The notes beneath the pieces are model-generated. The model was not told where the DNA came from and ran no database searches. It was given only the letters and a program-made list of their open reading frames with translations. 64,000 bases of DNA from Dipodascopsis uninucleata var. uninucleata. Its lineage: Eukaryota > Ascomycota > Lipomycetes > Lipomycetales > Lipomycetaceae. Shown here one piece after another: positions 1 to 64,000 of this stretch (its first letter is position 1; each line of letters begins with the position of its first letter). The stretch lies in contig JAJLTO010000001.1 of NCBI GenBank assembly GCA_030568195.1, forward strand, positions 62,001-126,000. The letters run 5' to 3'. The position numbers and the translations under genes were made by a program.

Positions 1-1635
1 TCAGAACTTGGGGAGAAAATTGAGATTGATGTTTATTGTGATCTGACATATAGACAGCGTGCTATGTACCGGGCTCTCAAGGCTCAAATTAGTTTGATGG
101 ATATTATGGATCAGGTAGACAATGACGATAATAATCAAAGTCTTATGAACTTAGTAATGCAGTTTCGAAAGGTGTGCAATCATCCTGATCTTTTTGAGCG
201 ATCGGATACGCGGTCTTCACTCGCCTTTTCTACTTTTCCTATTACAGGATCTTTTTTGCGAGAGGGAAATGTTGTTGACGTTATTTATAATACGAGAAAT
301 CTAATCAAATTTCAGTTACCGAAACTTATATATAGAGAAGGAGGCTTACTTGAGATCGCAGGGAATCAAAGTAGAGCTGGATTCAACCGAAAGTATTTGG
401 ACCACTTGTTGAATATTTGGGAGCCTGATAATATATATGAGGAAGGGCTTGGTAACTCTGCTTTTTCGTGGTTAAAGTTTGTGGATCGTTCGGCAAATGA
501 TATCAGTAGATCTTTTCATTGCGATTTGATAACAAAGGCTATATCGGAACAGTATCGAACCAACGATAAGCTCTGGAAAAATCGAGTAAGCTGTGATTAT
601 GATATCGAACATGGTAGTAATACTCATGAGATACCGTTACATCGTCGTTTACTCATTTTGGAGAATGCTGATATTACACCTCTAAGAACTATGACGGTGG
701 AAGGAATAATGAATCAGCTAGTTACAGTATCTCAAAATTATACGAAAAGACACAACATCCATAAGCTTGATCCAATGTTTGATCCAAGAGCACTAGCGCC
801 ACCTATTGATATTGTGTGTTCTGATCCATCGTTTGTAAATTTGCAGCAAGATATTTACTTCAACTTGCCCTTTAGAGAATTAGTGTTCGGTCCTTCGCCG
901 CAAGCCGAAGAGAGAATGATTAAACATAATCAGGATCCGTCAACGTATCCACTTTCGGGTCTTCTGCCACAGCCTTCTTCTGAGAGATTTGGTTATTCAT
1001 CTATTCGAGTTCCTCCAATGTCTAAGTTTGTTACAGATTCAGGAAAGCTTCTGAAGCTGGATCAGCTTTTAGCAGAACTCAAGGCCAATGATCATAGAGT
1101 TTTGATTTATTTCCAGATGACTCGTATGATGGATCTCATGGAAGAGTATCTGGCTTATCGACAGTACAAGTATGTTCGTCTGGATGGTTCATCGAAGTTA
1201 AGTGATCGTAGAGATCTGGTGAATGATTGGCAGACGAAGCCAGAGCTATTCGTGTTCTTGTTATCTACCAGAGCCGGAGGTCTAGGAATTAACTTAACTG
1301 CAGCAGACACAGTTATTTTCTATGATAGTGACTGGAATCCTACGATTGACTCTCAAGCTATGGATCGTGCACACAGACTTGGTCAAACGAAACAAGTGAC
1401 AGTATATCGTCTTCTTGTCAGAGGGACGATTGAAGAACGTATGCGCGATCGTGCAAAGCAAAAAATGCACGTACAGCAAGTCGTCATGGAAGGTGGTGCT
1501 AAGAAAGTTGATAAAAATGCAAATGGCAACGGCGAGGATAACTCTGAAAATATTAATGGTGCATCCTCTACAGAACCTGTTTCGGTTGATTTCCAAAAGC
1601 CGTCGCGAGAAGTTGCATTCTGGTTATTAGAATAA
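1..1635 (+). CDS. INO80: INO80 chromatin-remodelling ATPase, C-terminal part (5' end outside window)
   Basis: The reading frame is open from base 1 and ends at TAA 1633-1635, so only the C-terminal 544 residues are here. INO80 is the Snf2-family motor of the nuclear INO80 complex, which slides nucleosomes and exchanges H2A.Z. The segment MNLVMQFRKVCNHPDLFER (just before the insertion) is the hallmark end of the first helicase lobe. An insertion of nearly 300 residues follows, as expected for INO80, where it binds the Rvb1/Rvb2 ring. The second helicase lobe begins near base 1036 (DSGKLLKLDQLLAEL), with motif V/VI-type segments STRAGGLGINLTAADTV and DRAHRLGQTKQVTVYR. The last 50 residues are polar and end in FWLLE. 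CTG codons encode conserved leucines in the second lobe, which argues for the standard genetic code. No intron is visible in this part. The family assignment is secure; the start lies upstream of the window. Confidence 0.96.
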   Translation, partial: SELGEKIEIDVYCDLTYRQRAMYRALKAQISLMDIMDQVDNDDNNQSLMNLVMQFRKVCNHPDLFERSDTRSSLAFSTFPITGSFLREGNVVDVIYNTRNLIKFQLPKLIYREGGLLEIAGNQSRAGFNRKYLDHLLNIWEPDNIYEEGLGNSAFSWLKFVDRSANDISRSFHCDLITKAISEQYRTNDKLWKNRVSCDYDIEHGSNTHEIPLHRRLLILENADITPLRTMTVEGIMNQLVTVSQNYTKRHNIHKLDPMFDPRALAPPIDIVCSDPSFVNLQQDIYFNLPFRELVFGPSPQAEERMIKHNQDPSTYPLSGLLPQPSSERFGYSSIRVPPMSKFVTDSGKLLKLDQLLAELKANDHRVLIYFQMTRMMDLMEEYLAYRQYKYVRLDGSSKLSDRRDLVNDWQTKPELFVFLLSTRAGGLGINLTAADTVIFYDSDWNPTIDSQAMDRAHRLGQTKQVTVYRLLVRGTIEERMRDRAKQKMHVQQVVMEGGAKKVDKNANGNGEDNSENINGASSTEPVSVDFQKPSREVAFWLLE

Positions 1636-2028
1636 GATTGATATGAATAATACCAATGGAATATCTGATGTTGAGGCAACACTGTTAAAGACAGACTTAC
1701 AAAATAATTTCTAGTCATTATGCTACTTATTGTATGATGCGTTTAACAACTTCCTACAAAATATGTTATTTATGCTGCTGTTATTAATATTTATTGTTAT
1801 TTTATTGTCGCCGTCATTATATCATATTTATAAAAATTACCTGTTAATATAGAAATTATGAGTTTTGTTTGGTAGAGTATTGTGTATATTTCTAACTGAA
1901 AATTTAAATAAAATAATAATTAGTAATCTTCCGAAATTCCAAAAATTGACATGAATGATATAACATAAAACATTTATTCTTTACTCAAACTTGACATATT
2001 TCCCCTCAAATTCTAGATTGATTAAGCT
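1636..2028. other. Convergent 3' intergenic region (INO80 / RCH1)
   Basis: About 390 AT-rich bases between two convergent genes. It should hold both 3' untranslated regions. I see T- and A-rich runs but no gene, repeat or clear RNA structure. Confidence 0.6.
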
Positions 2029-3516
2029 CTATCGTGCTTTCTCCACATCATAACTCTCAGATTTGTTGGCATTATGGCTTGTTTTACAGGTCTCCGTAAT
2101 AATACCATCTCCTGATATGCTCATTACAGCAGATGTAAAGGAATTATTATCGTCGCTCTCAGTAGTACTTCTGGGATGCTCTGATTGATGCTGCTGCTGC
2201 TGCTGACTTTGCTGAGTCGTTCCCAATGACTTTGACGTCTCGTCAGCTTTCATTGCTTCTTCTTCGTCTTCCACCCAGCGACGAAATAGAGGAATGGTTA
2301 GATTAGAGAAGGTGAGCTGTTCAATTTGATACAAAATCATGGGAATCAGCAACATACTTTTTTCTTTCTCGCCGATCGCGGCATGTGAATATAGAGCGGT
2401 TACTAGAGGGACACCGAGAGCCGGAGTCTTCGCTGGAACAACGTAACATATCGCTATGGTATCACGCTTGCTAAATCTGAAAAAACCAACAATTGCATCA
2501 AGGTATTTATTTTTGAAGTGAATTTTATGAGATCCACGAGTAAGAGCGAGTGACACTCCTACGAATATCCAATATAGACCAATTCCAAGCAGTAAAACAA
2601 GCGCCTTTGTTTGTGCAGTCGAAGATTTAAATGCTCCAGTATAAAAGCTCGTAGAGAATGCAGACCACATGATGAAAATAAGGAAAATGCTGGCCCATTT
2701 GTTAACTTTAAGCTTTATGGTTACTCTCTTCACCATAGAAGGAAACAAATTTCGTAGTACTTGACCAGCAAATAAAGGTACAAATACAGTTAGCCCGAGT
2801 TGCTTGAATACGGACCTGTAAAGAACAGAATATCCTCCGCCACTTGTTCCAGGTCTTAAAACACCCCATTTTGGAGATGAAGTCATATACATTCCAATAA
2901 GAGCGGGGGTCAGAAATGGAGAGATAAGATTTGCAATTGTAACTTCTATCAGTGTCGCTGCTGCATTTCCATGGGCGCTTCTAGTGAAGACTACGTTTGA
3001 TCCAATTGTTGTAGGGGTGCAGCCGAGCATTATCACACCGGCCATGACAGGAGTATTGATATGCGAATTGTTCGACTCTATGGCCGCATATGCGAAAACA
3101 AAAAATAATGCCGATGCAAATAAGTACGACAATGTCTGTGCTACTATATGTATTCTATAGAGTGCAATTGCTTGTGCAAGAGTTGTAGTATCTATTGTCA
3201 GACCCGAAATGAAGAATATCATTGCGGGACACACATAAATTATAGAATACTGAGCAGCGATCCAACCGCCGCTCCTGCCCAGATTAGGTACCAAGTATGC
3301 AATAAGAATTGCGATACCCAGACTCCCTAAGAACCAGTAGTTTATAATAAATTGTAATACCTCTCTCCATGTTATCCGTCGAAGAAAGCTCATTCTTGAT
3401 TTCTTTATCTTGTCATCTTCGTCCATTCTGACCTTATTAAATATCCCGCTCTTCACGAATGTAGAATGGTTGCAGGTATAAATGTCGTCCGCAACTCTAG
3501 CCTCTGCATGTGCCAC
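2029..3516 (-). CDS. RCH1: SLC10A7/RCH1-type membrane transporter, calcium homeostasis regulator
   Basis: Single exon of 495 residues. It resembles the SLC10A7/Rch1 branch of the bile acid:sodium symporter fold. In yeasts Rch1 sits in the plasma membrane and restrains calcium uptake; the transported substrate is unclear. About ten hydrophobic segments run from residue 55 to about 400. Family-typical stretches are NYWFLGSLGIAILIAY (first membrane segment), PAMIFFISGLTIDT, GCTPTTIGSNVVFTR and PAKTPALGVPLVTALY. The last 80 residues are polar, with a short Gln run coded by CAG/CAA repeats, and are probably cytosolic. The first 45 residues are hydrophilic, and a second ATG lies at residue 31 (MDEDDKIKK), so the true start could be downstream. 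The gene is divergent from the small spliced ORF and the zinc-cluster gene upstream. Confidence 0.9.
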   Translation of the reverse strand: MAHAEARVADDIYTCNHSTFVKSGIFNKVRMDEDDKIKKSRMSFLRRITWREVLQFIINYWFLGSLGIAILIAYLVPNLGRSGGWIAAQYSIIYVCPAMIFFISGLTIDTTTLAQAIALYRIHIVAQTLSYLFASALFFVFAYAAIESNNSHINTPVMAGVIMLGCTPTTIGSNVVFTRSAHGNAAATLIEVTIANLISPFLTPALIGMYMTSSPKWGVLRPGTSGGGYSVLYRSVFKQLGLTVFVPLFAGQVLRNLFPSMVKRVTIKLKVNKWASIFLIFIMWSAFSTSFYTGAFKSSTAQTKALVLLLGIGLYWIFVGVSLALTRGSHKIHFKNKYLDAIVGFFRFSKRDTIAICYVVPAKTPALGVPLVTALYSHAAIGEKEKSMLLIPMILYQIEQLTFSNLTIPLFRRWVEDEEEAMKADETSKSLGTTQQSQQQQQHQSEHPRSTTESDDNNSFTSAVMSISGDGIITETCKTSHNANKSESYDVEKAR

Positions 3517-3618
3517 TAAACTTCGCGTAATCTTTTGGTATCTGGTTCGAATTCATTTATTAACTTCTTTTCAAAGAGAAGGGTACATATATATCATATC
3601 ATGGATGTCATAGATTGA

Positions 3619-3889
3619 ATGAACCTTCGCCGGATTACCGAGACGAGGTGCTCAAAGCCACATGGGTAAGTTTCAAGTGGCTGTTCTAATGAGGAGGTGC
3701 ATTAAGTAACGTGACTATAATTGTTTAGGGTATTTCTGCCTTAGTACAACTATGGCGGAAAGTGAACCTAGAATTTGGATTCTGGATAGAGCATCACAAC
3801 ATAAAGCAGACAAATTTTTGGACTGGATCAAGACTGAATCGGATAAAAAGAGGATTCAAAGGCTTCATATAGATATCTGGCAGGAATAG
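3619..3889 (+). CDS. Putative small spliced protein or upstream ORF, unknown function
   Basis: I do not recognise this. A 45-codon ORF starts at ATG 3752 (MAESEPRIWILDRASQ) and ends at TAG 3887-3889. It is preceded by a good intron: donor GTAAGT at 3666, CTAAT near 3685, acceptors at 3728 and 3744. Two spliced forms keep this frame open: exons 3619-3665 plus 3745-3889 (63 residues), or 3662-3665 plus 3729-3889 (54 residues). That two different starts and acceptors both join the same frame supports translation, but chance is possible. The ORF ends 45 bases before the ATG of the zinc-cluster factor and could be a regulatory upstream ORF in its leader, or an independent small gene. The peptide is charged, with no signal or membrane segment. 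Confidence 0.4.
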
Positions 3890-3934
3890 TTATTATTATA
3901 GTTACACATATAATAGAATATTGTCTTGGGTCGG

Positions 3935-4190
3935 ATGCAGGACTCGCAGGCTCAGCAAACACCACAGCAGCGTCCGGTCCCACAGTCTTCAGGAACTTCA
4001 TCATTGCCTTCAACTTCGTCTACTGGACGGCCGTTCTACACGCGCAATCGACGGGAAAGACCTTGCGATGGTTGTAGACGGCGGAAGACAAGGTGCCTGA
4101 GACCGGATGGGACGGCAGTGTGCACTATGTGTGTATCTCATAACGAAGTTTGTACTTTCGTACTAGAACCTCCGACTAGACGTCGACCGC

Positions 4191-4222
<32 letters not shown>

Positions 4223-6475
4223 CTGCAGACACAACTGCCGAAGGATATTCAAGCTGATGGTGGCGGCTCACAAATGCAGTTGCAAATGCAAATGCAGAAT
4301 GGGTCAAGCAATCAAATATTTAATGTACAGCCTTCTACAGCTGCAGCCACATGTTCCCAAAATGCAACTGCTTCAGGGTTTCCTTTGGCAAAGAGACATC
4401 GACCGAATAGCGCGATCATAAGTGACTCCACTGAACTGAAAGATGATGCTAAAGGAGATATAATGGACCCTATGTCTTACTCGAACTCATTGGGTATGAG
4501 TGAGACTATGTACTCGGAGCTTGTAGGGCCAAACTTACTTGATCATGAATTCCAGTTTGTACATAGACTTGCAGAAACATCGTCTGGTAACAGAATACCA
4601 ATATCAAAAATTAACTATCTCCGATCGGTTTCTGATGATGCTGTATTCATCATGACTGTTGACAGTGAGATTGAAGAAGATCATAAGCTGGTAGATGAAA
4701 TTGAGAAAATAGTTGAACCTTATGGATCCCAGCTAGTTGCATTGTATTTTAGGATTGTACATCCGTCATATCCTATAATTCACAAGACATATTTCCTCAC
4801 GCAATATAAAATTTCGCCGAAACAAATACAGCCTCCTCTTCTTGCAGCAGTATATTCATTGGCACTAAACTGGTGGGCCTATGATCACGAGCTTTCACAC
4901 TCTGCTACCAGGCCAGATTCTTTTATGTTAGATACAATTGCTTTTACTGCCATTCAAAGACATTTACATCGTGCTCGGCTGTCTACTGTACAAGCTGGCC
5001 TACTTCTTCTGCAACGGAAGCCGGAGTCAACTACTGGTGGATTAATGTTAGGGAAGACGCAGGTGTCGTCTTTTACAGCCCAGTTAATCGGAGTATCTCA
5101 AGCTCTAGGGCTGCATCTTGATTGTTCAAGATGGAACATTCCTGGATGGGAGATATTTTTAAGAAGGCGAGTGGCTTGGGCATTGTATGTGCAAGATAGA
5201 TGGGTTGCGCTCTGTCATGGTAGACCGTGCTATATTGATGAAAAGAATTGGGTAGTCCCTATGTTGAACAGAGACGATTTTTGCTTCGAATTGGCGTCGT
5301 CTGCTGCCGCTGTGATTGGCACTGGTGCAGAGCTAATGATTGAAATGTCAAGACTTACATCAATTCTATCTGAAATTCTTCAAACTTTCTTCTTTTCGGA
5401 CTATACTAGATACAAGCATGAAATTAAAGATCCATTTGTTGTTTTTGAGCTTGCCAAGCCGCTGCAACTAAAGCTTCGGCAGTGGTATTCCGGTCTATCT
5501 GAAGGTCTTCATATTAAGCCTGCAAATATTATCAACAAACGACTTTGTACGACGGGCTATCTACATCTCGCTTACTACTGTGTGGAGATAACACTTCACA
5601 GAGCTATCTTACGTGCACTGGAGACATGCACAGATAACTCTGTTATCTTGCAGTTCCGCACAGCCGCGAATGATCGTGCGTATGCAGCTGTTACTTTCGT
5701 ACAGTCATTGACCGTGGAATATCTGGAAGCATTTTGGATACATTCGTCAAGAGACTGCTTAGTGGAGATTGGTCAATTTATAACACTTCTGAAGGCTACT
5801 GCGACTTCTATAGAGGAAGCTTCGGTATACGATGATTATCAGGATAGTTTTAGATGGTATTTAAGAGTTCATTCACGGGCAGCTTGGATGTTTGAGTACG
5901 CGCTCTTGAGATTAGAAACGATAGTTTGGCCAACCTTTGAAGCAGTTCCAAGCTCATTGTCTAATATCTCCGTTGGTGAGACTTCTCAGACAAAACTTCA
6001 ACGTCATTCTATAGTGTCAAATTCTATGTCCCCTCAGAATAAATCACCTGGACAATCGCATCAATCACAGAATACTCCTCCACAGTCGAATCAATCTCAA
6101 GGTCAAACACAGTCTGTAGGCTCTATCAATTTGCAGTCTTTGTCAGAAATGACGGGAGTTCAACAAGTTAATACAGGTGTTTCGATTCCGGGTCTTTCTC
6201 ATTCACCTGTAAGAACTTCATTATCACCATCAACTCCTGTTATGACACAGCTGGCGTTACCTCAATTGCCTCCAACTGAGAACCAGAATGTGTCTTCTGG
6301 CATTCCTACCGTATCATCGTCATCGTCGATCTCATCAGCATCCACTGTACCTTCTTCAGTATTGTTACACTCTATTACTTCACTTGCGACAGATTCATTA
6401 CAACCTGCATCGGTAGAATTTGAAGATGTTAATAGCGTGATTGATAATTATATTTCAATGAGCGAAGTTACCTAA
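3935..6475 (+). CDS. Zn(II)2Cys6 transcription factor, DAL81/TamA-like
   Basis: Single exon of 846 residues from ATG 3935. The DNA-binding domain at about residues 30-75 has the six-cysteine pattern CDGCRRRKTRC followed by CTMCVSHNEVC, then a basic linker and an 11-Gln tract (CAA repeats). A fungal-specific middle homology domain follows from about residue 255 (QLVALYFRIVHPSYPIIHK, then LLAAVYSLALNWW and RRRVAWALYVQDRW). The C-terminal 180 residues are Ser/Gln/Pro-rich and may be an activation region. The spacing in the zinc cluster and the phrase CTFVLEPPTRRR recall the DAL81/UGA35/TamA family, nuclear co-activators of nitrogen-source catabolic genes (GABA, urea, allantoin). That subfamily placement is from memory and less certain than the zinc-cluster call. 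The next gene is dihydropyrimidinase, a nitrogen-salvage enzyme, which fits this role. Confidence 0.85.
4190..4222 (+). repeat. CAA microsatellite coding for 11 glutamines
   Basis: Eleven uninterrupted CAA codons just after the zinc cluster of the DAL81-like factor. Such tracts vary in length between strains. Confidence 0.95.
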
Positions 6476-7025
6476 TCTATCGTATTATCTTAGTTATAAA
6501 TTTTGTCTAATTAATTTTTTGTGTTTGCCTTAATCTCTTTGTCTTTTCTTGATTATTTGTCATATATATATATACATATATATATGTGTGCACATATCTT
6601 ATGGTATCTGTCGTTGGACTTAAACTTTTTGGGGGTGGTACGGAGGTACTATTATTATATTGTATTTTTACTAAATCATTAGTTCGTGATATCACATTCT
6701 CTTTTTATCTCTTTAAGATGCTTGAGGTGTTTAATTTCTTCGCGTAGATTGGTCAACATTGTTTAGTGATGATTGTGAAAGTATATTCTAAATCACAATG
6801 CAATTTTTTGATGTCGAAGTTCGCGGCTGTAATATCATAGTACTTGAAATGATGGACTTCCCGGAAAGGCGAAGATAGTACGAGTGAAGTTGTAAACTAT
6901 TTTGGTGGCTGATAAGACTCATAAACCTTATTTCTATTTATCGACTCTTGGATAGCTATTGCATTTCAACGACTCGATAATACGCCTAGAACCAAGCAAC
7001 CATACATTTTATACAGAAGAACTCA
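6476..7025. other. Intergenic region: 3' end of zinc-cluster gene and PYD2 promoter
   Basis: About 550 bases between two genes on the same strand. It contains a short TA/ATAC microsatellite near 6565-6590 and two HGATAR-type sites upstream of PYD2 (listed separately). No gene is seen. Confidence 0.6.
6910..6980 (+). promoter_or_regulatory. Possible GATA-factor sites in PYD2 promoter
   Basis: TGATAAG lies at 6910-6916 and CGATAA at 6975-6980, about 110 and 45 bases upstream of the PYD2 ATG. Nitrogen-catabolite GATA factors of fungi bind HGATAR sites. In AT-rich DNA a few such matches are expected by chance, so this is only suggestive. Confidence 0.25.
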
Positions 7026-8522
7026 ATGAATTTCGATTTAGTAGTAACTAACGGTATTATTGTGACGTCTTCACAGACAATATATCCCCCAAATAGTGAT
7101 ATAGGCGTAGTCGATGGTGTTATTACATCGATTGGTCGAGGATTAGTCGCATTCGCGAATCCTACGGCAACAGTCATCGATGCTGATGGAGCTCACGTTA
7201 CACCAGGTGGCGTGGATACTCATGTTCATATTTCTCAGGGTTCTGGAGGTGTTACAATGGACGGGTTCGATACTGGTACTCGAAGTGCGATTTGTGGAGG
7301 AACTACTTCTATCGTTTGCTTTGCTCAACAAGATATCAAAGAAGAAAATGTAATACAGTGCGTCAAAAACTATCATATGAAAGCTGAATCCCACGGAGGC
7401 ACTTATTGCGACTATGGGTTTCATGTTATTCTTACCAATCCTACAAAGGATATTCTCGAGAGACAGCTACCTATATTGAAAAATGAGGAAGGTATATCAA
7501 GTGTGAAATTGTACATGTCGTATGATCAACGACAGCTTACCGACCAACAAATTATGTCTATATTGGCAGTCACAAGGCAACTTGGAATGACAACAATGAT
7601 ACATGCGGAAAACTGGGACATGATCAAATTTATTATAAAACAATTAGAGGAGAGAAAGCAAACAGACCCTTATTATCATGCCGTTTCCAGACCTGCAATT
7701 ACAGAAATTGAAGCTGCATATCGTGCTATATGCCTGGCTGAATTAATGGATGCTCCAATTCTTTTGGTTCATATTTCGACAAGAAAATCTAGAGATCACG
7801 TTCGTGATGCACAGACTAGAATGCTTCCAGTGCATGCGGAAACTTGTCCGCAGTATCTCTATCTGCTTTCTGATGCATTAAAGAAGTCTGATTATGAGGG
7901 CGCAAAGTATGTTTGTTCGCCTCCTCTACGTGACAATAAGGACGATATTGATGCTTTATGGGAAGGAATTGCAAATGGAACATTTACAACAATCTCATCT
8001 GATCATGCTCCATCGTGCTTCGATCATCAACATGGTAAAAAGATAGGGTTAGACCCAGAAACAAAGGTAGCAAGATTCACAAAAATTCCGAATGGCCTTC
8101 CTGGTGTTGAAACTAGACTTCCTCTTGCTTATCAAGGAGTTAATGATAAACGCATAACAGCCGAGAAGTTTGTCGAAGTGACATCTACAAATCCTGCCAA
8201 GCTTTATGGATTAGATAAAAAAGGTGTCATTGCACCTGGTTACGATGCTGACATAGTTATCTGGTATCCTATTAACTCTGCAGAGGGCAGAACAGTAGTA
8301 ACAAATGAAAAACTTCACCATAGAGTCGACTATACTCCATATGAAGGATATCAGCTTGACAATTGGCCTAGATATACAATCCTTAGAGGAATGATTGTCT
8401 GGGATCGCGATAATAACAAAATTGGACCTCAAGGTTACGGTAAGTTTGTAAAACGCACCGGCAACATGCTTCGTCAACCTCGTGATGTTTGGGTAAACGA
8501 ATGGCGCCCATTTGAGTTATAA
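7026..8522 (+). CDS. PYD2: Dihydropyrimidinase
   Basis: Single exon of 498 residues. It hydrolyses 5,6-dihydrouracil/dihydrothymine (and related hydantoins) to N-carbamoyl-beta-amino acids, the second step of reductive pyrimidine breakdown. The amidohydrolase metal site is complete: H66 and H68 in DTHVHIS, K161 (the carboxylated lysine, in SSVKLYMSY), H193 in MIHAEN, H249 in LLVHIST and D326 in SSDHAPSC. The C-terminal part has the small beta-sandwich residues (APGYDADIVIWYP). Length matches the family. S. cerevisiae has no such gene, while Lachancea kluyveri and many other fungi do. The upstream neighbour is a DAL81-like nitrogen regulator. Allantoinase and bacterial hydantoinase are alternatives, but the sequence around K161 and the C-terminus matches eukaryotic dihydropyrimidinases. 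Confidence 0.95.
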   Translation: MNFDLVVTNGIIVTSSQTIYPPNSDIGVVDGVITSIGRGLVAFANPTATVIDADGAHVTPGGVDTHVHISQGSGGVTMDGFDTGTRSAICGGTTSIVCFAQQDIKEENVIQCVKNYHMKAESHGGTYCDYGFHVILTNPTKDILERQLPILKNEEGISSVKLYMSYDQRQLTDQQIMSILAVTRQLGMTTMIHAENWDMIKFIIKQLEERKQTDPYYHAVSRPAITEIEAAYRAICLAELMDAPILLVHISTRKSRDHVRDAQTRMLPVHAETCPQYLYLLSDALKKSDYEGAKYVCSPPLRDNKDDIDALWEGIANGTFTTISSDHAPSCFDHQHGKKIGLDPETKVARFTKIPNGLPGVETRLPLAYQGVNDKRITAEKFVEVTSTNPAKLYGLDKKGVIAPGYDADIVIWYPINSAEGRTVVTNEKLHHRVDYTPYEGYQLDNWPRYTILRGMIVWDRDNNKIGPQGYGKFVKRTGNMLRQPRDVWVNEWRPFEL

Positions 8523-8977
8523 GAGCAGCTATTTATCCTATATGGTATCCTTTTTTTACGTTTGCGTCTTTTAAGTACTATTGAAATATTTTAATATTAT
8601 TAACTGTAGTGTATTATTTCTTATACATACAGGATTAATTTCATAAATGAAACGAAATGTAGTGACAAACTGTTACCCTAAACCGATGTACACTTTTTGC
8701 TCTTCAAACTTATATAAGCATGAGACTAAAAAGTCAGTATTATTATTTAATACTATTGTTATTGGCATAATACTACTTCTCCTTCTTCAGTCATTTGATA
8801 TTAGTGTATAATTGTAAATGCAATATAGATAAACCCCTATTTAGAACCTGTAAGTCATCTTTTTATCCCATAATAAAATAGCATCGATCAGAACCCGGTA
8901 GCTAATTGAAAACACACAAATAATATAACAAAAGAACAACAGGTAACATTGAATATCATTGACTAAACTAAATCAAA
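8523..8977. other. Convergent intergenic region (PYD2 / LSG1)
   Basis: About 455 AT-rich bases holding two 3' ends. Nothing further recognised. Confidence 0.6.
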
Positions 8978-10517
8978 TTACTTATATGTCTGTTCGTTGA
9001 ACGTCTTTCCATCTACGCCAGGAGGAGGATGACACCAAAGTAGCTTTCCTCTAACATAATCTTTCAAGACTACTCTAGACGCTTTAGATTCGTCTGGTCT
9101 CCCACCTTTACTACTTCTAATAAGACCTCTCGCGCTAGCGTAAGCGCCCAAAAATTCATCTGCAGTTGGGACACCAGTCCCACCGTCAATTTCGGGTCTA
9201 GTATATATCTTAATGCCATAGATTTTTTCCAAGTGATCTTTTGGAATTCTTTGAGTGATAAGAGCGGTAGGACCAGTGAATTCTCGCAGTTGATCAATAG
9301 GCAAAACACCATTACATACTAGCTCTGCCTTTGTAGAAGCAAAGTTTGGAAAAACCAATCCAGGGCAGTCACAAAGAACTGCTTTGTCACTAATGTGAAT
9401 AGTCTGAAAATGCTTTGTTTTACCTGGTGTTGCAGAGACAGACACCTTTTTAGTACCCAAGAGTGCATTGATAGTCGAGGACTTGCCAACGTTAGGATAT
9501 CCGACCAGACCAATATAGTACTTTTCATTATTTAATTGCTTTGGTGCTGTGCGCAAAAATAGCGACTCAAGCTCTTCTACTGATAGTATTCTTATGTCTT
9601 CGAGTGTAACATCTTTCAGCTCACTCTCGACATCAGCATCGCCAATGTTATCGCCAATAGAATCATGTATACTCAGTGTCGTAGACCTGTCATCTGTAGA
9701 CGCCATGGCAGCCGAAAAAAATGCGAAAGAGATTCCTTCATTCTTTAACGAATGAGCCCAAGCTTTTCTTTGGTGTATAGTCAACATGTCTGCCTTATTT
9801 ATAAGTAACAAGTTTTCTTTTTCCCGACCTTGTTGCTTCGCCAATTCTTTAACATAAACCTCAAGATCCTCAGATCGGAAAAAAAGCGGGTTTCTTGCAT
9901 CGCAAATTTGGACTACAACACAAGATCTCTCGATTACTCGCCATAATTGACGCCAGACCTCTATATTCCGCTCAAAGGGAGTCAACAGGAGATCGTGGTT
10001 CTCCTCAAGCTCAGCTAGTCCCCTTCGCCAGTTAAGAAAAGCGAGCTTTTCTTGTCGATCTAGTTCTGCGGGTGTGGTTGTTTCATCCCATTCAGGTCTA
10101 CGTGGTACCGTAAGTCTAGACTTATTGGAGTCTTGCCTCTGTCGTGACTGCTCTTCCTCTTCTTCCGTTAATAAGTAAGGATTTTGCTGATCTTGATGTA
10201 AAATTTTAACATTCAATTTTGTTGCCGTAAAATCTGTCCCCGCCAGCTCTGCCGTAGACAAAAACTCATCCAAATCTCGCTCCTGAGTCACTGATTGAAG
10301 ACGCATCCAGCTAGGCTGGTCACGCTCCTGATAAAGATCAGTTCCGTCTGGTGCTGCTTGTCTGTCTCGTTTAGTTTGATTTCGACGATTGATGATCGCA
10401 TGGCCAAGACCGCTCGCGTGACGGTACGGCTTTTGAACCTAATAATAGAATCAGTGTTACTATAATTTTAAAATAAAAGTCATTAATAATGCAATAGTGC
10501 ATTAATATACTCACCAT
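8978..10517 (-). CDS. LSG1: Large-subunit ribosome assembly GTPase Lsg1
   Basis: Two exons: 10515-10517 (only the ATG) and 8978-10438; 487 residues. The intron 10439-10514 has donor GTGAGT and acceptor ATTATTAG. Lsg1 is a cytoplasmic, circularly permuted GTPase that releases Nmd3 from pre-60S subunits. The start was chosen because the second exon opens with VQKPYRHASGLGHAIINRR, the conserved Lsg1 N-terminus, and only splicing to the isolated ATG supplies a start. GTPase motifs appear in permuted order: G4 LLLINKADML near residue 210, G1 GYPNVGKSSTIN near 315, G3 DCPG near 358. The C-terminus KDYVRGKLLWCHPPPG is typical. The protein is shorter than S. cerevisiae Lsg1 (640 residues), mainly in the linker between G4 and G1 and at the C-terminus. 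The gene is divergent from the LAMTOR2-like gene. Confidence 0.93.
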
Positions 10518-11116
10518 TTCGTATATTTATACTGTTGTAATTCCTTGGTTATAGTTGGTAGAAATACCATATAGATAGGTTCGGCAATACGAAAGAAATT
10601 TTTGTATTTTTTTTCTCGACAAATCTCCCATTTAGCTAAAGTGTCTTGTCTCTACATGCTCTCTCTTTGGGACTATTTATTTCTCTATTTGGTGCGATAT
10701 AATGGGAAGTTTTACGACCCCTCTTCCATTACTAGTGTATTATTAGTTACTAGTTTTCTAACATCATTAATATTTATTTATCGTACAGTAATCAAGAAGG
10801 TTACTTCAATATCTACAGCAAACGGCTGATTTAGTGCTTGGGCAAAAGACTCGAATATCTGAAACGGTGATTATTAGCGTGATAGTTTATAAGAGCAAAG
10901 CGCCAGCTCGGAAAAGTTGTGCAGCAGCTTTACTGTATTTAGGAGGCTACTTAGACGCATTCAAGACGAGACCAGAATTTAATATTGACGCTGAAATTAT
11001 CTATATTTGTATGAAGCATATATATGAAAGGATAGAAGGTTCTTGAAGTCTGATTGATTGTTATAGGCTGATTGATCTATAGAACAAGGTTCTTAGAAAA
11101 GTTTCTCTACAAAAAG
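10518..11116. other. Divergent intergenic region (LSG1 / LAMTOR2-like)
   Basis: About 600 bases. Besides the small ORF at 10656-10829 there is a second open frame around 10834-11046 with no suitable ATG near its beginning. I could not relate it to any family or to a splice pattern, so I do not annotate it as coding. Confidence 0.5.
10656..10829 (+). CDS. Possible small membrane protein, unknown
   Basis: A 57-residue ORF from ATG 10656 with a strongly hydrophobic stretch from about residue 22 to 45 (SVLLVTSFLTSLIFIYR) followed by a basic tail. The pattern fits a single-pass small membrane protein, but hydrophobic short ORFs arise readily in T-rich DNA. It lies 139 bases upstream of LSG1 on the opposite strand. 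I recognise no family and give it low weight. Confidence 0.2.
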   Translation: MLSLWDYLFLYLVRYNGKFYDPSSITSVLLVTSFLTSLIFIYRTVIKKVTSISTANG

Positions 11117-11869
11117 ATGTTGAAATCTAGCCGACTAACTACTCTCTTGTCACAATCATTGGCAGTCACTTCCTCACCCATAGAGACATTTGATCCCGAA
11201 TCAACGACGAAGTTAAATGGCGGAACAGGTGAAGTAGAAGAGAATGGTGTTATCAATAATCGCAAAGTGGAAGGAGCTCCATCGGAAGATCTGGTGGACA
11301 TGAGCAAGAATTCTTTGCCTGCCATTCCACATACCCACAGGATTGTTATGGCTATCTTACTTACATCATCTGGAAATCTACTAGCAGCTTCGTCCATAAG
11401 TGGAAGCCACGCTACTCCATTCTCACTTGCACTGACTCCTTCCGTATCTCAGATGAGTGCTTCAGGAAATGGTAGTGGTTACAGTTCTTCACAAATAAAT
11501 GGAATGTCAATACACATGTCTGATCTTTCGCCTAAACCTAGAGTATACGCTTCATATGCTGCTAATGCATGGAAAAGCTACTTAAAAACACTATCGAACA
11601 ATGAATTCCGTGAGGAAAATTCAGAGGATATTGAAATGGAATGGATTATTTTGGAGAATGAAGTATGTGACATTTCTTATTAGATTATAAAAGACCAAGA
11701 TGACTAACTTGCAATCTAGGAATCATCAATTATTATTCACAGTGTATCTGATTTCTTGCTCTTGGTTCTTGTTGGAGAAAGAGAAATACCTTCTGGGCTG
11801 CTATATGGTAGGGCGTCTGCAATGGCTAGTATTCTAAGAAAGGAACTAGACGGGTTTACTTTTGATTAA
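11117..11869 (+). CDS. LAMTOR2: LAMTOR2-like roadblock-domain protein (Ragulator/EGO complex)
   Basis: Two exons, 11117-11662 and 11720-11869; 231 residues. The intron has donor GTATGT, branch GACTAAC and acceptor ATCTAG. LAMTOR2 and its yeast counterparts are roadblock subunits of the complex that anchors Rag/Gtr GTPases on the vacuole or lysosome for TORC1 signalling. The matching pieces are the N-terminal helix MLKSSRLTTLLSQSL, strand MAILLTSSGNLLAASS, helix VYASYAANAWKSYL, strands DIEMEWIILENE and FLLLVLV, and the C-terminal helix LYGRASAMASILRKEL, in the same order as in human LAMTOR2. Two polar, Ser-rich insertions (about residues 17-72 and 95-142) nearly double the length over the 125-residue human protein. 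The assignment rests on recalled alignment of short segments. Another roadblock/longin-type subunit is the main alternative. Confidence 0.65.
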
Positions 11870-12280
11870 TGGTTGCTCCCAGCTCTCGTATCGTCTCAAT
11901 GTTGAAGTATTTTTCGTATATGAAGGGCAAATTCATCGCTCCATAGACCATTGAAATTGCTCAACAGAAAAGAGCTGTTTAAAAATTAAATTTATTTCTC
12001 TTATTCATCTCAATTTGTTTTAAAAGCCGTGTATATTTTATTAAGGTATGTCTTGCAAATGATATAATAATACATAATAATATTAGTAATTACGGTACAA
12101 AACGAATTTCTCACATGATGTCTCATTAAATTATAGTCAGACATTTTAATAATTTGTATATCAATAAATACATTGTATTCTCTATACATCATTAACGATT
12201 ATCGACACCAAAAGTTATAGGAAATATATAAAAAAAAAGGAATCATATGTATAATCAGCACTTCTAAAATGGCACTATTC
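11870..12280. other. Convergent intergenic region (LAMTOR2-like / LSB5)
   Basis: About 410 AT-rich bases for two 3' ends; nothing else recognised. Confidence 0.6.
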
Positions 12281-13779
12281 TCAAGTCCAGCTAGGTGCAG
12301 ATTTCTCCACTGCGGGTGTCTCAATCTTGTATGAATCTCCAAACGGATTTTCATCATCAGCCTTGGGCATAGCATCTTTTAAGGCCATTTTAGCTTTGAA
12401 CTCCTCACTTAACGACGCACTCTTTACAGGAATTGGTGGTGGTTTGCGCTTATGTGCAAGTGACTCGGCAGTAATAGTAGATCTAGAGTGGACTGCTGAT
12501 TTTGCATGTCGTTCATTGTGAATTGACTCATCAATTGAAGATTCAGAGTCATACCCTTCAGAGTCAGAATCGTCTTCGATTGGCTGACTCATTCTATCAT
12601 ATAACTGTAAAGCCGATACAAGCTCTTCATTAGCATGAATAAGAGATCCTATGTAATCCTCGGACTCAATGTATTGTATATAACGAAGAATCTGTCTTCT
12701 TAATAGTCGACACTGGTTAAAGTGCTCAGTTGCTCTCTCATTAGAGGTAGCGAGCTCTTCTTGTCTATTAATTAACTTCAGTGAGTTCTGTAGATTTGTA
12801 GCTGCTGTACCCGCTTCTGCCAAAGCTTGAAGAAGTTTCGGTTTCTCCTTTGTCAAATCAAATGTCCTGGATCTTCTAGTGCTCTTTGATTTAGACTTCT
12901 GGCGGCTACTATTACTTCCAGATGAGATATCAGAACTAGCACGATCAATTGCCCTAGACACTCTTTCATCGTAGTCATCTTCCAGGCCCTTAGATCTACT
13001 AGCTGATCGACTTGATGAAGATGCACCAGGTCTTGATGGTTTAGGAGGGGGGATATCTTCTTCATTATCATCCATATCGTCCTCAATACTAGCGAATCGC
13101 TGAGGCTTATGCTGTCTAATAGGCCGTTTGCGCTGGGGAAGCTGCTTATACAGTTGGACGACATGCGACATTCCAGGAACATTGCTATAATTATCTTTCC
13201 ATTTTACGAAAAGTCCGCTCAATTTCTTCTTTACATCTCGATCAGTTGACGAATCAGTCGCCAGAATTCTCATTCGCTCCAGGAGCGGCTCATCCTCAAA
13301 TGATGCTATATAAAATGGCAAAACTTGTATTAGTATATCTAAACGAAAACATAGGACCCCTTCACTCAAAATCTTTCAGAATAACTTACATTGAAATTTC
13401 TTTCCGCCATTTTCAATCAACGCATCCAAAATCTATGCAGATGCAGAATTAATGTAAGAAAGGTTATCGAATATTAAACGTACATTATCACCTACCGTCA
13501 ACGCTCGAAGCTGATTATGCACGCTGCCATATTTGAGCTTTTTCCTGATTGCTCGTGCAGCTTCCGTAGGTCTTTAATAATTATAATCTTGTTAATGCAC
13601 AAAACCTCCTAAACTTGCATTTTGCGTTATCATACATAGACATACCCCGTCGGCTGTAGACGAATTGCCTCGATTAATTCGAAAACTCCAGAAAGGTCAT
13701 CCTCGTCATATTCATCAGTCACTAAACGATCTATTGTAACAGTCACTGCCGTATAAGGGTGATCTGTCAAAAATCCCAT
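12281..13779 (-). CDS. LSB5: LSB5-type VHS-GAT adaptor protein
   Basis: Four exons in coding order: 13646-13779, 13496-13571, 13390-13432, 12281-13305; 425 residues. Introns have GTATGT, GTAGGT and GTAAGT donors and all junctions keep frame. Lsb5 links the actin regulator Las17, Sla1, Arf3 and ubiquitin at the plasma membrane during endocytosis. The VHS/ENTH-like domain begins at residue 1 (MGFLTDHPYTAVTVTIDRL) and runs to about residue 145 (LRALTVLDALIENGGKKFQ, then EPLLERMRILATD). The GAT domain spans about residues 230-325 (LLQALAEAGTAATNLQNSL, RRQILRYIQYIES). The rest is charged and Ser-rich, with a proline-rich patch near residue 165 and a C-terminal ENPFGDSY motif. The upstream open frame continues beyond ATG 13779, but the family starts at MGFL. 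GGA-type adaptors are less likely because no gamma-ear domain is present. Confidence 0.9.
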
Positions 13780-14850
13780 GTTTGCTACGTAAATTTTAAG
13801 GCTGTGTAGCTTTTTACTTTGAATACACCTCAATCGATCTAGATTTCGTTGGTCCACTCCATCCAGCTGATACTAATCCTGTCAGCTCTTTGAATTTTGC
13901 AATCCCTATAACTGCAATATGACACAAGCCACTAGAAGTTATATTATCAGGAAGCTAGACCCTGCTTCTAATTTTTTAGCGAGAGAGTAAATGTTATCTG
14001 ATACTTGCTATGCAACTCCTATCCGACACTAATAAGAAGCGATAGGAAGTAGAGTCGGTACTTACCTCCAATAAGTAAACATCTGAGGGTTTTCAAGTAA
14101 GGTTTTTCGCCTCGTGACTTCTAACACTAGAGCCTCATCTGGTTCCAATTAGATATGTTACGTTCACTTTTTACTGATAGACCTAAGTCAGCACAGATGA
14201 GTTAATTTTATCATATAATTACTACATATAATTACTACGTATAACTCACAATTCCTCACTTCTTATAAATTGAATTTTTCTATATCTTATTTATCTTGAC
14301 GAACTTCTGACTAGATGATCATAAAATATCAGTTTGCAAATTACTACAAGTGCGGCTCAAAAATTGAACATGTGGTATCACATCACCAATTGATATACAG
14401 AACTAGAATGAGAGCCTATTTCTATTCGATTAGCCTTAGTCGATTGTGAACGTGAATATCCTTATTATAGAAGAGGTCAACCACGGAAGCTCATGTTTTC
14501 TAAGATAGTATTCTTTTCTCGCAATGCTCTAGAGCAATAAAGATAAGTACTCTCTATATTATACTCTGTAATGCAGTAGAAGCATATTATACATGTTTTA
14601 CCCTACATATTTTCGTTACGTAATGGTAAATAAAGTATGACATAATTGAAAGGAAGCGGAGGAAGTATATAATAGGAATAGATATAATAGTCTAATCTAG
14701 CTCTCGACAGCACATCCCCATCTTTACTAAAAGTTTAGAGAGGGGAAGTAAATCCCATAATTTGCGGTCAAAATCCTGGATTAATTGAAGTACCAGTTAA
14801 CTAGCACTTACTTTATCGAAAAGCTAGAGCAACAACATTATTTTGACGAA
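13780..14850. other. Divergent intergenic region (LSB5 / ADHFE1)
   Basis: About 1.07 kb holding two promoters. A GTAAGT-type donor on the minus strand near 14060 could belong to a 5'-untranslated intron of LSB5, but no acceptor pairing is decisive. A short direct repeat (ataattacta) lies near 14215-14240. No gene or RNA gene recognised. Confidence 0.55.
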
Positions 14851-16667
14851 ATGCTGACCAAAGCTATGCCGACGCTGCGTTCAAGGGCAACTTCTCTACT
14901 AAGAACTATCCAGAACCACGCGGGTAACTGTCCCTGTCATTCTTGTACAAATCTAGTAGACTCGTTTTCTCATGCTAAAGGTGCTATTAGGCGATTGGCA
15001 GCGCCAGTGCCAGAGAAGGAGTATGCATTTGAAATGGCAGCGAGCAATATTCGATATGGAAATGGAGTAACTCGTGAAGTTGGTATGGATTTCAAAAATC
15101 TTAAAGTCGGAAGGGTTGCAGTATATACAGACAAAAATGTAAGTTCGTTTACCAAAGAGATTGTAAGGTAATCTCCGTATTACGCAAGTGATAGCGAAAT
15201 GAGCCGAAATATGTATTAGCGACTTGTTGTAATTAAAATGATAGATGCAATTGCAGCTGCTGACCAAACCTCTAATCAAATACTAGATTCTCAATCTTGA
15301 TCCGATGAAAAATGCGATTGCAGCTCTTGAATCTCAGGGCATCAAGTATGATATCTATAGTGACGTGCGAGTAGAACCTAAGGATAACGCGTAAGATTTC
15401 TGTTATTTAGCTCTGTAATTGAATTCTACTGATGTGTTATATGTACTACTACAGAGTGAAGGATGCAATTACTTGGACCAAAAAGCTATCGCCTGAGGCA
15501 TATTTAGCGGTCGGAGGAGGTTCAGTGATGGATACTTGCAAAATTGCGATGCTTTATGAAGCTTATCCAGATGCTGATTTCTTGGATTTTGTCAACGCAC
15601 CCATAGGAAAAGGGCGCCCTGTGGATAAGTCTATGAAACCAATGATTGCTATTCCAACAACAGCTGGCACTGGATCAGGTATATAAATTAGAGTTTTGAG
15701 AATAATTCTGTAATTATTGATAAAATTATATACTGACAAGTGGCATTTTACTAAATTTTCAGAGACTACAGGAACTGCAATCTGTAGGTATTTTTTTTGT
15801 GTATATGATATTATCGTACAAACAAGTTGCTGACAGTCTGACCTAGTTGATCTCATCTCTTATAAGACAAAAACTGGAATTGCACATCGTGCTTTAAAAC
15901 CATTGCTGGGAATTGTGGATCCTATAAATACCCGATCAATGCCTTCGCAAGTTAAATCCAGCTCGGGTCTTGATGTCTTATGTCACTCGCTGGAATCCTG
16001 GACTGCAATTCCATATAATGAGCGAGTACCAAGACCCTTAAATCCTATCAATCGACCAGCATATCAAGGAGCCAATCCCATATCTGATGTATTTTCGTTT
16101 GAAGCTCTCAAACTGACAGTTAAGTATCTACTTCGATCTGTAAGAGATCCCGAGGATTATGAGGCACAGGAAAAAATGCTACTTGCTGCTACTTTAGCTG
16201 GCGTTGGCTTTGGTAATGCTGGAGTGCATCTCTGTCATGGAATCTCATATCCGGTTTCAGGAATGAATAAAGGCTATAAACATGCAGGATACGAGGTCGA
16301 TCATCCAATTATTCCCCATGGGGTCTCTGTCGCTGTTACTGCGCCCCAAGTATTTCGTTTCACCGGTCCAACAAATCCAGATCGTCATCTTGCTGCGGCC
16401 GAGATCTTTGGAGTCGACATCTCCAATGCGAAGGCGGAGAGTGCAGGCGAAATTCTTGGTGATGCCATTGCTGAATTTCTAGTTAAGCTCGGCGACCAGC
16501 CACGGGGACTGAAAGATCTCGGATACACTAAAAATGACGTTCCTTCATTGGTAGAAGGCACTCTTCCTCAATCCAGGGTTTTGATGTTAGCCCCGAACTT
16601 TCAAAACGATGACGAGCACAAACGCGAGGATCTTTATAAAATCATCGAGGCTTCTATTGATTATTAG
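14851..16667 (+). CDS. ADHFE1: Hydroxyacid-oxoacid transhydrogenase, mitochondrial iron-containing alcohol dehydrogenase
   Basis: Five exons: 14851-15138, 15287-15390, 15455-15678, 15763-15783, 15847-16667; 485 residues. All introns are GT-AG and in frame; exon 4 is a 21-base microexon inside the conserved GTGSETTGTAIFD stretch. ADHFE1 moves a hydride between 4-hydroxybutyrate and 2-oxoglutarate, giving succinate semialdehyde and 2-hydroxyglutarate. An Arg/Ser-rich leader (MLTKAMPTLRSRATSLLR) suggests mitochondrial targeting. Family segments are YAFEMAASNIRYG near residue 65, VRVEPKDNA, AVGGGSVMDTCKIA (nucleotide binding) and FLDFVNAPIGKGRPV. The metal-site region has GLDVLCHSLES and GVHLCHGISYPVSG, followed by DHPIIPHGVSVAVTAP. 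Order and length match the human enzyme closely. Start ATG 14851 was chosen because the frame upstream has no ATG and the leader fits. Confidence 0.93.
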
Positions 16668-17138
16668 TCCAAATTATACTACCAATCCTTCCACTTCTTT
16701 CATTTAGTTTTTATCGCGAGTTTTTCATATGTTATCTTTATATACATCACAGGTGTCTGTCCAATTTCATGAAAAAATGCTACATAATGTATTTCATGTT
16801 TGTCATGTGACATGTAGAACCTTCCTAATATTTTAGACGCTAAAGTACTGAGTACATTTAACACATATGGCATATATCGTATGAAACAGCGCATGCAATG
16901 CAAATGGCTGTTGCTGCGCCTATTGTCAACTTGCACCATCGATTTCTGTATTCTGATTACTACTCGCCCTAATTGATCATAAATCCCAGTCAAACGGCAA
17001 AGCCTGAAGCATTAAGCAAATAAATAAGCATCTAAATTTTACAAAAAGTTTCGGGCAGAAGAATATTATCTCTAACTTTGAATTATCAAGAGTCTTTAGA
17101 GAATACGCTCTTTTGGAATATCATTTTGTAATCGTGAG
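16668..17138. other. Intergenic region (ADHFE1 3' end / MAM3 promoter)
   Basis: About 470 bases between same-strand genes. Nothing further recognised. Confidence 0.6.
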
Positions 17139-19662
17139 ATGAAACCCCCTTTAAGTAGTGCTTCGCGTTATTCTTTTAGTATCGCAAAGAGCTGCTTGTT
17201 ATTATCAAGTTTCCTACCAGGTCTACATTCACATCCTATTGAGAAACACTTTTTCAGACGAGACGATGACGATGATACTGTAGACGGGGCTGAATACTGG
17301 GTCTTCCTTAGTATCTCCGTAGTTCTTGTTTTGCTAGGTGGTGTTTTTGCAGGTATGAAGTTGTTACCAGTTAACGTAACTGGGTGAGAGATATTGTTTT
17401 CTGTAAGACTAACTATTTGATCTAGGACTTACGCTTGGTCTTATGGGACAAGATGAAGTATATGTACGTGAATTATCGAATGAATGCTACTTCATAGAAT
17501 CTCTGTATTCTGTGGTAGCGTGCAAGTTAAATATTAGAACTTCTAATGGGTTCTGACTTGATATTTTGTTCTAGCTACAAGTAATTGAACAATCAGGAAC
17601 CCCTGTGGAACAGAAAAATGCTCGGAGGGTGCTGCAGTTACTGAAGAAAGGAAAGCACTGGGTATTGGTTACTATGCTTTGTAGGTGAACTCTTTCATGT
17701 TGATGGCGTTAAAGTTCAATTTACATTGAACGTCAGATTTGTAGCAATAGATGGCTAACCAGAATTTGCGCAGTCGGCAATGTGATCACAAACGAGGTAT
17801 TTGTTTCCTTTTCTTTTATATGGTATTGATTACACTATGATCCTTGCTAACTATCTTGATATCTCCTATAGACATTACCAATCGTTCTCGATAGATGTTT
17901 AGGTGGTGGATGGCCAGCAGTTGTATCTTCTACTATTCTGATCGTCATCTTTGGAGAGGTCATTCCCCAATCAATTTCAGTTCGTTATGGACTTGCTATA
18001 GGAGCATCCTTTGCTCCTTTCGTTCAATTCCTTATGTATGCTATGTATCCTGTATCTTATCCTACTGCGTTACTATTGGATCATGTTCTTGGCGAGGATC
18101 ATGGAACAGTATACCGAAAAGCACAGCTGAAAACTCTTGTTACTCTCCATCGTTCTATGGGAGTAGAAAGGCTGAATCGCGATGAAGTCACAATTATCTC
18201 TGCTGTACTGGATCTCAATGAGAAGCCTGTCGGATCAATCATGACTCCCATGCACGACGTTTATACCATGAGTGCAGACAGAATTTTAGATCAAGCAGCA
18301 GTAGATGAGATTTTAAAAGCTGGTTATAGCAGAATCCCTATTCACACACCTGATGAGCCCACTAACTTTATTGGAATGTTACTTGTCAGGATTTTAATTA
18401 GTTACGATCCGGATGATGCTCAACCAGTATCGACTTTTCCTCTGGCGACGCTACCTGAAACAAGACCTGATACTACTTGTCTGAATGTCTTGAATTATTT
18501 TCAGGAAGGAAAATCGCATATGATGCTTGTGTCTGATAGTCCGGGAGAGCCCTATGGAGCATTAGGCGTCGTTACTCTCGAGGACGTAATTGAGGAACTC
18601 ATTGGTGAGGAGATCGTTGATGAGTCGGATGTTTTCGTAGACATCGCTCATGGTATTCGCCGTAAATATGTGTCTCCACTTACTCGTCGTACTCTTCCGG
18701 CGCAGTTTGTTGCAAATCAGAAAAATCGCTCTGATATGACTTCTTCCGTTAACACAATTGAATCGCACTCGGATTCCTGGTCTCCCCATGAATCTTACGC
18801 ATCGATTGCCTTACTACCAAAGAGAACCGGTCAAGTTGGTGGTAAGATTGAACCTCTCAATCTTGCTATCAATCCTAAGCAGACCCACAACAGCAAGGTT
18901 ACAATTAAGAGAGGGGCAATGGAGGAATATGTACGGCGAAAGTCAACTGATTATCGTCCTGGACGTGTCTCCTTAGACCCTGGATTATTCCGAACTATTG
19001 AAGGCGGCGATAAACGTTACGGCGCTCCTCAAAATGGTGCTCACTATGGAAAAATACATGATTCTGAAGCTGCAGCATTACAAGATGCGTCTGCTGATGC
19101 TCAAGCAAGCAAAGCTCTCTCAACTCGCGGTGATGAAACCATTGCAAAAAACAATTCTAAAGCAAACTCGGAGACTACTTACGAGCTTAATATTTTTTCT
19201 AATACAGAATCTCCACATTCTGACGATAATGTTTCGAACAGAGAGAATAATCTCAGGGATACTAGTGAAACTGCAAAGTTGTTAGTTGCTGGTGATGCTG
19301 ACTATCAGAGTGGCAGCAGTGCTGATATCCATAACGAGAGTCCTAGTTTCTTCCGTGCCAGTGGTATTATTGAGTCTATTAGAGAGGTGCACGGTTACCA
19401 GAAAACAATTGTTGAATCAAAGCCTATGTCAGATGATGAGGATAACGCCCTTTATACTAGTAACGACTCTGGATCTGATGCTGGAGCTGGGAGGTCCGGA
19501 TCTGGTCTTGAAAATTCCTCGGTTTCAAAAACTGATGGTAAATCTCGTAAGCAAAAAAAGTCTATAAAGAGTGATCATAAAAGTCGTGCAGAATCACCAT
19601 CCTCCCAAAAAAAAAGGAAGGGAAGTTTTTTTTCTGACAGAGGGTCTAAGGGCCGCAAGTAA
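17139..19662 (+). CDS. MAM3: CNNM/Mam3-type membrane protein with DUF21 and CBS domains
   Basis: Five exons: 17139-17352, 17426-17463, 17575-17680, 17774-17796, 17872-19662; 723 residues. The two shortest exons are 38 and 23 bases, and all joins keep frame. Mam3 lies in the vacuolar membrane and affects manganese homeostasis; animal CNNM proteins handle magnesium. A signal-like hydrophobic segment at residues 10-30 is followed by an Asp-rich loop ([11 protein letters not shown]). The DUF21 domain runs from about 48 to 215 ([48 protein letters not shown]). The CBS pair runs from about 245 to 395 ([38 protein letters not shown]). The C-terminal 300 residues are polar and Ser-rich with a Lys-rich end, probably cytosolic and phosphorylated. 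Confidence 0.93.
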
Positions 19663-20022
19663 TTCCAGAGAAATAATAAGTGCAAAGAAGCGAGGAAACC
19701 AATACTCTGTTATCATTGTTCGTTGAATTGTTTATTTTCACTACTCTCCGTTTGATAAGACCACAAACGCTATCATCTGTAAAACTGGAGGATATATCAC
19801 TAGAGTTTTGATATATTAAAATTTACCATACATACTCACTGCCATATGTGTCTGCATGTAGTCACTAAAGGTACTCTGAGTTACTAACTACGTTCATTTG
19901 AATAACTGTTTAGAAATGGGTTAATATTATGTTGAGACTATGCTTATAATTTGCAATATCTTTAACAAGTTCAAATATAAATTTTGCAATTACTTCATGA
20001 ACTAAGAATTTATTTTATTTCG
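19663..20022. other. Convergent intergenic region (MAM3 / Zim17-like)
   Basis: About 360 AT-rich bases holding two 3' ends; nothing else recognised. Confidence 0.6.
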
Positions 20023-21163
20023 TCATTGTTTTGGTTCATTACTTCCTTTATTCACAGATATTTCTCTATCCTCCTCCTCTTCATCTGCTTCGTGGGAGTA
20101 CATTATACTATCAACTCCAAAAATAGATTCCAATTCTTCAGGAGATTTACCCATCAAGTCATTAAAGTCAAATGAACTTTGAGAGCCATTTTGTAAAAAC
20201 GCCTCGAAAGCATCTGGATATTCTTCTCTTTTCTCGTTCACATCATCCGCGTGATTACTGGTACTGGCTTCAATTGCTTCTTCAATTTCTTTCTCGAGAG
20301 CATCAATCGGAATATTCTCTTTCTCCATCATTAACCGTAGCTCTTTGATAACTTTCTTTTGACCACTCTTATTCAAGCCATGATAGTAGTTAAAAAACTT
20401 CGTTTCGATATTCTCTTCCTCGAGACCCTTTTCAAACACATATTCTTGGAACTCATCCACAGACATTTTTCCAGGCGGGCGAAACTCCATAACATTGTCT
20501 CTATGAAAAAAACGGTTGTCATTTATAGTCGCCTCTCCTGTAAGCTTCATCAGCTCTTTGACAGGCACATTATCCATATCCTCAGGAAATATCTAAAGAA
20601 AAAACTAGGTGAGTATGTATCTTAATGCATGGATTTACAAACTCTGAACTTACCTCCAAGTTGTCTACAAATATATGCCTGGTATCACACCCAGGACAAG
20701 CTATTACCACTGTCCCTTCTTCATATGCGGGCTGAGAGATAAAGTGACCAGATCTAGTTTCACAGGTACCGCAAGTGATTCTAGTAAATATCATTGGCAT
20801 TCCCTTAGGTAGGATAGCAGCATTGGCCTCTTCTTCTGTAGGATATTCGGGATCATTTTTCTCGTCATAAAGATCGGCTAAAATATCCTCCGCAGACTGT
20901 TTGCCTTGAGCTTTATTATTTCCATCTATTTTATCATTTCTTAGCGTACTCTTGGGCCTTCCTGCTTGCGGGAACATTGTGGACATATACGCATATTGAT
21001 CAAATGTCCTACTTGTTATCATGGAGCGTTGGCGTAGATTCCAGCCGCCTTCAATATTCACATCATGGCCAAGCCATTGCCTGTATGCTATGCTGAAACG
21101 ACAATAAATATAATTTCTACAAAAACCACGACTTACTCTCGTTGATAACGACCTCATTTCCAT
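20023..21163 (-). CDS. Zim17-type (DNL) zinc-finger protein with long C-terminal extension
   Basis: Two exons, 20654-21163 and 20023-20592; 359 residues. The intron has donor GTAAGT and acceptor TTTCTTTAG. The DNL zinc finger at about residues 125-170 has CGTCETRSGHFISQ and CPGCDTRHIFVDNLE, i.e. two CxxC pairs with the family's His and Asp residues. Zim17/Hep1 keeps mitochondrial Hsp70 soluble. The Arg/aromatic-rich N-terminus suggests mitochondrial targeting. After the finger comes a 190-residue tail that normal Zim17 lacks. It is mostly acidic and helical in composition (FFNYYHGLNKSGQKKVIKEL), and I do not recognise it. The gene is head-to-head with the standard Zim17 gene 215 bases away, and both have an intron at the same place in the finger. 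A GTAAGT-like site near 21136 could create another 5' intron, but the frame is open without it. Confidence 0.8.
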
Positions 21164-21378
21164 ACTAGAGAAATACAAGCATCTGACTGTAATAGAAAAA
21201 TTGATCTCGGAAGAATTGGAAATAGTTTCCCATATTTTCAGGGGACCCCGAACCCTTGAAGTGACAAGTTCTAGATGTTTATGAGACGTGCTAGAAAGAT
21301 TTTCTCATCTACTGAATACATATAGGATGCTGATCCAGGAGTTCTCGGAAATTAGGTGTTGTTGGTTCGATTAGTAGA
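21164..21378. promoter_or_regulatory. Bidirectional promoter region of the two Zim17-type genes
   Basis: Only 215 bases separate the two divergent start codons, so both promoters and leaders must share this stretch. No specific factor site was recognised. Confidence 0.55.
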
Positions 21379-22027
21379 ATGTATCTAGGAACTATGAGCA
21401 AAATATCAGGCATTCCTTCTCTAATTAGAATAGGAAGTTGCGTTACTCCAAGTCTAAGTGCCAGCAGATATGGACTGAGAGTATTTGTGGCAAGAAATCG
21501 AGCACACATCTCAAACTATCAGCAACAACGATTTTTACGATCCTTCACTTCTAATGCATTTCAGTTACGAGATTCCAAAGATAAGAAAGAAGACACAAGC
21601 GCAAATCTAAGTAACGAGGTAAAGGAGGTTGCTAGAGTAAAGATTCCAGTAGATAAGCCGACATATAATATCACATTTACATGCAAAGTATGCCAACATC
21701 GTTCTAGTCATTTTATGTCACACCAGGCCTATCATTCAGGAACTGTTCTTATCAAATGTCCTAGCTGTAATAACAGACATCTTATTGCAGACCATCTTAA
21801 GGTAAGTACAATTAATAGTTTGTGGTTTCATTTCATATTGTTTTATGGTGGTCCATCTAATGAACTCATTCATTCATTCATAGATTTTTTCGGATACAAG
21901 TGTTACGGTAGAAGATTTGATCTCGAAAGGTGGCGAAGTAGTTCGAAAGGGTACATTAACAGAGACAAGGGGTGACATTTTAGAATTTACAGACTCTGAT
22001 GAATCCAGTTCGAGCGAAAAGCAGTAA
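21379..22027 (+). CDS. ZIM17: Zim17/Hep1-type mitochondrial Hsp70 escort protein
   Basis: Two exons, 21379-21801 and 21884-22027; 188 residues, the usual size. Zim17 (Hep1/Tim15) is a mitochondrial matrix zinc protein that prevents self-aggregation of Ssc1-type Hsp70 and so supports protein import and Fe-S assembly. A basic presequence ([16 protein letters not shown], later FVARNRAH) precedes the DNL finger at about residues 98-142: [21 protein letters not shown] and [17 protein letters not shown]. The second exon continues with [19 protein letters not shown], the conserved post-finger segment. The intron falls directly after DHLK, exactly as after DNLE in the divergent neighbour. A second ATG at residue 6 is an alternative start. 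Confidence 0.92.
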
Positions 22028-22756
22028 GGGAAATTCTTGTTCGAGAAGCATGAATTGAATTGTTCTCGCAAGTTCACTAAACTGGACTTCCCCGAGCACT
22101 ACCGACTGTCATAACAATTAATTCGACTTTTCTCCTGTATACATGTAAATAACTATAAATAATTATACAAATGCTTCGCTATAACATAAAAATTGAAATA
22201 ATAAGGTCGTGCATCACTATCTGCGAGAAATTGAGAAATTTTTGTTTGTCAGATATACGTCATAAGAGCATTTTATATCACTGGTTGGCTATTCACAGCA
22301 GATACTATGAATATATATACCACACAACATTAGGTCTCGCATAATATTTGCAAGCCAAATAGGATAAAGAAGAAAGACGACTTTTTGATTTGGGATATTA
22401 TGAGTACTTATATAATACTATAAAAAAATCGCTATTATATATCACAGAATCAAATCAGAACACTAGCATACTAGATAGCAAAGTTATTTATTACATTAAT
22501 AATTTTAGGAATGATCGAGATTAGAACTGCGGTAAGATAAATAGAAGCATCCACCTTAGTATATTTGTATAGTAAGATAATTGTACTGGCTGTCCTGTAT
22601 CTTACGAGTAAAAATGTTCTTGGGTACTTGTACATAATAAAGTAAATTACCTAGTAAAATGGAATGTGGACGAATAATCTGGCTGGGATTGACATCTACT
22701 TTCTAAAGTAATTTGCAGGAAAGCTTGAACTTTCCCAAACATTCTTCCCAAGTATA
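22028..22756. other. Intergenic region (ZIM17 3' end / GLO1 promoter)
   Basis: About 730 AT-rich bases between same-strand genes. No gene or clear structure seen. Confidence 0.6.
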
Positions 22757-24146
22757 ATGCTTTATATATCTGCTTTTTCCAAGGTTTCACGTACTTTCTC
22801 ACGTCAAACACCACGGAATTATTTTGGCTACTCAATTCGTCCAAATTTGGTAGGAAGTCGAATTTCTCAGATTTTAAACCAATCTTTAATTCAGCTAGTA
22901 AAAATGTCTACAGATGTCACGAGTTACAAGTTTAATCACACGATGTAAGAATACGATAACGATAAGGATAAGAGGCCTCAGTAAGCACAACCTGAGTCAC
23001 TTCAATTCACATCCATATCCATTTTCACTATTCAAAAAATATTTTAGGATAATAATTATTTTGTTTAATTAGCTAATGCTTGTATCTGAATTATGATAGG
23101 CTTCGCATTAAGGACCCTCAAGCTTCGTTGAAGTTCTACCAAGAAAACTTCGGTATGAAGCTTATCCGACAGTTGGATTTCCCAGAGGCCAAGTTCTCTT
23201 TGTACTTTCTGGTGTTTGATGGTGCTAAGGCAGCAAATGCAGGAAAGGAATGGACCGACAGGTATATTGACATTAATGATGTGCATTTTAATGAATGAGA
23301 GTTTGTTGACCTCTTTGGGACTTATAGAGAGGGTGTCCTTGAGCTTACGCACAACTATGGAACCGAAAACGACCCGGACTATAAGGTCAATACTGGGAAT
23401 ACAGACCCATATAGAGGGTTTGGACATATCTGTGTGTCTGTCGATAATATCGAGCTTTTCTGTGACAAATTGGAGGCCAATGGTGTCAAGTTTCAGAAGA
23501 AATTAACTGATGGAAGACGTAAGGGCACTGAAAATCTACACTAAGACATAATTCTTAATACTGATTTATATTATCTATAGAGAAAGATATTGCTTTTGCC
23601 TTGGATCCAGATGGATACTGGGTTGAGTTGATTTGGACCAGAACTCCGAAGACTGAGAATTTTACTGATGCTTCAGCATACAGAATGAATCATACTATGA
23701 TCCGAGTCAAGGATCCTAAGAAGTCTCTTAAATTCTATCAGGAGATTCTTGGTATGAAGCTTTTGCGTACTGCAGAGCATGCCAATGCCAAGTTTACTTT
23801 ATATTTCCTTGGTTACAACAATGACCCCAATTTCGTTGAAAACTCTGGTGTTGGCGTCCACAATTTTGAAGGTGTCCTCGAGCTTACCTGGAACTGGGGT
23901 ACTGAGAGCGATTCTGAGTTCAAGGGTTATCACAATGGTAACGATGAGCCTCAGGGATTCGGTCACATTTGCATTTCTGTGGATGATCTTGATGCTGCGT
24001 GTGCTCGATTCGATTCCATGGGTGTCAAGTGGAAGAAGAGGCTCACTGACGGTCGTATGAAGAATGTTGCTTTCATCCTTGACGAAGACAACTACTGGGT
24101 CGAAGTTATTCAGAATGAAGCCATCAAGAAAAATGCTAATTGGTAA
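22757..24146 (+). CDS. GLO1: Glyoxalase I, two-domain lactoylglutathione lyase
   Basis: Four exons: 22757-22944, 23100-23261, 23328-23518, 23581-24146; 368 residues. It converts the methylglyoxal-glutathione hemithioacetal to S-lactoylglutathione. Two tandem glyoxalase domains are present, as in yeast Glo1. Domain 1 starts at YKFNHTMLRIKD and has EGVLELTHN, GFGHICVSV and DPDGYWVEL. Domain 2 starts at YRMNHTMIRVKD and has EGVLELTWN, GFGHICISV and EDNYWVEV. These carry the Glu, His and Glu metal positions of each site. The first 49 residues form an Arg/Ser-rich amphipathic leader (AFSKVSRTFSRQTPRNYFG) not needed by the enzyme fold. A second in-frame ATG at 22904 (MSTDVTSYK) would give the usual cytosolic form. 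The gene may therefore make mitochondrial and cytosolic products. Confidence 0.94.
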
Positions 24147-24787
24147 GTCATTACATGGTCTAAATATGGAATTCCTCTTTATCAATGCAACTATGATTTG
24201 TAGCAGTCGTGGTAATTTTATATTTTGTTTTGCAATGATTTGTATTTATTATGTATAAGTACCGAAATAAATTTGTACGGATGTGATATTCCATTTAATT
24301 AGTTATGTATTGGAAACCTAGACGCCGCTCCCGTAGACTAAATTTTTTTGTTCTTTCATGATGGTTTCGTCTACAGATTTACGATATCGACAATTGGTTG
24401 TCTATAATAGCTGCTTGATGCTTAAGAGTGTTATGAACTTTTGTGTTTGTTGCTGATTATATAGTTATTCCATAAATAAAGTATGACATTGGAATATATG
24501 ACGCTATATGAAGTCATAAACTTAGTATTTGGCAATTACTTTTGGTTTCAAACGTAAGAGAAAAAATTCCAATTCACTGGTAAAAAAACTTATCGAAACA
24601 AGAGCTCCAAATAGATATCGTACAATATTTTTCCATTACGGAGTATTCTTGCTTTATCTATGATATAGTCTTCAAAAGTTGGCCCGACTTGCGCATAGTG
24701 TAAAGGCAGACGACTAAGGGTAATAAACAAGACCGAATTCGCCTTTGTCTGTTATTTGAAGAGTCAGTGGTACAAGCAGACCAAATT
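24147..24787. other. Intergenic region (GLO1 3' end / DUG2 promoter)
   Basis: About 640 AT-rich bases between same-strand genes; nothing further recognised. Confidence 0.6.
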
Positions 24788-27611
24788 ATGAGTAGCCCAG
24801 ATACGATAGCGCCGCTACCACAACCTATCATTGCTTCTTTAAAGGAGACTAGTAGATCGGGGTCACTTCTGGCTGATGATTATGGTAAGATACAATATAT
24901 TTATACGCTCAAGATTTCATTGCGTATGAAAAATGCTTATTACTAGTCTGCCGGACACGGCGTGAGCAATTTGAATAGTCTTTATTTACTTGGTTCTTCT
25001 AATACTATCAACTTATAGCATCCGATCATTCTGATCCCAGAAGCGTGAGTGGTGATTGTGATATTCAATTAGTACACAGGTGGCAAAATACGACTTCTAT
25101 CTTGTCTCTAGCGTGCTCGGATCAGTATTTATTCGCGGGAACCCAAGGAGACGTGATCTTGGTAAGTTTCGACTTCTTGTGTTTCTTGTGTTTCCTGCGT
25201 TTCTATGAATATAGCTGTTAGTGCCTATTAATTCTTACCTGTTTACTAGGTTTTTGATATAAATACGTACGAGAAGAAAGCAACGCTAGTTGGTCATGGT
25301 GGCAGTGTGCTTTGCTTAACTGTCAGTAAGACTCGTAATCTGTTATTCTCAGGAGGAAGTGACTCGCTATTAAAGGTATGTTTTTCAATTCGGTATTGAG
25401 AATTATAATCTTTTTCTAACTAGGTTTATATAGATATGGAGTATAGATGCAATGAAAGAAATTTATACTATGTACTCGGTGTTAGACGTTGGCGATATAT
25501 TTTCTATCATGTACAGTGAACTACAGGAGATGATTTATATTGGTTCACAGAATGCTTCCATACAATGGTGTAATATCAAAACAATAGATAAGCATGCCTC
25601 TCTTGATACGTCATACTTGCCTTCGAATCGATTTAGTAAGTTTTTTAACTCAACTGGCCCCGGCGGTATTCGACCTAGCTCAGCTGCGACGCTCCCTCAG
25701 TCTGTACCTCAAAAGCTTATAGAAGTACCTCATAGTAATGTCATTCCCTATGCGCATAATGGCTTTATTTATTGCTTACATGGCTATTCCTATCAAAATT
25801 ACAACGATGGTATTACTGTTGAAGAGTATGCAATTTCTGGAGGTAGTGATGGTGCTGTTAATGTTTGGTCTGCAAAAAATGGATCCTTACAGTTATACAG
25901 ATCTTTTGCACTTGACAACAGTGTTCTATGCATGACGTCTATTGAAACTTTCCTTTACTGTGGGCTTTCGGACGGATTAATAGTAGTAATTGATCTGGAC
26001 GCTATGCAAATTATAAAGACGTCGAAGTGTTATTCGTCGGACGTGCTATCTTTGGCAGCTGGTAGGGACTTTATACTTGCTGGTAGCGCGGCAGGCTATC
26101 TCAAAAAGTTTACTAGAGACTTAGGGTCAAACGTTAGCTGGAGGGGACATGATGGACTCGTGCTCTCAACAGTTTATACTATGACTAGTGATAAAAGGCA
26201 GATGTTCATGACTGGTAGCAACGATAATTCTGCAGCGCTTTGGGAAATATCAGAGGCATCACATATGGATTCACCGGAAATCTCTCTCGGTAATGATAGA
26301 TTACTCCAGTCTCTGTCAAGATTCGTCTCTTTCAAAACTGTATCAGCCTTAGCTGAAAATAGAGCAGAGTGCAGACGCTGTGCTACATATTTAAAATCTT
26401 TACTTAAGAAGTTTGGTGCCTCGTCTAATCTCATTGTCACTGAGGATAACCACAATCCTATTGTCTACGCAAGTTTTCGTGCTAATTCCAAAGATAAGAC
26501 TAACACATCAGTATTATTTTATGGTCACTATGACATCATAGGAGCTGCTCCCTCTGACAAATGGAAGACGGATCCACATATTTTATCGGGTTTGAATGGT
26601 TATTTATATGGAAGAGGTGTATCGGATAATAAAGGTCCCGTGCTTTCCGCTATATTTGCTGCTGCTGAGTTGTACCAGTCCCAGCGGCTACGCAATAATA
26701 TTTATTTTATAATCGAAGGTGAAGAAGAAAACGGCTCCGCGGGCTTTCAAGAAGCCATATCAAAGAGCAAGCATTTATTTGAGAATGAAGTCGATTGGAT
26801 CATTTTGTCTAACTCATATTGGCTCGATGATGAAGTCCCTTGCTTAAACTATGGCCTTCGTGGAGTAATTTATCTTTCAATTGACATTTACAGTGACCAC
26901 CCTGACTTGCACTCAGGTGTCGATGGAGGTCTGTTCCGGGAGCCTCTTATGGATATGACGAAATTACTTGCCTCATTGACTGATGATAACGGTAAGGTTC
27001 TTATACCTGGATATTATGATCCAGTTAGACCAATAACAGATGCAGAGGCAGTACTTTACGAGCAAATCGGCCAGAAATCATCTATCAAGCTAGCAAAGGA
27101 ATCATTAATGGCAAAATGGCGGCTCCCCTCATTAACGATACATGGTATCTCAGTGTCGGGCCCTGTAAATCCGACGATTATTCCAAGATCAGCGAAAGCT
27201 TCAATTTCAATCAGAACAGTACCAGATCAGGAGACATCAGTGATCGGAAAATCTATTGTAACCTATTTAAGATCCAAATTTGAGTCAATGGGATCGCCAA
27301 ATCACATTTGCATTAAGATAAATAAGCAAGCAGATGCTTGGTTAGGAAATCCTGAAAATGCAGCATTCAAAACCCTAGCCAAAAATGTCACCAAGGAATG
27401 GGGGGTTGCACCATTATATATTAGAGAAGGTGGAACAATTCCAGCGGTTCGATTCTTGGAAAAGGCTTTTTCTGCACCTGCGGTGCAGTTTCCTTGTGGT
27501 CAGTCGAGTGATCATGCTCATTTGGATAACGAGCGTCTTCGTGTTGTTAATCTTTACAAATCAAAGCAAATATTGCAGGATACATTCAACGAGCTTCCAC
27601 CTAGAAATTAG
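24788..27611 (+). CDS. DUG2: Dug2 subunit of the glutathione degradosome
   Basis: Four exons: 24788-24884, 25019-25161, 25250-25375, 25434-27611; 847 residues, close to S. cerevisiae Dug2 (878). Dug2 pairs with the glutaminase-like Dug3 to remove glutamate from glutathione in the cytosol, after which Dug1 splits Cys-Gly. The N-terminal half is a WD40 propeller (ILSLACSDQYLFAGTQGDV, LFSGGSDSLLKIW, GSNDNSAALWEIS). The C-terminal half from about residue 420 is an M20 metallopeptidase-like domain with FYGHYDI, LYGRGVSDNKGP, EGEEENGS, DHPDLHSG and QSSDHAH. The last exon's acceptor was set at TATATAG (25433), because this alone continues the WD repeat as KIWSIDAMK. The combination of a WD40 and an M20 domain is diagnostic. 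Confidence 0.95.
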
Positions 27612-28413
27612 GGCTCTGCGAGAGCACGTGCGAGAGAACTTCTAACGTATGATTATATATCTCAAATATGCATTAACGTTAAAAGTATTATCTGTGCTAT
27701 ATATTTTGCATATGTTATGTACAATAGGCGATGAATCAGCACACTATAGAGATGCCATTAATATGATTAAGTCACAATTGAAAGATACGCAATTTAACGT
27801 GAACTAGATTACTATTTTGTGATACGATGTGCGCGCGGCTGCTCATTAATGCTTTAATTGAAATTAAGGTTTGTCCGTTTCCCAGAACTGTCAAGCTGTC
27901 AAACTTCAATAATCCGAATGTAGATGCACAACGACATTCTTCTACGAATACCCGTGTAAAACTTGCATCCACCTTCCCGAACTGCGAAATAATAATAATA
28001 TTTAAGGATTAATAACTCAATTCATCATTCACATAGTATTTGTGATAAAGCGATACATAAGGTTTCAGTACAACGATGTCGTTATTTCTCGTTGTAGCGT
28101 AAAAGTATTTGATCAACTGGGCGCTACACGTGCATCAGTGTGATGATAGTGAGCTGCTATGATTATAAAGATTTATAGCACTTCAGTGTACTGGAAAGAG
28201 CAATTCATGTTAAGTGAGATTATACAAGCAGTGAATCATTTAAATACCAGGCTTGTCCGCCAAATTGTTTGTCTCTTCTTATTATTTGTTTCAGTCTCAT
28301 GATCCACTAACCGGCTGCGACAGCACCAACCTCCCAAAATACCGATAATTGATTTAAGCAAGCTGAATACTAAGTCGACTTAGTATACCTGTCACTTGAA
28401 TTAACTACCTAAC
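27612..28413. other. Intergenic region upstream of the opsin-like gene
   Basis: About 800 bases. It holds an inverted repeat (tacaacga at 28069-28076 and tcgttgta at 28089-28096) and one CACGTG E-box near 28126. Short ORFs around 27770-28010 overlap on both strands and show no family likeness, so I leave them out. Confidence 0.5.
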
Positions 28414-29975
28414 ATGCCCTCTCTAGTGGCGAGAGGTAACGATGCTCTTAGCATCAACCCACCGTCGGGAACCGATATCAGTTTGACGACACATGGATCT
28501 AACTGGTATTGGACAGTTTTCTGTCTTATGTGCATTGCTGCGATAGTGAACACGTACTTTGCCTTCAGAATAAAGCGACATGAGAGACTTTTTAATTACT
28601 TAGCTATAGGAGCTTCAGTCTTTATGGCACTATCCTACTTCGCTCTTGCATCTAATCTTGGTTATGCTGCTATTGACACAGAATTCAACCATTACCGTAA
28701 TGGAGGAGTACGACAGATTTTCTTTACCAGGTACATTGGTTGGTTTTTGGCAGCACCACTTTGGATCATCATCATGGGGCTGTTCTCAGGAATGCACTGG
28801 ACTACCATGATTTTCACGGTCGGTATGCAAGAAACTGCAATCGTTTGCTTCCTTATTGGTGCTTTGGTCCGTAGCAGCTATAAGTGGGGTTTCTTTGTCT
28901 TTGGACTTGTAAGTATATTTATTAACGACGATGATTTAATAACGAGAAATGTACTAATCCAATATCTAAACATTTATAGTGCGCACTCTTCTTCGTCTGC
29001 TACAGCTGGTTGTTTATTGGACGTATAGGTGTTATGAAACTAGGAAGTGAATTGAATCTTCCTTTTATGTCTACAGTTGGTGTTTACTTACTACTAGTGC
29101 TTTTATATCCTATCTGCTGGGCTTTGTCGGAGGGTGGAAATGTTATCAGTCCTACATCTGAGGGAGTTTTCTATGGTATTCTCGATCTTCTGTTCATTGC
29201 AGCTCTCACTTATCTAAGCTTCTGTGCAGCAAATTTTGGTTTGAGAAAGTTTGGTCTTTATTTCAGAGATGTTAGTGACTACGATTATAACCATAATAAT
29301 AACATGGTCTCAGAAAAGACGACTAATCACCAGCACAATGCGTCCAATATATCTGATCAAGATACTCTCCGTCACAATAACCAATATCAGAGTCAGTACC
29401 AAACCCACAACACAGATCAGACATACAGTAGTAATACTGGCACTGGCACTGAGACTACCATGGCCGGACAAAGCTACGGTCGAATGAATGAGAGCTCTAA
29501 TGCGAGAGACCCCTCCAACATGCGAGATTCTTCCAACATGCGAGATTCCTCCAACATGCGAGATTCCTCCAACATGCGAGATTCCTCCAACATGCGAGAT
29601 TCCTCCAACATGCGAGATTCCTCCAACATGCGAGATTCCTCCAACATGCGAGACCCTAATATGGGAGACTCCTCCAGTATGAGAGATCCTAATATGGGAG
29701 ACTCCTCCAAAATGAGTGACTCCTCAATGAGAGATTTCTCCAATATGAGAGACTCCTCCAATATGAGAGACTCCTCCAATATGAGAGATCCTAATATGAA
29801 AGACCCTAATATGAGAGATTCCTCCATGAGAGATTCCGCTACCGGTGAGCCTGGAAGTAATACAGGAGCTGCTGGAGCCACTGGTAGCAGCACCTATGAA
29901 AAGCTCACGGATGAGGCTCATCGCATTGCTCAGCGCATTTCTGAGACAGAGAAGAACCTTTTCAAGAGTAATTGA
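28414..29975 (+). CDS. Opsin-related protein of the HSP30/MRH1/YRO2 family with repeat tail
   Basis: Two exons, 28414-28908 and 28980-29975; 496 residues. Seven membrane segments occupy about residues 30-270. The family belongs to the microbial-rhodopsin fold; yeast members (Hsp30, Mrh1, Yro2) are plasma-membrane stress proteins that do not bind retinal. In segment 3 the text RYIGWFLAAPLW has Gly where bacteriorhodopsin has the counter-ion Asp. In segment 7, GILDLLFIAALTY keeps the Asp but has no Lys at the retinal position. This protein is therefore probably not photoactive. The C-terminal 200 residues are hydrophilic, first Asn/His/Gln-rich and then a long array of RDSSNM-type hexapeptides. 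The intron (donor GTAAGT, acceptor TTATAG) lies in the fifth or sixth segment region. Confidence 0.9.
29505..29834 (+). repeat. Coding minisatellite: 18-bp unit for Arg-Asp-Ser-Ser-Asn-Met
   Basis: Seven consecutive 18-base units encoding RDSSNM lie at 29523-29648, the first differing by one base. They are flanked by degenerate units (RDPSNM, RDPNM, GDSSKM, RDFSNM, SDSSM) to about 29834. Some units are 15 bases, and all lengths are multiples of three, so the frame is kept. The near-identity of the central units indicates recent expansion. Confidence 0.95.
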
Positions 29976-30632
29976 TTCCATTTAAATTGTGCCCATTCTC
30001 TTGCTCGACAGTTGAGATGATTTTCTCTAATATTATTTCCGACATTATTATTATTGACGTCAATTAGCTATTTACTGAATTTACCAATGCTTGTAAGAAG
30101 TGGTATGTGATTTTGTGTAATTTCTTCTCCTTGTAACTACGACCCTTCATTCACCTTAGGCAAGCGGATAAATTTAATTTCATTGTGGTTTAAAACTTCT
30201 AGCCAATAGTCCCAATATCTTTATATACGTAGTATCCTTGAATTTACTATCTGTACATCGGTTAGATAAGTAATGTAGCTTTTTCGCACGCAACAGAGAA
30301 CGGTGTTTCTCGTATCTGTCGCATTTCAGCTGCTAGCGAACAAATACAAGTAGTTGTTGCTTAGTTGAATTCGACTCAGGTCTCGTTTTTCGGGTTTACC
30401 CCAATTTATGTATAAGGGTTTTGTGAATTGGGAGAAATCACATGATAGAAGTTGCAGAGATAAAAATTTTCTGCTGAACTCGATAAATTTTTTTTTTTCT
30501 ATATAAAAAAACCTTCCTTCTTTTAATTCATCAGAGTTTTTCATTATAGCAATTGATCTTACGAATATTATTGAAATATAATAGTCCTTTTTGAATAAAC
30601 AGTATTGAGCCTTTATATTTTAGTGAATCAAA
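29976..30632. other. Intergenic region (opsin-like 3' end / FKBP promoter)
   Basis: About 660 AT-rich bases with a T9 run near 30488; no gene seen. Confidence 0.6.
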
Positions 30633-32033
30633 ATGTCAGGACTCTTACCTGTTTCTACATACACATTGAGACTGCCTCCTGGTCTACCAGTTCCAGCCAG
30701 CCATAATGTCCCTTTGACGGTGAGAATTACCATGGCTGCTATTGATCCTACTCCTGTCGATGATGACAAGGAGCCAAGTACCTTGAAGATTCTCAAAAGA
30801 CCAAGCGACTTTCCATTGAGCGGTCTTCCTATCGACGATCTCGATAGTGATGATGAGGATGATGAGGATTTCGAGGATATCGAGGACGAGGATGAGGACG
30901 AGGATGAGGACGAGGATGAGGACGAAGACGAGGAAGAAGAAGAGGAGGCGGAAGAGAAAAAGCGCAATATCAAGTCTAAAAAGCATGTAAAGAAGGATAA
31001 AAAGAGCAAGGAGGATATAGAAATGAAGGAAGATAAAGAAGAAGACGAAGACGAAGATGATGATGACGAAGAAGAAGAAGACGAAGATGATGATGATGAC
31101 GAGTACGAGATCGAGGAATTTGTTCTCTGCACTCTCTCACCGAAGACACAATTCCAACAACCGTTGGATCTGGTCATCACTCCTGATGAGGATATTGTCT
31201 TCGAGGTCACCGGCTCCTACGAAATCTCTCTTACTGGTAACTATGTTGAACATCCTTATGACATCAGCGACGATTATGACGACTCTGATGAAGAGTATGA
31301 TCTCAGTCCAGACGAAGATGAACTTCTGAACGAGGATGATGAAAGTGACGAACTTGATTCTATTGAGGGTGAATCTCGTATTACGCTTGTCGAGGAAGAC
31401 TATGAAGAAGATGCTACAAAAAAAATCCAGTCGAAGAAAGCTAATGGAAAGCGATCTGCAGAGGAGTCGGAGAAAGATAGCCTCGATGATATGATCGAAA
31501 AGGAAAAGCCCTCAGAAAAGGTTTCCAAGAAACTTTCCAAGAAGCTCAAGGCTGCTGATGGTTCTGCTGCCCCTGCCCCCACCACAAAAACATCTGAGAC
31601 TCCAAAAGAAAAGGACAAAAAGGTAACTTTTGCCGAAAATCTCGAGAAGGGCCCAACTGGATCTGGTGCACCACCACCTGCTAAGAAGGTCGATGTTAAA
31701 ATTCAAAAGCTTGAGGGTGGCTTGGTTATTGAAGATAGAACTGTTGGCGAGGGTGCTGGCGCCAAGAATGGCCAGAAGGTTGGAGTTCGATATATTGGCA
31801 AGCTCAAGAATGGAAAGGTCTTTGACAGCAATACCAAGGGTAAGCCTTTTGTTTTCACACTCGGAAAGGGTGAAGTTATCAAAGGATGGGATATTGGTGT
31901 CAAGGGTATGGCTGTCAAAGGTGAGCGACGAATTATTGTTCCAGCTGCTCTTGCATATGGCAAAAAATCACTTCCTGGTATCCCAGCTAATAGTGAGCTT
32001 ACTTTTGATGTGAAGCTCTTGTCTATTAAATAA
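30633..32033 (+). CDS. FPR3: Nucleolar FKBP-type peptidyl-prolyl isomerase (Fpr3/Fpr4 type)
   Basis: Single exon of 466 residues. Fpr3/Fpr4 are nucleolar histone chaperones with a C-terminal prolyl isomerase; Fpr4 isomerises prolines of histone H3. The N-terminus ([14 protein letters not shown], then [16 protein letters not shown]) and the segment [20 protein letters not shown] match the nucleoplasmin-like domain, which is interrupted by an acidic stretch of Asp/Glu around residues 72-165. A second acidic run lies near 210-245. A Lys-rich linker follows. The FKBP domain occupies the last 110 residues: [55 protein letters not shown] and [17 protein letters not shown]. The drug- and proline-binding residues Tyr, Phe, Asp, Trp and Tyr are in place. 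Which of Fpr3 or Fpr4 it corresponds to cannot be said, since that duplication is specific to yeasts near Saccharomyces. Confidence 0.93.
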
Positions 32034-32717
32034 GATGGCGATAGAGAGAATATCGTAACAATTGTGTAAAGCCTTAATTTCTAAAATTTGATGTAGAACC
32101 AGTACTGGAGAGCTGGCTCAAAAGTTATGATTTAAAGGAAGATTTATAGCAAAAAAAAAAAAGAGCGCTATTTCTAATTTTGGTTTACAATGCTCTTTTT
32201 TCGGAAATGTATAAATCAATCTTTTTCTTAATTTTTTATATTGAAAGCTTTCCATGTCAAAGAAGGCATATTATGAATGTTAATATCCGATGTTACAATA
32301 ACTATAAAAGTAATTAGATTTGATTTTGTTTATGTTCACATTTAGCCCTATTCTTCGTAGTATATAGTATACTCTTTATTTCCTTATTTGCTCTTGTGGT
32401 TTGCAATTATTAATTTCAAGTGTCCCTATCGATTAAATTGGCATCATGACTGACCTAATGTTAACAAAGATCTTACTAGTACTTCACTACAACGCCAACT
32501 GCTTGGACTATTCACTTGGCTACTAAATCATATAGTTAAATTATATTCGTATACAGCACGTGCTGATATGGACATTGCCTAAAACATAACTATATGAAAA
32601 GAAATTTTTAATGGTCAAATATATATAAAATTGTTATATTCGGCTAATTAATCAAGATCTATATCAATCATATTAAGCATTCATTTTGATGAATACTTAT
32701 CTAATAGACAAATTTGT
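32034..32717. other. Convergent intergenic region (FKBP / KRS1)
   Basis: About 680 AT-rich bases, including an A12 run near 32150-32161; both 3' ends lie here. No gene recognised. Confidence 0.6.
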
Positions 32718-34630
32718 TTACTCTTCCAACTTCTCACCATCGGGCTTCTCGGTCTTTTGCTCAAGTTTCATAGCTGGGAAAAGTAAAACTTCCTTAATAG
32801 AGTGAGAGTTTGTTAGGAACATTGCCAAACGGTCAATACCAGCACCCCATCCACCAGTAGGAGGAAGACCATATTCAAGAGCAGTACAGAAAGTTTCATC
32901 TATCAGCTGGGCTTCATCATCACCTTGGTCTTTCTGACGAGCTTGTTCCTCGAACCTAGCACGCTGGTCAAATGGATCATTCAGCTCAGTATAAGCATTT
33001 GCAACTTCCTTAGTAGCAACAAAGAGCTCAAATCGCTCACAGATACCTGGAATCGAGCGATGATATTTGGCCAAAGGAGACATCATCTGAGGATGACCAG
33101 TGATAAATGTAGGGTTAATACAAGTGTCCTCGATGTAATCACCAACAAGTTTGTCAAGCATACGAGGATTAGTCAAAGGAGGAGGACAAACGATTCCCTG
33201 CTTATCCAACACATCCTTGAGGAATTTTCCCGTCTCGGCAGTATGCAATTGATCGCCAGAAGGGAACTTAACACCAAGTCGCTCTTCAAGTGTAGTAATC
33301 ATATCGAGTCTTTTCCATGGTCTAGTGAAATCAATCTCGAGAGTTTCACCATCTGGGCCGCCTGGCTGATAGCTGATCTTGTAGCTTCCAGTGATCTCCT
33401 TTACCATTTCAGAAAACAATTGTTCAGTAGTATCCATAAGATCGTATACATCGGCATATGCCTCATAGAACTCACAAGTGGTGAATTCAGGGTTATGAGT
33501 CAAGTCAATACCCTCATTTCGAAACTGTCGTCCAATTTCATAGACTTTTTCTAATCCTCCAACGACAAGCATCTTCAAATATAGTTCTGGGGCTACACGC
33601 ATATACATATCAAGATTGAGATCGTTGTGGTGAGTAATAAAAGGTTTAGCAGTAGCACCACCAGCAATCATATTCATCATAGGAGTCTCGACCTCCACAA
33701 AGCCTCTGCTGTCGAAAAACTTACGCATGTAAGTGACAATCTTAGATCGAACGATAAACTTATCGCGAGTATTCTTATTCATAATCAAATCAAGATATCG
33801 CTGCCTATAACGAGATTCCATATCTTTGAAGCCATATCGTTCGGTTGGAAGCATGTGGAGTGAAGGAGAGAGTAACACAACTTCCCTGGCAAAAACTGAT
33901 ACAGTACCCTCACCACCACGCTGAGGTTGAGTACGTCCTGGGTATCCCTTGACACCAATTATATCACCCCGGCTTAAATGCTCATGCATCAAAGCGAAGT
34001 CGCCAGTAGCATCTTGTGCCTGACAGACAACTTGAACAGAATGACCTTCCCCATGAACTTCATAGAACTTCAACTTCGATCCAGACTCTCTTTTAACATG
34101 GATACGGCCAGCAATCGCAATAACTGTCTCTGGAAGTGTCTGTCCACGAGAAAGGTCGCTATAATTACTGTTGAATTCACTAATTTTCATTGTTCTGTGA
34201 AATTTGTGAGGATATGGATCTGGTTGATGAGTCTTGCGTAATCCATCAATCTCTCTTGATCGCATTTTAAAATATTGCTTCATGGCCAGGTTAGTGAACT
34301 ACGTAACCTTTAATCTATAATATTATTCAATATATACTCACATTTGGGGTCAATTCTTCTTCACCCTCATTCTTCTTTGCAGCAGGCTTCTTGTCAGCAT
34401 TGGCTGCCGCTTTCTCTTGCTACAATAAAGTATATTAGTATCGTTATAAGATCAATCAAATAACATCTATAGCTTAAAAATTCAACCACACATACACGCT
34501 TCTTTTCTAAAGCTCGTTGCTTTTCACGCCGCTTCAATTCGCTCTTCGATACTTGCTCTCCTGTAACTTCGTCCAAGTAAGTCTTCTGCAGTTGCTCAGT
34601 AGCTTCTGCAACTTCTGCTTCGGTTGCCAT
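32718..34630 (-). CDS. KRS1: Lysyl-tRNA synthetase, cytosolic type
   Basis: Three exons in coding order: 34496-34630, 34342-34419, 32718-34277; 590 residues, against 591 in S. cerevisiae. It charges tRNA-Lys. The N-terminal Lys/Ala/Glu-rich helix ([16 protein letters not shown]) is the eukaryotic tRNA-binding extension. The anticodon-binding OB fold follows at about 100-215 ([20 protein letters not shown]). Class II motif 1 is near [16 protein letters not shown]-type text (here [15 protein letters not shown]). Motif 2 is [15 protein letters not shown] followed by [14 protein letters not shown], and motif 3 is [15 protein letters not shown]. Exon 3 begins at CAA 34277, which restores the conserved [14 protein letters not shown]. 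The open frame extends upstream into the intron to ATG 34283. Confidence 0.96.
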
Positions 34631-35053
34631 GGCAAAATAATTGGAGATTTGATTTATTTAATAAAATAGTCTGTGATGAGATTCTGAGGAATGACTCAAT
34701 CAATATTTCGAAATATATTTTGGAGCTACGGTGTTCTCCAATGCCTCTTTTTCTCTTACAATACGCGACAAAATTTTTTTTTGAAATGGAGGCGATAAAA
34801 ATATTAGTCAAGGAGATTGTGACCCTAATCCGAAGAAAAAGTGAAATGAACGACATCAAATGATTCATTTAGACAACGAAAACCTATACTAAACGCCTTG
34901 CTTATGAGACTTCAAAACAAATGATACATTATATATATCTATGTAGTCGTGATATAGAAGATGCTACAATGATATAGAAGTAAACTAATAAATCAGGGTT
35001 CAAAAAGATATAAATTTAAGAATAAAAGACTATAATTATATATCCTCTTAAAA
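34631..35053. other. Intergenic region (KRS1 promoter / EMP65 3' end)
   Basis: About 420 bases between two minus-strand genes; nothing further recognised. Confidence 0.6.
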
Positions 35054-36979
35054 TCACCAAATACGCTTTGCTACCATCTGGAAACGTTCTACAGTCTGTA
35101 GATCAATGTCCTTTCTTTTAGGGCCAAAATCACCTGGGCTCGTTGGCCTAGACATATATGAAGACGCCGATGTGGGGGAAGTAGATACAAAATCAGGCTG
35201 GTCACGATTACCGATGTCTAGTCCACGAAGCTCCTCACGAACACCGCCACTCATATCAATGAGACCCCAAGCGCCTCCCTTTCGCTCGCCAGGAACACGC
35301 TCCTCATCTAACTTATCTTCTTCTAAGGACGCATTTCCATTCTTGCATCCATTTGTAGTAAAACTTCTCTGATTCAACTCTATACGAGCAGCACTATACT
35401 CCAGTAACAAACTTCCCAGTACAAGCTTTATGAGTAACGCTAAACAAAATATTGAAAAAATAATAACAGCGTAAATACCGTATTCCAGGAGATCATCAAG
35501 CTGAGAAAAGTTGATCAGTGATATGAACTTTTTTCCCGGTGTTTCTGAATTAGCCAGAGCAGTAGGGACAGATGCAAACGTTTCCGAAAGATGGGCTAAT
35601 GTCTTGGTGGGTATTAAAGGGCTAGAAGCAATTAACATTGCGCATATTTGAGACGTGCTTTTAACAAGAACACAAGCAAGCGGCAATAATGGAACACCTA
35701 TTCGTTTAGTCATATATTGCTGACCCGAGAAGGCAAAGTGTAAGTGATCTTTGCAAAAAACGTCGATAAATCTATCATACACTTTTGGCCGTAACTTATT
35801 GAATTTTGCGATGTATGAATGCTTTAACCAGTCTACGCATACTTCGCTGCCGAGAACTACCATCGCAGGTCCAAACAAAGCACCTATAAACTTGTTCCAC
35901 CCATTCCAAGACTGAGGTAATATACCTGTCGATAGAGAAGAGACCTCGACTATATTACGCAAGCCAATGATAAGAAGCATGACCCATAACTGGAATCTTT
36001 CCGAGATATCAGCACAGGTTAGCTGGAAAAGATTCTCTCTTTCAAATTTCTTGAACACAGTCGACTTTATCTCGCTAAATTGATTGCTTAATAATAGAGT
36101 AAGTAATGCATTAGAGTATGAGTTGATCGCAACATTTAAAGTAATCATCTGACAGAAAAGTGCAGCCGAGTGAAGGGCGTTGTATATAATTGCGACAACA
36201 ATAAATAGGTACACTCTTATGGGTCTAGAGAGCGTAGTCTGAGAGAAAAGAACATCGAGAACATCCTGACCAAGACTTGAAAGTAATTTATCTCCAATTT
36301 CTAGAACATTGAACATAACGTAGAGCTTAACGGCAGACTGACCACGAATATTATGATATAGAATGCTTGCATCAAGACTTGTTAGCAGATATATGGTGCC
36401 AAGAAGGATTGTAGACTTTAAAAGATCAATTTTTTGTCCTCTCTGCAAATATATGGGCTTTGACCTACAAAATGTAGAGATGATCTTGACGATTCCAAAG
36501 CAGAATCGTAGCGGTAATATGGTGAATGTGTAAAGAAAAGAATCCACGCAAGTTAAAAAACCAAACAGAAGCACCTATTCAAAAACATTAGTATCAATAT
36601 ATGTCGAAAATTAATATAATGTCAACCAATTAAATGGTTATACAAAGGAAAACAAGATACTTACTTTTTCTAAGGTAAATGGAACTGTTAAAAAGCTGAT
36701 CACTTGATCTAGCTCTGAATCTATTTGATCAGCAGTAGAGCGCTCTTGAGTATAAGACACCTCCTGCACCAGATATTTCCAAAGATTAGAAGACGACCTA
36801 TTTCCTCGTTTTAACGACTCTTTCGGTGGTAGTTTTCCACCACGATTTCCACGTTTCAAGTTCGTACTAATCGGAGAAGTAGCGCGGTCACTGAAGTCAT
36901 AGCTGTCGCCACCAATCCTGCTTGTATTCGCGGGTTTGCTGTCATTGGCAGTATCTTGCAGTGTATTGTGAGACGACAT
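35054..36979 (-). CDS. EMP65: TAPT1/Emp65-family endoplasmic reticulum membrane protein
   Basis: Two exons, 36665-36979 and 35054-36574; 611 residues. The intron has donor GTAAGT, a CTAAT branch and acceptor TTGAATAG, and joins LEK to VLLFGF in frame. Human TAPT1 and yeast Emp65 share this domain (formerly DUF747); Emp65 acts with Slp1 to protect soluble ER proteins from degradation. Conserved text includes DSFLYTFTILPLRFCFGI, RGQSAVKLYVMFNVLEIGDKL, SSLGQDVLDVLF, TLNVAINSYSNALLTLLLSN, EIKSTVFKKFERENLFQ and DWLKHSYIAKFN, in the same order as in TAPT1. Six or more membrane segments are predicted. The first 75 residues and last 95 residues are polar and probably disordered. The start is the first ATG in frame, at 36979. 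Confidence 0.94.
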
Positions 36980-38839
36980 ATTCAATCACTCGCTATTAAC
37001 GTCGAGATACTTTTTGTTAAGTATTGTGTCGTTTCAGTTTTGTTTGAGCAAACAACACCTCGTCTTGAATCAACTAGACACAATTTCGCATGTTATAGCA
37101 AGTCTAACAAATAACTCCGCTCCCTGTTAACAGAAAATAGTGACCAGGCAATTTTAATCCAATATAATGTGTAGGAATCCTGATGCCAGTTCTATGCCGG
37201 TAATATTTCGAATTTTAATGGGAGCAAAAGACTAAAGCCAAAGAAAAATGCCTGCTGAGTGTTGTCTCTATTTTTGTCTCGCTACACCGCGAAAGAGACC
37301 GTTGTAAAAATCACAACAATGGTCTCTGCACGTACCACCTCAGCCTACCACATATATAAGTATTGGAGAAACAGCCTACATCTTACTAGCCTCTCGATTC
37401 TTCCTCCACAAAACAAAAAATCATACCTACAATATACAGCCCTTGTTCAAATTTTCTCTGTAGAGCAATGCAGATGTTGGTCACAGGATCACAGTGTTCA
37501 CATCATCGTCTCATGAATCACATTAATATCACGTGATCAGATCAACCACTAGCTTAATATTCTACAAAGTCACGTGATAAAATTGAGACCGTCTTGGAAG
37601 GCTATGTGGATTTGGGTGTGTTTGACTGAATTATGTCTTGAATACCTCAAGCGAGGACATCTTGAAGAGCTAGTTAGCAATGGCCAGAACGGAAATGTTA
37701 GATCAGATCTCGTTCTTCTCGTCCTTTTTGGACCAAAATCGGAAAATAAGTCTTCCTATATATGACAAATGTTAAATTTAAAGCTAGATATGCGTAATAA
37801 CAAGAACAATTAATTTAGAGACGTTCTGCCGGTGCATTCGTGTGAAGATACAGCAATAGAGTACAGATATACCTTTATTTCTTACGCTGGAATTTGCGGA
37901 TGTTAAATAAATTACTAACTCGTGCGGTCATTCTCTTACACGCGATTTCAATCTAAAACTGTTGTATAGTGGGTGTTTGCTATGTGTGTTCGCGTATGCG
38001 ATATTTTGCTTCAGCTTCAATAGACAACTTTGTAGTGCTAGCCAGAAGCTCTACATAATATTTTTATCATGATGACGATCTTAAATTCCATTGATAAGCA
38101 TTGCAATCACTAACTTATAAATGAGCAAAATGATTATATGAATATTAAACGTATTTGTGTTTTTCAGGTAAAGCTCAAAAATAGTGTAGCGTCTAGTACA
38201 ATGAAACTTCATGTTATCCGAGATTGTTTGAAAATGCGAATACGATTTTCTTTAGATTTTATTTCTATGCCTCGTATTATTTACCCGAGAATGTTTAGAT
38301 TTATCCTTTAATCGTGTTCGAGAACTTAACGCCAAAGAACGAGAAACACAAAACAGCTAACCCTTATCAGATCTAACATAGGTAAAGGGTTCGGAGATAT
38401 CGCTTTACAATAGTGGTCTGACTATTAGACTAAAGTCCGGTAAGAGACTTAATGAGCTATTACACATGTCACACGATTTGTGCCATATATGCCTTAAATA
38501 GAAGTTGTGCATTTTTCGCAAACGTTCGTATGAGATTTACTCGCTTAGTTCGGATAGTAAAATAAAGCGCGTGCTTTTGAAATGGCAAGTGGAAGTTTCT
38601 CTAAAATTTCCCGACTTTCTATAAATGTCGAGATTTCATCAGTTGTGAATTTTGCAATCTAGTAGCAATTTTAATTTCACAGTCGGTTCGTTGTATTTCC
38701 TTGTCTTTTAAGAACATATTCTCTTCGATAGAGATTCTTCTTTATTTTGCTGCCATATTTTGCGCAACAGCCTTAACCTTTTTTAAATTTATAGAGAATT
38801 TGAAGAACGAGGGAAGAAACGAACGGGACATCAGCAATT
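36980..38839. other. Long divergent intergenic region (EMP65 / ERG3)
   Basis: About 1.86 kb with two promoters. Several small ORFs (around 37259-37516 and 37574-37765) have no recognisable family features. Sequences near the sterol-responsive TCGTATA core occur (TCGTATG near 38526, TCGTATT near 38273), but none is exact. T-rich stretches precede the ERG3 start. No RNA gene recognised. Confidence 0.5.
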
Positions 38840-39898
38840 ATGGATCTCGTTTTGGAAGCCTTCGATACTCTAGTTTTCGATAAGGTATATGCTACCTTAT
38901 TTCCTCTCCCTAATGCTGTGAGAGCCTTGATTGAGGGTAGTAACGCATCGTATGAGGCATTGTCGACTGTGTCGAAGAACATGTCGATGCCGTATCTACC
39001 CTCGGAGCCTTACGAGACTACTCTTTTCCCTACCTCAGCCTATGCATATCAGTCTACAATACCTAGAAACAATATTATCAGAGAGTCTGTCTCTTTGTTC
39101 TTATTAACAGTCATTTTTGGGTTCGTCCTGTACTTTTCATTTGCTAGTCTTTCGTACCTTCTCGTTTTCGATAAGCAGACGTTTAATCATCCTAAGTATT
39201 TGAAAAACCAAATGTACCTGGAAATTAAGCAGGCGGTCTCTGCTATGCCATTTATGGCCCTTCTGACAGTGCCTTGGTTCATTGCTGAAATTAAAGGATA
39301 TTCTTTCATGTACTGGGATGTCAGTAAGTATGGTGTATGGTACATGTTTCTCCAAGTTCCTCTCTTTATTGCGTTCACAGATTGTGGTATTTACATGATT
39401 CACCGTGGACTTCATCACCCTATTTTCTATAAGCATCTGCATAAACCTCATCACAAGTGGATCGTGCCTACTCCATATGCTTCACATGCCTTCCATCCTG
39501 TTGATGGCTACTTGCAGTCTATTCCTTATCATCTTTTTCCTTTTGTGTTCCCTCTTCACAAGGCTCTATATATAGTATTGTTTGTCTTCATCAACATCTG
39601 GACTATACTTATTCATGACGGTGAATACATGACTGATCACCCAGCTGTCAATGGTGCTGCTTGCCACACTATGCATCATTTGTACTTTAACTACAACTAC
39701 GGTCAATTCTTCACTTTATGGGATCGTGTTGGTGGCTCGTACAGAAAGCCAGATAGTGCTTTATTTGATAAGACAATTAAGATGAGCAAAGGCACTTGGA
39801 CCAAACAATCCAAGGAAATGGAGAAAATTGCTAAGCAAGTCGAGAGTGTTGATGACAGAGTCTATGTGTCTCAGGAGGAGGAGAAGAAACAGAAGTAG
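38840..39898 (+). CDS. ERG3: C-5 sterol desaturase
   Basis: Single exon of 352 residues. Erg3 introduces the C5-C6 double bond in ergosterol synthesis in the endoplasmic reticulum, using oxygen and electrons from cytochrome b5. The three histidine clusters of the fatty-acid-hydroxylase fold are present: HRGLHH at 188-193, HKPHH at 201-205 and HTMHH at 276-280, plus HDGEYMTDHP at 259-268. Membrane segments lie at about 85-110, 135-150, 165-188 and 232-258. The C-terminus is Lys/Glu-rich and ends EEKKQK, a dilysine-like retrieval context. Length and order match fungal Erg3. The long upstream spacer leaves ample room for sterol-dependent control. Confidence 0.96.
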   Translation: MDLVLEAFDTLVFDKVYATLFPLPNAVRALIEGSNASYEALSTVSKNMSMPYLPSEPYETTLFPTSAYAYQSTIPRNNIIRESVSLFLLTVIFGFVLYFSFASLSYLLVFDKQTFNHPKYLKNQMYLEIKQAVSAMPFMALLTVPWFIAEIKGYSFMYWDVSKYGVWYMFLQVPLFIAFTDCGIYMIHRGLHHPIFYKHLHKPHHKWIVPTPYASHAFHPVDGYLQSIPYHLFPFVFPLHKALYIVLFVFINIWTILIHDGEYMTDHPAVNGAACHTMHHLYFNYNYGQFFTLWDRVGGSYRKPDSALFDKTIKMSKGTWTKQSKEMEKIAKQVESVDDRVYVSQEEEKKQK

Positions 39899-41029
39899 GT
39901 TTAATTAGTAAATTCTTTGAAAGCCGTTAATTGTTTTCAAAATTAATTTATTAAATAAGGCGAAGTGCGGTGAAATGGTAGACACCAGCTGGATGGTAGA
40001 GTACTGGTAGTAAGGAATTGAGTAGAGGTAATGAAGGGGTTTCTTTTTGTTTTTTTAGTACAAGAAGTACAGAAGTACAACACGGCTGATAAGTTGAGAA
40101 CTTGTAATGAATATGGCTCTATCTTGAGCACGTTCATTACGTTAAGATCTGACTGTATATCTATATTCTGATTTTCAATCTTTTCATAATCTATTTGTCG
40201 ATTCTTATTTTATTTAGTTAAGCGATTGTAACATGATCGGAATTTTTTTTCTATTGGTATAGAAGTGTCCTCGTTTTGAATACTTTATTACGGTATTACA
40301 TACTGAATATAAGTCTGGTTTCATTATCGAGATAGGTAGACTAAATTAGGTTTTTTTTCTTGACTTCCTACTTAGATATTAACATTATATAAGGGTACTT
40401 AGGGTGGTAGACGAATGAAGAATTAACTAGGACGATTTAAGGACCAAAATGTTTTATCTTAAAAGATTTATTTGTAACAGTAACTATTTATATTATATTA
40501 TTACATGTATGTTCTTTAATTTTTTCTGTAATTGATTGAATACCGGAACTCGTCAAATCGCTCGTACTATTGGTAGATTAATAAAGATCTTAAGAGAAGT
40601 AGACATTTTTGAGAAGTTTACGGAAAGAAACTTGTACAACAGGATAATATATATTTGTGCTTTTTTACGTGAGTTATGGACTTCCAAGCTGACCAATTTG
40701 ATACCGGGTGCGTCTATCGTACTCTTTGAACAACAAAGTCTCTATTGAATGATGCTTTCTGACCAACCACATATCTGCATATTCTTGCTGAGCAAAAGTG
40801 GCATGTCAACGTGCCTAAATCACGTGCCTTTAAACACCGTCAGAATATTCGCAAGATAAAAATTTAAAAATCAAACAAATGCTCTTTGATGTGTCTATAT
40901 ACAATGGAGATATGTGCCATTGATACTGCGTGAAAATTTCTTCAGACAGGATTTTAAGTGGATGTAGCATTTTGTATAGTGGACTTTTTAGACGACTTGT
41001 TCTATGGTACAGAAGATAATTAGAGCACG
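39899..41029. other. Intergenic region (ERG3 3' end / COX15 promoter)
   Basis: About 1.13 kb between same-strand genes. An ORF near 40536-40748 has no recognisable features. No tRNA was found, despite a short tRNA-Leu-like phrase near 39970. Confidence 0.55.
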
Positions 41030-42622
41030 ATGAATGGAGGACCAAAAATGTGCAAAGAACTTGCAAGACCTTTTTTCTTCTTCACCCGTAATGCAACTCT
41101 GAAAAATATTCTGCATAATCGGTGCTCACGTTTAGAGGGCATAATGTTACCTAATGAGCAATTCACGCAAAAGACTGAAAGTGCAGTGAAGTTGTTTCAG
41201 AAAACGTCTTCGAAGATGATGGGAGAATATGGACTTTTCAATTCTGCAAGTGCATTCGGCACCCAGACAGTATCATCTTTTATGGGATTGACGAAAGGAA
41301 GAAATAAAAAAACTACAGAAACATTTCAGAAGTATTCGCGTCGTTTATTCTCTATGGGCTCGGCTATGAAGGATGCAGAAAACGCTACTCTTCGAGCTGA
41401 CTCTGTAAGCAAGAATATGAATCGGATATTGACTGACCGCAAGGTAGGACTATGGCTGATAGGTTCCTCGGCGCTTGTATTTGGGATAGTAGTAATAGGG
41501 GGCTTAACCCGTTTGACAGAATCAGGATTATCAATTACAGAATGGAAGCCTGTCACTGGTTCTATTCCACCACTGACAGAAGAGGATTGGATCGAGGAGT
41601 TTGAAAAGTATAAGAGTTCTCCAGAATACAAACTTTTGAATTCTAGTATGACAATTGATGAATTCAAGTTTATATTTTTCATGGAATGGTCGCATAGATT
41701 GTGGGGCCGTATGATTGGTCTGCTATTTGTTTTTCCTGGCGCATATTTCATATTACGACGAAAGACGAGTCCACGCGTGACCAAACGAATTATTGGCATT
41801 GCCGGACTGATTGGCTTCCAGGGATTTATCGGGTGGTGGATGGTAGCCTCTGGTTTAGATGAGAAATTCTTAAAGAGCGACGGCCGTAAAGATAAATTCC
41901 AAGATAATCATCCTAGAGTATCTGCGTATCGATTGGCGACCCATTTGGGTGCTGCTTTTATAGTCTATTTGTCAATGCTGTGGACCGGTTTGGAGGTTTT
42001 GCGGGAGAACAAGCTCGTCAAGAGTCCAGCTTCTTCAACTTCCTTGTACAATATGCTAAGTAATCCAGCAATCAAAAGATACAGATTCCTCACTGGATCT
42101 CTATTGGGATTAGTGTTTGTCACTGCAATGTCAGGCGCCTTCGTAGCTGGTCTTGATGCGGGACTAATCTATAATGAGTTTCCGTACATGGGCGAAAGCA
42201 TTTTCCCTCCTAAATCGGAGCTGTTTACGCCATTTTATGCAAGGAAAGATGATAATTCAGATTTATTTTGGAGAAATATACTCGAGAATCCCGTGACTGT
42301 TCAGCTCAACCACAGAATCCTGGCGACTACTACATTTTGCTGCGTTATTGCACTGCATCTGTATTCTTCTCGATTGTTCAAGCGTGGGCTGATACCACGC
42401 AATGTCTACAGAGGTTCACACGGCGCGCTAGGATTTGCTTGTCTACAGGTGACTCTTGGAATTACTACATTGCTCTACTTGGTGCCGATACCTTTAGCTG
42501 CCGCGCATCAAGCAGGCTCCTTGGCCCTCTTGACGCAGGTTGTAATTTGGTGTCTTCGTCTACGAATTCCTCGTCCACAAATTGTAAAGCTTCTCAACGG
42601 TCTTACTGGAACACTAAAGTAA
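41030..42622 (+). CDS. COX15: Heme A synthase COX15
   Basis: Single exon of 530 residues. Cox15 oxidises the C8 methyl group of heme O to make heme A for cytochrome c oxidase, in the inner mitochondrial membrane. The first 130 residues are basic and Ser/Thr-rich, fitting a mitochondrial presequence and linker. About eight membrane segments follow from residue 138 (VGLWLIGSSALVFGIVVIGGLTRLTESGLSI). The heme-ligand histidines are seen in MEWSHRLWGR, RLATHLGAAF, VQLNHRILATT and LAAAHQAGSLALL. The fungal and animal type is further supported by DNHPRVSAYRLATH and AGLDAGLIYNEFPYMG. No intron is seen. The presequence is longer than usual; an internal ATG at residue 39 (MLPNEQ) could also serve. Confidence 0.96.
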   Translation: MNGGPKMCKELARPFFFFTRNATLKNILHNRCSRLEGIMLPNEQFTQKTESAVKLFQKTSSKMMGEYGLFNSASAFGTQTVSSFMGLTKGRNKKTTETFQKYSRRLFSMGSAMKDAENATLRADSVSKNMNRILTDRKVGLWLIGSSALVFGIVVIGGLTRLTESGLSITEWKPVTGSIPPLTEEDWIEEFEKYKSSPEYKLLNSSMTIDEFKFIFFMEWSHRLWGRMIGLLFVFPGAYFILRRKTSPRVTKRIIGIAGLIGFQGFIGWWMVASGLDEKFLKSDGRKDKFQDNHPRVSAYRLATHLGAAFIVYLSMLWTGLEVLRENKLVKSPASSTSLYNMLSNPAIKRYRFLTGSLLGLVFVTAMSGAFVAGLDAGLIYNEFPYMGESIFPPKSELFTPFYARKDDNSDLFWRNILENPVTVQLNHRILATTTFCCVIALHLYSSRLFKRGLIPRNVYRGSHGALGFACLQVTLGITTLLYLVPIPLAAAHQAGSLALLTQVVIWCLRLRIPRPQIVKLLNGLTGTLK

Positions 42623-42794
42623 GGCGGCACTGGCTCTCTCCTATCCAATGTTTATATTCCTTATTCCACTCCCGGAATGTCTTAAAAGTACTAATTACGG
42701 GCTTCAAAGTTACACGCTTGTAGACACCCGCATTACTGTAAATATCATGACATGATTTTGAGCGGTTATGGTACTGTTATACTGACTCTTGTAC

Positions 42795-42810
42795 ATATAT
42801 ATATATATAT
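42795..42810. repeat. AT dinucleotide microsatellite
   Basis: Eight AT units downstream of COX15; a second run of about nine units lies at 42913-42931. Confidence 0.9.
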
Positions 42811-43251
42811 TTTACTCTTTGGACTGATGGTCATCTATGTGTCATCCTCGTCTATGATGCTTATAGCTTCAACCAACCCTTAACTCATTTAGCACAACAA
42901 ATATATTCACAGATATATATATATATATATACGTACGTAATTATAAGTAGTCGGTGAATAGGTCACGTCACTTGCTTTCATGATCATGCATGATTTTCTA
43001 GTATATCTTTACTATATATTTAGTTTCATCTCTGTATCTGTACATACTGTCTATAAGTACATCTAAATTTTTCTGTATATGGATAATTTCCCCTCTTTGT
43101 TAAACAACATTTCTAGTCAATGTAGTGTAATACCATGCCTATAGCTTAATCCCTACCCTTGTTTACTCCCTGTATGGTGCCTATCGCAGCAGACTTCGTC
43201 TATTTATTTTAAACGACGGTAAACGTTCCAGTAATATGGTCTGTCACCGGA

Positions 43252-43290
43252 GCGCGTTGCTAGTCTAACATTGTTGGACTAAGACGCGTT
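43252..43290. other. Hairpin-forming inverted repeat with ACGCGT site
   Basis: Arms AGTCTAAC (43262-43269) and GTTGGACT (43273-43280) can pair with one G-T wobble around a three-base loop. Outer GCGT and ACGC bases can extend it past small internal loops. ACGCGT at 43284-43289 equals the MCB element bound by MBF at G1/S. The CDK1 start is about 920 bases downstream. Confidence 0.4.
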
Positions 43291-44044
43291 AGTGACGCGA
43301 TGCACCGCCACTCGTGACCCTACATGTTTTTACTGTTTCCTCGACGTGCATAGATCGTGCAACTCTAAGTCCAATTTGGGCGAGGAATAAACAAAGGGGT
43401 GTATATTGTGTCGGCAGATAATTTAAAGTAGTAAAGCCATGTCTACTATTGTTACTTATGTTACTCGGTAACAGTTGGCATAGTTACTTGTAGAAGCTAG
43501 TTTGGGTAGTACAGATATATGTTTAGGTCGTGCAAGTTAGGATTCGCTACGTCGGTAATATAACAGGTTTTTTGTTTATATTTTCCAAAATATGTCGAAT
43601 GAGGTGTTGAGTCAGTGAAAGAAAGAGAAGATAAAAAAACAGAAGAAGAAATTTTATTTATAATAATAAGATAATAATATACATCTCGCCTGGAGTTGTT
43701 CCATCTTCTTATATCCAGCAATTTCTACCTATATTTGCCTAATAGCAGCTTGAGTATTCTTCTGACAGCTTAATCCTGCCGTCTTCGTCGTCTCTCCTTC
43801 GTTCTTATGCTTTTCATTCAAAGACGTATTTAAGGTCCCTCATTTGTTTAACCAAGAATACTGCAGATACAGCTGCGCTTGTCGTCTAATTGGTTATTGA
43901 AGTCTTAGAGTCTCTCTTTCTCTATCTCGTCCTTTATTGAAATCCACTTGGCGTTGTAATTCTTACGCAGATATATAGCGTCTTACGGTGATCTTAGATA
44001 TCAGTTGCCGCAATATCACCTATATTGCATAACTCGTGATTACT

Positions 44045-44068
44045 ATTATTATTATTATTATTATTATT
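44045..44068. repeat. ATT trinucleotide microsatellite
   Basis: Eight ATT units about 140 bases upstream of the CDK1 start codon, likely within its leader or core promoter. Confidence 0.9.
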
Positions 44069-44207
44069 GTCACTATTGTTGGATAACTAAAAACCAGAAT
44101 CTACGACAGTTTGACAGTATTTACCGCAATCGACTCTATTTTGAGGAAACCAAAAAATATTTGATACCAGATTTACAAAAAGAAAGATATAGCAGTCAAG
44201 AAACAAA

Positions 44208-45268
44208 ATGGTCGATTTATCTGACTATCAGAAACTAGAGAAAATTGGTGAAGGTAAGTTCAAATGTGTGGTCTAGGGGCTTTGAAGTCGCCTCGTGTTG
44301 TTCATGGACGCGACGAGTCGCTTACTTGATGTTATAATCAAGGAACCTACGGTGTAGTGTACAAGGCCCGAGATACTAAAAACAACAACAGAGTGGTTGC
44401 TCTGAAAAAGATCCGACTTGAAGCGGAGGATGAAGGTGTGCCATCTACTGCGATCCGGGAAATATCTTTGCTAAAGGAAATGCGCAACGAAAACATAGTA
44501 TCCTTGTTCAACATTGTACATGCAGACAACCATAAGTTATACCTTGTCTTCGAGTTCTTAGATCTTGATCTCAAAAAATACATGGAAGCCATTCCTGCCG
44601 GTGTTGGACTTGGAGCTGATATGATCAAGAGATTTATGTCACAACTTGTGCAGGGTACAAACTACTGTCATGCTCACAGAATCTTGCATCGTGATTTGAA
44701 GCCGCAGAATTTATTAATCGACAAGGAAGGAAACCTCAAATTGGCTGATTTTGGTCTTGCACGCGCTTTTGGCGTGCCATTGAGAGTGTACACGCATGAA
44801 GTAGTCACGTTGTGGTACCGCGCCCCTGAAATTCTTTTGGGCGGTCGTCAATACTCGACTGGAGTTGATATATGGTCGATTGGATGCATATTTGCAGAAA
44901 TGGTCACTCGTAAGCCCTTGGTTCCCGGTGATTCCGAAATTGATGAGATTTTCAAGATTTTTAGGCTGCTAGGAACTCCGGACGAGGACGTTTGGCCGGG
45001 TGTGTCTCTCCTTCCTGATTTCAAGACTACTTTTCCTCAATGGAGTAGAAAAGATATCTCAAAGCACATTCCTGCTCTTGACGAGGATGGGATAAACTTG
45101 TTGGAATCTTTATTGGTTTACGACCCAGCCTGCAGAATATCAGCGAAACGAGCGCTGCAGCACCCATATTTCGTCGGTCACCATTCAGCTGATCACTCAT
45201 CGACCATGAGATATCCACATCTTACGAATCAACAGCAGATATTAAAGAACATAAGGACTAGAGCCTAA
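44208..45268 (+). CDS. CDC28: Cyclin-dependent kinase 1 (CDC28/cdc2)
   Basis: Two exons, 44208-44253 and 44343-45268; 323 residues. The intron (donor GTAAGT, acceptor ATCAAG) splits Gly16 of the glycine-rich loop GEGTYGVVY. This is the central cell-cycle kinase. It has inhibitory sites Thr17 and Tyr18 (equivalent to T14/Y15), catalytic Lys37 in VALKK, the cyclin-binding PSTAIRE helix at 49-55, HRDLKPQN at 131-138, DFG at 151-153, activating Thr166 in [13 protein letters not shown] and the [18 protein letters not shown] insert that binds Cks1. The exact PSTAIRE and the GDSEIDEIF text separate it from Pho85, Cdk7 and Kin28. An insertion [13 protein letters not shown] replaces the usual short loop after the hinge, as in many fungal Cdk1 proteins. 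The C-terminus extends about 25 residues past the kinase fold. Confidence 0.97.
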
Positions 45269-46095
45269 AAATAGTTATTGGCACTTCGTGCGTTCGTTCA
45301 TTTATTTATTTTACAAATGAGAAGACATTATTCTAATTCGTGACTTGTATTAAAAAAATATTAGTTTCTTCTTATTTGAACTATCTGTTACAACCAATAT
45401 GAACAGCACTAATTGTACGCTTGCTGAGTATTTAATTTTGTCATTTTCAATATCCTTTTTAATTGTCTTTTGTTACGTTACGCGTTGCACGTTGTTTTAT
45501 TCAGTATCCTTTTATTGTTAATATCTATCTAGAAATAGTTATGGTAAGCTATTAGGTGAAAGAATATGGAATAAAAAAGAGCCGCGCCCAAGAGTGATAA
45601 TTTCTTTGATGTCAGAGTGAAACTATCTTCCTTTACTATTACACTTTCATAATTGTCCACGATAAATTGTATAACTTGTTTTGCATCTTACATTATATAT
45701 TCAAATATAACAAATCTTTGAATATACGTTTAACAAGTTATAGAATCCAGACTCTGTATGGAACGTCCAAATTTATTTGTTTTATTGCTATGTCGCTAGA
45801 TCCATGTTTATTTCACCTTCAATTTAAGGTACTTACAGTCAAAACTCATTATTTAACCTACAAAAATTATATCCGACTATATCCTCATTAAATTGTTTGA
45901 TTCATATTAAATCCCTGGACTGATCATAGTTCCATCTAATTCAAATATTATAATTGCATTTTATCGAAAAACCATTTGCGTTGATATACACATTGTCATG
46001 AAAGCGTATATCACAGCAAGCATAGTTAAATAGTCGATCCGCCGCTTGCCATATCGAGTATAGTTCAAATATACAGCAGATATAATTTGGAATCA
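45269..46095. other. Convergent intergenic region (CDK1 / unknown gene)
   Basis: About 830 AT-rich bases for two 3' ends. An ORF at 45667-45891 is low-complexity hydrophobic text with no family signal; not annotated. Confidence 0.55.
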
Positions 46096-47457
46096 CTAGA
46101 CGACTTGAGCATGTGGATTATATTCACTTTCAGGCTCTTGTATCAGAGGGATAATAAATTGATTCTTTGCAGATGGTTGTATATTGGTTTCCTGTTGCTT
46201 TGCTAAGAATATAGCCAGCTGCTCATCGTCTCGTGTAAGTTTCTGTCTCTCAGCAGATACTTGTCTTTTATGCTGAAAATGACGGTCAAACCAACTAGAG
46301 CTGGATCTTCGAACAGATTCGCTTTTAGGCCTAGATTCCTTTTGATCTCTCTGTTCTTTTCTTCCCCGTATATTTTCAGCAGACTTTTGCGGATGGAGAA
46401 TGGGGATTTTGATGTTTTGACCAATCATACCAAAAGATGCCCGATGCTTTATTATTGTCTTTGAAGTCTCATCATCGACTGCGAGCGAATCGTTGCTCAC
46501 ATTACTTTTCGCAAGATATCTAGATCGCTGAAAAACGGAAGCCAACGAAAGAATAGAAAGTAAAACAATAACGTCAAATCCCTTGTTATCCTGAATTTCG
46601 AGACCCCTTAGATCGTCTTCATACATAATAATCTCATTAGGTCTATGTTGTGAATTAATTTGATCAGCTGATAAGCTGGACGGATATAAAATAGCATCTA
46701 AATCATTTATGAATAGCTCAGCAACAGCTCTGTTGTAGACCTCAGGCCTCTTTGGATCGATATAATGGCATCTGCCATACAAGGAAGTTGATTTTTTATG
46801 CGAGAGATCTAGTGAATGTCTAGATGAGATATCAATTCCATGCCAACGGAATGTTTTATCCTCATATTTGAAGGAAAATCCATATTGTACACTCTGATTT
46901 CTCAGGAAACGGTCAATCTTATTTTTGTCGTCTGATACCAAGAGTCGCGTCAGCAATGGCGTCGAATAATCTGGATTACGCAACAAGATCTCTGCAATAG
47001 ACTTAATATCCGACGCTGATTCAAAAATATTTTGCCTATTATTGGCAATTGGATCTGCAGAAGTCGGATCCAAAAGGACTTCGCTCTGAAGCTTTAAACT
47101 GGCTCCCTGCTCTGGGTGTTGCTGAAATTCTGACGATACTTCATAGTAGCCGTACTGTAGCTCAGATATCGCATCAACAACTTCATGCACATAGTTCGTA
47201 GGCCGACTGACCTCACTGGTAGCAAGATCGAGAGCATGAGCTCGTATTGAATATAGCTTTAACTCATCTTCAGGTCTACTTACTCGACCCTGATAGTAAA
47301 CGTCTACTACTGGAGTATAGTTCATCTGAGGCTTCAAGTCAGAGGGACATAGTGACGTTCTAAGAATAAACTCTATAAAAGCCTGGCGTTAGCCGAACGA
47401 ATAGTCTACAGAAGTCTTCCAATACTTACTAGGAAATCCTCCACTAGGCAGTTTCAT
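46096..47457 (-). CDS. Conserved-looking fungal protein of unknown function
   Basis: Two exons, 47430-47457 and 46096-47372; 434 residues. The intron has donor GTAAGT, branch GCTAAC and acceptor TTTATAG, and joins in frame to give MKLPSGGFPKFILRTSL. I do not recognise the family. The N-terminal 130 residues are soluble and polar (DVYYQGRVSRPEDELKLYS). A central part (about 150-225) looks beta-rich with alternating aromatics: YGFSFKYEDKTFRWHGIDI, then GRCHYIDPKRPEVYNRAVAEL. A hydrophobic stretch near 285-300 (GFDVIVLLSILSLASVF) could be a single membrane segment. The last 110 residues are basic and Ser/Gln-rich. The central text loosely recalls tubby-like/LURP-one beta-barrel proteins of fungi, which is only a guess. 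The clean intron and coherent length make it a real gene. Confidence 0.75.
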
Positions 47458-48615
47458 TTTATATATAGCCAGTAATTTCTGGTTGTCGCACTTCTTTTCC
47501 AGAAGACGAATTAACTGAAGATAAATTTTCGATGGACTATTTAAATATATCCTTCTTGTAGACGCGCTAGCTTTGTCAACCTATCAGCTGCAGCCGTGTA
47601 TAGAACAGCTGGTGTCGATATAAACTAAACTATGCACTGCCACTTGGTATAGAGATTCATATATGCAAGTGTTATATATATATATATATATATATATATT
47701 ACAATATCGCCCTGTCACTGCCACACTATATGCATCTCAATTTGCCAAGGATATCAAAATTCACGTGACCATTGCAGTATTTCCGCTGGTGTAGTATAAC
47801 CGAGAGGGTTCAGCAGCGGACTATATAATAGGTTACAAAAGGTATTAACACTGAATTAAAGTCGGTTATCCAGATAAACACAAATCTGAACAGTGATGGG
47901 TGGCTAAGTAGAAGCGGCTTGTTAAGAAGTAGGAAACTAGATGGGAAGAAGCGTGCGCGTGCGGCTAGTGCAGACCGTAGAATATCACTATTGCTACTTG
48001 TTCAGATGCACAGTCATCTTCCCCTTCTCCTTATAAAAAGTGGTTCTAATCTGACTAAGGCTCTTCAAGTACTATTTCAAAACCCCTGCCTAGAAGAATT
48101 AAAAAGTTTACATAACTTTCCTTACTAAGAAGACTCTTAAGCATATGTAGGTTATTATATGTATTGCTCCTCAGAAAGTGCCAGTGTTAAGCAAAGTTTG
48201 GATTTGCAAGCAGGACTATTTCATCATGATCTCGAAAATTAAAGATCCCACTTTCACGAAACCTACAAAAATCGATCTTTATAATTCGCTCTATCTCTTT
48301 TCTCTTTCCACGGCTTCTATAATTATGCTCATTGACTGTGTACGAAATTAGATTCAAGCGCTGCATTCGAGATGGGCGGTATATGCTGTGGGTTGTGGTT
48401 ATTTGCGGTGATTTCTCAGCAGTATTGTTGACCTAAAAAGCACACACTTTTAGTGCCTAGCAGAGGTATAATAAGTGGAACTTCACAGATTTTTCTTTTA
48501 TTGCAGGCTACGCAGACTCGCGCTCGTCATCTATACTTAGCTGTTTGTCATCTACGCATATAGAAAGACGTTCTTAGTATTATTAATAAATAATATCTAC
48601 GAAAGTCAACGCGCG
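47458..48615. other. Divergent intergenic region (unknown gene / FMN1)
   Basis: About 1.16 kb with two promoters and a TA microsatellite (listed). An open frame near 47919-48128 starts without an ATG and shows no family likeness, so I do not annotate it. Confidence 0.5.
47673..47699. repeat. TA dinucleotide microsatellite
   Basis: An uninterrupted run of about thirteen TA units, upstream of the unknown minus-strand gene. Confidence 0.9.
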
Positions 48616-49164
48616 ATGCCCCTAACTGAACCATATCCTGTTTTCATAGCCTCGAAGGTCATCTCAGGCTTCGGACGAGGTTCTGCGGATTTGGGAATCC
48701 CCACTGCTAATATTCCTCCTGCGGATTTAACTGCGTCTGCTGTTCCTTATGGTCAAACAGGTATCTACTTTGGCTACGCCAAGGTATCCGGAAGTTATGG
48801 CGGTTTGGTTAGAGAAGCTTCGTCGGACAGCAGAACTCCAGCTAAGAGCGAAATTGTTCCAAGTGTGAAACCAATTGAAGGTGCAGACACAGAAGTTTTG
48901 CCAATGGTAATGAGCTTGGGATGGAATCCATTCTACGGAAACACAGAGCCAAGTGCGGAGGTACACATTGTTCACAAGTTTAAAGAACAGTTCTATGGAG
49001 CAGACATAAAGATTGCTGTTTTAGGGTATATCAGACCAGAATCAAACTTTGTCAGCAAGGAAGCACTCATAGAGGAGATCATGAATGACATCCGAATAGC
49101 AAAGGAAAAGCTCGCAAAGGCCGAATATGCTACTATCGCCCAGAATGCTTTCTTTACTTCTTAG
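48616..49164 (+). CDS. FMN1: Riboflavin kinase
   Basis: Single exon of 182 residues. It phosphorylates riboflavin to FMN with ATP; in yeast it is bound to mitochondrial and ER membranes. The fold starts with PYPVFIASKVISGFGRGSADL, then GIPTANIPPADL, which holds the PTAN motif that binds the nucleotide and metal. The flavin-site Glu lies in AEVHIVHKFKEQFYGADI, followed by VLGYIRPESNFVSKEALIEEI. A 30-residue polar insertion after KVSGSYGG (residues 58-90) separates beta strands, as in yeast Fmn1. It is convergent with CTP1, with 191 bases between stop codons. Confidence 0.95.
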   Translation: MPLTEPYPVFIASKVISGFGRGSADLGIPTANIPPADLTASAVPYGQTGIYFGYAKVSGSYGGLVREASSDSRTPAKSEIVPSVKPIEGADTEVLPMVMSLGWNPFYGNTEPSAEVHIVHKFKEQFYGADIKIAVLGYIRPESNFVSKEALIEEIMNDIRIAKEKLAKAEYATIAQNAFFTS

Positions 49165-49355
49165 ACATAAGCATAGTTGTGTATTTTAGACGGAGAGGGC
49201 GTGTTTGCGGATCTGTGGGTTTTTTGTGGTCATTTCGTAACGTAAATACATTATTTGTATGTAGTTATAGCATTTGTTACATAAATTGGAGAGCATTTCT
49301 ATTGTCATTTTGTAATAAGTTCTCTTTTCGTCCTCACAACATGCATTCTATGATT

Positions 49356-50370
49356 TTACAGTACAGCTACTATCTGTTCATAAATAGTAAAGATAATACC
49401 ACCACTAAGGATAAGTCTACCAAGTCGCGGTGTTGTTCCCTTCCAAAAAGTCAAAACTCCTTCCTCTGTGATCAATCTTTGTGCGCAGTGGAAAGTATTC
49501 CGGTACTCTTTTTTAGCATTTAGTGACTGCATACGCGTCTTGATCGTGTCGAAAGGCATAGTTGTATAGACAGTAATAACGCCAGCAAGAGCACCGACAG
49601 CAAAGGTCTCGGTGCCTGATAAAGGAGTAGATGGATCTTGCTTTTTGTACTCCTGGACTTTCTGCTTGAAAAAAGAATATGATCCCATTCGCACCGAAGC
49701 GTTAGCGGACTGTCTCATAGTAACTGGTATAACACCCTTGTAGATCGCACCGAATCCGCCTTCCTTGACCATTGTATACGTCCCGTGCAAGAAACCGTGA
49801 TACCTTGGATTCTTTCTCTGAGCATCATCAATGAGAGCAGTCTTGATAGTCTCAAATGGTGTCAGAGCGACAACTGACTCGAACACACCAGCGCCAAAGC
49901 CAGCCAGCACTCCGCTTGATCCAGAAAGCTTTCCATTTTCGTCAGCTAGCAATTTCTTGAGAGTATCGAATCCCAAGAAACGCGCTGCGGCCTTCGCAGT
50001 GCATCCCAGTACCAAAGTCGAGCATCCCGTGTACACAGTTTTTAGGCCTTCATCTCTAGCCACCTGGACCACCAGCTTTATGGGATTTGTCGTTTTTCTG
50101 TTAGATACGTCTACGAGTTGCAGTCTAGTTTTTGCAAATTCGAATGGATATGTTATAGCAGCTTCCACTCCGCCTGCCACTCCGCCTGCCACCAAGGACT
50201 TCCATGGCGGTATATTCTGTAGATTGTTAGCGCTGCCTCTAATATAATGTATCTATTCAGATTAACTAGTAACTAGTACACTTCGGAAGCTGTTCTGGCT
50301 CATTTGCCCAGCTATCCTTTTTGTCTGACGTCAAGTGAGCGTAGTCGAGCTTGCTATCAAGGACAGCCAT
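49356..50370 (-). CDS. CTP1: Mitochondrial citrate (tricarboxylate) carrier
   Basis: Two exons, 50282-50370 and 49356-50238 as modelled; 323 residues. It exchanges citrate for other tricarboxylates or malate across the inner mitochondrial membrane. Three carrier repeats are clear: PFEFAKTRLQL, PFETIKTALID and PFDTIKTRMQS, each the PxD/ExxK/R motif. Citrate-carrier hallmarks are GGVAGGVEAAITYPFEFAKTR and YTGCSTLVLGCTAKAAARF. The first exon (MAVLDSKLDYAHLTSDKK) is inferred. Donor GTGTAC at 50281 and acceptor ATTAG at 50239 give an in-frame 43-base intron, shorter and with a weaker donor than others in this window. A standard-looking acceptor at CTACAG (near 50223) would shift the frame. The carrier body is certain; the N-terminus is tentative. 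Confidence 0.9.
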
Positions 50371-51603
50371 CTAAGACACACGAAACCAAGTTCTACTCTA
50401 CCTTCTTATCATTTTTCTGTGCCATTTTGATATGCCAAATACTAATTCTCGGATTGCACGGGCATATAACAGAGAACCAGTCAATTTATGTTAATTTGCA
50501 GCTTGCAGGGTGCCAATGCACGCAATTTAGCTGTATAATATGTTAACTGAATTGTTGCTATAGTCTCTGATTTCCTCTCCACGGGCCAGAATTTTTTTCC
50601 TGATCAGTACTCTATTACTCGCGTGTCGCCTCGCACCTCGCGCAGAACTACTCCTCGTTGCAAGAGCGAGCTATTCTTTAAATTACCCGGTTCTAGCTTC
50701 CATTTTTCCTGTCGCTCGAAGGGAGACCTAAACCTGATTTATCTAGTTACATGGTAGAGATTGTCGGGACAAATCGGGGCAAGGCGAGCCGAGAATCCCC
50801 GAGATGAGGAGCGCTTTGTTGTATGCATACAAATGACAGGTGGAGATGTCTTTTCCAAGCCTTCTCTTGGCCGGTCCCAAGCACAAGGCGCGCTAGACCT
50901 ATATAGGGAGCGAAATGAACTGAGTTTACTCAAGAAATGGAACTAGTACGCATTACTATACAAATTAGTGCCTGGTAGACTTTCGGACTGTCCGACATTA
51001 GTGTTTAGGGTACAGAGTGTCAGAGCGATTCAGTATTCCAAAGTCACGGGACCGGAGAAATGGCCTTTTGCATATTGGCGAAAGCAGAAGACAAAAATGG
51101 TGAATAAGGGACGTAGACCGTCTTTCGCACTAGTATCCTCTGTTAAGTTATGAGAAATTAAACATAGCAGCAGCATTTGAAAATTACATACGCACAACCT
51201 ACAAATTTATATCTAAATGCAGAAAAATTAGAGAGATCAAGGAACAGAAAGTCAGTTATCAGTGCAGCAAAGGATCTATATGCTATGTGAATAGTAGGGC
51301 CCATGCGAAAGAGCAGCGACGATCAGGAAACGGACGTTAAGGAGTCTGAATATTTCGTTTTGCTGTAAATTTAGAAGGAAAAAGTATCAGCAGACCGGTC
51401 AAGACATAAGAGCGTCAAAAGAGAAAGAGCACACGACATTGCACAGATCAAAATTACAAGATAGTAGTCGAAATTTGACTGAGCCTACGAGAAAAATTAC
51501 AAAGTGCGAGTTTGTCTGAAATCTATAGGAAGCAGCAGGCCATAATAAACGATACGACTTTCTGACAGAATTAGTCAATCAGAGCTAAAATTGAACCGAA
51601 ATC
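50371..51603. other. Divergent intergenic region (CTP1 / ERT1-like)
   Basis: About 1.23 kb. The part from 51170 to 51600 is purine-rich on the plus strand (many AGAAA/GAGA runs) and is probably the leader and core promoter of the zinc-cluster gene. Small ORFs near 50761-51153 show no family features. Confidence 0.5.
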
Positions 51604-53540
51604 ATGGCCCCCGCTTCAACTTCGTCATCGTCATCAGCTGCGGCCGGGACAACAATGGTGACTACGAGCTCGGGAATCAAGCTACCGATGACTGCCGCAA
51701 TGGCACGAAGCAGTGGAATCAGTGTAAGTAGATCGGGCATGGAGATATTTTGAAATGTGCTTGTAGAAGAAGCGGCGGCGGCGGCAGTGTCTGTTTCTGG
51801 TGTTGTGGAGTTGTCAAGTCATGTAGCCGACTCGCTGCTTCTCAAGCTTTTTTACAGACAAATAGTCTTTTGCCCTACTACTTGGGTTTTAATGGAACAA
51901 TAAGCTAAATAGTTTTTTTTATAGCTGAGGACCGGACGACCTAAAAGAAAAAAGGCCTCAAGAGCATGCTTTCACTGCCAGAAGGCGCATTTGACTTGCG
52001 ATGATGGTATGTTTCTTCTATGACTTGATTTGGTTTGCGGGTCTCTAGTAAATCTGCAGGAATTTTTGAATGTGTTATTCTAATTGATATAATGCTGTAT
52101 TTTGTAGCTCGTCCTTGTCAAAGATGTATAAAGCGTGGTTTACAGGCGTCTTGCCAAGACGGAATCCGGAAAAAGGCAAAATATCTGAACGATGCATCGT
52201 CTAACGATCAGACAAACGGCTCTAGCAGCAACAGCAATATGAAAGGTCCTAGAGCTAACTCAAAAAATGCTGTACAGCATCAACTACAAAGGCAGAGATC
52301 AGTGCCAAACGTGCCGCCACCCATTATTGTACCCGGATCAGGTACAATTGATCCCTCCTCTCTTTCTGCTCGTAGTAACGGTGGGCTTAATGATGAGATA
52401 TCGTCGGATAGCTTATTTACAAATTTTGATTTAAGCACATATGACTTTGGATCCAAAACCGCGAATCTGGAGTATTCATATATTTCGAATATGGTCGATA
52501 CCACTGCAGATCAGTCATTTTCTTTGTCTTCATTAAACAATAATGCCGATGATGGTTTAATGCTTGGCGTTAGCGATGATCCTGGCTATGACCAGAGCTT
52601 TGCCGATATGTCAGTACGTGACTCAAACTGGGCAGCACGGGGCCTTGCATCGTTACTATCAGGAAATGATAATTCGCCACAAACGAGTGAAAGCCCACCA
52701 ACACCTATAGGAGCTTTGTATGCGGGATCGAAGACCCCAATTATAAATGATAACAGTAGTAGTATTGTGTCACAGAATATCAAAGCTGAACCTTCTTCGA
52801 GAGATGGTATTCAACACGCTGGCAGAGGAAATATATCGGACATTTCTGTATTCTCAGGGAAAGATGGTAACAATAATATCAATATCAACAGCTCTAATAC
52901 ACCACTGCAGGCAGCGGATAATATGCATCTTTCGTCACAGCAGCAAGTGGGCCGTCGTCGTCGTCGTGACCCTGAGACCGTTTACTCTTCAGTTACTAGG
53001 CCATTTTCGTACACACCTGGCTATCATGGACTGATAGCATATTTAAAATCACGATTTGATAAGCCTCATCTTATGAGAGTCGCAAAATGTATGGCTGCCT
53101 TCAGACCCAGTTTTATTGCATGCACAAAGACATTAAAGGAAGAAGATTTAATTTTTATGGAAAAATGTTTTCAGCGAACGCTGTTAGAATATGAGAAGTT
53201 TATATCTTATAGTGGAACACCAACTATAGTATGGCGACGTACTGGTCAGGTAGCTGCAGTGGGAAAAGAATTCTGTATTTTAACAGGCTGGACCAGAGAG
53301 CAGCTTTTGTCGAAATGTACCTTTGTAGTTGAATTGATGGATGATCACTCAGTCTTAGAGTATTTTGAAGGTTTTAGTAAACTGGCCTTTGGCGATTCTC
53401 GTGGTGCTACCATGATGGAGTGCACGTTATTGAGTCCAAATGGCAAGAAAATACCTACAGCCTGTACTTGGACGATAAAACGGGATGTGTTTGATATACC
53501 AATGATGATCGTGGGCAACTTTTTGCCTATATTGAATTGA
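51604..53540 (+). CDS. ERT1: Zn(II)2Cys6/PAS transcription factor, ERT1/AcuK type
   Basis: Three exons: 51604-51723, 51925-52006, 52108-53540; 544 residues. Both introns are GT-AG, and the second interrupts the zinc cluster between its third and fourth cysteines. ERT1/AcuK-type proteins regulate gluconeogenesis and the switch between fermentable and non-fermentable carbon. The DNA-binding domain at about residues 50-90 reads ACFHCQKAHLTC then PCQRCIKRGLQASCQDG, followed by RKKAKYL, very close to AcuK/AcuM. A long Ser/Asn-rich middle follows. The C-terminal PAS-like domain is at about 415-540 (GTPTIVWRRTGQVAAVGKEF, GWTREQLL, PNGKKIPTACTWTIKRD). Exon 1 contributes only Ser/Thr-rich sequence from the first ATG. 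RDS2 and GSM1 are related alternatives within the same family. Confidence 0.9.
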
Positions 53541-55109
53541 GCGATTTTTCCTATATTGCATATATGACAATTTGTCTGGTCTTTTTTCTTAATATTCTGA
53601 TTATGAATCATGTTATTGTGTTTTGATTTATTAGTTTGATTACTTTTTTGATTATGGATTTTACGCTTTATGAGGTTTGCAGTTTGGCATCTTGTTTGTT
53701 AAAAGTAGTCATCGCAAATTAGTTTTGTCTGCGTGCCAAACTGGCACTCTGGGATTTGCCGTTTTCTACTGAAATAGCCTCATTGCTCTTCAGAGTGGTG
53801 CCATGTGGTGGTAAATGACGATGACATCTTATTTTCATATGCGATGTTAAGCTGGTATGTCGAAGATGTTAATGACAAGCCAAGCGTATGCATTTGTCTG
53901 CAAAATACTCTTCCTATAGCGGTGTGGATTATTACCACTGGATAAGAAGTGAATGCGAAAAAATGAACCGGCACCTGTTTGCACGAACCAAGACTATCAT
54001 TCTGATTTCGAGTATATGGAAGGCGTTGGCAGGCTAACAACAGTTTACTTTACTCTATTGTACCATTGACTATGATCTGTACTTACAGAATGTATATTAT
54101 GCGACTATTAATTTATCTGTACATGTATATGAATATATACGGATGTGAATTATTTGTACTTAACTCTACATCTCGCATGTCTACTTTTGTCGTCGTCACT
54201 TTTATTTCTAAGGCTTTTATTGTTAATAAGAAATATGATAATATTCAGTTTTTACTTTTTCCAGATTCGCTTAGATATTTTAAGATTATTCTAGAGTAGT
54301 ATTTCAGGATGTCGTAGTGCAGCAGTGATGTGAGAATTTCGATAATATACATATATGTATGCTCTGTGACTTTGTGCTGCTAAGCAATGAATCTAAGTAT
54401 ATAACAATTGTAATTAGATAATCTGTCTGGAAAATTAAGTAATAAAAGAGTATAGTAACAATAAAGTTCAAGGTCTCTTTATAGCTATAATTGAATAATT
54501 TGGGCCGCAGATAACGTTGAGACATTAATTCGTTTTACGAAACCTGTTCGTCACGACTTCCAAAAAGTAGAGCTGTTCGTTGTTTAGGAAAGAGGGAGGG
54601 AGTAAATATATCTTCGCACATCACAATCAGATAGGCGCGCGTATTGGAATATGAAAATACGAAATCTGTGTACCTATTATAGAAAATCTGGCCTTACGGG
54701 AACGAAAAAAATAAAAGTGAATAAAAGTGAAGAATCTTTAAACTTATCACTTAATAATTAGCCTCTGATAAGATGGTTTGATGGCTGATTGCTAGACCAT
54801 ACTACATAATGTTATGGCCACAAACTAGTATTGGCGCCATTTTCGTTATCTTCCCTAATTGAATGCAGGGACGATCTCTAAGAAAGTATAGGCAAAGTAA
54901 TAGAGGCGGTATTACGAAAGTCAGCTCGACACTGGCAAAATTTTAGGATATCTATGTCGCTCGCCATTCCTGATACAATTGTTTTCTGCTGCAATAGAAC
55001 CAACTTTCAAGTACTCTACTTTCGTGTTACACTGAATCGATACTAAAGACATCAAAGTAGACGTCTATTCTGTCATCTGCTAAAGAGTCTCGTAAGTATA
55101 GGATTCAAA
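53541..55109. other. Intergenic region (ERT1-like 3' end / ABCA promoter)
   Basis: About 1.57 kb between same-strand genes. Small open frames around 53780-54525 on both strands have no family likeness. No RNA gene or repeat element recognised. Confidence 0.5.
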
Positions 55110-58100
55110 ATGGCATGGCCGAAAGTGGTTGTATTGAGGCAGACGTTGGCTCTGAGCTCGAAAGCTGGACTCACGTTCCGACGTACGTGGTTTTGGACGT
55201 TCTTTAGGGCCTTCGTCTTTCCAATAGCGTTTATGTGGATTATGGTGAGTGCAATTTGGATTAAAAATACTATGTTAGGTTACAATGTATAGAGAAACGT
55301 CTTGGAGTTCAAAGATGGTTCTGTTAGCGTTTGAGTGCTATTTTCTGAGATCAAGAGAAGAGCTAACTAACGATATCTATAGGGCTATGCACGTAATTTG
55401 TTCGTTCCAGCCGCTGTCTATGGCGTTGCAGATCCAGAACCTGTCAAACAATTAAGCGAAGCTATTGGTGATCGTCAATTTGTGTATTTAATGGAAAATG
55501 GAACAATAACGCCTGAGGTTCGTGAGTTTATGATGAATGTCACGTATGGAATTCCACCTGAACAAGTTATTGAACTGGAAGATCCTTTTGAACTTTTGAC
55601 AGTATGCAAGCAGAACCTCCGTGGCTCATCCAACTGCTTAGCAGCAGTTCAGTGGAACAATTTTGATCCTACGAATAATGTGTATAACTACACACTTCGT
55701 GCTGATGCCGGTTTGTTCCGCGTGAGAGTGAACGACCACACTAGTGACGTGGAAGCTTATCTTCTTCCTGTTCAGTGGGCAGTTGATGCTCAAATTCTTG
55801 GTCTTGACCCTGTTGTGGATGCACCAGATGTTGTTGCATATACTTCTCGGAGCCAGGCAGAGCATGAGCAAGATATTAGAGTGCGCTATATGGGTATTTT
55901 GATTCGTTACATGTCACCAGCCATGTTTATTGCTATCATAGGTATTGTCTATCATCTTTGTGGTGTTGTAGCTTATGAGCGTGAAATTGGTATGTCTACT
56001 TTATTGGAAAGCATGGGATGCTTGAAATTGTCCAGACATCTAGCGTTTTTTGGCTCTTTCTCGCTTCTATATCTTCCAGGGTGGATTATTGTCGGTGCCG
56101 CAGTTGGAAAGACCATGTTTTACAATACATCTATTGGTAGCATCATTATTTTCCATATCATTAATGGCCTGGCGAACGTTTCATTTGCTATTATGCTGGC
56201 TCAGCCTTTCCGTCAGGCACAACTCTCAGGAATTATTGCGACCGGAGTATGTGTTCTTCTTGCCATTATGACAACGGTGCAATCCAGTATGTTTCCGGAG
56301 GATGGAACCACCGGTACTGCTTTGGGATTCGTATTTCCTCCTATGAACTACGTGTATTACATGCAGACAAATGCTAGATTTGAACGTGAAGTTTTACCTC
56401 TAAATCTTGGTACGATTCCACCTACTGGTGCTATAATTCCCGGTGTTTTATGGCTTGGTGCAATAGTCCAAATTCCATTGTATTTTTTCTTGGCTATGTT
56501 CATGGAACGCATATTCTACGGGAGCCATTCCAGAATAGCTGCTATGTGCCCTAATAAGGATATCGCTCTTAGCTTGAATCATGTTTCAAAGGTTTACCAC
56601 CCATTTTCATTCAAGGGTCTCTTTAGCCCTTCAAAGAAATTACCGCCAGTTCATGCTGTGAATGATCTTGACTTGTCGTTCAAGACTGGTGAGATTTCTT
56701 GCTTGTTGGGCGCTAATGGTTCAGGAAAGACCACTACCTTGGAGATGATTGCTGGTATTCAACGACCTACTGAGGGATCTATCGTATTTGGATCTACCAC
56801 TTCCCTTGGAATTTGCCCACAGAAAAACGTTCTTTGGGATGAGCTGACTGTTGAAGAGCATATCCGCATCTGGGGTCGTATTAAGGGTAGTGATTCTTCT
56901 CTAGAAAGCGAGGTTCAGAACTTGGTTTCTCAATGTGATTTGCTGCCAAAAAAGACCTATTTTTCGAAAAATTTGTCTGGTGGACAAAAAAGAAAACTTC
57001 AGCTTGCCGTTATGTTTGTCGGAGGTTCCAAGGTTTGCTGTGTAGATGAAGTGTCTTCTGGTCTTGATCCTTTGTCGCGTCGCAGAATCTGGGATATTCT
57101 TCTTTCTTCTCGCGGTGAACGCTCACTTATATTGACAACCCACTTCTTGGATGAAGCTGATCTTCTGGCAGACCACGTTGTAATTGTTGCTCGCGGTGAG
57201 CTAAAAGGAAGCGGATCTCCAGTCGAACTAAAAGAGGATTTTGGTAATGGATATCGTGTCTTCTCAATTACTCCCGGTTCAGGACGGGAGATCGTATATG
57301 AAGTTGCAAATGGTAAACAGGTTACTGAACTTATGGCGAAGCTTGAAGAGCAGGGACATAAGGAACTTCGTGTGTCTGGTCCACAACTGGAGGATGTCTT
57401 CTTGAAGTTTGTTGCTGATTCTGACTCTGAAATTCGTGACCTTCTTTCTGAGAATGATTACTTGTTTGAGGAAGAGATGGTGGAGACAAAGAAACAAGCT
57501 ACATACGGTGCTTTATCGGACGACTCTATGAGTGAGAAGCCACTCTTGGCTAGTGATGGTTTAGATCTCCGTGTTGGAGAGATGGTTGGAATGAAAGAGC
57601 AGATCTTAACAATGATCTGGAAGAGAATTGTAGTCGCTAGACGCCATCCTCTTCCAATATTAGGTATCCTGTTTCTTCCTATCCTTGTTGGAGGAATCAC
57701 TATGATATTTATGCGTGATTATCCTGGTGGATCCTGCCTGATCGAAGATAATGTTGCTGACCAGATTGTGCGAGACCTTACTAATTCTAATTATACACAA
57801 TCTTATCATGTCGTAGCTGGTCCTTCACCTGTTGATTCTGCAACTGCACTGGAGCTAGCACAACCTTATCTTACTGCTGCTGGTGACTACAATGGTACGT
57901 ATTCTGAAATACTTGGTCAGACGATGAACTATACAGATTTGGCAAACAACGTCACTTTGGTTAGTACGAGAGACGAGTTCCTCAATACAATTCGTACAAA
58001 CTACTCCACTATCAACCCTGGTGGTATTTATGTCACCGAGCCAACAGTTGCTTTTAAAGCTAATGGACCGGGCTTGATTAATGGTTTACTTACTATGAAC

Positions 58101-59945
58101 GTACTCGACAATGTCCGTGGCCAAGGAAATGCTGCTATATTGACTGATTATTCTCCATTCCAATTCCCTTGGATTCCTACGATGGGTGACTCGCTTCAGT
58201 TTGTCATTTATTTTTGCTTAGCTATGGGCGCTTACCCAGCATTTGCATCACTGTATCCTACGATGGAACGTTTACATAATGTCAGGGCACTTCACTATTC
58301 CAACGGTTTGCGAGTCATACCTTTATGGACCGCATACTTACTTTTCGATGTTGTGTTGGTCCTTGTTTCTTCTGTTGTTTGTGTAATTATATTTGCTGCA
58401 ACAACGCCTTACTGGTATGGTCTAGGTTACTTATTTTTGATCATGTTTTTATATGGAACTGCTTCTGTGCTATTGGCTTTCTGTTTGTCCCTTATAGCGT
58501 CGACTCAACTAGCTGCTTTTGCGTTAACTGCAGCTTTTCAGTGTATCTACTTCTTAGTATACCTTGTGGCATACCTTGCAGTAAATACGTTTGCACCAGC
58601 CTTGCGAACAGATGTTATTATAGAACAGGTACACTTTACACTAGCGCTCGTTGCTCCTATGCCAAGTCTTATCAGAGGTCTCTTCATGGCTTTAAATCTT
58701 TTTACATCCATGTGCGACGGAGAAGAAGAATATTCATATTATGGAAATATTTATGCGTATGGTGGTCCAATTCTCTATCTTGTTCTACAATCATTATTCT
58801 ACTTTGGTATTTTGATTTGGTGGGATTCTGGCCGTTTCCGCCTACGCTTCCAATCTAAGTTTAAGATTGAAGATGAGGAGGAGAAGCGTCGACTACTTGA
58901 TGACGATGTCGCTAGAGAAATATACAGAGTGGAAAATCCTGATGGAACTGATGGATTAAGAGTGGTTCATATGTCTAAGCGTTTTGGTAAAAATGTTGCA
59001 GTTGAGGATGTGTCTTTTGGCGTTGCCAGAGGTGAATGCTTCGCCCTTCTTGGACCTAATGGTGCTGGGAAGTCTACTACTTTTAACATGATTCGTGGTG
59101 AACTTTCACCCTCAGCAGGAGCAGTTTATGTAGAAGATGTCAATGTATTAACAAATCGTGCTCATGCTCGTACGCATCTTGGAGTTTGTCCACAATTTGA
59201 TGCTATCGACCAGATGAATGTCACGGAAACACTGACTTTCTACGCAAAACTACGTGGCCTCAAAGGAAACGATGTTACTCACAATGTTCAGGCTCTGATT
59301 AGAGGTGTAGGCTTAACCAGATTTGCTTCTCGTATGGCTGGAAAACTCTCGGGTGGCAACAGAAGAAAACTCTCTCTTGGTATTGCCCTGATGGCAAATC
59401 CATCTGTTCTTTTGTTGGATGAACCTTCATCTGGTATGGATGCTGCAAGCAAGCGCATTATGTGGCGAACTTTGGCAAATGTTTCTGGCGGACGGAGCAT
59501 TGTTTTAACAACCCATTCCATGGAAGAAGCAGATGCATTGGCCTCTCGAGCTGGAATTCTTGCCAAGAATTTGCTTGCCGTTGGATCTAGTGACCGTCTT
59601 CGCGAGAGATATGGCGACGCTTATTATCTGCACTTCATCTGTAAAGATGGTATGTATGCTACGGAGGAGCAGATGATGAATGTCGTTCGATGGGCAGAAA
59701 AGAGATTTAGCGGCCATGGCGTCCGTGTTGAAGATAAGATGTATCACGGCCAAGTGAAAATTGCTGTACAGACTACTAATGGAATTGGGGGCAAGAAGCT
59801 TCGAGTTTCAGAGATTTTCTTGGCGATTGAAGAGAACAAGGATGTGATCGGTGTAAAATATTATGCTGTTTCACAAGCGAGCCTTGAACAAGTTTTCTTA
59901 AAAATTGTTGGTGATCATAATATCGCGGAGGAGGGCTACGCGTGA
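55110..59945 (+). CDS. Full-length ABCA-type ABC transporter
   Basis: Two exons, 55110-55244 and 55383-59945; 1565 residues, arranged TMD1-NBD1-TMD2-NBD2. ABCA proteins move or flip lipids and sterols across membranes. Each half starts with one membrane helix followed by a large extracytosolic domain (about residues 48-205 and 810-980, with several N-glycosylation sequons such as NYT and NGT), then five or more helices. NBD1 has Walker A GANGSGKTTT near residue 488, signature LSGGQKRKLQLA and Walker B-type VCCVDEVSSGLDP. NBD2 has GPNGAGKSTTFN near 1269, signature LSGGNRRKLSLG and VLLLDEPSSGMDAAS. Both NBDs are followed by the ABCA-type regulatory segment (ASLEQVFLKIVGDH at the end). S. cerevisiae lacks this subfamily. 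The first exon supplies a cytosolic Arg-rich N-terminus and part of helix 1. Confidence 0.93.
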
Positions 59946-60536
59946 TTCAGCAATTTTAATTATTGCGGTTAAATACATCTTTTTATAGAAAATTATATAG
60001 AAGGGCTAACATAGATCAAACACGTCAATTTTGTTGTGCTTTGTATTTTTATCTATGTTCATCAATACCTATATTCCAATTTTTGCACTATGATTTTATT
60101 ATGTTGGATATTTTCTGAACTTCATTTATGATTTATTTTATTTGGGATTATGAGGATGAAGGTAGAGGTGTTTTTTGGTAAAGTAGATAGAAAATTCTTT
60201 TAGTCTTGTTTTCATTGTGTACAATCCTTTTCCTTGCTTACGATTTGGTCACGTTAGGTTCGCTTTTGTATAAATGGAATGAATGGCTAAACAGCTGACA
60301 TATCTTAAGGCTATAAGAATGTGATTAGAATTTGAATGAAAATTAAATAGAGGATCTCAAAAAGATATTATATGCCATAAGGATTGAAATTAGAACACAA
60401 TGATAGAGCCTAAACATCTAAATATCAATCTCGAATACATTGTTTAGTAATATAATGTAGCAACATCTTCCGACATAGGCACCTCAAAATGTAAAAAGAA
60501 AAAGAAAACCTGCGTTCGCGATACGGTTTCTAATGA
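59946..60536. other. Convergent intergenic region (ABCA / zinc-finger gene)
   Basis: About 590 AT-rich bases holding two 3' ends; nothing else recognised. Confidence 0.6.
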
Positions 60537-61755
60537 TCAACTATAAAGAAAACTTTCAATCGGAGACTCTAAAAATTGAACACTTGACTTCTGTAATTCA
60601 GTTACCCACCTACGCATTGCAGTGTCAAGTCTCCTTTTATCATTTGGATACTGTTGGCGTAGAGATTCTTCCAGGTCATTATATCTAGTTTGAATATGAT
60701 GTAAAATGATTTCAACATCAAATGCCCTCTTTTCGCGCGCCGTTAAACGACGGCGGTCAGAGGGCTGATCAGGATGATATAATTCCTGAACACGACGATT
60801 CTTCACAATTCGATCGGATAAATCGATATTGTGAGAATGGCCTTCTTCGCTTGTGCGAGTGATAGTATAAGAAATCGGTTCCCAATTGTCATTTAGTGAT
60901 TTAATAACTTTTATTTTCATGCGACATTCACAGGTTTCGCGAGGTTTTCGGTTTCTCGTCCTTTTATTTGAACAGTTGCGAATAGATGCTCCAGTAGATA
61001 CTGTCTGAGTAGAAGCTTCATCCAATAAAGTACTGTCGACATCAGGTGGAATGTGCTGTTCAGAAGGTACATCTAAGAGAGCAGCTGTGAAAACTTCTTC
61101 TTCTGCGGTGCTAACAGTCTGGGGCCCAAGATCAGCTAAGGCAGCGGCTGCAACGGCTGCCGATACCATGGGACTGTTGTCTACTGCGTCTGAAGCAGAG
61201 GCCAAACGTTGGGTAGGTAACATAGATAAGGCCGCGCTGGCGCTAGAAGCAGTACCAGCAGAGTTCTTTTTTTGAATACTGCTGCTATGGTTACTGTGCA
61301 AGTCAGGACTTATATGATCATTATCGTTATTATCGTCAGTGATATTCGCATCAAGACCATCATTTGACAAGTTTGTATCGCTGATCATATTATCACTACC
61401 TCCATGGGAATACTTCGATCTTTTTGAATTCGAGATTGAACTTGAATGCCTGTCAATACGACATTGAAAGTACATAGTAACACTCAACTGAGACTGTTTC
61501 GAGTTTGTGCTTCGACCATGAATCTTATACACATTTTCAACATATGGAAAATAATAATCCCATCTAGTAAAATCAATTCTATTAGATATATTGCAGTTTT
61601 GTAAATCAAAGGCTCAATGATATAGAACAGTGAACATACTCTTCAGGCGTCATAATGATGTCTTCCGACAATGTAAATAACTTATTGCGCCATATTTGAA
61701 TGTTTTCTAGAGAAGCATGCGGAGCCGGAGAAATCTCGTCTTTTTTCTCCACCAT
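60537..61755 (-). CDS. Putative FAR1/WRKY-GCM1-like zinc-finger protein
   Basis: Two exons, 61640-61755 and 60537-61563; 380 residues. Donor GTATGT and acceptor TTTTACTAG join in frame to give TPEEWDYYFPYVENVYKIHG. No family is certain. The first 75 residues form a structured-looking start that ends with a Cys in VTMYFQCRIDR. About 120 residues of Ser/Ala/Asn-rich low complexity follow. Then comes ETCECRMKIKVIKSL, SYTITRTSEEGHSHNIDLSD and a charged helical C-terminus (REKRAFDVEIILHHIQTRYNDLEE). A Cys before the insert, CxC after it and a final HxH match the CCHH order of FAR1, FLYWCH and WRKY-GCM1 zinc folds, in which a linker often interrupts the finger. DNA binding is thus plausible but inferred. 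Nothing else of a transposase, such as a DDE catalytic domain, is present. Confidence 0.6.
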
Positions 61756-64000
61756 TTGCGCTTCTTATTCTTATGTTGATAATAAATTAGGAAACAGAAG
61801 AGTATAGTAAAAATGTATTGAACAATAATTGGAGATAGCAGTGATACTTGAATATATTAATGATATCTGTGCCTAAGAACTCGCCGAAAAAGATCAATAG
61901 GTATCGCGGATCTTTGATCCAAGACAGGGACAGTTAAATCTTGAAGGTTGTAATGTAAATTATATTTTCAGTTAAAGAGATGTTGCTTGCTCTATACTTC
62001 TCTGAATATCCTCTATAGTTCCGACTTACAACAATATACGTGTAACGATGTTTGGTTTTCTCTCTCTCTTTCACGAGCAGAGAATAGAACCGAAGAATTC
62101 AATAGAGCACTCTTGAAAATATACTTTTCCATATGAATATATAAAATTATTGCATATATATATGTATATATATATATATATGTTTAAAGGAATAAATATT
62201 AACTAAACATGGTTATTGTATATTCGTGCGATGGAGAAATTGTTATATGATGTAGATATATCAATATCTGGCTAGATGCTGCACTAAGTAGAGTATCGTA
62301 GAGATTTGTCCCGAATAAAGAAAATACAACTATGTTGACCTTTATGTACTCTCCCTATATCGGAATGTCATTTTACGATTGAAGAAAGCAAGCGAGAAAA
62401 GTAAATTGGAGGAATGGCAGATTATAGGATTTTTATAATATCTTTATGGGGATTCTTTCTTCCAGCTCTCAGCTATCAAAAGGAAGGCCAATAGACTTTC
62501 CTAAACAATGCTGAGGGTTAATAAGTACAATTAAACTGGCTCATAGAAAAGCGTTACCTACCAAATTTACTTACACTATGGCTTATTATAGAATACCGCT
62601 TATCATTTGTATGTGAGAATTGTGTATTGGACGTGAACTGTAAGTAAAGTGATATCACGGTATATCATAATCGACTTAATTAAATAGAAAAATTGAGCAC
62701 TTAAAACGTAACGAGTAGCCATACTCCATTCGCTATTACTAATGGTCTCATGGGTTTGCCTGTTCAAAAAGATTCATGTTTCTAATCTGCTCTGGCTAAA
62801 GTTAAGATTAACGAATAAACTAACGAAAATTTCTTAAAAGCGTCTTTGTACAATTTGTGGTTTAGATAGAAATAATAAGATGGAAAGTTTGACGTCTACA
62901 TCCTCTGACATTAAACAGTAGCAAGAGTGCTCGTGAAATTGTAAAATATCCATTAGACGTATATACTCAGAGATATAAAGACTTTGAAAGCCAGATAAAA
63001 CCGCTTAATTCGTTTTAACCAGTCCCATCGCCCAGTTAAATTTAGGTCATTCTAGGGATGTCTTGCGAGTTAGAGCTCGCATCTATTCAAAATGTTTCTC
63101 AGAGGTTATCTGACTCCTAAGTCTATTACCAGTTGCACACGCTCGTCATTGCGCTGTGAAGTAGTTATCAAGCTAGTATACAGTTGCTAACAAAGTAAAG
63201 GGTCCAGTATCTACTAAGAGCTCTGACAACTCCTTAGTGCTTTGTGATGTTAACTGCTGTTGCCCTTATTATAATGTAGAACAACTCAGGCAGGAGAACA
63301 GTATTTTAAAAGTTTTAATTGTCCTTTATGATGTACTTCTTTTACTTGGAATATTTTGTAGAGATCTGCGGAGCATCTTAATTTATAGCCACAAAAATTC
63401 AAGTATGCAATTCATGCTTCTTATTAGCATGTATTTTTGAGCTATTCGCAACGCAATGCGTCTTCAGATACGGTCAGCGTTTTCGTTGGAATTTAATGTA
63501 ACAATAACAATCAGCTGTAGACCATATAACGGAAATAGTGTGTCTTCAAGTAGGTCTTAAGTGAGCTGATATTAGTTAATGGCCATACTCCCTCATAGAA
63601 ATTTTAGTAAAATACATAACTAAATAGCGACCCACTCAAATTGAAGTTTAGTTAACTATTTCTAATACTGTCTAGTTTTATTAACTAACTTGGCTTGACA
63701 CAAGATTCGGAGTAAGCAGCACATACAGAGCAGCTCTATTTCAGCTGAGAAATAATACTTTACCAATTTCTTAACCTTCCTATCGTAGAGAAGACGTTCT
63801 ATGTAAAGAATTAAATGTCTAGTCTCTAGACACATTCTTTGCTTAAACCAGAGTGAAATTTTGAATTTTTCTAAGTATATGTGGTTGACTACATTAAAGT
63901 ATATGTAAATTTATAACTATTTATATACGCGACTTTTAATTCAATTCCGCCTCTTGCACTTCGTTTTATTTTTCTCTACATCTAATTTCTTATTTTATAT
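61756..64000. other. Gene-poor region at window end
   Basis: About 2.25 kb with no convincing gene. A 67-codon open frame at 63237-63440 starts without ATG and has no family features. The stretch includes a TATA microsatellite (listed) and the promoter of the zinc-finger gene. It may be the long upstream region of a gene beyond the window. Confidence 0.5.
62154..62182. repeat. Imperfect AT microsatellite
   Basis: About fourteen AT units broken by a single G, in the spacer upstream of the zinc-finger gene. Confidence 0.85.

Follow-up and report, generated by a model that had tools for sequence, protein, structure and literature searches.

Two genes for DNL zinc-finger proteins (zf-DNL; the Zim17/Tim15/Hep1 family) stand head-to-head in the yeast Dipodascopsis uninucleata var. 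uninucleata. The locus raises the question of what a second copy is for: do the two proteins serve two Hsp70s or a single one, and when did the pair arise? In S. cerevisiae, one escort attends more than one matrix Hsp70, whereas in the present genome a single one appears to be attended by two. The interest of the locus lies in this duplication of the escort without that of the chaperone. The pair is probably composed of two paralogous mitochondrial Hsp70-escort proteins for one matrix Hsp70: an ordinary Zim17 encoded by the right gene, and a diverged, probably old, acidic-armed paralogue encoded by the left gene. All coordinates below are positions in the window, the whole stretch of 64,000 nucleotides that was analysed (contig JAJLTO010000001.1); the left gene is on the minus strand and the right gene on the plus strand. 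The features of the pair are as follows.

20023..20592, minus strand: left gene, exon 2; 189 residues and the stop; the DNL domain is completed here (its Pfam match ends at residue 190) and followed by the acidic C-terminal tail, to residue 359
20593..20653, minus strand: left gene, intron; 61 nt, phase 0, GTAAGT...TTTAG
20654..21163, minus strand: left DNL gene, exon 1; 170 residues with a basic N-terminus, a linker and the zinc finger (CGTC 131-134, CPGC 156-159, R162, H163, D167)
21164..21378, no strand: upstream region common to both genes; 215 bases, ATG to ATG
21379..21801, plus strand: right DNL gene (canonical Zim17), exon 1; 141 residues, with a single acidic one among the first 66, and the zinc finger (CKVC 102-105, CPSC 127-130)
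21802..21883, plus strand: right gene, intron; 82 nt, phase 0, GTAAGT...CATAG, at the aligned position of the left intron
21884..22027, plus strand: right gene, exon 2; 47 residues and the stop

The gene pair and its zinc fingers

The spliced genes encode proteins of 359 (left) and 188 (right) residues. Both are far above the Pfam zf-DNL cut-off of 27 bits, with matches of 68 bits for the left protein (residues 129-190) and 100.2 bits for the right one (residues 98-159). The original prediction of a head-to-head DNL pair is thereby confirmed, with the 215-base gap between the ATGs exact, as is the description of the right copy as the normal 188-residue form. A whole-genome profile search found these two zf-DNL loci and no others in the 16.2-Mb genome. 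In the titles and abstract openings found, a body of literature that mostly leaves out subscription journals, no second Zim17-type gene of a fungus was described.

The start of the left gene, at 21163, is the first in-frame ATG past the upstream stop. A GTAAGT donor occurs soon after it, at 21136, and the listed acceptors from 21117 to 20926 break the frame; an additional intron running to the in-frame acceptor at 20897 may exist, and would only drop 240 nt of an already open frame. A plain pattern search of the 215-base gap found neither a heat-shock core (GAAnnTTC or TTCnnGAA) nor a TATA[AT]A element. The pair has two neighbours, both on the plus strand. The one downstream of the left gene encodes a CNNM/CBS-domain membrane protein (17872-19662); the one downstream of the right gene is of glyoxalase type and apparently consists of two related halves (23077-24146).

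The best PDB match of both proteins is Tim15, 2e2z (E 1.3e-15 for the left and 1.1e-24 for the right), the structure of yeast Hep1 (Zim17/Tim15) according to the excerpted text of PMC4890766. Both possess two CX2C motifs with 21 residues between them, starting at residues 131 and 156 in the left protein and at 102 and 127 in the right one, and all four cysteines are kept; CX2C-X21-CX2C is the spacing rule given for Zim17/Tim15/Hep1 (PMC4890766, excerpt). In a three-way alignment of left, right and Tim15, both copies also have the counterparts of yeast R106, H107 and D111. These three are described as critical for the interaction with mtHsp70 (PMC4890766, excerpt). According to PMC8347752 (excerpt), ATPase stimulation requires His107, and in humans the protein binds the nucleotide domain of Hsp70.

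Of the three proteins scanned, however, the left one scores lowest against zf-DNL (68 bits, with 100.2 for the right copy and 84.7 for an alga-like relative described below), and its finger could therefore have lost activity or switched partner. Within their first 30 residues, the left protein has six basic and one acidic residues, and the right one three basic and none acidic; within the first 66, these counts are nine and four (left) and nine and one (right). Judged by charge, both N-termini are compatible with mitochondrial presequences, the left one being less typical than the right.

Known DNL systems match the pair in part. The S. cerevisiae protein (2e2z) resembles both copies in its DNL zinc ribbon, its cysteine spacing and the R106/H107/D111 triad; to our knowledge, however, that yeast has one zf-DNL gene, which has neither this intron nor a long acidic tail. 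In humans, HEP1/DNLZ is the product of a single gene. With its 15 kDa (PMC8347752, excerpt) it is far shorter than the left protein, and its C-terminal sub-domain has been suggested to regulate the zinc-finger part (PMC4890766, excerpt). Arabidopsis, as described in the excerpted text of PMC9695410, has several DNL paralogues in one genome, as here (ZR1/ZR2/ZR3, or Tim15-1/-3/-2), but these differ by their place in the cell (plastid; plastid and cytosol; mitochondrion), whereas the present pair belongs to a yeast without plastid and with one mtHsp70 found. In Plasmodium, PfHep1 (302 residues) is, like the left copy, a DNL protein enlarged outside the conserved finger; its enlargement lies upstream of the finger, in an asparagine-rich protein for which the excerpted text names one gene (PMC4890766), while that of the left copy is C-terminal.

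A common intron site and the age of the duplication

Both introns are in phase 0 and fall in the same alignment column, directly before an invariant IF, after a glutamate in the left protein and a lysine in the right one. The introns had been predicted to lie at corresponding places, and this is what the alignment displays. By our own estimate, two single introns would be unlikely to meet at one site and phase by chance, roughly 1 in the ~560 coding positions that the shorter gene offers. The natural reading of the identical site and phase is thus a common intron-bearing ancestor that was duplicated as DNA. The site itself says nothing on the age of this duplication. In all five Hsp70-family loci viewed (L003-L007, five of eight), a GTAAGT likewise occurs within the 300 bases that precede the main frame; this suggests that introns near the 5' end may be frequent in this yeast, whereas those of the DNL pair come late.

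The age was approached through sequence identity. In 51 core columns, right and Tim15 share 35 identities (69%), left and right 23 (45%), and left and Tim15 24. Among 73 ungapped columns of the three-way alignment, all three agree in 28 and all differ in 21, while right and Tim15 alone agree in 18, left and Tim15 alone in five, and left and right alone in one. Where the left protein sides with just one of the others, it thus sides with Tim15 in five of six columns and with its neighbour in one, a difference that is not significant (binomial p 0.109). Since the left protein resembles its neighbour no more than it resembles Tim15, the duplication looks old, although the comparison is statistically undecisive. 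Such a lack of special kinship would be expected of a duplication that took place around the time of, or before, the separation from the S. cerevisiae lineage.

Relatives beyond this genome were sought in viral and genome contigs. In the viral contigs, 4, 8 and 14 stretches matched the patterns for left exon 1, left exon 2 and right exon 1, and 30 and 24 stretches matched those for two alignments, with none confirmed in either set. The motif ADNLGWF is known from DNL proteins of other eukaryotes; a DNA pattern for it met 13 loci in the viral contigs, none of them a DNL protein by profile. The scan of genome contigs matched 31 stretches, of which one is a relative (L011, CAJJAW010000007.1) and serves as the sole outgroup. 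This locus, at 2255-5790 of a contig of 210 kb that is recorded as part of an Alphaproteobacteria MAG, holds a zf-DNL gene (84.7 bits) together with genes for a DUF842 protein ("eukaryotic protein of unknown function") and an MCM-binding factor; a fourth frame was scanned and had no match. The contig looks like a eukaryotic one placed in a bacterial bin, perhaps algal by our guess.

A quartet test on the 51 core columns with left, right, Tim15 and this outgroup favours a tree joining right with Tim15 and left with the outgroup. It rejects neither alternative (AU p 0.268 for left and right as sisters, and 0.294 for the other), and for this reason no claim on the tree is drawn from it. That left and right escape rejection as sisters suits a lineage-specific history, in which Zim17 was duplicated in inverted orientation after the split from S. 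cerevisiae and the left copy then evolved very fast, under relaxed constraint or towards a new function. The adjacency of the copies, their head-to-head orientation and their common intron site point the same way. The identities argue against it, with 23 of the 51 core columns shared between left and right versus 24 between left and Tim15, and so, without reaching significance, do the one-sided columns. Furthermore, a search of 19650-22750 for inverted repeats of at least 14 nt returned only four pairs, which measure 14-17 nt and have a complementarity of 86-88%. A recent lineage-specific duplication is therefore possible but doubtful. Of the inverted duplication with a kept intron that had been proposed, the DNA-level duplication of an intron-bearing gene stands on the identical site; its being recent finds no support, as inverted repeats do not exceed 17 nt and the left protein is as far from the right one as from Tim15, within the statistical limits given above.

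The tail of the left protein

The tail spans residues ~191-359, that is 169 residues past the Pfam match, and makes left exon 2 longer than right exon 2 by 142 residues. Of its 148 residues from 212 onward, 39 are Asp or Glu and 16 are Lys or Arg, and it is called acidic on this ground. The 190-residue acidic tail of the original prediction is thus right as to its acidity and too long: about 140-170 residues are extra, and 189 is the length of the whole left exon 2, the end of the DNL domain included.

Could this tail be a neighbouring gene joined by mistake, or non-coding sequence? A single uninterrupted exon encodes both the C-terminal part of the DNL domain and the tail. All four exons have the best codon score of their six frames in the coding frame, at -0.417 and 0.054 for left exons 1 and 2, and -0.410 and -0.038 for right exons 1 and 2; the tail alone scores 0.069, its best other frame -0.378. 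A wide control (22101-23000) reached -0.350, above both first exons; as it probably includes a first exon of the glyoxalase gene, the control was repeated on the intergenic stretches 22101-22700 and 19681-20010, where the best scores were -0.661 and -0.542 (78 values in all), below all four exons. On the side of such an error, no homologues of the tail were found elsewhere in the genome or in the viral contigs, and left exon 2 matched only itself in its own genome. Against this, the coding-like codon use of the tail and the exon that it shares with the last part of the DNL domain make a mis-joined gene, named beforehand as what would refute the prediction, or non-coding sequence very improbable.

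Profile searches assigned no significant family to the tail. The best match, PRESAN (E 0.0085), is under the cut-off, as are those to VPS38, DUF4441 and XRCC4, and all four are taken as chance. An AlphaFold model of left exon 2 alone, from its single sequence, consists mostly of helices and is unreliable (mean pLDDT 41.9).

Hsp70 partners and possible roles of the two DNL proteins

Eight HSP70-family matches were found in the genome, seven of which were scanned against NCBIfam; the eighth (L010) lies in a 702-residue frame and matches in part, with 37 bits. The DnaK equivalog TIGR02350 is passed by one of the seven, L004, with 879.4 bits for a cut-off of 822.55 (the next reaches 791.9), and the laxer NF001413 (cut-off 648) by four, L003, L004, L005 and L006, the best being L004 with 920.6. 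The other six scanned proteins we take to be Kar2, Ssa, Ssb, Sse1, Ssz1 and Lhs1, Kar2 being the one that ends in DHDEL; since four of seven pass NF001413, the placing of these Hsp70s in other compartments rests on our reading. Mge1 (GrpE), Tim44 and Pam16 were found at one locus each. The genome thus yielded two predicted escorts, but one putative mtHsp70, and each of three further motor components in a single copy. The suggestion that the two copies might serve two Hsp70s finds no support in these counts. Each copy having its own Hsp70 would have a precedent in S. cerevisiae, where Hep1 has two matrix clients, Ssc1 and Ssq1 (PMC4890766, excerpt), but one passing match among the seven scanned, beside a partial eighth, makes it very unlikely here.

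If the pair consists of two escorts for one mtHsp70, both fingers would bind this chaperone and prevent its aggregation. The plain right copy would act as its general escort, and the arm of the left copy may recruit or hold mtHsp70 at a subset of tasks, or modulate the finger. Modulation of the finger by the C-terminal part has been suggested for the human protein (PMC4890766, excerpt).

The left protein may instead stand outside the escort role, as a DNL-ribbon protein with another partner or compartment, of which the tail would be the business end. Its family score, the lowest of the three scanned, its long acidic extension and the finding of one mtHsp70 would fit such a departure, which we nevertheless hold to be unlikely: it keeps all four zinc ligands as well as the three residues to which mtHsp70 binding has been ascribed, and its first 30 residues are basic. 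A more specific idea, and one we regard as distinctly improbable, is that the left gene represents an ancient second escort class, lost from S. cerevisiae, whose tail would steer part of the single mtHsp70 to one task, such as Fe-S cluster transfer. Specialisation would then have come via duplication of the escort, not of the chaperone. In Saccharomyces, Fe-S cluster transfer is given to a second Hsp70, Ssq1.

Coming back to two escorts for one mtHsp70, the pair, if both copies are active, would provide a natural test of mtHsp70 specialisation by escort instead of chaperone duplication. If the left copy belongs to a paralogue widespread among yeasts, it would reveal an annotation gap, not a surprise. 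The genome also encodes the 49-kDa subunit of complex I, whose best match is to NUCM chains, presumably those of Yarrowia lipolytica, and which fits a budding yeast with complex I.
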